Virus record (IMG/VR): IMGVR_UViG_3300027754_000014
Coordinates: 1 to 40,356 of that record
DNA length: 40,356 nt
Strand: one strand, 5' to 3'
DNA from: a virus
Shown: positions 1 through 40,356 of the stretch, piece after piece
Numbering within the stretch: position 1 is the stretch's first letter
Layout: each line of letters opens with the position of its first letter
Program-made: the position numbers and the translations under genes
The notes under the pieces: model-generated
Told to the model about the DNA's origin: nothing
Databases searched by the model: none
Seen by the model: only the letters and a program-made list of their open reading frames with translations

Positions 1-127
1 TCCCCTGGCAATGACAAACGTTAAACTAATTAGGAAGCAGAGACTGAAAGTGCTCCTGCAGCAATTGTTACAACACCCTGTGTTGTTCCAGTTGTTACAG
101 ATGATGCAAGTGCTCCACCGATGTAAA
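1..127. repeat. Direct terminal repeat, left copy
   Basis: Bases 1-127 reappear identically as 40230-40356. A perfect 127-base overlap at contig ends is what a k=127 de Bruijn assembler leaves on a closed circle, so the genome is either circular or circularly permuted and the biological length is 40,229 bp. It lies within the gene at 30-389 and its short 3' flank, so the window edge cuts no biological boundary. A true short direct terminal repeat is possible but less likely, because physical ends rarely fall inside a fibre-type gene. Confidence 0.95.
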
Positions 128-389
128 ATGTTCCACTAGTTGAAGCAGACCAAACACCAAAGTGTGTTGCTGTTGTTGATGCTGGAAGGTTAATTGACAT
201 AGCATTTGAGTTTGTAACTGAACCACCTGATGCTGCGTTCCAAGTTGCTGCAACACGTGCGTATGCTGGTGAACCACCAGTTACTTCAGCCGCACCTGTT
301 GTTGAAGTTGTTGCTGTGTGAAGTGATACATATCCCCATCCAGTTGTGGATAAGGCTTGATTGGCTTCGGTTGTGGATATTAGTGCCAT
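30..389 (-). CDS. Small Ser/Thr-rich virion (tail fibre-type) protein
   Basis: 119 aa, rich in Ala, Ser, Thr and Gly with alternating beta-prone stretches and no catalytic motif. It starts MALISTTEANQAL and contains a GTFYIGGAL segment of the kind seen in small phage fibre or adhesin-associated proteins. An AAGGAG site sits 8 nt before the ATG. It follows the collagen-motif protein (402-815) in the leftward late operon, and across the circular junction the next genes are a 14-codon ORF and the 741-aa fibre-like protein. Its role as a tail or surface component is inferred from composition and neighbours. The 5' two thirds are not in the terminal repeat, so only this copy is complete. Confidence 0.6.
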   Translation of the reverse strand: MALISTTEANQALSTTGWGYVSLHTATTSTTGAAEVTGGSPAYARVAATWNAASGGSVTNSNAMSINLPASTTATHFGVWSASTSGTFYIGGALASSVTTGTTQGVVTIAAGALSVSAS

Positions 390-401
390 TTATTATTCTC
401 C

Positions 402-815
402 TTAATTGATTGTTAAACTTACGGTTAAATTAGAGCCAGGGTAGGTAGAGCCTATACCAGTAATACTTACTGTGGCATAATCTCCAGCAGTAACCTCTTT
501 GCTTACGGTTAAAGTGGTTGTATTCGAGCCCGCTGCTATACTCAATGTACCAATGGAAGTTCCATTAACATACACGACTACAACTACAGCAGCACCAGTT
601 GGTGCTACCCCTACACTTGCTCGAATCTTAGTAATGGTTCTTGCTTCTTCAAAGTAGAACCGTGTTTGTCCCGTTACTACGGAAAGTTCATTCTGACGTG
701 AGAATACAGGAACTAGCCCTGGAAGTCCTTGGATACCTTGTGGCCCTTGATCGTTAGACATAGATACAGATACCTGAGGCGTGATAGATTCAACTACAAT
801 TACTGTCTCACTCAT
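402..815 (-). CDS. Virion protein with a short collagen-like motif
   Basis: 137 aa. Residues about 23-33 read GPQGIQGLPG, a short run of Gly-X-Y triplets as found in phage fibres where collagen-like segments trimerise. The rest (about 45-137) is Val/Thr/Ser-rich and beta-predicted, consistent with a small jelly-roll or Ig-like head. Its start overlaps the stop of 812-1153 by 4 nt (ATGA), so translation is probably coupled. Likely a trimeric fibre, appendage or head decoration. No enzymatic motif is visible. Confidence 0.55.
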   Translation of the reverse strand: MSETVIVVESITPQVSVSMSNDQGPQGIQGLPGLVPVFSRQNELSVVTGQTRFYFEEARTITKIRASVGVAPTGAAVVVVVYVNGTSIGTLSIAAGSNTTTLTVSKEVTAGDYATVSITGIGSTYPGSNLTVSLTIN

Positions 816-1153
816 ACTGTTACTCCTGCCGTTACTACGAATTTACCTTCAAGGATTGTTGTTGTTACTGTGCCAGAATCAAAGACTATGTCATATTCGT
901 GGCGAGATGGAGTGAAATCGGCGGTAGTCGCAGAAGGAATAGTTACTGTAACTCTACCGTTTGTTGGGTCTAGCACGATCAAACCATTTACGGTTGTTGC
1001 TACAACAGTAGTTGTGCTTGCACCTACAAATGGTCTAACTGTCATTGTCACCACATAATTGGTTATGTTCCAAGGAACTGAATCGTTCTTGATAGAGAAC
1101 TGAAAGTTGAATGTATTTGCCTGCTTGCAGACCAGGTTATATTTTGCACTCAT
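812..1153 (-). CDS. Small beta-rich structural protein (BppU N-terminal-like)
   Basis: 113 aa. The pattern MSAKYNLVCKQANTFNFQF, then WNITNYVVTMTVRP, then YDIVFDSGTVTTTILEGKF resembles the small beta-sandwich modules at the N-terminus of baseplate upper proteins (BppU/DUF2479-like) and stand-alone phage homologues. It overlaps both neighbours by 4 nt, placing it in a tightly coupled cassette with the collagen-motif protein. Function as a structural adaptor is inferred, since family membership is by pattern only. Confidence 0.5.
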   Translation of the reverse strand: MSAKYNLVCKQANTFNFQFSIKNDSVPWNITNYVVTMTVRPFVGASTTTVVATTVNGLIVLDPTNGRVTVTIPSATTADFTPSRHEYDIVFDSGTVTTTILEGKFVVTAGVTV

Positions 1154-1404
1154 ACGTTTATACTTCGTAACGCGGCAAGCGCAGATAGCCCAGTAGTCCC
1201 AGCAAGTTCGTTACATATAGCATTAAGACCTTTATAGTCATTAGGTTGGCGTGAAGCACTAGCCTTTATGTTAAGAGCACCAATGATTCCTTTACCAGAT
1301 GTGCTGGCATATGTATTAGCCGCACCTTGGTCTGCCTTACCAGTTGTTCCCGCAAGACGATTAAGTTCTGCGTTAAAACTGCTACCTTCTTTGCCTAGTG
1401 CCAT
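1150..1404 (-). CDS. Conserved small phage protein with LAGTTG repeats
   Basis: 84 aa. The phrase LNRLAGTTG near residue 15 returns as CNELAGTTG near residue 67, with ANTYASTSGKGIIGALN between them, so the protein is an internal duplication of a short helical unit. Proteins with this LAGTTG pattern are common next to tail and fibre genes in environmental tailed phages, but I know of no assigned function. It lies 9 nt downstream of the glycosyltransferase stop and overlaps the next gene by 4 nt. Confidence 0.55.
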   Translation of the reverse strand: MALGKEGSSFNAELNRLAGTTGKADQGAANTYASTSGKGIIGALNIKASASRQPNDYKGLNAICNELAGTTGLSALAALRSINV

Positions 1405-1413
1405 TGTAACTCC

Positions 1414-2133
1414 TTATTTTCTGTTAGGCGTAATAATCTTTGACTTGGGTTTTTCCTTTGCAGGAGCACCCATAAATGCTTTGTAGTAATGCTCATCAAA
1501 CGAGAAGCGTTTCATATGCGGAACAAGTGCTGAGGTATCACACCATACGGGGATATCAGCCTTATCGCATAGAGCAAAGAAGTAGATATCTTCTCCCATA
1601 AAGGATTTATCCACACCAATTTCTGTAAAGAGTGGTGCTCCAGGAACTGCTTCCTTAATCTTCTCAACTACGCTACGGTGCATTAGGACGAATCCCATAC
1701 CCGCTGCTCCTACCTTCAAGAATTGGTTCTCAGGGAGAGGATGTAGGCGTTTGATTCCTACGCTGTTCTCTTCATTGACGAACTCAAATACAGTCGGCAT
1801 TGGAACCATTAAAGGCTCTTCTGGGGTATCTGTGGTGAAGTATACGCCCGTAAGAAGTGGCTTAGTTAAAGCATCCTTCTTCTTCCAGAGTTTGAGGAAT
1901 ACCTCTGGGCTTATAACTACATCTGAGTCTACCCATAGTAGCCAATCAGACTTCTTGTTGTTATACCAATAGTTGACAATAGTCTCGCGTTGTCTGCCTA
2001 TCTGGTTTCCTTGACTGCGTAGTGTAGTAGCAAATGGAACTCCAGAATGGAGCATCACATCTGTAACACCTTGCATAAACTTACCGTCCACCATACCATT
2101 ATCGCACCAAGCGATTGATACTGTTTCTTCCAT
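1414..2133 (-). CDS. GT-A fold glycosyltransferase (family 2-like)
   Basis: 239 aa. A DSD metal/nucleotide-sugar motif (D69-D71, in WLLWVDSDVV) follows an N-terminal Rossmann-like half, and GEDIYFF in the C-terminal half fits the acidic general-base region of GT2-type enzymes. No membrane segment or signal peptide is seen, so it should act in the cytoplasm using an NDP-sugar. It sits inside the late structural operon among small virion proteins and fibres, which suggests it glycosylates a virion protein. Glycosylation of host surface polymer or phage DNA is less likely given the position. The ribosome site is AGGGG (AAGTAGGGGACAATG), a pattern shared with several other late genes. The C-terminal 20 residues are basic and probably flexible. 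Confidence 0.75.
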   Translation of the reverse strand: MEETVSIAWCDNGMVDGKFMQGVTDVMLHSGVPFATTLRSQGNQIGRQRETIVNYWYNNKKSDWLLWVDSDVVISPEVFLKLWKKKDALTKPLLTGVYFTTDTPEEPLMVPMPTVFEFVNEENSVGIKRLHPLPENQFLKVGAAGMGFVLMHRSVVEKIKEAVPGAPLFTEIGVDKSFMGEDIYFFALCDKADIPVWCDTSALVPHMKRFSFDEHYYKAFMGAPAKEKPKSKIITPNRK

Positions 2134-2147
2134 TGTCCCCTACTTTC

Positions 2148-2405
2148 TTACCACTTAACTTTGTCAGCCCAATAGGCTGCAGACATTTTTCCTTTTGCTA
2201 TATTTTTTGCGTGACGGGCTTTAAATGAAGCCTGTCTAGCAGTTGGTTGCTTATCACCAGTTACACCTTGTTGTCCAAAGCGAATAGTCTTTACAGTGCT
2301 ACCTTCTTTGGCTACAACTACGTGTGACTTCTTAGGGTGATTAGGGGTGCGCTTAGGTTTATTAAAACCTGACACCCCTGCTCTAGTTAGTCTTGAATCT
2401 TTCAT
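2148..2405 (-). CDS. Small basic conserved environmental-phage protein
   Basis: 85 aa, strongly basic. The core KSHVVVAKEG, KTIRFGQQGVTG and SFKARHAKNIAKGK, ending in AAYWADKVKW, matches a small protein family I recognise from marine and freshwater phages (I believe DUF6321). Function is unknown. The charge and location among capsid-proximal genes fit a nucleic-acid-binding or packaged protein. Its ATG overlaps the stop of 2402-2659 by 4 nt. Confidence 0.6.
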   Translation of the reverse strand: MKDSRLTRAGVSGFNKPKRTPNHPKKSHVVVAKEGSTVKTIRFGQQGVTGDKQPTARQASFKARHAKNIAKGKMSAAYWADKVKW

Positions 2406-2659
2406 TTTCTTTTGATTGATTTTCCAGTTTTATTGTCATAACTTTTACCTAAAATAAGAGCGCCAATCATTTGACCAAATTGTGCATCTTGATTTTGACG
2501 ATCAGCATTTGCTTGATTTGCGTAATATTCGTGACCTTTGCCACCCTTAGCAATATCATTTGGAGGATAAGTATCGCCCTTATAAGAACTTTCTGAGCGT
2601 CTGTTGGAAGCCTTTTTAAAATCTTTGGCTTCCTTCATTAAATTATCTAGGTAGCCCAT
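2402..2659 (-). CDS. Small hydrophilic protein of unknown function
   Basis: 85 aa, Lys/Asn/Gln-rich and probably partly disordered. It starts MGYLDNLMKEAKDFKK and carries a short hydrophobic stretch, MIGALILG, near residue 63. No family is recognised. It is the middle member of a run of overlapping or abutting small genes downstream of the capsid gene, so a minor virion component is likely. Confidence 0.5.
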   Translation of the reverse strand: MGYLDNLMKEAKDFKKASNRRSESSYKGDTYPPNDIAKGGKGHEYYANQANADRQNQDAQFGQMIGALILGKSYDNKTGKSIKRK

Positions 2660-2806
2660 TTACTTCTTCTTGCCCATTTTTTTCATTGTAGCCTTTTTAG
2701 CAACAGCCTTCTTGCCATATTCTTTCATACGTGCTGACATTGGTTCTGTCTTTTCGTGCATCTTCATAGCCTTCATTGATTTGTACTTCTCGCCTTTAAC
2801 TGACAT
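2660..2806 (-). CDS. Very small Lys/Met-rich basic protein
   Basis: 48 aa. It reads MSVKGEKYKSMKAMKMHEKT at the N-terminus and ends KKMGKKK, with 17 Lys and about 9 Met, no Cys and no hydrophobic core. The ATG overlaps the stop of the upstream gene as TAATG, and its stop abuts the start of the next gene. That exact fit between two genes is the main support for it being real. It may bind DNA inside the capsid, but this is inferred only from charge. Confidence 0.6.
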   Translation of the reverse strand: MSVKGEKYKSMKAMKMHEKTEPMSARMKEYGKKAVAKKATMKKMGKKK

Positions 2807-3114
2807 TATATTTGTCCAATCTCTTTGAGAACTTCTACGGATTTTTTAGTTATATCTTTTGCTTTAGGCATAGTCTCTGAGTTATAGGCTTTACCTAAAG
2901 TCTCTGAGGCTGTATGCGCTTCTTTGATATGACGCATACTTGTTCCTGCTGGTCGCATACCTTGGTCCCTAGCATCTCTGTAGGCTTGGAGTTCTGCGTT
3001 CCATTTCTTATCTGGTATATCTCTTGTTGCATCTCCTGCGTTCATCTGCAGCGTTCCCGCTTTACATCCGAAGCAAGTCTCATCGTATACTGGATGGTAT
3101 TCCCAGTGTTTCAT
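2806..3114 (-). CDS. Conserved phage protein with CFGC motif
   Basis: 102 aa. The N-terminus WEYHPVYDETCFGCKAGTLQ contains a CxxC pair, followed by a hydrophilic helical region with RDARDQGMRPAGTSMRHIKEA. Similar small CFGCK proteins occur near the capsid genes of actinophages, though no function is established to my knowledge. A single CxxC could support a metal site in a dimer or a redox pair. The start is preceded by AAGGGGACAT, the G-rich ribosome site used by several late genes. Confidence 0.55.
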   Translation of the reverse strand: MKHWEYHPVYDETCFGCKAGTLQMNAGDATRDIPDKKWNAELQAYRDARDQGMRPAGTSMRHIKEAHTASETLGKAYNSETMPKAKDITKKSVEVLKEIGQI

Positions 3115-3122
3115 ATGTCCCC

Positions 3123-3392
3123 TTATGCTGCTGTGAAGTTTTCTTCTGTAACACCTACGCCACCAGCAATCAATGCTGCCTTGGCGGTATCATCTACGGT
3201 ATGATTATAACCACCACGATAGACAACATCATATAAACTTGCATCTTCATCCATCATATATCTCTTTTGAGAGTATGTGGAGCCAGACTTAACAATTGTA
3301 ATTCCTTTGCGCAATTTAGCAAAGTAAAACAATCTATGTTTACCAGATGGTCCTTCTAGAGCATATGGTGTCTTGAATGTATAGTTTGCCAT
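3123..3392 (-). CDS. Small protein downstream of the capsid gene (possible head protein)
   Basis: 89 aa with mixed beta pattern (YTFKTPYALEGPSGKHRLFYF, then RKGITIV) and an acidic/aromatic middle (DEDASLYDVVYRGGYNHTVDD). It begins 73 nt after the capsid gene behind a strong hairpin, with AAGGAG 5 nt before the ATG. Size and position fit a head decoration or head-completion protein, but no family is recognised. Confidence 0.5.
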   Translation of the reverse strand: MANYTFKTPYALEGPSGKHRLFYFAKLRKGITIVKSGSTYSQKRYMMDEDASLYDVVYRGGYNHTVDDTAKAALIAGGVGVTEENFTAA

Positions 3393-3419
3393 TAGTTCTC
3401 CTTAGTGAACTCAATGTTA

Positions 3420-3451
3420 AGCAGTGAGTCGTGTTCGCCGTTCTCACTGCT
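3420..3451 (-). terminator. Strong hairpin after the major capsid gene
   Basis: The perfect 9-bp inverted repeat AGCAGTGAG / CTCACTGCT has a 14-nt loop. It starts 15 nt downstream of the capsid stop in the leftward transcript and is followed by TTAACATT rather than a full U-tract. It could be a partial terminator, or a 3'-end stabiliser giving capsid mRNA higher abundance than downstream mRNA. Confidence 0.55.
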
Positions 3452-3465
3452 CAACCTTCAATCAA

Positions 3466-4419
3466 CTAAGCGATTGATGAACCTGATTCGATTCGGTATA
3501 GTGCTTCTTCGCGGTAACGCTTAAAGCCTAGAACGCCATACCAACCCATTGGGCGGTGACGCATCAACTTGTCAACAACTGGTCCGATAACTACATGTGG
3601 CTCTTCGGCAACGGCTTCTGCCATTGCTTGCTGTCCAGCAATAATTGTGCGGTAGTTGCGTGCTGATGAAGCACCGTCTGTTGAGTTGTAAAGACGTGGA
3701 GACTCTACGAAGTAAGCACCTTCGTATTGTCCGATTTCTCCAGCCCAGATACGGTCTTGTGCAGAACCATATTGGTTTGGAAGCAACCAGCCAGCAGAGC
3801 CTGTTTCAGCACGAAGATCGTGTGAAACTTCTGGGTGGATACCAGCCCAGTATAGTGAGCCCTTACGAGCAACTGACTTACCAGAGCGTAACTTTGCAAC
3901 AGCCTTACGGATGTTAGCAGAAGAAATTGTTGCTGCAGCAGTGATTGTTGCTGTTGATGTTGCTGTTGAACCTGAGTAGATTACGTTAGTTCCACCACGA
4001 AGTTCTGTCATAGCAACTGCGTCGATTGAATCTGCAAGGTTGAATGCAATGATGTTAGCAATTGCTGGATCTACATCAGAAAGACTGAATAGTTCCAAAG
4101 CACGTGTAACAAGAACTGAGTTACCATACTCTGCAAGAGTAATAGTTACAGTTGTTGGTGTAGACATTGCTACTGCATCTGGATCAGCATCCTCTGTGAG
4201 GGCTGTAGAAGCAGCAGTTAGATCAACATAACGTTGTAGAACAACTGTTGATCCTGGGGTTGATTGGTTTGTTGGGCGCTTATCTGCGACAGAACGAATT
4301 AGGGGTTCTGAGCGGAGAGCAAATTCCAAAAGACGATCATACGCCTTTTGAACTAAACCAGCACTACCAGCAGTTCCTCCTAAAGAAGAAGAGCCAGTTG
4401 TTACGTAGGCATTAGCCAT
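3466..4419 (-). CDS. Major capsid protein, N4-gp56 family
   Basis: 317 aa, HK97-fold coat protein. The order of segments fits the N4-gp56 family of short-tailed phages: YDRLLEFALRSEPLIRSVAD, GSTVVLQRYVDL, TALTEDADPD, ITLAEYGNSVLVTRALELFS, then DSIDAVAMTELRGG, and near the end GPVVDKLMRHRPMGWYGVLG. There is no cleaved delta domain of HK97 type at the N-terminus. The scaffold gene precedes it by 29 nt, and a hairpin follows it. Its own ribosome site (GGAGGTGAACAAATG) is the best Shine-Dalgarno in the operon, consistent with high expression. Confidence 0.9.
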   Translation of the reverse strand: MANAYVTTGSSSLGGTAGSAGLVQKAYDRLLEFALRSEPLIRSVADKRPTNQSTPGSTVVLQRYVDLTAASTALTEDADPDAVAMSTPTTVTITLAEYGNSVLVTRALELFSLSDVDPAIANIIAFNLADSIDAVAMTELRGGTNVIYSGSTATSTATITAAATISSANIRKAVAKLRSGKSVARKGSLYWAGIHPEVSHDLRAETGSAGWLLPNQYGSAQDRIWAGEIGQYEGAYFVESPRLYNSTDGASSARNYRTIIAGQQAMAEAVAEEPHVVIGPVVDKLMRHRPMGWYGVLGFKRYREEALYRIESGSSIA

Positions 4420-4448
4420 TTGTTCACCTCCAAGGTGATTAGGTTAAA

Positions 4449-4928
4449 CTATGATTGTTGTCCGCGAATTAACGCAATCAAGTCATCTGCAGTCTCTGCA
4501 TTATTAACTCTCATTGCCATATCTTCCGCGCGGTCTGGGGTTGTAGCCCCTTGAGTGACTATGTCTTGTTGGCGCATTGCTGCACGATCAAGTTCGTCAA
4601 CCCTAGGTGCTTCCTGAGAGACTTCTAGACCAAACAATTCAGCGTTGTCATCAAGCCAGTTATTAACTGACTCTTCACTGACATCGTCTAAATCCTTTAG
4701 CACTAGACGTGCTGCTTTCGGATTAACACCCTTCTTTTCTAGAACTTCTTTGACAGTTCGCTCACGCTGCACCTTGGATAATCCCTCAAGTTGCTCAGTA
4801 AGTTCCTTGATACGCTTCTCATCTGCGCGCTTGGCTTGACGTAACTTTTTAAGTAAGTTACTTCCATCCATAGGCACATCTGTTGTATCTTGGTCATCGT
4901 CTTCTTCGTCCCAGTAGTTGTTGCTCAT
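4449..4928 (-). CDS. Capsid scaffolding protein
   Basis: 159 aa. The ATG at 4928 (MSNNYWDEEDDDQDT) is chosen because AAGGGTGG lies about 7 nt upstream; the in-frame ATG at 4961 lacks such a site. Layout is typical of actinophage scaffolds: an acidic N-terminus, a charged coiled coil (LLKKLRQAKRADEKRIKEL), then a conserved segment VKEVLEKKGVNPKAARLVL followed by a WLDDNAELFG helix, and a disordered tail. It is encoded directly before the coat protein, as expected for a protein that guides procapsid assembly and then leaves. Confidence 0.85.
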   Translation of the reverse strand: MSNNYWDEEDDDQDTTDVPMDGSNLLKKLRQAKRADEKRIKELTEQLEGLSKVQRERTVKEVLEKKGVNPKAARLVLKDLDDVSEESVNNWLDDNAELFGLEVSQEAPRVDELDRAAMRQQDIVTQGATTPDRAEDMAMRVNNAETADDLIALIRGQQS

Positions 4929-5012
4929 AGCAACCACCCTTCTATTCGTTGTTAGTCGCAAGCCTCAATTCTATTCGGGGAAATAGGTTGGCTCTTGCTA
5001 CCAGTCTATACG

Positions 5013-5039
5013 CTACGTGGGGCTGGTCGGTCCACGTAG
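5013..5039 (-). terminator. Hairpin between ejection-protein and scaffold/capsid genes
   Basis: The perfect 8-bp inverted repeat CTACGTGG / CCACGTAG has an 11-nt loop and starts 4 nt after the stop of 5044-6408 in the leftward transcript. It has no U-tract. With the hairpin at 3420-3451 it brackets the scaffold/capsid pair, so it may tune or separate their expression by partial termination or RNA processing. Confidence 0.45.
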
Positions 5040-5043
5040 GATT

Positions 5044-6408
5044 CTAGAATTGCGCTGTTTCGGACTTTGGTCTTAAACCACGCGCTATACCCGATGCACC
5101 AGAAAAAGTTCCAATTTCTCTTGCGCTTAATTTCTGACGGGTGCGTTGTGCAGACGCAAGGGAGTTGAAGACTTCCTGCTCTGCTGTTGCTTGAGTATAT
5201 GCAACTTCTGTTCCATAAATCTGAGATAGTTTCTCAGCGGTTGGCAGAAAGTCTGCAATAGTAGAGTAACCCTTTTGGGCTTCTGCTTGGGAGATACCTT
5301 GGGATGCAAGTTGTTCCGCAACTGCAACTCCTGGTTCAAATCCTTGAACACCAGCGGCAGTTCCAATTTCGGCTGCTGCAACCTGGCGTTGAATTTTCTG
5401 GAATTGTTGATCTGGGTCAAGAACATAGGCAACCAAGTCGCTTGTTCCAATTCCATAATATCGTCTTAAAGTTGTAGATATTGCTGGGTCTGCGTTCTTA
5501 ACGCGCTGAACTGCAGTCACAACTCTGTTTGAAAGTTCTGTAGCAGATACATCGTTAGCAATAAATTGAGATACATACTCATCATTATCAAATTGATTTA
5601 ATCCATAAGAACGCAAGGTTTGACGATACGCATCTTCTACATTCAAGTAATCGCTTGCAGACAGAACCTTGAGGTTTTTCTTTACGCGCTCTTGGTTGGC
5701 TCTAAATCGTTTTTGATATTCTGGAGTTTCTTGCAATTGAAGAGTAATGGTATCTTGGGTTGCTCCAGATATAGCAAGTTCTTTAATTTTTGGAATAAGG
5801 CTAGTTAAGTTATATTTAGTGAAACGATCTGTAAGAGCAGCAATTGCATCATTTGCTTCCTTGCTTGCTTGCTGAGCAGCCAATGCTGCTGCTGAATTCT
5901 TTTGCGCAGTGAGTGCTGCTACCTTGGCTTGTTCTAATGCCAGCGCTGCTGAGGCGCTACGGGCTGCTTCTGCTTTAGCATTTTCAATTTGGGCAGTAAG
6001 TGCTGCCTGTGTTGCTGCTGCTTGATCTGCAAGTGCACGTGACTTTGCTTCCGCTTCTTTTGCTAATCTTAGCGCTTCTGCATCTGCTTTTGCTTTTTCT
6101 GCATCTGCTTTATCTTTTGCTAACTTATCTGCTGCTGCTTTTTCTGCATCTGCTTTATCTTTTGCTAACTTATCTGCTGCTGCCGTATCTGCTGCGCTTG
6201 GACCAGTGTAAGTGGGGGCGGGTGTTGTAGTTGTTGTTGTATAAGTTCCTGCACCAGTTGGCGTTCCCGCACCAGTATCAAATGGTGTTGTTATAGTTCT
6301 TGTTGGTGTTGCTGCTGGTGCTGATGGTTTGGCTATTGCTGGCGCTGCTGCGGCTGCCTTAGCGGCTGCTGCATTTCTTTCTTCAATTATGGAATCAAGA
6401 CTTGGCAT
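5044..6408 (-). CDS. Putative internal/ejection protein with Ala-rich coiled coil
   Basis: 454 aa. Residues 1-75 are Ala/Pro/Thr-rich and disordered. Residues about 75-185 form a long Ala/Lys/Glu helix that includes an exact 15-residue tandem unit (ADKLAKDKADAEK twice, DNA period 45 bp near 6101-6184). Residues about 190-454 are mixed helical, with YGLNQFDNDEYVSQFI and a repeated Ala/Gln-rich end. Its ATG overlaps the stop of 6408-7268. It is third in a trio of similar helical proteins downstream of a 1576-aa protein, the arrangement expected for internal core or ejection proteins of a short-tailed phage. No transglycosylase motif was seen. The role is inferred. Confidence 0.6.
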   Translation of the reverse strand: MPSLDSIIEERNAAAAKAAAAAPAIAKPSAPAATPTRTITTPFDTGAGTPTGAGTYTTTTTTPAPTYTGPSAADTAAADKLAKDKADAEKAAADKLAKDKADAEKAKADAEALRLAKEAEAKSRALADQAAATQAALTAQIENAKAEAARSASAALALEQAKVAALTAQKNSAAALAAQQASKEANDAIAALTDRFTKYNLTSLIPKIKELAISGATQDTITLQLQETPEYQKRFRANQERVKKNLKVLSASDYLNVEDAYRQTLRSYGLNQFDNDEYVSQFIANDVSATELSNRVVTAVQRVKNADPAISTTLRRYYGIGTSDLVAYVLDPDQQFQKIQRQVAAAEIGTAAGVQGFEPGVAVAEQLASQGISQAEAQKGYSTIADFLPTAEKLSQIYGTEVAYTQATAEQEVFNSLASAQRTRQKLSAREIGTFSGASGIARGLRPKSETAQF

Positions 6409-7268
6409 TAGATAGCACCTCCAAACATATCGTTAGCAACCTGCATTGTTAGTGAATCAAATGTGCTTTGGGCATTCTTGGTCTTGGCCCAATCTGGATG
6501 GCTTTTTACTGTTTTTTCAACTAACCATTGAGGCATTGCTGTCGGCTTTCCAGTTGTAGGGTCTACATATTGAAGAATTTGGCGTAGAAAAGGATCGTCA
6601 TAGGATATTGTATCTGCATCTTTTTCTAGGAAAGTAGCAAGTGTCTGTATAACGTTAGATGTTTGAGCAACAAGAGAAACACCCTTATAGATGTTTTCTG
6701 AATATGCTGGGTATGCTGTTGCAGATAATCCTTGAATTTCTTTTTCAATATCTTCTTTAGTTGTTTCTCCAGCAAACAATTGCTGTGATTTAGATTTCCA
6801 ATAGTTATCATTCAAAAGAGATACTACTCCATATGAGTTAGCAAAAGTCTTAAGTTGGGTGACATCTCCTAGGATATCTCCGCCTGATACATCTGCCTTG
6901 CCACTATTAAGAACGGCTTGGTCTAGTTGATCATCGGTATATCCATTAAGGAATGCCGTCTCTGCCATTCTATTGAAGTCGGCAGCACCTATTCTTACAC
7001 CACTTGAAACAAGTCTTTTCTTAGAAGCAAGTTTGTATGACTCTAATTGAATCTGGTAAGCACCAGGTTGGTTAATCTGTGCTTCTTTTCTTTGGCGAGC
7101 AGATTGACTGTTGTTCTTATAGAAAGCACTAGCCATAAGATATGAGGTAGCCTCATCGTATCTGCCAAGTTCATATGCTTCCCAAGCCCTTGCCATATCT
7201 GGGTCTGAACTAGAAAGAGCAAGAATCATGCTAAGTGATTGCTCAGTAAATGCCTGGTTAGTGGCCAT
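6408..7268 (-). CDS. Putative internal virion protein
   Basis: 286 aa, mainly helical and soluble. No recognised family. Distinct stretches are DMARAWEAYELGRYDEATSY at the N-terminus (a TPR-like helical hairpin) and a central FNRMAETAFLNGYTDDQLDQ. It shares 1-nt stop/start overlaps (TAATG type) with both neighbours, so the three genes are translated as a unit. A role in the ejected core is inferred from context. Confidence 0.5.
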   Translation of the reverse strand: MATNQAFTEQSLSMILALSSSDPDMARAWEAYELGRYDEATSYLMASAFYKNNSQSARQRKEAQINQPGAYQIQLESYKLASKKRLVSSGVRIGAADFNRMAETAFLNGYTDDQLDQAVLNSGKADVSGGDILGDVTQLKTFANSYGVVSLLNDNYWKSKSQQLFAGETTKEDIEKEIQGLSATAYPAYSENIYKGVSLVAQTSNVIQTLATFLEKDADTISYDDPFLRQILQYVDPTTGKPTAMPQWLVEKTVKSHPDWAKTKNAQSTFDSLTMQVANDMFGGAI

Positions 7269-8062
7269 TAGATTCCTCCAGACATTACTTTGTTAACTAC
7301 TTGATTAAACTCAAATGCCTTACGACGTTTTGCTTCTAGTTTGGTATCAACATTAGTTTCAAGTTTTTTGGTAATCGCAGCACCAGCCTCTTCCTTACTA
7401 AAAGTAGGAGTTGTGGTTCTAATAAGTTTACCACCTTTTTCGACCTCAGTTGTGGTAGAGCCAGTATTGATCATCTTGTTAACTATTGGACGATATACTG
7501 CATAGTCCGCTTCTGTTGCTTTGCGACCAATTCCTGTTTGAACAAACTCATTAATAAGGCTGTCGACTACTGCTGGAGCAAACTTTTGGATAGTTTGTGT
7601 TGGTAGGTTGGCATCTTCTTTGCCTTTTGCTGGAGCATATAGGCTTAGGTAGTCATCAACCGTAAGTTTTCTTTTGCCGTTTGTAGTATTATAGAACCTA
7701 GAAGTTCCAGTTACTGCACTTACCCAAAGCGCTTGAACCTGAGGTTCTGTTACAGTAGCATTTTTACCTATGTAATTTAATTTTTTTAACTTAGATACAA
7801 AAGCATTATATTGCTGTGGGGTCCAGTCATAGTATTCATTAATTTTTTCAGAAGTAGATACTGTTTCTTGCTCGGTATAGGTAATGCCTTTAGGGAACAT
7901 GTGACTTGCGCCTTTAGTCTTAGTTACAGACTTTCCAGTATACACACGATCAATGGCTAGGTCGCCTTCTACGGCTGCTGTCACAGGAGCGGGATTGGAA
8001 CTACCCAAAGTTGGTAGAAAGTCTTTAAGAAGGGCTTGCTTTTCTGCTTCGGTTAGCGCCAT
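7268..8062 (-). CDS. Putative internal virion protein
   Basis: 264 aa, hydrophilic and Lys/Thr-rich. It starts MALTEAEKQALLKDFLPTLG. A middle segment, YYDWTPQQYNAFVSKLKKLN, looks like a small helical binding repeat as in other phage internal proteins. No catalytic motif. It overlaps the start of the next gene and the stop of the 1576-aa gene by one base each. Function is inferred from operon position only. Confidence 0.5.
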   Translation of the reverse strand: MALTEAEKQALLKDFLPTLGSSNPAPVTAAVEGDLAIDRVYTGKSVTKTKGASHMFPKGITYTEQETVSTSEKINEYYDWTPQQYNAFVSKLKKLNYIGKNATVTEPQVQALWVSAVTGTSRFYNTTNGKRKLTVDDYLSLYAPAKGKEDANLPTQTIQKFAPAVVDSLINEFVQTGIGRKATEADYAVYRPIVNKMINTGSTTTEVEKGGKLIRTTTPTFSKEEAGAAITKKLETNVDTKLEAKRRKAFEFNQVVNKVMSGGI

Positions 8063-11000
8063 TATATACCTTTCGACAAATCATCTTTTTCTAGTATTCG
8101 AGAATATATATCCCCAAATGTTATATCTGAATTTATTAATTTACCAACAAAAGCATCCCAGGCAATTCTAAGATCCATGTTCTCATCAGAAAGGATACTA
8201 GATGAACCTCTGTTAGCCAAAGCCATTCGTGTCTTTTCTCTCGCTGCAATATATAATTTAATTGTAGAAATATCACTACGACCAGAAATTCTAGGATCAC
8301 TAGAAATATCATTAGCATATCGTAGGAAACTTACAATTTTTCCAGTATTAATATTAATATATGATGTATACCATTGTGGATTAGCCTGTCCAAGAAGTTC
8401 TACAAGTTTTGCTTTTTTCTCAGCAAGATACTCTGCGCCTTTTTGATTTAGACTAGAAAAACCAGCGTAAATTCTTTCAGCCTCAATTTTGGCAGATGCT
8501 GTCTTATACTGTAACCAACCTTTATCAGCCTGAATCTTATCAGTAACCTCAATATAGTCTAGTTTCTCTCTTGAATTTGTAGTAGAACCAGGAGCAATTG
8601 GAGTGCCGTATTGAGCCTTATATGCAGCGCTATTAAAAGCATCTCCATTTGCTGGCCCTACAACAAACCAACCATATTCAGGATTTTTAGAAATAAGATC
8701 TGATAGTCTTTTTTGTTCTTTAAATGCTGATTCTGTTCCAGCAATTCCAGTATTATTCTTAGAAAATGTTATAGCCATGTTGTAATACGTATCACCGTAT
8801 GTTTTATAGAATACCTCTGATGCTGTATCTGGATTCTCAATTCTCATTCTTTGAAATTCATCAATGTAGAACTGATAAGGTGATCGAACATTTGTAGCAA
8901 AAGGTAGGCTTAACCTTGTTGCTGCCTCTAGCCCTAATACCCAAATAGCGCGTTTGTTTATTTCATCCAAAGATGGACGTGTATTTCTTTCACCTAATTC
9001 AAATCTTACATTTTCTTCAGCAAGAATAGTAGCAGTCAATTGTTGGCGACGTGGGTCTGATTTATTAAATATAGAAACAATTTTTCTAAGTCCAGAAGAT
9101 TGAATTAATAAATCTCTTGCGCTTGTATCTTGAGGGCCATAAGGAAGAATTTCTTCAATTATTTTATTTGCTTGCATTCCTGGATTGTCCTTAACAATTT
9201 GAGATGCAAAGTGCTGAACAAACCAACCTGCCCCTGGGTTCCACCAAGTTCCACCCTGAAAGATAAGGTTAAGACTTGCTTTAGGAATTTGAAGCGCTTC
9301 TATCTTACCAAATGAAGCATGTTTTACCCATTCAGATGGCACGTTAATGTAAGTAATCCCATTGCGTTCTTCTGTCATACCATTTCTGTCTGGAGAGTTA
9401 TATATGGTATTCATTTTTGCTAGAACAGATGGGTCATCAATTACTATTTTGCCCCACTTTTCCATAACATCAGAAAATGCTCCGAAGAATGGGAAGAAAT
9501 ATTTAACAGAGTGCGCTGAGTCTGTTCTTTCTGAAAGATCGTAAAGGTTACGACGCATTTCTGATCTGGCCCATTGACGGGCTTTATTTGTCATATCCTT
9601 CATGTATCTAGGAGGAATGGTATCACCATCAAATGTATCTATAGCGTTCTTTACAGATGCTGCCATGCGACGACGATATAGTTCAACATATAAAGGAGAT
9701 CTTGTCAATGTATCTTCTGGAATTTGACCAAAATATTTGTAGAACGTTTCTAAAAAATCAGAGCCAATTTTTACTAAACCATTTGTTCCATTAGTAGATG
9801 TAATTTGAGCACCATTAATAGTAGGATATTTTGCCGCATCCACTCCTAGATAAGTCTCAATATCATCTGCAGTAATATTTCGTTTTGATGCAATTGTCAT
9901 AAATTCTTTACTTACTGCACTGTCTGCTGAAAATATATGATTTACGTTTTCAAAATTTAAACGAACGATTTCTTCTACGTTTTCTCCACCTCTAGCACCA
10001 CCAATAGACCTGGCTATCTTTATGCCTTCCGTATCAGTTTTTAAATATGTTTCAATTTGCTTAGGGCTCTGCCCTGCTAATATTCTAGAGGTAATCTTAG
10101 AACCCTTAATAGAACGGTTAACTAAACGGAGATAAGCATCTGCCCATCCATCTTCGGTTCCAGCAATGTCTACCCAGTCACCAGTCTGTTGAAGTGCACT
10201 GTTGATTCGATCTCTGCTTCTCGTAATTGTTTCTTCAAAAACAGTAGATTGATTTTTAATAAATTTTTCGTCAAGAAATTTCATTTGAGTTGGTGTAGCA
10301 CCTAGAGCATCTTCGGCTGTATGTCCCAATAATTCAATTGTTCCATAACCATTTTTGCCATTTGGTTTTATACCTTTAGCAAGAATTTCAGTAATTTCTT
10401 TAATTTGTAAATCTATAGCATCTGGATCATCAGAAAGATCTCTAACTGCTTGTAGAATATGCTTTTCTGTTTCAAGATTATGGCGTTGAGCAAATTCTAA
10501 AGATTCTCTAAATCCTAAAGCACCTAGGCCTTTTAGTGCTAAGTTTTTGCTTCCAGCAGTTGCAGCGTGGATTAAAGTCAATGGTCCAACTGTAGCCATA
10601 ATACGTAGGCTACCTTCTGATACGTTACGTATTGGATATCCAATACGAGCAAGAACTTGAAACTTTAACATCTGGTCTATTCCATCAACCAGACCTTGGG
10701 CTTCTAATTTTCTTTGAGTTGCATATTTGTAAGCACTTTGAATTGGTGTTATATTACCAAATCCAGTCTCTGCTCTATTGTGACGACGTAGAACTTTATA
10801 CATACCGTCAATATCTAAAGTTGCCATTTCCTTTAAAAGTTGAGATTCATTTAAAGGAAGAGGAAGAAGATGTGTTAATCCTTCAGTATCTGGAATAGCA
10901 ACAATTTTAGCGCCAAGTTTTGCACCAGTTGTTGTATCTACAGCACCGCTATATGAACGCTCTTTGATAAGATTGTGCATCTTGGTTCTAGTGTTAGCAA

Positions 11001-12792
11001 ACGCAGCATAGGCTTGAGCAACTTGTTTTTCTGTATATCCAAACTGAGCAGCAACTGTATTAAACAGTTCTTTTTCTATATTTTGATAGATGATAGAGCG
11101 TTGGTCTGGATTTATAGCATTTGCGTATTTAGCAAATAGAGCGTTTTTGCGCTCAACAGTAAAGTGTGCTTTTTTAAATTCTGCGTCTAATTGCTTGCGC
11201 TTATCTTTAAATTTTTTAGCGCTTTCAGGACCTACAGCACTTTTAATTTTATTATCAAGATCTGCTACTTTTGCTGCGTAAGCAAGTTCTCTTTCATTAG
11301 ATACGCCAACAACTCGGTTGAGTAGGTTATCTACTGTTTGAATAGAACCATTGTCTTCAAAATTAATCCAATTTTTATTGCGTTTGTAAAAGAATCCGCT
11401 ATGAAATCTTACTACAGAACCAGCAATACCTGTTGTTCTAAAGTCTATAAAGGTTTGGCTATTTGAAAATGTTTGACGCATTCCACTTAAAGAGTCAACG
11501 TATGGAACTTTATTAGGACTTAGGGTTCCATTAGCAGACATCTTCTTATGCACTTCTGCAATTCTTTTTTCATGACCCTTAATAAGTTCATTTACTTTTT
11601 CCTGGGTTCTTCCCTTACTCATGGTTTCAAATACTGGATTTCCAGCCTCGTCAACTGCATCACCAAACCACTTGGCCCCGTCAACTTCTTCTCTTAGGGA
11701 TGCAACTTTTGCGGCGAGAAGTTTTTCATTTTTTGCTAAACGCATATAAGAATCGGTATTGCCCATAGCCATATGGATAACATCAAACTTTGCTGCGTGA
11801 CGCGCTGCTTTGTCTTCGATCTTATTGGCATCATTAAGAAGACTTGAAAGAATTCCAGGATTAGAAGACTCTCTAATTGCTCTTACTTTATAAAAATCAT
11901 TTTCAGACTTAAACTCATCTGTTTTATTTAAGAAAGAATCCCAGGTTGCTGCAACTTTCTTTTCACGAAAGCCTAGTTTTTCTCCAGCAGCAACTTTTGT
12001 TGCTATCTCTTCAAATTGGTTTGCTCCCTTTACGATATAACCTAAAGCCTTGTATGCTTTTACGCCCTTACCTGCAAGGATAAGTGGGTCAATTGTAAAA
12101 CGAGCAACAAAGTCACCCATCCAAGAACCAATCTTACCAAAGTTTTGTCCACCATCTGGACCCATAGCCTTTAAGCGTTGGTTTTCATCCAGGATATCAA
12201 AGTTAAGTGAGGCAACAAGCGCATGGTCATCAATAAACTTTTGAACATTACCGCCACTTTTGCCACCCATAAGTTTAGCATTAGCCTCTTCAACTGCTGT
12301 TAAGGCAGAAACTACTGGGCTAAGAACGTTTCCAAACGCATTCATTGCTGCCTGGCCAGGGCTAATGTTCTTTGATTCATTCCAGACTTTTTTAATTGCG
12401 TCTGTGTTTCCAGTTACTAAATTCCACACTGAATTCTCTGGTTGCGCTGCAACTATGCCAAATGATACTAGACGGCTAGCAAAGTTATAAGTCTTTTCTA
12501 AATTAGTAGCAACGCCTTGCCAAAATCCTGCTTCTTTTTCGTTAGGAACTACTTCATCCTTGGTTGGATCATAGTAATTAACGTTAGGAACAAATCCTTT
12601 ATTAGCGGATATTTTTTTAATAAAATCAGCACGAAGATCTTGTGGTATAGATTTTCCAAAATCTAATGGCAGGGCAAGAGAACTGATTTGTTTTTGATTG
12701 TAAAATTTATTCATTGCTCCAATTGTATCAAAAGCAGAATCTTTTTTCTTCTTCTGATATAACGACTGGGCTAATTCGCGGTCAGTTGTCAC
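8062..12792 (-). CDS. Giant internal/ejection-type virion protein
   Basis: 1576 aa, the largest product in the genome (12% of the sequence). It is mostly alpha-helical and soluble, with amphipathic Gly/Ala segments (for example around residues 110-180 and 740-775) that could associate with membrane. I see no Walker, T7-type polymerase or lysozyme signature. Lys/Arg content is high. Recognisable landmarks are GSWMGDFVARFTIDPLILAG (about 220-240), a polar helical middle, and VKYFFPFFGAFSDVMEKWGK (about 1090-1110). It sits between portal-proximal genes and scaffold and heads a set of three further helical proteins, as do gp16-like ejection proteins in podoviruses. Alternatives are a virion-carried enzyme of unrecognised fold. 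ATG overlaps the upstream stop by 4 nt. Confidence 0.65.
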   Translation of the reverse strand: MTTDRELAQSLYQKKKKDSAFDTIGAMNKFYNQKQISSLALPLDFGKSIPQDLRADFIKKISANKGFVPNVNYYDPTKDEVVPNEKEAGFWQGVATNLEKTYNFASRLVSFGIVAAQPENSVWNLVTGNTDAIKKVWNESKNISPGQAAMNAFGNVLSPVVSALTAVEEANAKLMGGKSGGNVQKFIDDHALVASLNFDILDENQRLKAMGPDGGQNFGKIGSWMGDFVARFTIDPLILAGKGVKAYKALGYIVKGANQFEEIATKVAAGEKLGFREKKVAATWDSFLNKTDEFKSENDFYKVRAIRESSNPGILSSLLNDANKIEDKAARHAAKFDVIHMAMGNTDSYMRLAKNEKLLAAKVASLREEVDGAKWFGDAVDEAGNPVFETMSKGRTQEKVNELIKGHEKRIAEVHKKMSANGTLSPNKVPYVDSLSGMRQTFSNSQTFIDFRTTGIAGSVVRFHSGFFYKRNKNWINFEDNGSIQTVDNLLNRVVGVSNERELAYAAKVADLDNKIKSAVGPESAKKFKDKRKQLDAEFKKAHFTVERKNALFAKYANAINPDQRSIIYQNIEKELFNTVAAQFGYTEKQVAQAYAAFANTRTKMHNLIKERSYSGAVDTTTGAKLGAKIVAIPDTEGLTHLLPLPLNESQLLKEMATLDIDGMYKVLRRHNRAETGFGNITPIQSAYKYATQRKLEAQGLVDGIDQMLKFQVLARIGYPIRNVSEGSLRIMATVGPLTLIHAATAGSKNLALKGLGALGFRESLEFAQRHNLETEKHILQAVRDLSDDPDAIDLQIKEITEILAKGIKPNGKNGYGTIELLGHTAEDALGATPTQMKFLDEKFIKNQSTVFEETITRSRDRINSALQQTGDWVDIAGTEDGWADAYLRLVNRSIKGSKITSRILAGQSPKQIETYLKTDTEGIKIARSIGGARGGENVEEIVRLNFENVNHIFSADSAVSKEFMTIASKRNITADDIETYLGVDAAKYPTINGAQITSTNGTNGLVKIGSDFLETFYKYFGQIPEDTLTRSPLYVELYRRRMAASVKNAIDTFDGDTIPPRYMKDMTNKARQWARSEMRRNLYDLSERTDSAHSVKYFFPFFGAFSDVMEKWGKIVIDDPSVLAKMNTIYNSPDRNGMTEERNGITYINVPSEWVKHASFGKIEALQIPKASLNLIFQGGTWWNPGAGWFVQHFASQIVKDNPGMQANKIIEEILPYGPQDTSARDLLIQSSGLRKIVSIFNKSDPRRQQLTATILAEENVRFELGERNTRPSLDEINKRAIWVLGLEAATRLSLPFATNVRSPYQFYIDEFQRMRIENPDTASEVFYKTYGDTYYNMAITFSKNNTGIAGTESAFKEQKRLSDLISKNPEYGWFVVGPANGDAFNSAAYKAQYGTPIAPGSTTNSREKLDYIEVTDKIQADKGWLQYKTASAKIEAERIYAGFSSLNQKGAEYLAEKKAKLVELLGQANPQWYTSYININTGKIVSFLRYANDISSDPRISGRSDISTIKLYIAAREKTRMALANRGSSSILSDENMDLRIAWDAFVGKLINSDITFGDIYSRILEKDDLSKGI

Positions 12793-13250
12793 TGGTATTG
12801 GGCTCCCATTACGGTTGCTCTAACAATACGGACATAATTTGTAAAAGCCTCTGATGAGTTTGGCATCATGGCTGCTGATTCTAAAGCAGGTAAATAACTT
12901 GCAAGGCGTTTGATATCAACAGGGGTATCTAAACCTGTTGGCAATCCTGGGATGCTATTTGCTCCATCGCCGCTTCTGGCTCCATCTGTTACTGGAAGAT
13001 TATCTTTTGATGGTGCTGTAAGTGGAGTTACTTCAATAGAATTATCCCCTGTTGGCGCAGCATATAATGGTGCTGCTCCTGCAATAGCCTCTGTCTGAAC
13101 TCCAGTAGAACCTAAAGAACGCATATCTGGAAAGCGCATTGCTGCTTGAGTGTTTCCACCTTGTGTGTTTCCGCCATTAGCGCCAATATTCATAGGATTA
13201 TTCTGGGGGGCGTTTGGTTGATATCCACCGCTATTCTCGTTGCCAGCCAT
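12789..13250 (-). CDS. Disordered Asn/Gly/Ala-rich protein near the portal
   Basis: 153 aa. The first 110 residues are low-complexity (Asn, Gly, Pro, Thr, Ala), and the last 40 form a predicted helix pair (DIKRLASYLPALESAAMM, then EAFTNYVRIVRATVMGAQ). It lies between the proteasome-like peptidase and the giant internal protein. It could be a substrate, cargo or assembly factor for the head core. No family is recognised. Confidence 0.5.
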   Translation of the reverse strand: MAGNENSGGYQPNAPQNNPMNIGANGGNTQGGNTQAAMRFPDMRSLGSTGVQTEAIAGAAPLYAAPTGDNSIEVTPLTAPSKDNLPVTDGARSGDGANSIPGLPTGLDTPVDIKRLASYLPALESAAMMPNSSEAFTNYVRIVRATVMGAQYQ

Positions 13251-13258
13251 TTTTCCTC

Positions 13259-13801
13259 CTACTTAATATGTTTAGGTTGTATTTTAGATAGATAAGGTCC
13301 TGCTGTAAATGCTGTAAGTTTGCTTGCAATCTCCATTGCTTGATAAGCATCAGCACCAGCATGTAATGCACCAAGTGCGTATGGTGCTCCAGAACCTGCT
13401 GCATAGACTCCATGTTCAGTTTTAGATACTGAGCATTCTTGGTCTATATCAAATATTTCGCCTCTAATGGCAACAATAAATTGAAATCTAAGTTCTTTAT
13501 TGTCTTCATCAAAGTTATAACCATTGTCTGCTAAACACTTACGAAGCGAAGGCATAGCCTTTGCAATCATAAAGTGATATAAATCTTTTCCATCTGCTTT
13601 AGTAGGAACTGGTGGTTCCCATATATGCTGTGCTACATCGCAAGGAAGAACCTCACCTGAACCAGCAATTAAAAATGGACCGCGTTCTGCAATCTTTTGA
13701 ACATTATGATGTGAATATATGAAACCACTACTATCAGTAGTTTGACTATCGGCAACAATAATTGCAGCGTCTTTATACTCTATCCCAATAATTGTTGTCA
13801 T
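13259..13801 (-). CDS. Proteasome/HslV-like Ntn-hydrolase (candidate maturation protease)
   Basis: 180 aa. The sequence begins MTTIIGIEYKDAAIIVADSQ, so Thr2 becomes the N-terminal nucleophile after Met removal. Asp18 and Lys36 take the places of the Asp17/Lys33 pair of proteasome beta subunits, and YAAGSGAPYALGAL matches the conserved GSG(x)YALGA segment. Length is that of a bare beta/HslV core with no propeptide. Actinobacteria have proteasomes, so the gene may be host-derived. It lies next to the portal, where other phages keep the head maturation protease, and no S14, S49, S78 or U35-type protease is visible elsewhere. A prohead protease role is therefore plausible but inferred. The ribosome site is AAGTAGGGGACAATG. 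Confidence 0.8.
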   Translation of the reverse strand: MTTIIGIEYKDAAIIVADSQTTDSSGFIYSHHNVQKIAERGPFLIAGSGEVLPCDVAQHIWEPPVPTKADGKDLYHFMIAKAMPSLRKCLADNGYNFDEDNKELRFQFIVAIRGEIFDIDQECSVSKTEHGVYAAGSGAPYALGALHAGADAYQAMEIASKLTAFTAGPYLSKIQPKHIK

Positions 13802-13815
13802 TGTCCCCTACTTAG

Positions 13816-15609
13816 TTATTGTCTGCGTGAAGTTCTTACGCTTGCGCTTCCCTTACCAGAACCTGATAGGCTTGATAGAAGAGTTTGAATGTCTGGTGGT
13901 GGCCCTGGTGGTAGTTGAGCGCCTTGTGGAGCACCTTGCGGTGAAGGAGCGCCTCCTACTGGCATACCCTCGGGAGCAGGGGACGGTTGCTCAACCATTG
14001 AAGTAGGTGCACCAGCAGGAGGAACTTGTTGCTTTGGCGCAAATGTGGCTTCAATGGCATCTTCCAATGCCTGTCCTTTTTGTCTAGCCTTTATTACCGC
14101 AGCAATGCTTCTAACTATATCTGTTGGGTCCTGTCCCTGTGCGACCATCTGAGGTATTGCCTGTGCTGTTGATGCTAGAGAAGCAAGAAGTCCAGAACGA
14201 AGTTCTTCAATCTCTATCTTCTCAAGTTCTTGAGTTACGTTAACTGTAAATGGAAGTTCACGCATTGCCATATCCTTGGAAATAAGTTTGCCGCCAAGTG
14301 CTTGTAGCATGAAGATAAGTCCTTGGGCTGGGTTAAGACCAGCAAGCATTCCATAACGGACATCTGCTGAGTAATCTTGTTTAATATCTTTGTTAGGCTT
14401 GTATACTACTTCGTAAGGAGAGCCTGAGTCTACGCCACGAATTGTTTTTTCTGCTGGGAATATAGTTTCATCAACTTCAAAACATAGTTTGATTACATCA
14501 CGAAGTGCTGCAGCAAAGATTGCTTGAGCAGATTTGACTTGAGTATCAAATGCACCCATAAGTGCTTGAACGCCTTGACCAGTTACAACTGATGCGCTGA
14601 TGTTTCCTGTGCGAGACTCTGGATAGCGAGATCCAACTCGAAGTTCTTGATTTAATAGTGTTTGCTCGGTGAATGCGCCTTGAGGTAGAGTTAGTTCTAC
14701 ACGACGGACACCTGCTGGGTTGGCTGTGCGGATAACTGAGTCGCCGCCAAGTTGTAGTTCTTGAACATCGTTAGGTAGAACGATTGGAGCCTGAACTGAT
14801 TTCTCAGCGGCTTCCATAGCAAGAAGTGCAAAACGGTTGCGAAGCAGTTGAATGCCAAGAACATCATCAAACTGTCCACGTAGTTCACCATCGATAGATG
14901 GCTTACGTGCTACAATTACCATCATTTTGCCTAGAGGATTCTTGGCCCTAGAAAGGACTAGATTTTCTTTAGCAGGAAGATAGATGATTGATTGTTCATC
15001 GTCATAGTAACGAATCATTTCAATTTGGCTATTTAGGTTTTGTCCATAACCTTCTTTGCCAAGGAGTTGCGTGTCAAACTCTGGGAACTGGCTAACCAAT
15101 TCACCAAGAGTAAGCATGTAGCGTTTAGCGAAGGCAACACATCGTCCATAGCGATCAAATTCTGGGTAAGCCCCAATTGGATTTTCTATGCGAATGCGTG
15201 GCAACTTTGCTTCTTCGTCGAGTTCAATTATGAACGGGACAAAACCATAAGTGATATACCAGTCAGCACCAGAATACATCTGGACTGCTAGGTCTGAGTG
15301 TTGGAAATAGTTAGATGCGATACGAGTGCGCTTGTCAGCAAACTGACGGGCACGATCTGATACCTGGTTGGCTGCAGAGCAGTTTACTGCTGGTAGCGGA
15401 GCCATTACTTCTGAAAGGTCGCGGGCTACAATATCGATAAAGTTGGCTACTACGTTGGCATCTACGCCATCTGGAAAGAAGTCAGGGTATACCTCAGCGA
15501 TGTGTCCCTTGCGAACAGCAAGAACGTCAAGGTTGCGAGTGTCTCTCTCGCTATTGCGGTAACGTAGAGCCTGGACTCTTGCTGCTACCTGCTCCATTGA
15601 TAATGCCAT
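13816..15609 (-). CDS. Portal protein
   Basis: 597 aa. Assigned from size, position (after terminase, before protease) and pattern: an N-terminal YRNSERDTRNLDVLAVRKG segment, a wing/clip core with YITYGFVPFIIELDEEAKLP and IENPIGAYPEFDRYGRCVAF, and a long crown helix region near LLNQELRVGSRYPESRTGNI. The last 90 residues are Pro/Gln/Gly-rich and disordered. It would form the dodecameric DNA channel at the packaging vertex. The first methionine (MALSMEQVAARVQ) is kept. Confidence 0.8.
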   Translation of the reverse strand: MALSMEQVAARVQALRYRNSERDTRNLDVLAVRKGHIAEVYPDFFPDGVDANVVANFIDIVARDLSEVMAPLPAVNCSAANQVSDRARQFADKRTRIASNYFQHSDLAVQMYSGADWYITYGFVPFIIELDEEAKLPRIRIENPIGAYPEFDRYGRCVAFAKRYMLTLGELVSQFPEFDTQLLGKEGYGQNLNSQIEMIRYYDDEQSIIYLPAKENLVLSRAKNPLGKMMVIVARKPSIDGELRGQFDDVLGIQLLRNRFALLAMEAAEKSVQAPIVLPNDVQELQLGGDSVIRTANPAGVRRVELTLPQGAFTEQTLLNQELRVGSRYPESRTGNISASVVTGQGVQALMGAFDTQVKSAQAIFAAALRDVIKLCFEVDETIFPAEKTIRGVDSGSPYEVVYKPNKDIKQDYSADVRYGMLAGLNPAQGLIFMLQALGGKLISKDMAMRELPFTVNVTQELEKIEIEELRSGLLASLASTAQAIPQMVAQGQDPTDIVRSIAAVIKARQKGQALEDAIEATFAPKQQVPPAGAPTSMVEQPSPAPEGMPVGGAPSPQGAPQGAQLPPGPPPDIQTLLSSLSGSGKGSASVRTSRRQ

Positions 15610-15636
15610 TGTTGTCCTATCGATTGAAGAAAAAAA

Positions 15637-15909
15637 TTATTTTGAGTTTTTGCGTATAGCAGTAATTGCTTTGTCCATTGCTGGTGCCAATTTTTCTTTG
15701 ATGGCTTTATTTTTAGCAATTCTAGCAGCCTTTTCAAGTGCTGCTTTATTTTCAGAAACGGCAAGTCTTGCCCTAGATTCTGGAGAACCTAATTTCATTG
15801 GTTTATTAATTGGATTTACATTTTTTCCAGCAGAACCTGAGATGCCACCACTTGCACGGCTTCCACCAGTTGATGAACCAGCAGTTCCATCTCTACCTAA
15901 TTTTGACAT
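15637..15909 (-). CDS. Small basic protein between terminase and portal
   Basis: 90 aa. The ATG at 15909 (MSKLGRDGTAG) is preferred over the upstream one at 15960, which lies inside the terminase gene, because AAGGAA lies 6 nt before it. Residues 1-45 are Gly/Ser-rich and disordered, and 46-90 form a basic helix (ARLAVSENKAALEKAARI, then KAITAIRKNSK). No family. A packaging accessory or portal-associated role is possible, based on position alone. Confidence 0.55.
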   Translation of the reverse strand: MSKLGRDGTAGSSTGGSRASGGISGSAGKNVNPINKPMKLGSPESRARLAVSENKAALEKAARIAKNKAIKEKLAPAMDKAITAIRKNSK

Positions 15910-15919
15910 ATTCGTTTCC

Positions 15920-17788
15920 TTATCCGTAAGTTTCTTGCCATTGATCTGCGAATGCTTCATCTAGGTTGAGAGAGCCACGTGATGCCCTCTGCGCCCTTGT
16001 TGCCCAGCGGTTGTTCTGGTATTGACCTATTGCGCTTGTGCGCTGCATAAGTTCACGACATCGGATTATCGCAAACCATAAAGCCATAACACAGTCTGTT
16101 GGGTTCTTGGTATCAGGCTTCCAAGTGATTAGTTGTTGAACTAAAGACTTGAGACCTTCTGAGCCTTCGTTAGAAGGCATTTCTATAATGTTGTTATCTT
16201 GGAAACGGGTATCGTTCATACTTCCAAAAAGGCTAGCCATAGAGGCCACACCAAAGCCAACATCCCACTTGTTCTTGCCTGTGAAGTGTGAGTTTAGTTG
16301 GCAACCATAGGATGCTAGGAACTGACGTAGGTCTTCGTCCTTGGCATAATACTTCTGGTGTGCGTTGATCTCAACTCTAAACTCTTGTGGCTTGTATCGC
16401 TCTACCCACTCACGGATAAGAGCATCTTCCTTTTGTGGGGAAGGGTCAACCATATTGATGCAATCTAAAACGTATATACGACCATCGGCACGATTGTAAG
16501 ATACTGCTACGAAAGCAGACCTACCAGTTACAGCAGGGTCGAAACCTATAATGGTATAAAGTGAATCTGTATTCTTGGGATGCCCTGGCACTCCACCCTT
16601 AAGTGGTCCACGCTTTCTCATACCATTGACAGATCCTGCTATACAGGAGGGGGCAAAGATAGAGTCTGACTGGACATCTTCTTGCTGGTAGACCATAGCC
16701 CATACAGATGGGGCTACTTCTGAGCGACGCTTGAAAAGAGAAGGCCCGTCCCATTTAGGATAAAGACCATCTGCGAATTGCTCGTCGATGTCGTTTTCCT
16801 GAATATTAGTCTTAGGCCAGAGCGTGATCCAATTATCTGGCTTCTCATCAAATTCTAGAACTGCTGGCATAGCGCAATATGTGAACGGGGTCTTGCCACC
16901 TGTCCATTGGTCGCCATCTCTAATCATCTTGTAGAGGTCAATAGGCGCGACACGGGTTCCTACTATAAGCAGTTTTCCGTGCCGCCCTAGTCGTGTGATA
17001 ACTTCCTTTTGAAGCCATTCAATTTGCTTCTCCCACTCATGGGCGTTTGAGTTCATCACAACGTCGTCTAGGATGATCAGGTCGGCGCGAGCACCGTAAA
17101 TCTGTGAGCCGAAACCAAGGGCTTGGACGGTTGGGTCCTTCTCGCCTGAGTCTCGACCTGTGCCTAGATAAATCATGTCAGCAGACCATTGGGTTGCATC
17201 TGCCTTGTAACCACCATTTGGACCAAACGCAGTTTGGAGTTTCATGTAGGCTGGGTGGCTTAATCTTGTTTTGATTGCTCCAAGAAATTTGCGTGCCATA
17301 CCTTGAGTCTTCGATACAATAATGACGCGAGCGTTAGGATTAGTAACGATAGTATAGAGCGTATAGTTCGTCGTGATGGTCGTGGACTTGGCGTGCTCGG
17401 GAGGAACGTTGATAAGGACACGTTTTGGATCTCCTGGTTCGTAAGTCATGCCTGCTGGTTGCCATCTTGGCTCACGGCTTTCAATAAGGTCAAGCCAGTT
17501 AAGTTGATGGTCAAATAGGGTGGTGTCTAGAAATTGCTGAGAAAAGTCTGGGTAGGTGATATCTTTGAGTTCTGCCAGGTCGGCCTTGATGCCTTTGCCT
17601 GCAAGACGGGCTTTTTCGGATTTTTCCTTGAAGGATTCATCTGCCATGACCCATTGACGAAAGGCTGTATCTTGTCGCCCTACGGCTGCCATAGCAGCGG
17701 TTATGGTTGCTCCCTGTTCTAGCAAGGATAGGACCTTGGCTTGGGCATCTGCCTTAGAAACCGATTGGATCCCTGGTTTTCTTCCCAT
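15920..17788 (-). CDS. terL: Terminase large subunit with N-terminal helix-turn-helix domain
   Basis: 622 aa. The ATPase half has a Walker A variant PPEHAKSTT, and a Walker B LIILDDVV about 110 residues later. The RNase H-like nuclease half starts at GFDPAVTGRSAF, whose Asp is the first metal ligand. It pumps DNA into the prohead and cuts it. Residues about 10-60 (QGATITAAMAAVGRQDTAFR...) look like a helix-turn-helix as found in small terminases. No separate small terminase was found, so recognition may be fused here. First gene of the late operon, with AAGTAGGGACACCAATG as start context. Confidence 0.9.
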   Translation of the reverse strand: MGRKPGIQSVSKADAQAKVLSLLEQGATITAAMAAVGRQDTAFRQWVMADESFKEKSEKARLAGKGIKADLAELKDITYPDFSQQFLDTTLFDHQLNWLDLIESREPRWQPAGMTYEPGDPKRVLINVPPEHAKSTTITTNYTLYTIVTNPNARVIIVSKTQGMARKFLGAIKTRLSHPAYMKLQTAFGPNGGYKADATQWSADMIYLGTGRDSGEKDPTVQALGFGSQIYGARADLIILDDVVMNSNAHEWEKQIEWLQKEVITRLGRHGKLLIVGTRVAPIDLYKMIRDGDQWTGGKTPFTYCAMPAVLEFDEKPDNWITLWPKTNIQENDIDEQFADGLYPKWDGPSLFKRRSEVAPSVWAMVYQQEDVQSDSIFAPSCIAGSVNGMRKRGPLKGGVPGHPKNTDSLYTIIGFDPAVTGRSAFVAVSYNRADGRIYVLDCINMVDPSPQKEDALIREWVERYKPQEFRVEINAHQKYYAKDEDLRQFLASYGCQLNSHFTGKNKWDVGFGVASMASLFGSMNDTRFQDNNIIEMPSNEGSEGLKSLVQQLITWKPDTKNPTDCVMALWFAIIRCRELMQRTSAIGQYQNNRWATRAQRASRGSLNLDEAFADQWQETYG

Positions 17789-18256
17789 TGGTGTCCCTAC
17801 TTGAAACGGTGATTTAACGGTGGGGTAAAACGGTAGTATTCACCCACTATTATTATAATAATTTATAATATTATCTATAGGAGCCGCGCAGCCTAAGCGG
17901 AGCGGGCTCCGTATATGTATTTCTATACATATAAGATAACCTGTTCAAACACCTATAACCGAACTTCGTTCGGGTAAAATCTTTTAGATTGAGCGTAAAA
18001 TAGTTATATATAGCCCACCAATTATACAAATATAACAGAAAATTATAGTGGGACTCTATAAAGCCCACTCGCGCCCACTTTTAATATGTCGCGGTCAAAT
18101 GGATTGACCCAATTAAATATAAACAAGGCGTTCAATTATCGGGCGGGATGTATTTATTTATGGGTTGTCTAACTGCCCTGCCTATATTTCACGGGGGATA
18201 ATTAAATATAAATTCCCCTGCCCTAATTAAATAAATATCTCCCGATGGTCTAGTTA

Positions 18257-18434
18257 ATGGAGAGATAACTAGCGCGATGAATTCCTTAATGAATCAAGGC
18301 ATGGCGCGATAGGGCAAGAGATAAGACTAAGAGATAGACCGCGAGAGATAGCGGGCAGACCCGCGAGAGATGGCACAAGATAGGCGGCTAGTGTCGGGCT
18401 AGCCCGACAAGAGAGAGGAGAGGTGAGAGATAAG
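18257..18434. repeat. Cluster of AGAGATA direct repeats
   Basis: AGAGATA or AGAGATG occurs about six times in 180 bp, near 18260, 18318, 18332, 18346, 18366 and 18426. Two of them sit in a longer unit, GCGAGAGATRGC, spaced about 20 bp (two helix turns). Same orientation throughout. The regular spacing suggests protein-binding iterons or operators, not random purine bias. The palindrome at 18393-18408 lies inside the cluster. Confidence 0.5.
18393..18408. promoter_or_regulatory. 16-bp palindrome, copy 1 of 7
   Basis: GTCGGGCTAGCCCGAC, flanked T/A to give an 18-bp perfect palindrome. This is the only copy not near a start codon or gene end: it lies 219 bp before the 18628 gene within the AGAGATA repeats. 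As RNA it gives a 6-bp stem with CUAG loop; as DNA it is a symmetric site for a dimeric protein. Confidence 0.8.
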
Positions 18435-18627
18435 CCTGGGCGCAAGGCTAGGCGTAGGGCTAGGGAATAGGGGAAAACTAAGTTAGATCCAAGTAGGCAC
18501 ACTAAACCGCGTCTCTCACGCAACATAAGCGCGACACCTACGCTTTCCACCAGTTATGGGGAATCCTTGCCTCATGCTACGATAAGACCCTAGGCAAAAC
18601 CGCCTAGACCTATCAAGGAGAAAAAAA

Positions 18628-19236
18628 ATGCCCGTTAAGAACACCAAAAAAACAGTAGTGATAACCGCGCCAAAAATTACCAATGCTTGGTTAGCACTAT
18701 GCGATACAACTGCAAAGAGTGACTTGGTAAATATCGGTAAAATCGAAATCCTTGCAAATGAAATCGCGGCATCTCAACTTTCAATTAGAGATGTTATGAA
18801 AGTGATTAAAGAATCACCTGCCAAATCTTCAATCGTGAAAGTTAGTCATATTGAGGGTTTAACAACATGGTTGCATTTGCGTAAAGATAAGCAATTTCAA
18901 TCACTAGACCTCGACAAGCAACTATCTGCTGCCGTATCTGCTTACAAGTTGCTAGGCGTGAAAACCGCGCAAGGTTTAAAGGGTTTTGAGGCTGTCGCTA
19001 AGGCTACTAAGCAAGCACGCGCCACCAAGAATTCTAAGGGTAAAACACCTACTAAGGCTAAGGTTGAGGCAACTGTTGACCAAACTGTCGGCGCTATGAT
19101 TGCCTACATTATCGGGCTTGATTTCAGCAAGTTAGCCATATCAGAGATTGACGCACTAGCAGAATTGAATTTCACGCTAGAGGCTAAGATTGAAGCCAGC
19201 AATGAGGCTTGGGCATCTATAACTATGGATAACTAA
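18628..19236 (+). CDS. Unknown Lys/Ala-rich protein, separately terminated
   Basis: 202 aa, not recognised. An N-terminal helical domain (about 15-115, with IGKIEILANEIAASQLS and GLTTWLHLRKDKQFQSLDLD) is joined through a basic linker (ATKNSKGKTPTKAKVEAT) to a C-terminal helical hairpin (ISEIDALAELNFTLEAK). AAGGAG lies 8 nt before ATG in an A-rich leader, and a textbook terminator lies 16 nt after the stop. A single-gene unit with strong signals on both sides suggests high expression, possibly as the first early protein. The basic linker suggests nucleic-acid contact, which is inferred. No signal peptide or membrane segment. Confidence 0.75.
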   Translation: MPVKNTKKTVVITAPKITNAWLALCDTTAKSDLVNIGKIEILANEIAASQLSIRDVMKVIKESPAKSSIVKVSHIEGLTTWLHLRKDKQFQSLDLDKQLSAAVSAYKLLGVKTAQGLKGFEAVAKATKQARATKNSKGKTPTKAKVEATVDQTVGAMIAYIIGLDFSKLAISEIDALAELNFTLEAKIEASNEAWASITMDN

Positions 19237-19252
19237 GCAACAAGAAAGGTAG

Positions 19253-19280
19253 CCCCCGCGAAAGCGGGGGTTATTTTTTT
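19253..19280 (+). terminator. Rho-independent terminator after the 18628 gene
   Basis: CCCCCGC-GAAA-GCGGGGG: a perfect 7-bp stem with GNRA tetraloop, followed by TTATTTTTTT. It ends the rightward single-gene unit. It is the strongest terminator in the window. Confidence 0.95.
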
Positions 19281-19298
19281 GCCCTTTTATTCTAGGGT

Positions 19299-19314
19299 GT
19301 CGGGTTAGCCCGAC
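19299..19314. promoter_or_regulatory. 16-bp palindrome, copy 2 of 7 (T variant)
   Basis: GTCGGGTTAGCCCGAC. The only change from the consensus is C to T in the central 4 bases, leaving both 6-bp arms intact. It lies 18 bp after the T-tract of the terminator, well upstream of any start codon. Confidence 0.8.
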
Positions 19315-19340
19315 AAGCAGACCCGCCTAGAAATTCCAGC

Positions 19341-19411
19341 CCAAAATTTCAAAATTAAAAAATTTTGTCCAACACAAACTTCGCACCGCACACCGCACCG
19401 CACACCGCACC
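19341..19411. repeat. AT-rich inverted repeat next to 12-bp GC-rich tandem repeats
   Basis: CAAAATTT ... AAATTTTG (about 19342-19368) makes an AT-only inverted repeat. Right beside it, CGCACCGCACAC is repeated 2.5 times without error at 19382-19411. An AT-rich unwinding segment beside short iterons is the usual composition of a phage or plasmid origin. The sequence from 19281 to 19561 is otherwise noncoding. It also holds a TGGCCAT/ATGGCCA inverted repeat near 19421-19455 and a promoter at 19486. Confidence 0.5.
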
Positions 19412-19485
19412 TTTTCCGCTGGCCATATACCGCGTTTCGCACCTCGCATGGCCAATATTTCCGACACGCGGAGGCGTTTCTCGAT

Positions 19486-19514
19486 TTGGCCGAATCCTTT
19501 CCGTAGGGTAGAAT
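19486..19514 (+). promoter_or_regulatory. Candidate sigma-A type promoter
   Basis: TTGGCC (19486-19491), 17-bp spacer, TAGAAT (19509-19514). It lies about 79 bp before the ATG at 19593 and would transcribe the small-gene cluster 19593-20085. The downstream sequence AGACCTATCAAGG (from 19516) is also found just before the 18628 gene (from 18607), so the two units share part of their leader. Confidence 0.55.
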
Positions 19515-19561
19515 AAGACCTATCAAGGCAAGTTATGCTTACTTTGATAAACCAACCTAGT

Positions 19562-19577
19562 GTCGGGCTAGCCCGAC
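19562..19577. promoter_or_regulatory. 16-bp palindrome, copy 3 of 7
   Basis: GTCGGGCTAGCCCGAC ends 15 nt before the ATG at 19593. It sits in the leader predicted from the promoter at 19486, so it would be transcribed as a hairpin just 5' of the ribosome site (GAGCGAG). Confidence 0.8.
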
Positions 19578-19592
19578 AGAGAGCGAGTCAAG

Positions 19593-19730
19593 ATGTTTAA
19601 CCAACAGATACTCGAACAGATGATTGAGTCCAATCAAGTCCGAGAGAATAACCGCCAAGAAGCGGAACGCAAGGAAGCCATCCGCAAGGCTGGTATCGAA
19701 GCAATCGAGAGAGTTAGGAACTCAGCGTGA
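19593..19730 (+). CDS. Small charged helical protein
   Basis: 45 aa, not recognised. It reads MFNQQILEQMIESNQVRENN and continues as a Glu/Arg/Lys-rich helix ending ERVRNSA. It is all-helix and probably dimeric. It starts 15 nt after a palindrome copy and its stop overlaps the GTG of the next gene (GTGA), which supports translation. Possibly a small regulator or host-takeover peptide; no direct evidence for function. Confidence 0.6.
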   Translation: MFNQQILEQMIESNQVRENNRQEAERKEAIRKAGIEAIERVRNSA

Positions 19731-19915
19731 AGAACCCAACGATTGACCTATATTTAATGCACCCAGCAAGTATTTTGATCAACAATTATTATCAAGCGAA
19801 GGCATCAGATGATAATGATGAATACGCCGACTATCAAGATAACCTTTGCTGCTGCGGCATAGACTTTGAATGTTTTAATTGTCGCAACGCCGATATGCCA
19901 CAAGGGGGTGAATAG
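19727..19915 (+). CDS. Small Cys-rich protein (possible zinc knuckle)
   Basis: 62 aa, GTG start coupled to the preceding gene through GTGA. The C-terminal third has five Cys in CCCGIDFECFNC, suggesting one zinc site. The N-terminal half (IDLYLMHPASILINNYYQ) is a hydrophobic helix, too polar for a clear membrane span. No family recognised. The early region contains several such small Cys-rich products (see 23369 and 24297). Confidence 0.6.
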   Translation: MKNPTIDLYLMHPASILINNYYQAKASDDNDEYADYQDNLCCCGIDFECFNCRNADMPQGGE

Positions 19916-19917
19916 AT

Positions 19918-20085
19918 ATGGATGAATTCTTAGATGACTTTCCCGACTTCTTGTCTGATGAGGAAATCATGGAAATACTAGCCGCTGAAGCAGAGTTGGG
20001 AATTGACCTGACTGACCTCGAAGATGAGTATGAAGATGACTTTTTCGATGAAGATGCTGGAGATGTAGAGGAAGATACCTACTAA
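19918..20085 (+). CDS. Small highly acidic protein
   Basis: 55 aa with about 27 Asp/Glu and a single Arg/Lys-poor chain, starting MDEFLDDFPDFLSDEEIMEI. The charge resembles DNA-mimic inhibitor proteins, but so do many phage tail-end acidic peptides, so a mimic role is only a possibility. It starts 2 nt after the previous stop with AAGGGGGTG as ribosome site. It ends just before the tRNA-like element. Confidence 0.6.
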   Translation: MDEFLDDFPDFLSDEEIMEILAAEAELGIDLTDLEDEYEDDFFDEDAGDVEEDTY

Positions 20086-20094
20086 CAGCAGGTA

Positions 20095-20140
20095 GCCTAT
20101 ACTGGTGAGTGGTTCGCAGGTTCGATTCCTGCGGTAGGCA
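20095..20140 (+). ncRNA. tRNA-like T-arm/acceptor element, no full cloverleaf
   Basis: GCAGG-TTCGATT-CCTGC (20116-20132) is a perfect 5-bp T-stem with canonical T-loop, followed by GGTAGGC and discriminator A (20133-20140) but no CCA. A normal 5' half is missing. Three candidate partners exist for the acceptor strand: GCCTATA just upstream (20095-20101, six pairs including one wobble), TACCTAC inside the preceding gene (20076-20082, one mismatch), and TGCC(A)TACC downstream (20208-20216, eight pairs with a bulged A). The last would be a permuted order, also supported by GTGAGTG (20105-20111) matching CACTCAC (20233-20239). It may be an RNase P-type minihelix, a permuted tRNA/tmRNA-like gene, or a tRNA 3'-end remnant such as an attachment site; no integrase is present. 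Confidence 0.45.
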
Positions 20141-20141
20141 C

Positions 20142-20258
20142 GAGTGTATCGGTATGTTTGCTCAATCAGCAGGGAAACCTGAAATGATGTCAAACGCGGT
20201 CTACGCTTGCCATACCATAGCGGATGCCGATACACTCACTACATAGCAAATTGCTATG
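20142..20258 (+). ncRNA. Strongly paired noncoding segment (candidate structured RNA)
   Basis: GAGTGTATCGG (20142-20152) pairs perfectly with CCGATACACTC (20227-20237), 11 bp, enclosing 74 nt. Inside are GTTTG/CAAAC (20156-20160/20191-20195), a CAGG-GAAA-CCTG hairpin (20170-20181) and GCG/CGC (20196-20206). GGTATG/CATACC (20151-20156/20211-20216) is an alternative inner helix. A second hairpin, CATAGCA-AAT-TGCTATG, follows at 20242-20258. No ORF of size lies here, and the 209-nt gap 20086-20294 is otherwise noncoding. TTGCCA-N18-TACACT (20207-20236) could also be a promoter for the gene at 20295, so paired DNA sites and RNA structure are both possible. Confidence 0.5.
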
Positions 20259-20260
20259 GT

Positions 20261-20276
20261 GTCGGGTTAGCCCGAC
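20261..20276. promoter_or_regulatory. 16-bp palindrome, copy 4 of 7 (T variant)
   Basis: GTCGGGTTAGCCCGAC ends 18 nt before the ATG at 20295. The following leader ATTAGAAAGGAAAGTTATG is nearly identical to the one after copy 5, so palindrome plus ribosome site appear to move as one cassette. Confidence 0.8.
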
Positions 20277-20294
20277 AGATTAGAAAGGAAAGTT

Positions 20295-20375
20295 ATGAGT
20301 CCTGAACTGTATATCGCTGGTGCATTAGTTGTACTAGCAATAGTTGCGATTATCGTTGGTGGTGGTAAGGAATGA
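20295..20375 (+). CDS. 26-residue single-span membrane peptide
   Basis: MSPELYIAGALVVLAIVAII then VGGGKE. A single transmembrane helix (residues about 5-22) makes up nearly the whole product. AAAGGAAAG precedes the ATG, and the stop overlaps the next start (ATGA), so it is translated with the following membrane protein. Such two-gene membrane cassettes in phages include superinfection-exclusion and holin-regulator pairs, but nothing here identifies the role. Confidence 0.55.
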   Translation: MSPELYIAGALVVLAIVAIIVGGGKE

Positions 20376-20542
20376 TAACCTTATCTGCTGCCGACCTATT
20401 CGCAGTAACGCTAGCACTATTCTCCAGTTTAACAATTTTGATCGTGGCGTTTCGCCGCATCGCTGTTCTTGAGGCGCAAGTGCTAAGGCATCGTCGAGAA
20501 TTTTTCTCGACACAAACTTTTTCGGCGGGTGGTCGTCAATAA
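20372..20542 (+). CDS. Small membrane-anchored protein
   Basis: 56 aa. One transmembrane helix (DLFAVTLALFSSLTILIVAF, residues about 8-27) is followed by a basic cytoplasmic-type tail (RRIAVLEAQVLRHRREFF). It overlaps the upstream gene by 4 nt and the downstream gene by 1 nt. The 3' part of the gene contains an unusual DNA inverted repeat, GTCGAGAA-TTT-TTCTCGAC (20493-20511), and one copy of the GACACAAACTT motif, so the tail sequence may be dictated partly by nucleic-acid function. Confidence 0.6.
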   Translation: MITLSAADLFAVTLALFSSLTILIVAFRRIAVLEAQVLRHRREFFSTQTFSAGGRQ

Positions 20543-20763
20543 TGAGCCGTCGAGAAGTAGACTTTGCCAGCGAGATAATCCTATCTCTCCACCGAGATGA
20601 AATGGAGATGCTCCGAACGGCTCTCAAGCAATACCGCCTACAATGTGAGCGCAACGGCTTCACCGTTCTTGCGGTCAATTCTGAAATGTTGAGCGACAAA
20701 CTCAACAACATTATCCTAGATTCAATCCGTATCGGGTTTGACAAAAAGCATTCCCTAGTTTAG
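20542..20763 (+). CDS. Small helical protein of unknown function
   Basis: 73 aa: MSRREVDFASEIILSLHRDE followed by two further amphipathic helices. No motif recognised. It is coupled to the membrane gene by a TAATG overlap. Its last 26 bases hold the promoter for the amidoligase unit, so transcription of the downstream pair does not depend on reading through this gene. Confidence 0.6.
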   Translation: MSRREVDFASEIILSLHRDEMEMLRTALKQYRLQCERNGFTVLAVNSEMLSDKLNNIILDSIRIGFDKKHSLV

Positions 20764-20766
20764 ACT
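20738..20766 (+). promoter_or_regulatory. Consensus-type promoter for the amidoligase unit
   Basis: TTGACA (20738-20743), exact 17-bp spacer, TAGACT (20761-20766). The -35 box is a perfect consensus. It overlaps the 3' end of the previous gene and lies 65 bp before the ATG at 20832. The palindrome (copy 5) would begin about 23 nt into the transcript. Confidence 0.75.
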
Positions 20767-20796
20767 AGAGTCTGCAACCAAGTAGTAACACCTAGC

Positions 20797-20812
20797 GTCG
20801 GGCTAGCCCGAC
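20797..20812. promoter_or_regulatory. 16-bp palindrome, copy 5 of 7
   Basis: GTCGGGCTAGCCCGAC ends 19 nt before the amidoligase ATG and lies between the promoter at 20738-20766 and AAAGGAAAGG. It therefore falls within the 5' untranslated leader, where a hairpin would sit directly 5' of the ribosome site. Confidence 0.85.
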
Positions 20813-20831
20813 AGAATAGAAAGGAAAGGTT

Positions 20832-22046
20832 ATGGAAGATATCGACGATAACGAATTGTTAACTTGCAATAATTGTAACTCCGAAGTTAATGCAGATGAT
20901 TCCGTTATCAGTAGTTCACATGAACGACTATGCTCTGATTGTTGCTATATCTGCGAACATTGCGACAGTATCCGAAATCGAGATGACGGATACAATTCAG
21001 TAGATGATGCCATATGGTGCGAAGGTTGCACTGATGATGATGCTACTTGGTGTAATTACAATCGACACCAAGAATGGACTCAAGATTCATCCTATTGGAT
21101 ATCAGACATCGGCGAATCTTGGTGTTCAGGATGTGCCGATAGTCGAGCAAACTGGTGTGAGAGTTGCGAAGAATACTCTGCAGAAGGTTGCGATAGTTGC
21201 GAGGGTGGGGATTTCGTGAATGGTATCAAGGTTGTTCACGATTACACATATCGCCCTGATGCTATCTTCCACACCACCGATAACAACACACGCCTATTCT
21301 TTGGCATGGAGATTGAGGTAGAATCGCCTAATGGATGGGAAATCCGCAACGAATCTGCCCGTTATCTCTACGACAAGTTAGAGGCTGGCGCTTCACTCGC
21401 ATATCTCAAGAATGACGGCTCACTTAATTGTGGCTACGAGATAGTTACGCATCCCATGACCTATGACTTCTTTACCAACGAAGCCACAGAATTTTGGGAA
21501 TCACTAGACCATATTCGTGATGTATACAATATGAAATCGTGGGCTACTAAAACCTGCGGATTACATATTCATATCTCACGGACAGGATTCACTAATCCAC
21601 CACACCTACATAGATTCCTCAATCTTGTGTATTCCAACCCTGACTTCTATCAAGCAATGGCTGGGCGTAGTGCTAGTTCATGGGCTAAGTTTGATGATGT
21701 CATGTCCTACAATACAGAAACTAGAGTAGTTGGTCGGTCATACAAGAATAAGGTAGCCGACCCATCTAGAACTTCTACCGACCGATACTCAGCCGTCAAT
21801 ACCAATAACTACGCTACTATTGAGATGCGAATCTTCAAGGGTAGTATCAACAAGACCAATGTCCGCGGTGCTCTAGGCTTGGCTCACGCCAGCGTCGAAT
21901 ACACTCGAACCATGTCTATTCAAGAAGTCAAAGATGGCGCTCTCTGTGCATCTAATCTAATCAAGTATATCGAATCTAAACCTGAACTATATGCTGATAC
22001 TATAATCCGTATTGGCAAGGCAAGAATGACCGCAGTATTCAACTAA
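20832..22046 (+). CDS. Putative amidoligase with N-terminal multi-zinc domain
   Basis: 404 aa. Residues 158-340 carry the signature of the putative amidoligase family (Amidoligase_2, a glutamine-synthetase-like fold that uses ATP to join a carboxylate to an amine): FGMEIEVE (E160/E162 metal ligands), KNDGSL (193-197), CGLHIHI (242-248) and RYSAVN...ATIEMRIFKG (318-337). Residues 12-123 hold about 15 Cys, mostly as CxxC pairs (C12/C15, C34/C37, C41/C44, C63/C66, C98/C101, C109/C112, C120/C123), so several zinc-binding treble-clef or ribbon units may select the target. It is followed by a class II glutamine amidotransferase that could supply ammonia. The target is unknown; peptide-like modification of a protein or cell-wall component is the family precedent. 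Promoter, palindrome and ribosome site are all clear. Confidence 0.85.
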   Translation: MEDIDDNELLTCNNCNSEVNADDSVISSSHERLCSDCCYICEHCDSIRNRDDGYNSVDDAIWCEGCTDDDATWCNYNRHQEWTQDSSYWISDIGESWCSGCADSRANWCESCEEYSAEGCDSCEGGDFVNGIKVVHDYTYRPDAIFHTTDNNTRLFFGMEIEVESPNGWEIRNESARYLYDKLEAGASLAYLKNDGSLNCGYEIVTHPMTYDFFTNEATEFWESLDHIRDVYNMKSWATKTCGLHIHISRTGFTNPPHLHRFLNLVYSNPDFYQAMAGRSASSWAKFDDVMSYNTETRVVGRSYKNKVADPSRTSTDRYSAVNTNNYATIEMRIFKGSINKTNVRGALGLAHASVEYTRTMSIQEVKDGALCASNLIKYIESKPELYADTIIRIGKARMTAVFN

Positions 22047-22049
22047 CCC

Positions 22050-22065
22050 GTCGGGCTAGCCCGAC
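22050..22065. promoter_or_regulatory. 16-bp palindrome, copy 6 of 7
   Basis: GTCGGGCTAGCCCGAC begins 4 nt after the amidoligase stop and ends 18 nt before the amidotransferase ATG. It thus separates the two cooperating genes, with no room for a separate promoter upstream of the palindrome. That favours an RNA-level or read-through function at this site. Confidence 0.85.
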
Positions 22066-22083
22066 AGATACGGAGTAAAACTT

Positions 22084-22929
22084 ATGTGCTTATTAGTAGT
22101 TAGTTCGCCTAACTCAACGCCTAGCAAGAAGGACTTAGAATGTGCTTCTTGTAATAATCCTCATGGATTCGGCTATGCAGTAATTGGCGACAATGAAATC
22201 ATACGAGGTCGTGGTATGAGTGCTAAGAAGGTTGTCAAAGAATTCTTAGCAGTTCGTAAACAATACCCAAATAGTTATGCTATGTTCCACGCTAGACTTG
22301 CTACGCATGGAGTAAAGAACGAAGATAATTGTCATCCATTCATAGTGGGTGGCGATAGTGATACATATCTAGCCCACAATGGTATACTAGATGTTCAGAT
22401 AGATGCGACGGATAAGCGTAGTGATACGCGTGTATTTGCAGAGGATGTGCTACCTGCTATGGGTGGTGTTACCTCTCTAGATGATGACAATGTATGGAAG
22501 ATAATCAGCAGATGGGCTATGGGTAGCAAGATTGCTATCCTCACACTCAACCCCAATGCCAATGATACATGCTACATTATCAACGAAGATGCTGGTCATT
22601 GGGATAACGAAGGCAACTGGTGGAGTAATATGACCTACAAGGTTACGAATTACTGGGCGCTGCCGACACAAACTTCCACAGACAGGATCTTTTCCTACGA
22701 TGGCATTGCGCTCAATCCAGACGAATACACCTGCGTGAATTGTGATACAGTCCCGTATGAGGATGCCAATCCATACTACTGTGAGTCATGCTTCACCTGC
22801 TATGACTGCTCGGGGCTGTATGACAATACATGCCTATGCTGGTCTCCTGAGACCGATAGATATCAATCAAATGCACGTAAGGGAAGGGCTTGGTATGCTG
22901 ACACATTCTTCGATGCTGAAAAGCACTGA
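22084..22929 (+). CDS. Class II glutamine amidotransferase with C-terminal zinc cluster
   Basis: 281 aa. The sequence begins Met-Cys, so Cys2 becomes the N-terminal nucleophile typical of Ntn-type (class II) amidotransferases. HGFGYAVIG (27-35), FHARLATHG (68-76), CHPF (83-86) and LAHNG (96-100) match the glutaminase core of GATase-II enzymes. It releases ammonia from glutamine for a partner synthetase. Residues 217-252 hold eight Cys (C217/C220, C233/C236, C239/C242, C250/C252) likely binding two zinc ions, echoing the zinc region of the adjacent amidoligase and possibly forming the contact between them. No synthetase domain is fused, so the neighbour is the natural partner. GGAG lies before the ATG. 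Its last 35 bases overlap the next gene. Confidence 0.85.
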   Translation: MCLLVVSSPNSTPSKKDLECASCNNPHGFGYAVIGDNEIIRGRGMSAKKVVKEFLAVRKQYPNSYAMFHARLATHGVKNEDNCHPFIVGGDSDTYLAHNGILDVQIDATDKRSDTRVFAEDVLPAMGGVTSLDDDNVWKIISRWAMGSKIAILTLNPNANDTCYIINEDAGHWDNEGNWWSNMTYKVTNYWALPTQTSTDRIFSYDGIALNPDEYTCVNCDTVPYEDANPYYCESCFTCYDCSGLYDNTCLCWSPETDRYQSNARKGRAWYADTFFDAEKH

Positions 22930-23116
22930 CAACGAAATACTGAAAGATGCTCGCTGGGATGAGCAAGGATTCTATGTAAGTTGGGAATCTATCATTCCAT
23001 TGCGTGAGCATCTTGTTAATACTATCTACGCCTTGCAATCGGGCAAGGATACTGATATACTAATCGCACAGACACGACAACTACTTAAGGAGATAGGAGT
23101 AAACCTTGCCCCATAA
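22895..23116 (+). CDS. Small protein overlapping the amidotransferase end
   Basis: 73 aa starting MLTHSSMLKSTDNEILKDAR; the ATG at 22895 is chosen because AAGGGAAGGG lies a few bases upstream (22913 is the next option). The longer reading back to 22742 only shadows the amidotransferase. A segment RWDEQGFYVSWE resembles RWNENDGYEMFWDD in the next protein, so the two may be distant paralogues. A C-terminal helix (IYALQSGKDTDILIAQTRQL) follows. Close coupling places it in the amidoligase unit. Function unknown. Confidence 0.6.
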   Translation: MLTHSSMLKSTDNEILKDARWDEQGFYVSWESIIPLREHLVNTIYALQSGKDTDILIAQTRQLLKEIGVNLAP

Positions 23117-23369
23117 AATCGCACAAGAGATAACTGGAGAAGAGTTACTAAATAAATATATGATTCAATCCTCGGGTCCAAAAGTTACTTCTTGGGTCAA
23201 GGACGTAATACTTAATACTGGCGGAAATACTGGTGAATATACTGGTCGTTTACGCTGGAATGAAAATGACGGATATGAAATGTTTTGGGATGATAAGACA
23301 CCACCTGAAGCAGACCGACCTGAGTTCGAGTATATACTGGACTCCCTTACTAGACAGGATTACTACTAA
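23106..23369 (+). CDS. Small protein of the amidoligase unit
   Basis: 87 aa with a TTG start at 23106 preceded by AGGAGT 5 nt upstream; no ATG is suitably placed. It begins MPHKIAQEITGEELLNKYMI and has a compact acidic/aromatic C-terminal half with RWNENDGYEMFWDD, similar in pattern to the preceding protein. It overlaps that gene by 11 nt and the next by 1 nt. No family recognised. Confidence 0.6.
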   Translation: MPHKIAQEITGEELLNKYMIQSSGPKVTSWVKDVILNTGGNTGEYTGRLRWNENDGYEMFWDDKTPPEADRPEFEYILDSLTRQDYY

Positions 23370-23521
23370 TGAGTGAACCGCAATGGTTGGACGGTGATGA
23401 CCATGCACTAGGTATAGACCCTAGATGTAACGAATGCGATGAACGCCATGAAGAGGGTAACTGTGGCGTAGATAGCCCTGACCCTGATGTAGCCTACGAT
23501 GAGATGCATGAATCATGGTGA
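23369..23521 (+). CDS. Small acidic protein with C/H metal motif
   Basis: 50 aa starting MSEPQWLDGDDHALGIDPRC. The motif CNECDERHEEGNC (residues 20-32) places Cys, Cys, His and Cys for one zinc ion. The product is otherwise Asp/Glu-rich. The start overlaps the previous stop (TAATG) and its end overlaps whiB by 7 nt, so it belongs to one coupled string. Function unknown. Confidence 0.6.
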   Translation: MSEPQWLDGDDHALGIDPRCNECDERHEEGNCGVDSPDPDVAYDEMHESW

Positions 23522-23856
23522 CATCAGAGCCTCTACAAGGGGCTTGTAAGGACTATGAGAACCCTGACCTATGGTTTCCTGACATAGGTCGTGGGTTTGG
23601 TTATCAGGAACGCTTAGAGCAGACGGCTAAAGAATGTAATGTGGCTATGGCTATATGTAAATACTGTCCCGTAAAAACTAAATGCCTTGAAGAAGGTATG
23701 AAGTTTGAGAATATAAGTTATGGCATATGGGGTGGTCTAATGGCTGGCGAAAGATTGATCGCTGCTGGAGAACTACCTGATAGCCACCACATTGCTACTC
23801 CACAAGGGCTAGCACTTAATATGCTAAACAGGTTAAGACCTTATTTAAGGAGGTAA
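23515..23856 (+). CDS. whiB: WhiB-family iron-sulphur transcription factor
   Basis: 113 aa. WhiB proteins carry a 4Fe-4S cluster and bind the primary sigma factor to alter promoter choice; the family is limited to actinobacteria and their phages. C11, C48, C51 and C57 form the cluster set (CKYCPVKTKC has the C-x2-C-x5-C spacing), LWFPD precedes it, and GIWGG (70-74) is the sigma-contact turn. An extra Cys at 41 is present. The basic C-terminal tail (LNRLRPYLRR) is short, lacking the longer AT-hook seen in WhiB7. It overlaps the preceding gene by 7 nt. Likely roles are shifting host transcription or blocking superinfection, both inferred from phage WhiB precedent. Confidence 0.9.
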   Translation: MVTSEPLQGACKDYENPDLWFPDIGRGFGYQERLEQTAKECNVAMAICKYCPVKTKCLEEGMKFENISYGIWGGLMAGERLIAAGELPDSHHIATPQGLALNMLNRLRPYLRR

Positions 23857-23857
23857 T

Positions 23858-24241
23858 ATGAAACGATTAGCATTGTTCATCATAGCGGTGTTCATACTAA
23901 CATATTTCATACCGATTAAATCAGCAGATAGTCCACCAATAAAGCGTGAATGGACTAAGACAGATAGCAAGGCATACGCAAGAGATAGACTATCCGCTTG
24001 GGAGACTAAACAATGGAGATGTCTCGACAAATTATGGACAAAGGAGAGCCAATGGAATAGCAAAGCATACAATTCTGTAAAAGTAATGGGACGCAACGCT
24101 GGCGGTATTCCGCAAATACTTGGGATGTCTCCCAATCTACGGGCGACAGACCAAATAGATAGAGGTCTCGACTATATCGTATATCGCTATGCAACTCCGT
24201 GCCGTGCTCTGCAATTTCACGAAAGGAATTGGTGGTATTAA
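23858..24241 (+). CDS. Secreted lytic transglycosylase-like protein
   Basis: 127 aa. Residues 1-22 are a signal peptide or N-terminal anchor (MKRLALFIIAVFILTYFIPI). The mature part matches the lysozyme-like domain at the end of actinobacterial resuscitation or aggregation-promoting proteins: WRCLDKLWTKESQWN with the catalytic Glu in KES (E63), AGGIPQILG, and the terminal TPCRALQFHERNWWY. It would cut or remodel peptidoglycan outside the membrane. A strong AAGGAGGTAAT precedes the ATG. It is not near the lysis genes at 32.4-33.3 kb, so it more likely alters the wall during infection, or makes the wall unsuitable for other phages, than causes final lysis. Probably acquired from an actinobacterial host. 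Confidence 0.75.
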   Translation: MKRLALFIIAVFILTYFIPIKSADSPPIKREWTKTDSKAYARDRLSAWETKQWRCLDKLWTKESQWNSKAYNSVKVMGRNAGGIPQILGMSPNLRATDQIDRGLDYIVYRYATPCRALQFHERNWWY

Positions 24242-24265
24242 ATGTTCGCCGACACAAACTTTACT

Positions 24266-24281
24266 GTCGGGCTAGCCCGAC
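24266..24281. promoter_or_regulatory. 16-bp palindrome, copy 7 of 7
   Basis: GTCGGGCTAGCCCGAC, ending 15 nt before the ATG of the FmdB-like gene. The motif GACACAAACTTT ends 3 nt upstream of it. It begins 24 nt after the transglycosylase stop. Confidence 0.85.
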
Positions 24282-24296
24282 GGATAGGCTATTCAT

Positions 24297-24473
24297 ATGC
24301 CTAACTACGAATATAAATGCGCCATGTGTGGCATATCAGAAGAGCACCAACGCAGTATAGATGACAGGGATAACTTGCCAACTTGCTCAGAATGCTGTAT
24401 ACTAATGAATAGAATATGGCAAGCGAATCCTGTTCACTTCAAAGGTTCGGGGTTCTACTCAACGGGAGGCTAA
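24297..24473 (+). CDS. FmdB-type zinc-ribbon protein
   Basis: 58 aa. MPNYEYKCAMCGISEEHQRS gives the first CxxC, TCSECC the second, and FKGSGFYSTGG is the family's typical ending. FmdB-like proteins are small zinc ribbons annotated as putative regulators, with no proven mechanism. The intact start and end motifs show a full-length member. Its stop overlaps the next start as TAATG. Too short for many gene finders. Confidence 0.85.
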   Translation: MPNYEYKCAMCGISEEHQRSIDDRDNLPTCSECCILMNRIWQANPVHFKGSGFYSTGG

Positions 24474-24667
24474 TGGCTAAATACACAGAAGAAGAAATGC
24501 AGGTTTTGCGCGATAGGTTAATGGAGTATCTAACTGACGCTAACGCGGAGATGTATAACTGGGATGATAAATTCAAGACCTACATGGAAGGGGTTGCAGA
24601 GAATGATTACATAGAATACTTAGCAGAGACTTGGGTAGACCCAGCGGAGAGGGAGTATCCTGACTAA
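24473..24667 (+). CDS. Small acidic helical protein, last rightward gene
   Basis: 64 aa from the ATG at 24473 (MAKYTEEEMQVLRDRLMEYL). The in-frame upstream ATG at 24416 lies inside the FmdB gene and is less likely, since TAATG coupling and GGGAGG 6-11 nt upstream fit 24473. Acidic, helical and without a recognised family. It ends 4 bp before the convergent sigma-factor gene, so the two transcripts must overlap or meet here; no terminator is visible between them. Confidence 0.65.
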   Translation: MAKYTEEEMQVLRDRLMEYLTDANAEMYNWDDKFKTYMEGVAENDYIEYLAETWVDPAEREYPD

Positions 24668-24671
24668 ATCT

Positions 24672-25412
24672 CTAATCTACATTTTCTGTCGCATCTTGGT
24701 CGCTCTCGCTCCCGTCCTTATCCCATTGTTCGTCATTCTCTTCGTCCTCGGAATGTTCTATCTCATCTGGGGAATCGGATACTGGCTCGGGACTATCTCG
24801 GTCTAGGTAAGGACGATAGCCACCAATGCGAGTGATCAATTTCTTAATAGCACGGTTATGACGCATACGCACAGCATCTTCTGAGGTGATATCCATCTCA
24901 GTAGCAATAGCACCAAAGTCCATTGACTCTGCATATCTATAAAAGAGAACGCGCCTATCATCAACGTTCAACTTATGGTATGCGGAGTCAATCTCTGTCA
25001 TCATCGCCATCATATTGCCACCTTCTGCTGGTGCTGGTGGCTTACCTGTTTTACCTAAATTCAATACTGGCATTACAGTAATCTCGCCACGCAATACGGA
25101 TGGAAGCAACGCTTCGACAACATCAGGGTCGTAGTAAAATAAATCAGATATCTCATAGCCAATAGACTTAGCCCTCCAATACTGACAATAATCCAACGCT
25201 CTATTTCTAAGTGAACGATAGATCAAATTCTTTGAATCCTTTTCGCCTAGCGTTTCCCACTCGGTTAAGTTGCGTGGATGCTCAGCAAACCACTCATAGA
25301 GTGCTTGTCTAATATCATCCACCTCAACCATGTCATATCTTTTATGATACTCATGTGCTACATTTATAACAATGTAGTTCCAGGGTTCAATTCTATCCCA
25401 ACCAATTACCAT
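24672..25412 (-). CDS. Phage sigma factor-like protein
   Basis: 246 aa. A C-terminal helix-turn-helix of sigma region 4 type (LNVDDRRVLFYRYAESMDFG, then AIATEMDITSEDAVRMRHNR, residues about 150-195) lies after an N-terminal helical region with VDDIRQALYEWF and IYRSLRNRALDYC, similar to region 2. The last 40 residues are almost all Asp/Glu/Ser and probably autoinhibitory or mobile. It would direct RNA polymerase to phage promoters. It is the last gene of the leftward early operon, the expected place for a factor that then activates the late operon. Start overlaps the previous stop by 7 nt. Confidence 0.7.
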   Translation of the reverse strand: MVIGWDRIEPWNYIVINVAHEYHKRYDMVEVDDIRQALYEWFAEHPRNLTEWETLGEKDSKNLIYRSLRNRALDYCQYWRAKSIGYEISDLFYYDPDVVEALLPSVLRGEITVMPVLNLGKTGKPPAPAEGGNMMAMMTEIDSAYHKLNVDDRRVLFYRYAESMDFGAIATEMDITSEDAVRMRHNRAIKKLITRIGGYRPYLDRDSPEPVSDSPDEIEHSEDEENDEQWDKDGSESDQDATENVD

Positions 25413-26146
25413 TTCCAGGTTTTACCTTCTACCGTGAATGAGTTGTTTACGATTGGTACGAGTTGTGGTACAACTGTCTTGCCATCTACGTGTAGGATAC
25501 CGAAGCCCTGTTGCCAAGTGAATAGACCAGCCTTGATATACTTAGCATTGCGATAGTCCATGAGGTTGCCTAGTTCCATACCCCATATCGTTTTAGGCTT
25601 ACCGCCACGATATGATTGCGTATGATGTGTCAATCCCATGCGGTGTGTATGTCCACATGCTACTGACATGCCTGAACGCTTCGCTAAGCCTAGTGCGGTA
25701 GCACCTGCTGTTGGTTGCACATTGCCTTCATCGCCATGCATTAGAAGCCAACCTGGAGCCAGTTCATATGGGTCTGCGTGATATTTAATCTCTAGTTCAT
25801 CGAGGCCTAAAAAGTTTTCTAACCGAAGTTCAGGTAGCCCCAGTAATCCTGGCGCTCTCATTGCAACTGTATTAAATAAACGATCTGTATGATTGCTACG
25901 CACCATATGCTCGATGGTTAAATCATATAGAACTTGACGAGTCATATCCCTATCGCGTCCAATAGAACGCTCATACTCTAATTCGGTTCCCTTACTCCAC
26001 TTCGAGATTGTTTGCATATCCATTTCATCTCCGCAGGATGCTACGGTATCAGGTTGGTATGCCTTAATGAACTTTGCCACAGCCTTCGTTGCTTCGACAT
26101 CGTGATAAGGAACCTGAAGGTCTGAAATGATAACAATCTTTTTCAT
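25406..26146 (-). CDS. Calcineurin-like metallophosphoesterase
   Basis: 246 aa. Metal-site motifs are in order: D9/H15 (ISDLQVPYHD), D40 (CGDEMD), N/H in RSNHTD, H in LMHGDEG, and GHTHR. This is the two-metal phosphoesterase core as in Mre11/SbcD and phage phosphatases. No cap or coiled-coil domain. Similar genes are common beside replication genes in actinophages. The substrate is unknown; nucleic-acid ends or nucleotides are plausible. Translationally coupled to the HNH gene by TAATG. Confidence 0.85.
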   Translation of the reverse strand: MKKIVIISDLQVPYHDVEATKAVAKFIKAYQPDTVASCGDEMDMQTISKWSKGTELEYERSIGRDRDMTRQVLYDLTIEHMVRSNHTDRLFNTVAMRAPGLLGLPELRLENFLGLDELEIKYHADPYELAPGWLLMHGDEGNVQPTAGATALGLAKRSGMSVACGHTHRMGLTHHTQSYRGGKPKTIWGMELGNLMDYRNAKYIKAGLFTWQQGFGILHVDGKTVVPQLVPIVNNSFTVEGKTWKW

Positions 26147-26424
26147 TATTTCGCTCGTCTCTTATTCTCTTTACCAACGTTCTTTTTATGCGATAATGCA
26201 CTTAGGTTAGACATCTTATCATTAGTGCCAGCGCGACCCTTATTATCCTTGTGGTCTACATCTACTTTCTTGGACAACTTCTTTCCTGTTGCCTTCTCAT
26301 AGATTGCGCGAGCAGCGTTGGTAGATGTGGTTACTATCTTACCACCAACCTTTTTCTTGATAACCATAATTGGTCTACCACCATTAGCCTTGCTTCCTTT
26401 ATACGGACCATATACTTTAGCCAT
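26146..26424 (-). CDS. Small HNH-type nuclease
   Basis: 92 aa, strongly basic. VDVDHKDNKGRAGTNDKMSN followed by LSALSHKKN provides the D-H, N and H positions of a beta-beta-alpha-metal HNH site. The N-terminus (MAKVYGPYKGSKANGGRPIM) is a beta-strand-rich basic DNA-binding arm. It lies mid-operon and has no homing-site context (no intron or disrupted gene), so it is probably a resident phage nuclease. It overlaps the previous stop by 8 nt. Confidence 0.75.
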   Translation of the reverse strand: MAKVYGPYKGSKANGGRPIMVIKKKVGGKIVTTSTNAARAIYEKATGKKLSKKVDVDHKDNKGRAGTNDKMSNLSALSHKKNVGKENKRRAK

Positions 26425-26599
26425 TGTTGTTTTCCATTTCTGTTAGTATAATAGAATCAAATCGACGTTCTAGTTCTTCTGGCGTAAATAAATCTTCTTC
26501 TTGTGCAAGAATCCAAGATGTATACCCGTCTAATCGCACGTGAATATCATAAGCAGCCTTTGCTATCCATATGAATGGAAGCGATAAATAATATTTCAT
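26417..26599 (-). CDS. Small protein with hydrophobic N-terminus
   Basis: 60 aa from the ATG at 26599, which overlaps the upstream stop as ATGA; the alternative GTG at 26608 would have a poorer fit. It reads MKYYLSLPFIWIAKAAYDIH, then an acidic helix. The first 18 residues could insert in membrane. No family recognised. Confidence 0.55.
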   Translation of the reverse strand: MKYYLSLPFIWIAKAAYDIHVRLDGYTSWILAQEEDLFTPEELERRFDSIILTEMENNNG

Positions 26600-27027
26600 T
26601 TTTCCCACTTTCCTCTTAAGACTAGCAATCCTATGATTGCATAGTTAGCCATATCCTTAAATGAATCTTCTAAACTTTCGTGCTCTGGATTTTTATTGGT
26701 ATCAACCAAGTTATTTATGCGAGCCAACTTGTCGTGCATTCTTACTCGGAGGCCGTTAAGTGCACCCCCAGGTGCGTTTGAGATGTTGCTTGAGCCATAG
26801 TCTTTATGCTTGGATAGAAGCAAATCTTCCAACTCAGTATAAATTAAAGTTACATCACTTACGAATCTGCTTTCAGCACTTGCTTTTCTCGCAGCAGCAT
26901 AGGCTTCATCCTCTACTGGCTTCGGCTTAGCAATGGAATCTTCAAGGTTATAATTAGTGTATTCTCTTCCACCTGGTATTGGCTTATGTTTAATCCCTGG
27001 TTCCTTATATGTTCTATAATCTGCCAT
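26596..27027 (-). CDS. Nmad1 (DUF1599) protein
   Basis: 143 aa. The C-terminal 80 residues match the Nucleotide-modification-associated domain 1: LLLSKHKDYGSSNI, VRMHDKLARINNLVD, ESLEDSFKDMANYAIIGLLV. The all-helical fold resembles MazG-type nucleotide hydrolases, and family members are found in phages near base-modifying enzymes. Residues 1-50 are polar and disordered. It may bind or hydrolyse a modified nucleotide. The nearby PP-loop enzyme (28216) is a possible partner. Confidence 0.75.
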   Translation of the reverse strand: MADYRTYKEPGIKHKPIPGGREYTNYNLEDSIAKPKPVEDEAYAAARKASAESRFVSDVTLIYTELEDLLLSKHKDYGSSNISNAPGGALNGLRVRMHDKLARINNLVDTNKNPEHESLEDSFKDMANYAIIGLLVLRGKWEK

Positions 27028-27033
27028 ATTTCC

Positions 27034-27393
27034 TCATTCTCCATCTTCTTCATCGGGTGTCGCTTCTTCTAGTAATTGAATCAGTTCATCATCTATTGTA
27101 TTCATAGTCTCTTTGATAATCATATCTTCTATGATTGATTTCATCTCACCTGGATTAGTTTCCGCTGCGTATAGCGTAGCGTATGTCGACTGAGTTATTG
27201 ACTTAATATCTTTTGGACTATCAGCATAACTAAATAGACATCTAAGTAGTGAACCAACCATTAAAGTATATCCATTAGGCAAGATTAACTTTGGATCAAA
27301 TTCTTTGTCGTTATCTTCTAGTAAATGGTCTGTCGCTTCAAATACATTATCGAAGTGCTCGCCACACACAGGGCATGGAGGTATCTTATTCAT
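27034..27393 (-). CDS. Helical protein with C2H-type N-terminal zinc motif
   Basis: 119 aa. CPVCGEHFDNVFEATDHLL at the N-terminus has CxxC followed by His, as in a single zinc finger. The rest is helical and acidic, ending in EEATPDEEDGE. No established family. It overlaps the primase start region by 8 nt at its own start and is followed by the Nmad1 gene after 6 nt. Perhaps a replication accessory. Confidence 0.55.
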   Translation of the reverse strand: MNKIPPCPVCGEHFDNVFEATDHLLEDNDKEFDPKLILPNGYTLMVGSLLRCLFSYADSPKDIKSITQSTYATLYAAETNPGEMKSIIEDMIIKETMNTIDDELIQLLEEATPDEEDGE

Positions 27394-28018
27394 TGAGTCC
27401 TACTTTTTCTCTGATATAATCGGAACCGTATTTGACATATGCACTGTTGACATCTTCTCCGTCTGGCATTTGCACGACTGTGACTGGGAGTTCTCTTGCG
27501 AGGCCAGTTGCAAACTCTTTTCCAGGTTGGTCGCCATCTGCAAAGACAAAGATTCTCTCGAAATCCGCAAGTAATCTAGTATAATGCTTCTTCCAACTAT
27601 TAGCACCAGGAACTCCGATACAAGGAATCCCAACGCACCCACTAAGAGTGATAGTGTCCAATTCACCTTCGCATACTCCAATCCAATCGCCTGCTCTATC
27701 AATATCTAACACGTTATACATCTTGGTTTCCGCACCAGTCATGCCCATATACTTAGGTTCTACGGCAGGATTCAAACTGCGGAATCTTAAATCAACTACA
27801 CCAGTTTTGGTGATGTAGGGTATTGCTAATCTTCCTTGAAACGCTTCATGTCCTACCTCAGGCTCCGCGACTACGCCTAATCGTGCCATCCGTGCCACTT
27901 CCTTGGTTATTCCCCGACTTATTAGGTAATCTTCGGCCAGATGAATATTTGCTGCGTATTTGGTTGTGGCTTTCGCCAGTAATTCTTTCTGCGATAGACT
28001 TTGCTTCACGTATGTCAC
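27386..28018 (-). CDS. DnaG-type primase, TOPRIM part
   Basis: 210 aa from GTG 28018 (AGGA at 5 nt upstream; TTG 28036 and GTG 28009 are alternatives). TOPRIM motifs are clear: IGVCEGELDTITL holds the catalytic Glu, and IFVFADGDQPGKE the DxD. AEDYLISRGITKEVARM and GRLAIPYITKTGVVDLRFRS fit the core N-terminal to it, and MPDGEDVNSAY follows, as in mycobacteriophage primases. It synthesises RNA primers together with the zinc-finger part encoded upstream in another frame. The overlap with that gene covers about 160 nt, so the pair may act as two subunits or be joined by frameshifting. Confidence 0.85.
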   Translation of the reverse strand: MTYVKQSLSQKELLAKATTKYAANIHLAEDYLISRGITKEVARMARLGVVAEPEVGHEAFQGRLAIPYITKTGVVDLRFRSLNPAVEPKYMGMTGAETKMYNVLDIDRAGDWIGVCEGELDTITLSGCVGIPCIGVPGANSWKKHYTRLLADFERIFVFADGDQPGKEFATGLARELPVTVVQMPDGEDVNSAYVKYGSDYIREKVGLNE

Positions 28019-28232
28019 ACCTTTCCTGCTTCGCAATTATCTGTAAACTGTTGCCTTGCATACCACACGCAAAACAATTAAATATATTTTCCCTGCTATT
28101 AAAACTTGCCGAACTATGAGTGTCATCGTGGAACGGACACTTTATATTTACTTGCCCTGTTGTTCTTCGGACTACTGCTCCGTAGTGCTCAAGAACTGAA
28201 ACTATATCTGGAAGATCATCCGTCATCGGCAT
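27858..28232 (-). CDS. DnaG-type primase, CHC2 zinc-finger part
   Basis: 124 aa. The ATG at 28232 is preferred (GAGG about 6 nt upstream); 28226 and 28265 are other options. CPFHDDTHSSASFN and FNCFACGMQGN supply the Cys-His-Cys-Cys zinc ligands of the DnaG template-recognition domain, followed by the usual AKSIAERITG helix and a basic tail. Only this domain is present; catalysis lies in the overlapping gene 27386-28018. Split primases in overlapping frames are known in mycobacteriophages. Confidence 0.85.
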   Translation of the reverse strand: MPMTDDLPDIVSVLEHYGAVVRRTTGQVNIKCPFHDDTHSSASFNSRENIFNCFACGMQGNSLQIIAKQERCDIREAKSIAERITGESHNQIRSKYSSGRRLPNKSGNNQGSGTDGTIRRSRGA

Positions 28233-29046
28233 CCACATCCTCAAAGAAACATCCACAACCGCCAATATCTAATTCATCTATCTCTTCTATTTCATCTTCT
28301 ACTCTTTTGCGAAACTGTGCTAACGTTAAAGGTCTACGAGGACCGCCACCGCTTCTATCGTTTAGGATAGATACATCTTTCCCAATGTGTTGGCGAACTT
28401 CTTCTTCCTTCTGCTCCCACATAGCATACCGCTCAGGCATTATTTGCAACAACTTTTTGAATTGTCCATGACCTGCTCTTACACATCCACCACCACAGTT
28501 ATTATGGGGAAATCCTAGAGTATACAGTTTAGGTATGGGCAGACCATCCTTCTCTGCTAGCCTTATCAATTCATCTTTATCAATGTAAGGTGGGTCAGTA
28601 AGTGGAGCCTTTACTTTGTATGGGGCATAATTCTTTTCGATTGCTGGTAGGCGATGAACCTCAGTCCAATCAATACCAACGTAGATTATAGTGTTCTCTG
28701 GGTCGCAGTTGTTAGTTACCCATTCCCAAGCAGGCTTTTGCTTAAGTTCATGAGAGCACTTAGCAACCCTACTATTACCTAAGAAATTAGAATCCTTGAA
28801 TACTTCCCAAATATCTCTACCTTCGTTTAGATAGATATAAGTTCCACCAATATTTTTTACAACAGCATCTATAAATTTATAGGTATCTTCATCCTCGCCA
28901 ATATGAGGTGACTCGCTATTGCCTTTTACATCTGAGAATACAAGGAATAGATTATCTGTCCCATACGCGGTTGCTATGATCTTTGCTGTGGCCCAGGAAG
29001 CAATACCTCCAGAAAACATAACTACGTGTTTAGTTTCCAAAGACAT
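28216..29046 (-). CDS. PP-loop (PAPS reductase-like) enzyme
   Basis: 276 aa. FSGGIASWATAKII near the N-terminus is the SGGxxS pyrophosphate-binding loop of PP-loop ATPases, and the fold pattern follows the PAPS reductase/adenylyl-transfer family. CGGGC and KCSHELK supply cysteines. The C-terminus GGCGCFFEDVDADDG is shared with many actinophage relatives. It could activate sulphur or adenylate a substrate. Related enzymes act in tRNA or nucleobase modification and in DNA phosphorothioation, but no other dnd genes are here. The adjacent Nmad1 gene makes nucleotide modification the leading guess. Confidence 0.75.
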   Translation of the reverse strand: MSLETKHVVMFSGGIASWATAKIIATAYGTDNLFLVFSDVKGNSESPHIGEDEDTYKFIDAVVKNIGGTYIYLNEGRDIWEVFKDSNFLGNSRVAKCSHELKQKPAWEWVTNNCDPENTIIYVGIDWTEVHRLPAIEKNYAPYKVKAPLTDPPYIDKDELIRLAEKDGLPIPKLYTLGFPHNNCGGGCVRAGHGQFKKLLQIMPERYAMWEQKEEEVRQHIGKDVSILNDRSGGGPRRPLTLAQFRKRVEDEIEEIDELDIGGCGCFFEDVDADDG

Positions 29047-29398
29047 CCCCCAACCTAAATACTAGATACGCATCATCAATTGATTTACCTCTTGCTTTAA
29101 TAACTACTGCTGGAAGAACTTTTCCGCGCTCAATCTGTCTTGCTTCCGCATAATGCGTCGCTTCCGTTTGAGCCTCTTTCGTCCAACCGCTGAGGTCAAT
29201 AGCGTTGCCCGCCCCTGGGGCTTTGCACTCGATAACTCCAATGTTTCCGAGAAAATCCGCCCGAACTGCAACATCTCCCTCATCTTTAGCACCAGCGCGA
29301 GCAAGACGCTCAGCGTCATACCCCCTGCTACGAAACCAATCACGAATGTCTGTTTCAAAAGTTGCTCCCCTCGCCTTGTGCGATTTCCTAGTTGTCAT
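29030..29398 (-). CDS. Hjc-like Holliday-junction/PD-(D/E)XK nuclease
   Basis: 122 aa from ATG 29398 (MTTRKSHKARGATFETDIRD), chosen because it overlaps the upstream stop as ATGA; an in-frame start at 29446 is unlikely. The pattern GATFE, RLARAGAKDEGDVAV, GVIECKAP (E...D...ExK) is that of archaeal-type Hjc resolvases and phage relatives. It would resolve branched replication or packaging intermediates. Confidence 0.75.
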   Translation of the reverse strand: MTTRKSHKARGATFETDIRDWFRSRGYDAERLARAGAKDEGDVAVRADFLGNIGVIECKAPGAGNAIDLSGWTKEAQTEATHYAEARQIERGKVLPAVVIKARGKSIDDAYLVFRLGDVFGN

Positions 29399-29901
29399 AG
29401 TGGTAGTAAGTGCATAGGTTGTAAATGAGATACAGGGACATACCAAGACTTGTCATTGTATCTAAACGCTTCCTTCTTGCATTGGCTACCATAAGCCCAA
29501 CCTAGAGCCCTGTAAGGGACTCCTAGCCAGTCAGGCGCTACGCGTCTGGTCTTGTGGCGCATACCATCAGCCATTAGAATGTATACAAGAGTGTCATCAT
29601 CACGATTCGTGTATCTTAACTTAGGTTGCTCGTTAAATGAATAACGAACTTCCCCAAGTCCAGGAATATCTAACTCATTCTTCCACTTGTTGAAGTGAGG
29701 AACAAAGTCAGTCTTACCAACCATGCGAGCAAATGCTAGTTCACTACCAGCGGCAACAGCATGTTGCCATAGTTCCCAAAGATCGCCCTCTGAGTAATTA
29801 ATATTCTTTGTGGGGTCTCCGAAGTAAGGCTTCTGACGTTGGTATCCTACCTCAACGGCGGTTGCTTCTTCTTGTGGAGTAAGCGCGTATGATGTTATCA
29901 T
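29395..29901 (-). CDS. Conserved early protein, unknown
   Basis: 168 aa, no recognised motif. It contains GLGEVRYSFNEQPKLRYTNR, DDDTLVYILM and WLGVPYRALGWAYGSQCKKE, a compact beta-rich fold ending in VPVSHLQPMHLLPL. Similar proteins sit between helicase and resolvase genes in some actinophages, where a degenerate nuclease fold is possible. Overlaps both neighbours by 1-4 nt. Confidence 0.5.
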   Translation of the reverse strand: MITSYALTPQEEATAVEVGYQRQKPYFGDPTKNINYSEGDLWELWQHAVAAGSELAFARMVGKTDFVPHFNKWKNELDIPGLGEVRYSFNEQPKLRYTNRDDDTLVYILMADGMRHKTRRVAPDWLGVPYRALGWAYGSQCKKEAFRYNDKSWYVPVSHLQPMHLLPL

Positions 29902-30683
29902 TATGAGTTCTCTGGAATATCTTCTACATACATATACTCAGGATTGAATGCTAACCAAGTCATAAGAGTCCCTCCCGCATCGGCTCTGCCATAGCGATTC
30001 TTGACTGATGCGACACCCATTGAAGTTCCAACTGTTCCGAGTGTGCAGATAAGAGCAGGGAGTTGAGAGACCTTACCTTGGATAGCCGACCTAGGCTGGC
30101 AGGGAGTGCCTGGAACAGCCTCAGAAGTATGGTGTAATACAACAATCGCAGCGTTAGTAGCACGGGCAAGATATTTCAACTCCTTCATTATGGCTCGCAT
30201 TGATGCGAACTCTTCACCACCATCGGTGGCTACATCCATTAGGTTATCAATAACAATCATAGATGGGGGGCAACCCCATTGTTCTTCAAATGCTTGAACT
30301 TCTTCTGAAATATCTTCTAGTGTGGGTGATGACTCAAACGACCACACGATATGACTACCCTTTTGTAGAACAGCCTTAGTCCAACCTATATCAGTATTAA
30401 GTTTTTGTTCTACATCACTCTGACTCTTACCTGAAATCATTGACGCTAGTCGCATAGCCATAGTGTGTGCGTTAGTATCTGCTGATATGTAAAGAGTTGG
30501 GACATTGGTCTTTAGTGCTAACGCAAGGGCAAGTGTTGATTTACCTGCCCCTGGTGCACCTGCGAACATGGATACTTCTGAACGACGGATTACGATCTTG
30601 CTATTCTCAAATGCCCGAAAACAACTAGGAAGGGGCTCCCCGCCTATACTCGCCTTGCCTACTGAACGAACTAATGTGCGCAT
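29901..30683 (-). CDS. RecA/DnaB-fold ATPase (helicase-type)
   Basis: 260 aa. Walker A is GAPGAGKST (42-50) and Walker B SMIVIDNL, followed by a sensor-type VVLHHTSEAV. The single RecA core without an N-terminal helicase domain resembles phage DnaB-like/RadA-type ATPases. The likely job is DNA unwinding or recombination at the fork with the primase. GGAGGGGTA precedes the ATG. It stands next to the primase, resolvase and Cas4 genes, a conventional actinophage replication set. Confidence 0.85.
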   Translation of the reverse strand: MRTLVRSVGKASIGGEPLPSCFRAFENSKIVIRRSEVSMFAGAPGAGKSTLALALALKTNVPTLYISADTNAHTMAMRLASMISGKSQSDVEQKLNTDIGWTKAVLQKGSHIVWSFESSPTLEDISEEVQAFEEQWGCPPSMIVIDNLMDVATDGGEEFASMRAIMKELKYLARATNAAIVVLHHTSEAVPGTPCQPRSAIQGKVSQLPALICTLGTVGTSMGVASVKNRYGRADAGGTLMTWLAFNPEYMYVEDIPENS

Positions 30684-30728
30684 TACCCCTCCTTAATTAT
30701 TAAAACGGATAGATTATTTCTTGCTGTG

Positions 30729-31139
30729 TTAGTTCACTGGCTTGCATTGGTCCGCGCCCTGCGGTTGTGGACAGACCCACATCGCGTAAGGGTTGCCCGT
30801 CTTCGCCGAGATTCCCGACTTGTACTTGCGGTTTCCGTGCATACACGTTGGTCCTGCTCCCACCGCCTGTGGTGGCATTGAGGTAACGGGTGCTACCGCT
30901 GCCTGGGGTGGAGCGGAGTTCGTTGACTGCTCTGTGCCTACCGTTGTAGGCGACGTTACCAAAGGGGCTGCTGCAAACGCTGCCTTAATCAGTAACTGAA
31001 CTGCTGCAATCTGAGTAGAGTAGTCTCCTGTGCCTTCAAGCAATATGGATAGTTCATCCGCACTTTGTGCTCTTACGTTAATCATTGGACCATTTGGTAT
31101 CGTGTAAGATACCTGTAACTTCCAGTCTTCATTAGCCAT
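30729..31139 (-). CDS. Protein with C-terminal zinc ribbon (possible ssDNA-binding)
   Basis: 136 aa. Residues 1-60 form a compact domain (NEDWKLQVSYTIPNGPMINV), a Pro/Ala/Thr linker follows, and the C-terminus CMHGNRKYKSGISAKTGNPY with later CP and C resembles the single zinc ribbon found on phage DNA-binding proteins. It lies between the nuclease and the ATPase. Replication protein status is inferred from position and zinc ribbon only. Confidence 0.55.
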   Translation of the reverse strand: MANEDWKLQVSYTIPNGPMINVRAQSADELSILLEGTGDYSTQIAAVQLLIKAAFAAAPLVTSPTTVGTEQSTNSAPPQAAVAPVTSMPPQAVGAGPTCMHGNRKYKSGISAKTGNPYAMWVCPQPQGADQCKPVN

Positions 31140-31760
31140 TTACTTCTCCTTCTTAGCGCTGAATTGACAGTACTGAGTGAGTCCACACATGTACTGGCAA
31201 GAGTTTGTGTTGGGCAAGAATATACCTGCCTTTCGTGCATTGTCAAACTTACTAACTAAATATTCCATCTTGTCATAGGTATACTCAGATAGGTCAATCA
31301 TATCTACGGTATTGCTACCGCGAGACATGTAGTAATTACCCCACTTAACTTCCATACCGTAGGCTTGTTCAAGCCCAAGTTTATAGAAGCCAAGTTGTAG
31401 GCTGCTTGCTGGTGTGTCTTTCGAGGTTTTGAGGTCGACAATGACAAGTTGCCCATTGACCTCAAACACTCTATCAAGAATCATTTTAATCGGAACGCCA
31501 GCGACTACTGGGTCAAGTGCTAGTTCAATTGCAGGCTCTCCATCAGGAGTCACCCATATCTTCCAATTGGGATTAGCGTTACGCCAAGCGATATAGTTCT
31601 GAACCCAAGTTGGTCCAGTATTTTGCCAAAAGTTTACATCTTCCTTATTGGGGTTGACTTTACTAGCACGACCACCAACTCTTGCATTGGTTAGGTCTGT
31701 ATCACCCTTACACTCAGACCATGCTTGGTCCCATAGTTGTCTTACTGGGTCTTGCATCAT
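31140..31760 (-). CDS. Cas4-like PD-(D/E)XK nuclease, C-terminal part
   Basis: 206 aa. LDRVFEVNGQLVIVDLKTS is the D...DxK nuclease core of Cas4/RecB-type exonucleases, and CQYMCGLTQYC near the end supplies cysteines for an iron-sulphur cluster together with a Cys of the N-terminal part. It begins ATGATG directly at the stop of the N-terminal gene (TGA within ATGATG). A full-length family member would be about 270 aa, equal to the two pieces together. It may make recombinogenic ends. Confidence 0.8.
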   Translation of the reverse strand: MMQDPVRQLWDQAWSECKGDTDLTNARVGGRASKVNPNKEDVNFWQNTGPTWVQNYIAWRNANPNWKIWVTPDGEPAIELALDPVVAGVPIKMILDRVFEVNGQLVIVDLKTSKDTPASSLQLGFYKLGLEQAYGMEVKWGNYYMSRGSNTVDMIDLSEYTYDKMEYLVSKFDNARKAGIFLPNTNSCQYMCGLTQYCQFSAKKEK

Positions 31761-31948
31761 AGGGTTGTCCTATCGTAGTTCTCGCAGGCAAGGTGAAAAG
31801 CAGAGCCACCGACTGACCAAACCGATGGCTCTTCTTTCTTGTTGAGTAGCCGCCCTAAATAGTATTGGTAGCCACAGGCTACATAGGTAGTGAACGCTGA
31901 GTAGGAGATGTGCTCAGGTAAGGTATATTCTTCTAGTTCAATTGACAT
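31757..31948 (-). CDS. Cas4-like nuclease, N-terminal part
   Basis: 63 aa from the ATG at 31948 (MSIELEEYTLPEHISYSAFT). ISYSAFTTYVACGYQYYL followed by WSVGGSAFHLACENYD is the N-terminal signature of phage Cas4/RecB nucleases, with the Cys that usually ligates the Fe-S cluster. It stops at TGA inside CTATGATG, and the rest of the domain continues in the -1 frame from ATGATG. There is no Shine-Dalgarno, and the -10 box ends 6 nt before the ATG, so the mRNA is likely leaderless. A GTG at 31966 is in frame but overlaps the -10. Confidence 0.75.
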   Translation of the reverse strand: MSIELEEYTLPEHISYSAFTTYVACGYQYYLGRLLNKKEEPSVWSVGGSAFHLACENYDRTTL

Positions 31949-31954
31949 AGGAAA

Positions 31955-31982
31955 ATAATAACACACTGTTGACGAAAGTCAA
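31955..31982 (-). promoter_or_regulatory. Promoter for a leaderless early transcript
   Basis: On the minus strand TTGACT (31982-31977), 16-bp spacer, TATTAT (31960-31955), then 6 nt and ATG at 31948. With transcription starting 6-7 nt after the -10, the mRNA would begin at the start codon itself. Leaderless messages are common in actinobacteria. It would drive the whole early operon to 24672. Confidence 0.7.
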
Positions 31983-31983
31983 C
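31968..31983. promoter_or_regulatory. Inverted repeat over the early -35 box (operator candidate)
   Basis: GTTGAC-GAAA-GTCAAC, perfect 6-bp arms, overlapping the -35 and spacer of the leftward early promoter. A dimeric repressor bound here would block the promoter. Confidence 0.5.
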
Positions 31984-32004
31984 TTAATGGTTGGTGTGTA
32001 TAAG

Positions 32005-32034
32005 TTGACAATAGCCGAAGGCTATGTGTATAAT
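32005..32034 (+). promoter_or_regulatory. Consensus rightward promoter with palindrome in its spacer
   Basis: TTGACA (32005-32010), 18-bp spacer, TATAAT (32029-32034): both boxes match consensus exactly, with TGTG before the -10. The spacer holds ATAGCC-GAA-GGCTAT (32011-32025). It fires away from the early leftward promoter, whose -35 is 22 bp away. It should transcribe the 57-codon gene at 32125 with an 85-nt leader. Confidence 0.8.
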
Positions 32035-32059
32035 TTATCTATAAGATAATATATACGAT

Positions 32060-32076
32060 AAAGGCTTTCAGCCTTT
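32060..32076 (+). promoter_or_regulatory. Hairpin in the leader of the 32125 gene
   Basis: AAAGGCT-TTC-AGCCTTT, a perfect 7-bp stem followed by TGAG; it resembles a weak attenuator. The remaining leader (32077-32112) is almost pure A/T with repeated TATATAATA. The region 31967-32124 has no gene. Confidence 0.45.
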
Positions 32077-32124
32077 TGAGTATATAATAGATTATATAAT
32101 ATATTATAATATCTAAGGAGTAAT

Positions 32125-32295
32125 ATGTCAACTTCTACCTTCTGGGCCGTGTTCTTTGGCTCATCACTTGGAGCCCTAACAGTTCACCTAGTAGTGTCAG
32201 TAATCGATGAATATAGAGCAAGGCAAAGCCATAAGCGTCTTCATTCGGTCTTAGACCAATTGGAAGAAATCGATCTTGAGGATTGGGACGAATAA
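32125..32295 (+). CDS. Small membrane protein on its own promoter
   Basis: 56 aa: MSTSTFWAVFFGSSLGALTV starts a single transmembrane helix (about 6-28), followed by a charged cytoplasmic-type helix (YRARQSHKRLHSVLDQLEEI) and an acidic tail. AAGGAG lies 4 nt before ATG. It is the only rightward gene in this half, flanked by a consensus promoter and a terminator. The arrangement fits an immunity, superinfection-exclusion or lysis-timing function, but the sequence does not reveal which. Confidence 0.75.
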   Translation: MSTSTFWAVFFGSSLGALTVHLVVSVIDEYRARQSHKRLHSVLDQLEEIDLEDWDE

Positions 32296-32313
32296 CCTCA
32301 AGAATGACAAAAG

Positions 32314-32351
32314 ACCCCCTCGCCCTGGTGTAGTTACCGAGGTAAGGGGGT
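32314..32351. terminator. Bidirectional terminator between convergent units
   Basis: ACCCCCT / AGGGGGT (7 bp) encloses a second stem, CCTGGT / ACC-AGG with one bulge. On the minus strand it is followed by CTTTT and ends the late operon 38 nt after the holin gene; on the plus strand TTTCG follows, and it ends the 32125 unit. Confidence 0.8.
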
Positions 32352-32388
32352 TTCGTCGTTCTAAGGGGCCTCTGAGGGCGTTTAAAGG

Positions 32389-32583
32389 CTATTCTTTTGC
32401 TACTAGTCCAAAGTCTTTTGCAGACTTATCTAAGTATTTGAGCACAGGGCCAGCAACGGCAGCAAGAGCAGCCATTCCAAGCGCCTTTGGGTCTGCATTG
32501 CCAGTTAGATATACTGCCAGGGCTGCTGCAAAAGCAGCACGTAGGTATGATAGAACTATTGCTTTAACTTTATCTTTGTTCAT
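32389..32583 (-). CDS. Putative holin
   Basis: 64 aa from ATG 32583 (MNKDKVKAIVLSYLRAAFAA), chosen because it overlaps the lysin stop as TAATG with GGAG upstream; the ATG at 32595 is inside the lysin. Two hydrophobic stretches (SYLRAAFAAALAVYLTG and ALGMAALAAVAGPVL) are separated by a short turn, with a basic start and a charged end. This fits a class II-type holin, which makes membrane holes to release the endolysin. Last gene of the late operon. Confidence 0.7.
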   Translation of the reverse strand: MNKDKVKAIVLSYLRAAFAAALAVYLTGNADPKALGMAALAAVAGPVLKYLDKSAKDFGLVAKE

Positions 32584-33068
32584 TACTTGCTCCATTTCGG
32601 TCTGCCGTATCCTACGATAAAGACTGTAAGATTACGTTTGTTTTTTTCTTTGTATGCACGGATGCGTTGAGCAACTTCTCCACCATTGGCTTGTGAGCCA
32701 GCAGGTTTCTTCTCTGGGGAGGTGTTACCCTCAATAGTAGTAACTGTCCCATCGCCATTATCTTTTAGGATGATACCAACGTGATCTACCTTCTCGCCGC
32801 CAGGGAAGTCGAAGAAAACTATGTCGCCAGGTTGTGGCTTTTCTGTTGCTGCATTAAACCAAGTGCCGAGGCCTTGAAATCCTGTTTTGCCAGCGGGGGT
32901 ATAGACACAGTTAGGAATCTTTATCTTGGCCTGGGTGGCACACCAGTTGACGAAGTAACCACACCAAGGTTGTCCATTATCCTTGTTGTATTTAACTTTG
33001 TTGCCTTCTTTTTCGGCTACGCCAATTTCAGCCTGGGCTATCTCTAAAAATGCTTCTACTTGGGTCAT
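32583..33068 (-). CDS. CHAP-domain endolysin
   Basis: 161 aa. The whole protein is a CHAP amidase/endopeptidase: C36 in PWCGYFVNW, H96 in VDHVGI, and E113/N115 in TIEGNTS form the active-site set; GDIVFFDFPGG precedes the His. It cleaves peptidoglycan peptide links. No separate wall-binding domain and no signal peptide, so it needs the holin. It overlaps the membrane gene on one side (4 nt) and the holin on the other (1 nt). Confidence 0.88.
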   Translation of the reverse strand: MTQVEAFLEIAQAEIGVAEKEGNKVKYNKDNGQPWCGYFVNWCATQAKIKIPNCVYTPAGKTGFQGLGTWFNAATEKPQPGDIVFFDFPGGEKVDHVGIILKDNGDGTVTTIEGNTSPEKKPAGSQANGGEVAQRIRAYKEKNKRNLTVFIVGYGRPKWSK

Positions 33069-33265
33069 TGACGGTTCTCAATTAACATATCAATGATTTC
33101 GTCAACCCGACGTTCCAATCGATTCACTTGGTCTTTAAGACTATCACCACCATTGGGACGTAGTTCATAAAGAAAGTGTTTTACTAACCATCTAACTACT
33201 CCAGCAAATGTTGTTATGATTGCGATAATTGCTACAATTAGTGATGCCCAGTTGGCGATAGTCAT
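33065..33265 (-). CDS. Small membrane/coiled-coil lysis-cassette protein
   Basis: 66 aa. One transmembrane helix (ASLIVAIIAIITTFAGVVRW) is followed by LRPNGGDSLKDQVNRLERRV and IDMLIENR, a soluble coiled coil. The LRPNGG-S-L motif is shared with DUF2746-type lysis proteins of mycobacteriophages. It could be a second holin or a membrane partner controlling lysis. Confidence 0.65.
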   Translation of the reverse strand: MTIANWASLIVAIIAIITTFAGVVRWLVKHFLYELRPNGGDSLKDQVNRLERRVDEIIDMLIENRQ

Positions 33266-35466
33266 TATAAAGTCCGAATCGTGAGTAGTAGGATGCCACC
33301 GAACCCAGAGTATCGTTTATCTGAGGGGGTGGAATTTATAAATTGCATTTCTTCAATAAGACCCAAATAAGATTCTCCTGTTCGGAAATCCTCAATACGG
33401 ATGCTATCGCCTGAGTTTTCTACAAGTTCCAGGTCTTGCAACCTATCAAATGCAGCACCTTCGTGTCCGACTTGGACTCCAAATGTATCCAGTTCTCTAT
33501 CGTAGAGAGATAAGGGATATTGGATTAGTCGTTGACGAGGTATGGCAGGCAATGATTTAAGTTGGTATCCATATAGGATAGGTCCCTGCGATGCAGAAGT
33601 TTCTGATCTAACTAAGTTAAATCTGAAAGAGATATACTCGCTAGAGCCTGTTGGGTAACTCACTGATACTTCTGGTGTGGCACTCTTCTCGGAGAAGTTA
33701 GCAATTGTAAAATAGTTACCATCGGCTGTGTGAGACTCAATGGTTAATCCACCATAGTTGTTATCAACTTTTGCCTTGATGTTTTTGAATACTTTATTCT
33801 CAAGAGTAGCATAACGAATCCAGCCAGTCGTTAAGGACCCACGCTCCATGAGAGATGTCAGGTCCTCACAGTATACGTTTCCATTTGTAGAACTAGAATA
33901 TGCGGAGGCATACATAAGTCTATTGGTTGACCCAGCAAAAGCAGAAGCGGTAGTCGGATTTGTATTTTCTGTATCATAATAGACATCGTTAGCGTAAGCA
34001 AAACGAAGTGTTTCTATTTCAGAGTTTAAGTCAATGCGGATAGTTCCAGGTTGACCATCTACACTTGTTGCACACCATACGTAATGGTCTCGGCTAGCAA
34101 AGTCATAACATGTCTGGCTTGTCTCTACAATAAGAGGGCCATAACTAATTGACCCATCTTGGTCTGATACAAGAGCAGCACGGATTCCTCTATTAGTTCC
34201 AATCATCATGTATCCAAGATAATAGAAAATCTTAAATGCTTTTTCACCAGTGGGTAGTTCAGCAGCAACAGATGCTCCACCGCTAAGGGTAGGCATTGCT
34301 CCAGTTGTTGTTAATGTGAACTTGATGATTGATGATTTTATACCATTATATCCAGCCAAGTAAATTGCTGGGCCAGATGCAGTAATAGAGGTAAAGGTAA
34401 ATCCATTTGTTGGGTGGGTATAGATTGCTGTTGGCAAAGAAGTTGATGAGGATGTTACTTCATATACTGCATTGTTTACACAAAGAACTAAACGCTCTTT
34501 TACATAATCAATAATAGCGTTAGTTGCAGTTGTCCCTGTGACATCAAACATCTTCACTTCGTCAGAGGTATCTGCAGCATTACCAGTAAGAGGCTTCTTA
34601 TACATAGTGAATTTAGTATTTGCACCAGTTGTTACGTTAGTAACCCAATATGCATATGTTCCATCATCGCACACATCATATATTGGGTAAACTCCAGCAC
34701 CAGCAGTATAGTTAACAAACTTTGTTACTTTAGAGTGGACGCTACCAACTGGGTTAACGGCTGTTGAGGCTACGTTAGACGCGGTTTTAGCGTAACTAAA
34801 TGTATTGGCAGTTACAGCAGTAATTGTATAGGTTCCGTTAAACGTAGCATCTACTCCACTTACTACAACAGTCATGCCAACAGTAAACGAATGTGCTGTT
34901 GATGTTAGAGTAGCAACGTTGCTTGTAAGTGCTTTGTTTGTGATAGAACCAGTAATCCGAGGGTAAACCTTATCTACATCATACTCGTCGCGCAGCAGAA
35001 CGCCATCCATGCCACTCCAAGTTATAGAGCGCATTGATTGCTGTGGTCTTTCGTTAGTAGCAATTGGACCAGTGGTAACGTGATCTTGGCTGGAAGATTT
35101 AAGAAGAGATACTTCTCCTTTTTCCCAGACGTTTACACCCTTGCTATCCGTAAAACGGTATAGCACAACTTCGCCAGATGAAGGGTCATAAAATTTAATT
35201 CCTGAGCCCTTATGAAAGGATGATTGAGCACGAACCCACCAGCCAGTAATTGACTGTTCTCCAGGCTCGTTGCTTTGGTCTACTTGATTCTTGCGATATT
35301 GAGCAGTCTGTCTACGATAAGGATAGGTATCCCCAGTAGCCATAAAGAATGGTTGCCCATTGATTGCTAAATCGTAGTTTTCACCAGTAGGTGTGTATGT
35401 AACAATACCTGTTGCTCTGGAGAGGGCATAGGGTATTGCTTCGGTTACATCATCGCCATATGCCAT
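33265..35466 (-). CDS. Large beta-rich tail protein (nozzle-like)
   Basis: 733 aa, almost all beta. An N-terminal half with GDTYPYRRQTAQYRKNQVDQ and WWVRAQSSFHKGSG precedes an Ig-like insert (about 165-230, TLTSTAHSFTVGMTVVVSG) and a propeller-like region with repeating YDVCDDGTYAYWVT and CYDFASRDHYVWCAT blades. Tail nozzle proteins of short-tailed phages (tail tubular B) combine such elements, and its position with connector and fibre genes agrees. A minor tail or hub protein is the alternative. Confidence 0.55.
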   Translation of the reverse strand: MAYGDDVTEAIPYALSRATGIVTYTPTGENYDLAINGQPFFMATGDTYPYRRQTAQYRKNQVDQSNEPGEQSITGWWVRAQSSFHKGSGIKFYDPSSGEVVLYRFTDSKGVNVWEKGEVSLLKSSSQDHVTTGPIATNERPQQSMRSITWSGMDGVLLRDEYDVDKVYPRITGSITNKALTSNVATLTSTAHSFTVGMTVVVSGVDATFNGTYTITAVTANTFSYAKTASNVASTAVNPVGSVHSKVTKFVNYTAGAGVYPIYDVCDDGTYAYWVTNVTTGANTKFTMYKKPLTGNAADTSDEVKMFDVTGTTATNAIIDYVKERLVLCVNNAVYEVTSSSTSLPTAIYTHPTNGFTFTSITASGPAIYLAGYNGIKSSIIKFTLTTTGAMPTLSGGASVAAELPTGEKAFKIFYYLGYMMIGTNRGIRAALVSDQDGSISYGPLIVETSQTCYDFASRDHYVWCATSVDGQPGTIRIDLNSEIETLRFAYANDVYYDTENTNPTTASAFAGSTNRLMYASAYSSSTNGNVYCEDLTSLMERGSLTTGWIRYATLENKVFKNIKAKVDNNYGGLTIESHTADGNYFTIANFSEKSATPEVSVSYPTGSSEYISFRFNLVRSETSASQGPILYGYQLKSLPAIPRQRLIQYPLSLYDRELDTFGVQVGHEGAAFDRLQDLELVENSGDSIRIEDFRTGESYLGLIEEMQFINSTPSDKRYSGFGGILLLTIRTL

Positions 35467-36998
35467 TATGCCCAGGCTCCGACTGTTGTTACTGTGTCAG
35501 ATCCAATTGGTGTTAATGACAAGTAAGAGTTTGCTGAAACTGTATTAGTTCCGCCAGGTGCGGCAGAAAATGTAATACCTGGAATTAATGTTCCAGCAGT
35601 AGTAATTCTGATGATTCCTTTAATAAAAAATGACTTTCCAGCAGAAGTTCCACTACCACTTATGACAGTAGATGTTGCAGCATTTGAATAAGTTATATTT
35701 GGAGTTGCAACTGTATTTACTAATGCATTTACAAATATTGCAGTATAAGAAGCGCTGGCAACAGCAGCGGTTCCTGTGCCAAGTGGAGAAAATGCTATTG
35801 TGTGAGCAGTTGTTCCAGTAAGTAGTGAAATAAAACCTTCCATAAGATAGGTAGTATTTGCTGCCACTGTAATAGCGCCAGTAGTTGGTGTAGCAAATAC
35901 TGGTTGATTTGCAGTAGTAGCAGACGTTAAGGCTTTTGTTGCTGTGCTGGATGCAATAATTGTTGTTGGAATAACACCGCGTCCATGACTTGTGCTAGTT
36001 GTTAGATAGCCAGCCTTTCCATCATACTCAATTGCTCCTGCTTCTGCAGAAGTTAGGTTAGTTCCAGAAGTCATCTTGATTGGTGCAGTTCCTGCGGTTG
36101 CTGTTCCTGCACCGATAGAAAGAGCAGTTGCGGTTGGCGATGTTAAAGTTGGGGATGTTAAAGTCAATCCTGCTACAGATGTAACTGTTGCTCCTAAGTT
36201 AACATCTGTTGAACCTAGCGTAACTTTTGAATTTGTTAAACTTGCGTTAGCAATATTTGTAACGGTATTTGAAGAACCAGATATGGTTTTATTGGTCAGA
36301 GTATCTGTTGTGGACTTACCAACAAGAGTGTCCGTTGCAGTTGGTAGAGTTACTGTTCCAGTATTTGAGATAGTAGAGATAATTGGAGCAGTCAGAGTCT
36401 TGTTGGTCAAGGTATCTGTAGTAGCGCGACCAACTAAAGTATCAGTCGATGTTGGGAGTGTAAGGGTTCCAGTATTAACAATTGTAGAGATAACTGGGGC
36501 TGTAAGAGTCTTGTTTCCAAGAGTATCAGTTGTGGCCCTACCTACTAAAGTATCGGTTGAAGTAGGAAGTGTCAAAGTTCCTGTATTAGTAATTGTAGAG
36601 ATAACAGGAGAGTTAGAGAATGTCTTTACGCCAGCAATTGTCTGAGCACCAGTAAGTTGCACTGAGTTATCTACGCCAGTAGTAAAGTAATCTAGATCAT
36701 TGCTTGTAAGAACGTGGCGGACTGTTGCGCCTGTTGAGTGGGTAATAGCGGATGTCCCAGCCCGACCACGAACAATTGTGATTGTATCGCTTGTAACGTT
36801 TGTGACAAAAACTACTTCTTCGTTAATAGTATCTGGGTCAATAGCAACTGTAAATTGATCAACGTTGCTTGCTCCTAGTGTTTGTCCACCAAGTAGAACC
36901 AAAGCACCACCAGCGGTAACAGTCATGCTTGTTGCCGAACTTGATAGCGAAGCGCTCAGTGTTGTTTGGTTGCTAACGCTCGAATATTTGCGTGTCAT
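35466..36998 (-). CDS. Tail fibre protein with 37-residue repeats
   Basis: 510 aa. Residues 139-240 are three tandem copies of about 37 aa (TGTLTLPTSTDTLVGRATTD, then TLTNKTLTAP), a pattern found in phage fibre shafts; the corresponding DNA period is 111 bp at about 36279-36584. The N-terminal 1-110 part (with FTVAIDPDTINEEVVFVTNV) resembles a particle-attachment domain, and 330-510 is a beta-rich head with LMEGFISLLTGTTAHT as candidate receptor binder. Coupled by TAATG to the following nozzle-like gene. Confidence 0.75.
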   Translation of the reverse strand: MTRKYSSVSNQTTLSASLSSSATSMTVTAGGALVLLGGQTLGASNVDQFTVAIDPDTINEEVVFVTNVTSDTITIVRGRAGTSAITHSTGATVRHVLTSNDLDYFTTGVDNSVQLTGAQTIAGVKTFSNSPVISTITNTGTLTLPTSTDTLVGRATTDTLGNKTLTAPVISTIVNTGTLTLPTSTDTLVGRATTDTLTNKTLTAPIISTISNTGTVTLPTATDTLVGKSTTDTLTNKTISGSSNTVTNIANASLTNSKVTLGSTDVNLGATVTSVAGLTLTSPTLTSPTATALSIGAGTATAGTAPIKMTSGTNLTSAEAGAIEYDGKAGYLTTSTSHGRGVIPTTIIASSTATKALTSATTANQPVFATPTTGAITVAANTTYLMEGFISLLTGTTAHTIAFSPLGTGTAAVASASYTAIFVNALVNTVATPNITYSNAATSTVISGSGTSAGKSFFIKGIIRITTAGTLIPGITFSAAPGGTNTVSANSYLSLTPIGSDTVTTVGAWA

Positions 36999-37007
36999 TT
37001 ATTTTCC

Positions 37008-37910
37008 TTAGCGTGAGTAGTGGAGTTTTGTAGGATACTTGCCAAGCAATCTGCTTGCTTCTTCATTAAGTCTTTGTTGATATAGTCCGTATAGATACTT
37101 AGATACGCTTGTTCCTGCGCTAGAAGGCAGTTTGGTATCGGCGGAATCTGATTCGGCAGATGTAAGATTGATACGACCAACATCAAGATATGATAGTAGG
37201 CGATATGAAGCGCCAAGGATAATAACATCCTGTACTGATTGAGGCAACCCAGTAACTTCTGTAAAGTCTTCGGTGTCACTCTCTAAAGTTCCAGGTTCTG
37301 TTGTATACCAAACTTGGACAGTTCGACCTGCTGTAATTCCATCATAAATTGATATTGTTGCGTTACTATTAAAGGCAGCAGAGTTTGCCATCAAATCTAC
37401 TCTCCAGCGCTTAACTGTAATCCATTCTTTAGATGGACCAACAGACTGCCAACTAACTCCAAGGATGTCTCGTGCATCATCTGGCAGGGCATATGTGCTT
37501 ACTGCTGGATTGTAGGTAAAGGTTGTTGAAGATACGGAGAAGAGTTTTGGGAAGACGCTTTGGATTGCTGTGTTAATTGCTTGCTTAATATTTGTTCTTG
37601 GGAATGTCGGGGCTAGGACAATCTGGGCATTCTGGTTATGTGGCGCTGGGTTAGTATTGCCATATCCACGACCAAATCCTGGAATAACATTTAGTGTGTT
37701 AGTAGCCTTATCAAAGGAGTCAATCCAGATCAACTCATTATCAATTTCAATTACACCCTTTGCAAGGTTATTGGCAGAGCCAATTTGAATTGATGCATCA
37801 GTTGTGGTGATGCCGTTAGCGTTGGCAAGATAGGTGATGCGGTCTTGACGTAGTGTGTAACCAGCCAGACTTGACCGAATCTCGTCAATCATATCCTTTA
37901 GCGTTGCCAT
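37008..37910 (-). CDS. Putative head-tail connector/adaptor
   Basis: 300 aa from the second ATG (37910, spacing from AAGGAG more normal than for 37913). An N-terminal helical piece (LKDMIDEIRSSLAGYTLRQD), an Ig-like insert with GVIEIDNELIWIDSFD, then IKQAINTAIQSVFPKLFSVS, YALPDDARDILGVSWQSV and a C-terminal helix with RLNEEASRLLGKYPTKLHYS. The helical bundle ends, the YALP-type turn and location between fibre genes fit tail adaptor (tubular A-like) proteins of podoviruses. Assigned from pattern only. Confidence 0.5.
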   Translation of the reverse strand: MATLKDMIDEIRSSLAGYTLRQDRITYLANANGITTTDASIQIGSANNLAKGVIEIDNELIWIDSFDKATNTLNVIPGFGRGYGNTNPAPHNQNAQIVLAPTFPRTNIKQAINTAIQSVFPKLFSVSSTTFTYNPAVSTYALPDDARDILGVSWQSVGPSKEWITVKRWRVDLMANSAAFNSNATISIYDGITAGRTVQVWYTTEPGTLESDTEDFTEVTGLPQSVQDVIILGASYRLLSYLDVGRINLTSAESDSADTKLPSSAGTSVSKYLYGLYQQRLNEEASRLLGKYPTKLHYSR

Positions 37911-37928
37911 CATTCTCCTTTGTTGTTG

Positions 37929-40154
37929 TTAAAGTGGTATTCCCCAGCCGACCAGTCCGAATGCTACGACTGTTGCGTCTGCTGTTGAGGTCAAATCTAT
38001 ATTTCCAGATGCTGTTGCTGGCAACTTTAATTGAGTTGCAGTTATTACTCCATTAAGGTCTATATTGGCAGTTCCTGTGCCGAGACTTAAGGTTAGTGTA
38101 TCAAACGAACCAATAGCATCTAGGCCAATATTTGCACTACCAACTGCAGGAATGTCTGACTGAGTTAGCGTTACTATACCCTCGGCGACCAGGGTAATTA
38201 AACCTTCTAGAACTAGAGGGTAGCGAAGCAATCCATCAGTTGTAGCAGAAGCCCCTATGCTGATTACTGCAGTTGCTGTCTGTGGAAATGTTAGAGTTGC
38301 AGTTGCAGTGGCAACTATACTTATACTGGCAGTTCCTTGAGCAAACTTATAAGCAGAGTCATATGATAATATAAAAGCGTGTTCAATATTATCAGAACTA
38401 GCAGAACCAGTCCATCTAAGAGATTCAGTCCCACTTGTTGTTAATACTTTATACTGGCTTGCTAAATCTAAACCAGCAGTCGTTGTTCCGCCTGCTCGGG
38501 TCCAGTTTACTGTTGACCAAGTTTCTCCAGAAATATCAACAGTTCCCGAAACAGAGGATTGGCTCGCTTCAATTCCCATAGCACTAAAAAGAATATTGTT
38601 CCAAGACTTTATTGGAGATGTCCAAGTAGCGGATATTGTAGTTGATAATCTTGTTGTAGCGCTTGTTGGTTGAGTCTGGGTTATACCAAGAACTTTATAT
38701 ACCTGCACTGCGCGTTTGTGACCTGAAGTTACTGAAACAGAGTTGGTTACAGTTATTGTATTAGTTGTTGCATCGGTGACAGAGTCGGATATATACGCTG
38801 CATATATTAAACCATCTTGGTTGCCCTGGGTTGCAGGCTGAGATAATTGAGAGATTAAAGGAGTATATGTGTTCCCGTGAGTGTCTGTAACGCCAGTAAT
38901 AGTCTGGACTGATGAGTTATTATCAAAAGCAATTAATACAATATTTTTTTCTAGAGCATAACTAGGGCCAATGCTGAGAGTTGTAGTCGTTCCGCTAGCA
39001 AATGATGTTGTGCTATAAAAATTGCTCACATATGGTTTTGTTGGAAAATCAACCGTAGCAGTCATTGTTCCAGCAATGGAAATGCTTGCAGTTCCTGTTG
39101 CTGAGTATATAAATGCTATTGTTGCTGAAGCAGAAGCGACGATAGATATATTTGCAGTTCCCGTTGCTGGATATCCTAGGCTAATTGCATTAAGAGTTCC
39201 ACTGCCAGAAGCAACAAGTTCTATTGCGCCAGAACCAGATCTTATAAATAAATCTGATAAACCGACGGAAACAGTTGCGTCAATGGAGATGCTTGCTGTC
39301 CCAGTTGCTGGCAACGCAGACGGTAACTGGCCAGTTCCAGTTGCAGAAATATCAATTGCAGCAGAACCAGTTGCTGGGAATTTTAATGATGCAGTTGCAG
39401 TAGCAACAAGGGATATGCTTGCTGTGCCAGTCCTAGCATATCTAAAGCCATAAAATGTTATAAGTTGTGCAGCGTAGTTTGCTGCTGTAGCAACAGTAGC
39501 ACCTGAAACTGTTTGAACTCCAGATACACCAACATAACCTGTAGTATTTAAAGTGTGCATTGATACGCCTACTCCAGCAGCACCAGTTCCTACGGTAAGT
39601 CCACCTGATCCATTCCAAGATGTAGCACCACTTTGAGATGTTGGCTCAACCTGGGCTCCAACATTTTCTTGGGCAACAACCAAAAGGACTAAATCATTTG
39701 CAGTTATATCTGGCGTTGTCATAGATGCAATTGTTGTAGCGCTTGCTCCATTTATTGATGCAACCGTTGGAGTTGGAAATCCAGAGTCTATACCAATAAA
39801 TGAATATTGTCTTGCTACTTTTGCAACTACAGCAGCAGACCAAGTAATTGTAGCAGTATAGGCAGTTCCAGAACCTGCTGTTGACCTATACCAAGTTTGA
39901 GTTCTTACACCAGTTCCAAGAGTTGTTGTGGTTGTTGGATAAGAGTATCCAGTTAAGGCAACCCAAGTTCCAGATAAAGTATCTGTAATGCTTGAAATTG
40001 TTGGAGTTCCAGAACCTGTTGTTGGGTCCCACGCTACGCTTACAATGCTATAACTTCCAGAAGGATTTCTATTAGATGCAACACTAAGTGTTAGCGTTGT
40101 ACTAGATGTTGATGAGCTATTACTTACAGGTATTGTTGCTTGTGTTACTGCCAT
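37929..40154 (-). CDS. Very long beta-repeat surface/fibre protein
   Basis: 741 aa. Two similar beta-sandwich domains (about 1-230 and 375-610: STTLTLSVASNRNPSGSYSI and TTTLSIGPSYALEKNIVLIA starting each) are interrupted and followed by about a dozen degenerate repeats of the form TGTASISIVATATAT, which give alternating beta-strands. Almost no charged residues in the repeats. It has no enzymatic motif. Likely a host-binding fibre or capsid appendage. A 14-codon ORF sits just before it. Confidence 0.65.
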   Translation of the reverse strand: MAVTQATIPVSNSSSTSSTTLTLSVASNRNPSGSYSIVSVAWDPTTGSGTPTISSITDTLSGTWVALTGYSYPTTTTTLGTGVRTQTWYRSTAGSGTAYTATITWSAAVVAKVARQYSFIGIDSGFPTPTVASINGASATTIASMTTPDITANDLVLLVVAQENVGAQVEPTSQSGATSWNGSGGLTVGTGAAGVGVSMHTLNTTGYVGVSGVQTVSGATVATAANYAAQLITFYGFRYARTGTASISLVATATASLKFPATGSAAIDISATGTGQLPSALPATGTASISIDATVSVGLSDLFIRSGSGAIELVASGSGTLNAISLGYPATGTANISIVASASATIAFIYSATGTASISIAGTMTATVDFPTKPYVSNFYSTTSFASGTTTTLSIGPSYALEKNIVLIAFDNNSSVQTITGVTDTHGNTYTPLISQLSQPATQGNQDGLIYAAYISDSVTDATTNTITVTNSVSVTSGHKRAVQVYKVLGITQTQPTSATTRLSTTISATWTSPIKSWNNILFSAMGIEASQSSVSGTVDISGETWSTVNWTRAGGTTTAGLDLASQYKVLTTSGTESLRWTGSASSDNIEHAFILSYDSAYKFAQGTASISIVATATATLTFPQTATAVISIGASATTDGLLRYPLVLEGLITLVAEGIVTLTQSDIPAVGSANIGLDAIGSFDTLTLSLGTGTANIDLNGVITATQLKLPATASGNIDLTSTADATVVAFGLVGWGIPL

Positions 40155-40160
40155 AGGGGC

Positions 40161-40205
40161 TTACTCCTTATCCATAAAGGAGAACTTGGTGACGTGACTC
40201 ATCAT
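40161..40205 (-). CDS. 14-codon ORF upstream of the fibre gene (possible leader peptide)
   Basis: MMSHVTKFSFMDKE. AAGGAG stands 5 nt before the ATG, and the AAGGAG serving the 741-aa gene overlaps its last codons (GATAAGGAGTAA). Translating it would place a ribosome on the fibre gene's ribosome site. Leader-peptide control is possible but the ORF is short enough to be chance. Confidence 0.35.
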   Translation of the reverse strand: MMSHVTKFSFMDKE

Positions 40206-40229
40206 AAAATCTCCTTAAAGTTGAAGTAA

Positions 40230-40356
40230 TCCCCTGGCAATGACAAACGTTAAACTAATTAGGAAGCAGAGACTGAAAGTGCTCCTGCAGCAATTGTTAC
40301 AACACCCTGTGTTGTTCCAGTTGTTACAGATGATGCAAGTGCTCCACCGATGTAAA
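40230..40356. repeat. Direct terminal repeat, right copy
   Basis: Identical to 1-127. It contains only the 3' part of the 30-389 gene (positions 40259-40356), which is completed at the left end. It should be removed before circular maps or gene counts are made. Confidence 0.95.

Follow-up and report, generated by a model that had tools for sequence, protein, structure and literature searches.

Pairs of an amidoligase and a glutaminase encoded side by side are of a kind already known in phages, with examples in Marvin, the OM43 phages, LUZ24 and phiEco32, and Iyer et al. are said to have made predictions in 2009 for the clusters of the latter two. MurT is a relative of the Mur ligases, and GatD is a class I glutaminase. 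Together they form a two-gene system for the amidation of a peptidoglycan carboxylate (PMC3267633). Both families of the OM43 phage pair have been named, and the suggested roles are cell-wall change and superinfection exclusion for phiEco32 and secondary metabolites for Marvin (PMC10580990). We found no biochemistry on phage amidoligase-glutaminase pairs in the literature covered. The founding papers on the family and on Marvin are Iyer 2009 and Mageeney 2012. These pairs occur in phages of very different bacteria.

Mycobacteriophages of cluster K carry short repeats (SAS/ESAS), some of them with inverted repeats, just 5' of the starts of non-structural genes. The inverted-repeat sequence differs between the subclusters of cluster K, and the evidence of Pope et al. 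gave hairpins little backing for these elements (PMC3203893).

The two genes and their cysteine-rich modules

The window analyzed here is a whole virus record of 40,356 bases. It encodes an amidoligase followed, on the same strand, by a class II glutaminase, with these features:

20832..22046, plus strand: amidoligase gene, 404 aa, Amidoligase_2 / carboxylate-amine ligase of predicted glutamine-synthetase-like fold (PF12224 score, AlphaFold2 model, Foldseek)
20865..21200, plus strand: N-terminal Cys-rich, putatively zinc-binding array of the amidoligase, residues 12-123; family pattern of eight CxxC, one Cys replaced in the window (Cys conservation)
21279..21911, plus strand: catalytic core of the amidoligase, GMEIEVE (E160, E162, E164), CGLHIHI (H245, H247) and TIEMRIF (E331, R333) (invariant in 61 homologues)
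22084..22929, plus strand: predicted class II glutamine amidotransferase gene, 281 aa (GATase_6, PHROG 25883, Foldseek)
22084..22641, plus strand: glutaminase core, Cys2 nucleophile, R71/T74/H75 (HARxATHG), N99/G100 oxyanion hole and D114 (invariant in 53 homologues)
22732..22839, plus strand: C-terminal, putatively zinc-binding 8-Cys module of the glutaminase, C217..C252, CxxC-12-CxxC-2-CxxC-7-CxC (invariant in 53 homologues)

The sequence-only reading had called the first gene an amidoligase, the second a free-standing GATase-II, and had seen a Cys-rich module on each (about 15 Cys N-terminal, 8 Cys C-terminal); all three identifications are borne out. None of the outcomes named there as refuting it came about, since a profile match, a fold match and near-obligate co-occurrence were each obtained. 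The amidoligase ORF (20832-22046) contains the motifs named in that reading, GMEIEVE, CGLHIHI and ATIEMRIFKG, and matches the Pfam profile PF12224 (Amidoligase_2) with 33.5 bits, above the curated cut-off of 22. All residues listed above for its catalytic core are invariant in a 61-row alignment of non-redundant homologues, which share 42-61% identity with the window protein. The AlphaFold2 model built from this alignment has a mean pLDDT of 90.2, and Foldseek matched it to YbdK, GmaS (gamma-glutamylmethylamide synthetase), Dop/PafA and glutamine synthetases at a probability of ~1.0. The TM-scores against solved ligases are low (0.24-0.36 of query), and therefore the fold match is at the superfamily level only and does not indicate the substrate. 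Judging from the model, the protein is predicted to adopt the glutamine-synthetase superfamily fold. Its putative reaction would be ATP-dependent amide formation.

The glutaminase ORF (22084-22929) contains Cys2, HARLATHG and AHNG. Of the Pfam families, only GATase_6 (25.4 bits against a cut-off of 27; E 1.6e-5) and GATase_4 (19.5 bits against 23; E 5e-4) were found, both with scores slightly under their cut-offs. PHROG 25883 matches the protein at 1.5e-40; the PHROG families matching the pair are mostly without a name. The residues C2, R71, T74, H75, N99, G100 and D114, which represent the N-terminal Cys nucleophile, the Arg/Thr/His set, the Asn-Gly oxyanion hole and the Asp for glutamine, are invariant among 53 non-redundant homologues with 60-77% identity to the window protein. 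In the structural model (pLDDT 78), much of the core exceeds 90 and the C-terminus is low; Foldseek matched the model to the glutaminase domain of GlmS (E 1.5e-7) and to EgtC, both at a probability of 1.0, with GlmS-type glutaminases outscoring EgtC. Despite the Pfam scores, the invariant catalytic residues and the GlmS/EgtC fold match identify the protein as a predicted class II glutaminase of the Ntn-hydrolase fold. Sequence searches of the PDB yielded nothing useful, and PADLOC assigned neither gene of the pair to a known defence system.

The family consensus of the amidoligase N-terminus consists of eight CxxC (C12..C123), that is, a 16-Cys array, of which the window protein lacks one Cys of the fifth CxxC, as judged from the 61-row alignment. 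The window protein has 16 Cys in residues 12-123, and 15 of these are family-conserved (conservation 0.67-1.00 over 72 homologues); the array is modelled with pLDDT mostly in the 83-96 range. The 8 Cys at positions 217-252 of the glutaminase are invariant in 53 homologues and lie in a low-confidence part of its model. Given this conservation, the modules are not due to chance, and the paired CxxC ligands conserved in both suggest that both probably bind zinc. No Pfam family was found for either module at E<=10, and no described zinc-finger family matches. A comparison of the two modules by hhalign gave 70% probability over 29 columns only, too little to claim homology between them.

Around the Cys-module residues, sequence evolves faster although the Cys are kept, with a mean distance of 0.60 vs 0.42 for the amidoligase and 0.52 vs 0.22 for the glutaminase. 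The distances of the two modules correlate beyond those of the catalytic cores (partial Mantel r 0.45, confounded by shared ancestry), which, because of the phylogeny, gives only a weak hint of module co-evolution. The suggestion of the sequence-only reading that the modules serve target choice or complex formation is a guess, with which the fast evolution and the distance correlation are weakly consistent. In ctgrD200 and similar phages, the amidoligase module is present and the glutaminase module is absent; therefore, docking of one module to the other is not general.

Host, pairing and proposed reaction

The terminase of the window is 76% identical to those of OX376640 and OX376641, the records LanE43-AprE7 (39.1 kb) and AprF5 (38.9 kb), which fit the 'Ca. 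Planktophila' phages E7 and F5. These two phages were cultivated on the 'Ca. Planktophila' isolate LanE-43, and whiB is a marker of actinophages (PMC10202952). The window and all 19 of the 19 related records carry whiB. Given the terminase kinship and whiB, the host of the window phage is probably a freshwater-type actinobacterium. E7 and F5 have the same gene order as the window but lack the amidoligase-glutaminase pair. When bacterial genomes were searched, a single match was obtained, at the end of a MAG contig, which is most likely phage DNA. No integrase was found in the window.

Several other genes of this phage deserve mention. A proteasome-type Ntn-hydrolase (13259-13801, minus strand; PF00227, 28 bits) adjoins the portal gene, is present in 8 of the 8 related genomes compared, and is perhaps a prohead protease. 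The gene at 28216-29046 (minus strand) encodes a protein that by eye resembles PAPS reductases and has a PADLOC match to SspD (3.5e-11); it may have a phage-borne function in sulfur modification or counter-defence. A DUF1599 'nucleotide modification associated' gene is located at 26596-27027.

The co-occurrence of the two genes that was anticipated for related phages is nearly complete. When the glutaminase alone was used to fetch viral loci, 78 of the 80 had the amidoligase directly upstream on the same strand, and the other two began at contig ends. Among 48 terminase-anchored records, 17 have both genes, 28 have neither, none has the glutaminase alone, and the three with only the amidoligase are cut by contig ends. 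Nine records are at least 36 kb long, of which six have both genes and three have neither; in these three, the slot between the terminase and whiB is filled by other genes. The pairing is near-obligate and, because the genes are present or absent together and the pair-less slots hold other genes, the pair is a cassette in a variable terminase-whiB slot that is gained or lost as a unit. The distance between the amidoligase stop and the glutaminase start is <=10 nt, or the genes overlap, in 36 of 46 genomes (9 overlaps), which fits coupled translation. Other cargo of the terminase-whiB slot in genomes without the pair (L253:2777-3496, L254:10368-11279 and L252:7940-8344) includes, by eye, an HExxH zincin of the SprT-like kind and a thermonuclease-like protein.

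With moderate confidence, we propose that the pair is an early two-subunit, glutamine-dependent amidoligase that makes a primary amide, with an envelope carboxylate as the most likely target. In the scheme that we infer, from early expression, ammonia transfer, zinc binding and complex formation to the target and the purpose, the glutaminase would hydrolyze glutamine, with its Cys nucleophile exposed once the Met is removed, and would hand the ammonia to the amidoligase. In the glutamine-synthetase-like site of the latter, ATP and magnesium would activate a carboxylate for conversion to the primary amide, and the Cys-rich modules, probably binding zinc, would keep the two subunits in contact or anchor the substrate. 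The target would most likely be a carboxylate of the host envelope, in a peptidoglycan peptide or another surface polymer, with a host protein next most likely, and amidation of the envelope could alter the infected cell, for instance by guarding it against superinfection. Pairs of this kind are also carried by phages that infect Mycobacterium, Methylophilales, Christensenellales, Rhizobium, Pseudomonas and E. coli. Because these hosts belong to different phyla, the substrate is probably one that many bacteria share, and peptidoglycan peptides or a universal protein would then be better candidates than a rare metabolite. The pair has no envelope gene next to it, and the sequences themselves give no direct indication of an envelope target.

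The main rival to this reading is a gamma-glutamyl make-and-remove cycle, in which the ligase would couple an amine to glutamate through the gamma-carboxyl of the latter, in the manner of YbdK/GCS2, GmaS and EgtA, and the GATase-like partner would later remove the gamma-glutamyl group, the step that EgtC performs on the way to ergothioneine; the outcome would be a small metabolite, made or unmasked by the pair, instead of a polymer amide. The best fold matches of the ligase, YbdK, GmaS and glutamate-cysteine ligase, and the presence of EgtC among those of its partner are in line with such a cycle, as are the gamma-glutamyl cyclotransferase and RimK-type genes of the larger LUZ24/phiEco32 clusters. 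However, GlmS-type glutaminases outscore EgtC and homologues of GGACT and RimK are missing from the window, and we regard the cycle as unlikely. Next in order of probability, and also improbable, comes a modifier of host proteins that would amidate or peptide-tag, for example, a translation or transcription factor recognized by the zinc modules. The conserved, fast-evolving Cys modules on both partners, with their correlated distances, and the protein substrates of the GS-fold relatives Dop/PafA speak for this possibility, but there is no linked target gene, several phage amidoligases of the same superfamily lack Cys modules, and shared ancestry confounds the distance correlation. Roles for amidoligase-type enzymes have been proposed in the modification of phage bases, and the genome contains the SspD-like and DUF1599 genes, but amidation of a modified base or nucleotide that would protect phage DNA is very improbable, given that base-hypermodification enzymes were not found among the scanned genes and that the pair is missing from relatives whose replication genes are the same.

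Hairpins before early genes

Both genes of the pair are preceded by a short hairpin that recurs in the surrounding region:

18393..18408, plus strand: hairpin palindrome copy, early region
19299..19314, plus strand: copy with loop TTAG, 3' of a terminator-like stem (19243-19280); no ORF start located 3' of the copy
19562..19577, plus strand: copy 15 nt 5' of a 45-aa ORF at 19593
20261..20276, plus strand: copy with loop TTAG, 18 nt 5' of a 26-aa ORF at 20295
20797..20812, plus strand: start-site hairpin GTCGGGCTAGCCCGAC, 19 nt 5' of the amidoligase start codon (recurrence)
22050..22065, plus strand: start-site hairpin of the same sequence as the copy at 20797, 18 nt 5' of the glutaminase start codon (recurrence)
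24266..24281, plus strand: copy 15 nt 5' of a 58-aa FmdB-type zinc-ribbon ORF at 24297

The palindrome before each gene that the sequence-only reading had described is indeed present, at 20797 and 22050, but is not peculiar to the pair. Within the window, the palindrome word GTCGGGYTAGCCCGAC is limited to seven copies in 18393-24281, most of them 15-19 nt 5' of a start codon, against a chance expectation of 0.06; therefore, a wider set of early genes is marked, not the pair alone. The consensus promoter of its own that had been assigned to the pair fared less well: a site, TTGACA-17-TAGACT, exists upstream at 20738-20766, but is no better than chance, with 24 promoter-like sites in the region vs 17.8 ± 4.0 in shuffles. 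A reading of the palindromes in terms of an immunity repressor is unsupported, there being no integrase in the window. A second short repeat, CGACACAAACTT, occurs at 19368, 20506, 22662 and 24248 of the window, with one copy within the glutaminase gene, and its core ranks first among the recurrent 10-mers of three related loci (L002, L020 and L054).

Recurrent hairpins are a general feature of the related loci: 59 of 60, including the window, have one hairpin with 5-bp arms that is repeated 4-10 times. When the arms are set to 6 bp, the best count averages 5.2, while 240 dinucleotide shuffles reach 2 at most, and an unbiased tally of recurrent 10/11-mers recovers the hairpin words. The stem is constant within a genome and varies between genomes (TCGGG, TCCGT, TTCGG, GTCGG, TATGA, CCGTA, CTATA and others among the relatives), and the centre comprises 3-4 nt. 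In the three hairpin-bearing genomes that were examined whole, the hairpins are confined to the early region. In 42 of 45 genomes, a hairpin of the genome's own type lies no more than 70 nt from the amidoligase start; 31 of 45 have one ahead of the glutaminase, where it often falls within the 3' end of the amidoligase coding sequence because the intergenic gap is short. No hairpin set was found in G018, G040 and G041, which have a more distant pair, in G023, G034 and G042, which have no pair, or in E7/F5. The RNA fold energy of the two leader hairpins alone is unremarkable (z -1.3 and -0.2), so the case for the hairpins is one of recurrence, not of stability.

Between close relatives (L056/L066 and L029/L034), the hairpin word differs while the flanks are nearly identical. 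In the stretch of L066 aligned to L056:5968, before the glutaminase, there is a decayed old-type hairpin, GTCCGCTTTGACGGAC, vs GTCCGTTTAAACGGAC in the relative, and the other sites of L066 have a new hairpin word, GTCGGCTAGCCGAC. Asymmetric centres are oriented, with TAA 117 times vs TTA 29 times and, with TCGGG stems, TTAG 25 times vs CTAA 0 times (the sites are not independent). Because the asymmetric centres have a preferred sense, we lean away from a symmetric DNA operator and towards a directional site or an RNA element.

We tentatively suggest, as a possibility against which the odds still stand, that, of the cargo of an early gene set in which each phage marks 4-10 early starts with its own hairpin word of 13-18 nt, the pair is the best conserved, that nearly the whole set of words changes from one close relative to the next with the same flanks, and that a co-changing phage factor would read the word on the mRNA (or the DNA). 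If so, the hairpin word would give each phage private control of its early genes, including an envelope-changing amidation enzyme. The hairpins beside the pair raise a separate question, namely, how such phages address their early genes. A search for hairpin-restricted genes returned a sole candidate, the gene at 26146-26424 (minus strand; start 26146/26149), which encodes a small basic protein that is HNH-like by eye, with no Pfam match. All three hairpin-bearing genomes examined whole have it, the six other genomes compared do not, and it is a weak candidate for a hairpin-linked factor.

Comparison with known systems

The nearest published counterpart of the start-site hairpins is the SAS/ESAS of cluster K. 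The elements of the window and its relatives differ from these in being short perfect hairpins that are different even among close relatives. The 13-bp SAS repeat GGGATAGGAGCCC is not among the most recurrent 10/11-mers of the loci, which are either hairpins or CGACACAAAC.

Other amidoligase-like genes came to light in two phages. Bifidobacterium phage BA720P3 has an unannotated amidoligase-like ORF (L015:2868-3767) with GIEIE, GGHIHV, TIELRTF and an N-terminal Cys cluster, which was missed by Pfam and lies two genes upstream of a class II glutaminase. In Clostridioides phage AR1086-1, an amidoligase without an adjacent glutaminase (L013:5743-6855) is followed by an RlaP-type RNA-repair gene, with kptA nearby. 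The ligase fold, therefore, does not always need a glutaminase partner, and the AR1086-1 protein possibly represents a different use of it.

MurT/GatD resembles the window pair in the working model, without homology. In phiEco32 and LUZ24, as in the window, the amidoligase adjoins a class II glutaminase in what is predicted to be a wall modifier. Their ligases are, however, very distant from that of the window, with matches near or below significance, and have no CxxC motif; their clusters add genes for a COOH-NH2 ligase, a RimK-type ATP-grasp enzyme and a gamma-glutamyl cyclotransferase. Unlike this type of cluster, the window has no RimK or GGACT homologue, and COOH-NH2_lig was not found in the window in a search that had no positive control. 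The Methylophilales (OM43) phages MEP401 and MEP402 have an adjacent pair as in the window, but with a short Cys cluster on the ligase alone and none on the glutaminase.

Among cultivated phages, the closest pair is gp105/gp106 of Marvin (Marvinvirus, cluster S), which are adjacent, in the same order, and 33% and 34% identical to the window pair. Marvin gp106 has an 8-Cys C-terminal module like that of the window glutaminase, whereas the Marvin ligase differs from that of the window by a shorter N-terminal Cys region and a long extra C-terminal part. The window can be linked to two tractable systems: the cultivated 'Ca. Planktophila' phages E7/F5, in which the pair is missing, and Marvin in M. 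smegmatis, in which it is present. The window adds a large family of pairs from aquatic-type actinophages, about 60 distinct sequences, with invariant active sites and defined Cys modules. What is new, compared with the systems described before, is the variant found in relatives of E7/F5, with a 15-Cys N-terminal array (16-Cys in the family) on the amidoligase and an 8-Cys C-terminal module on the glutaminase.
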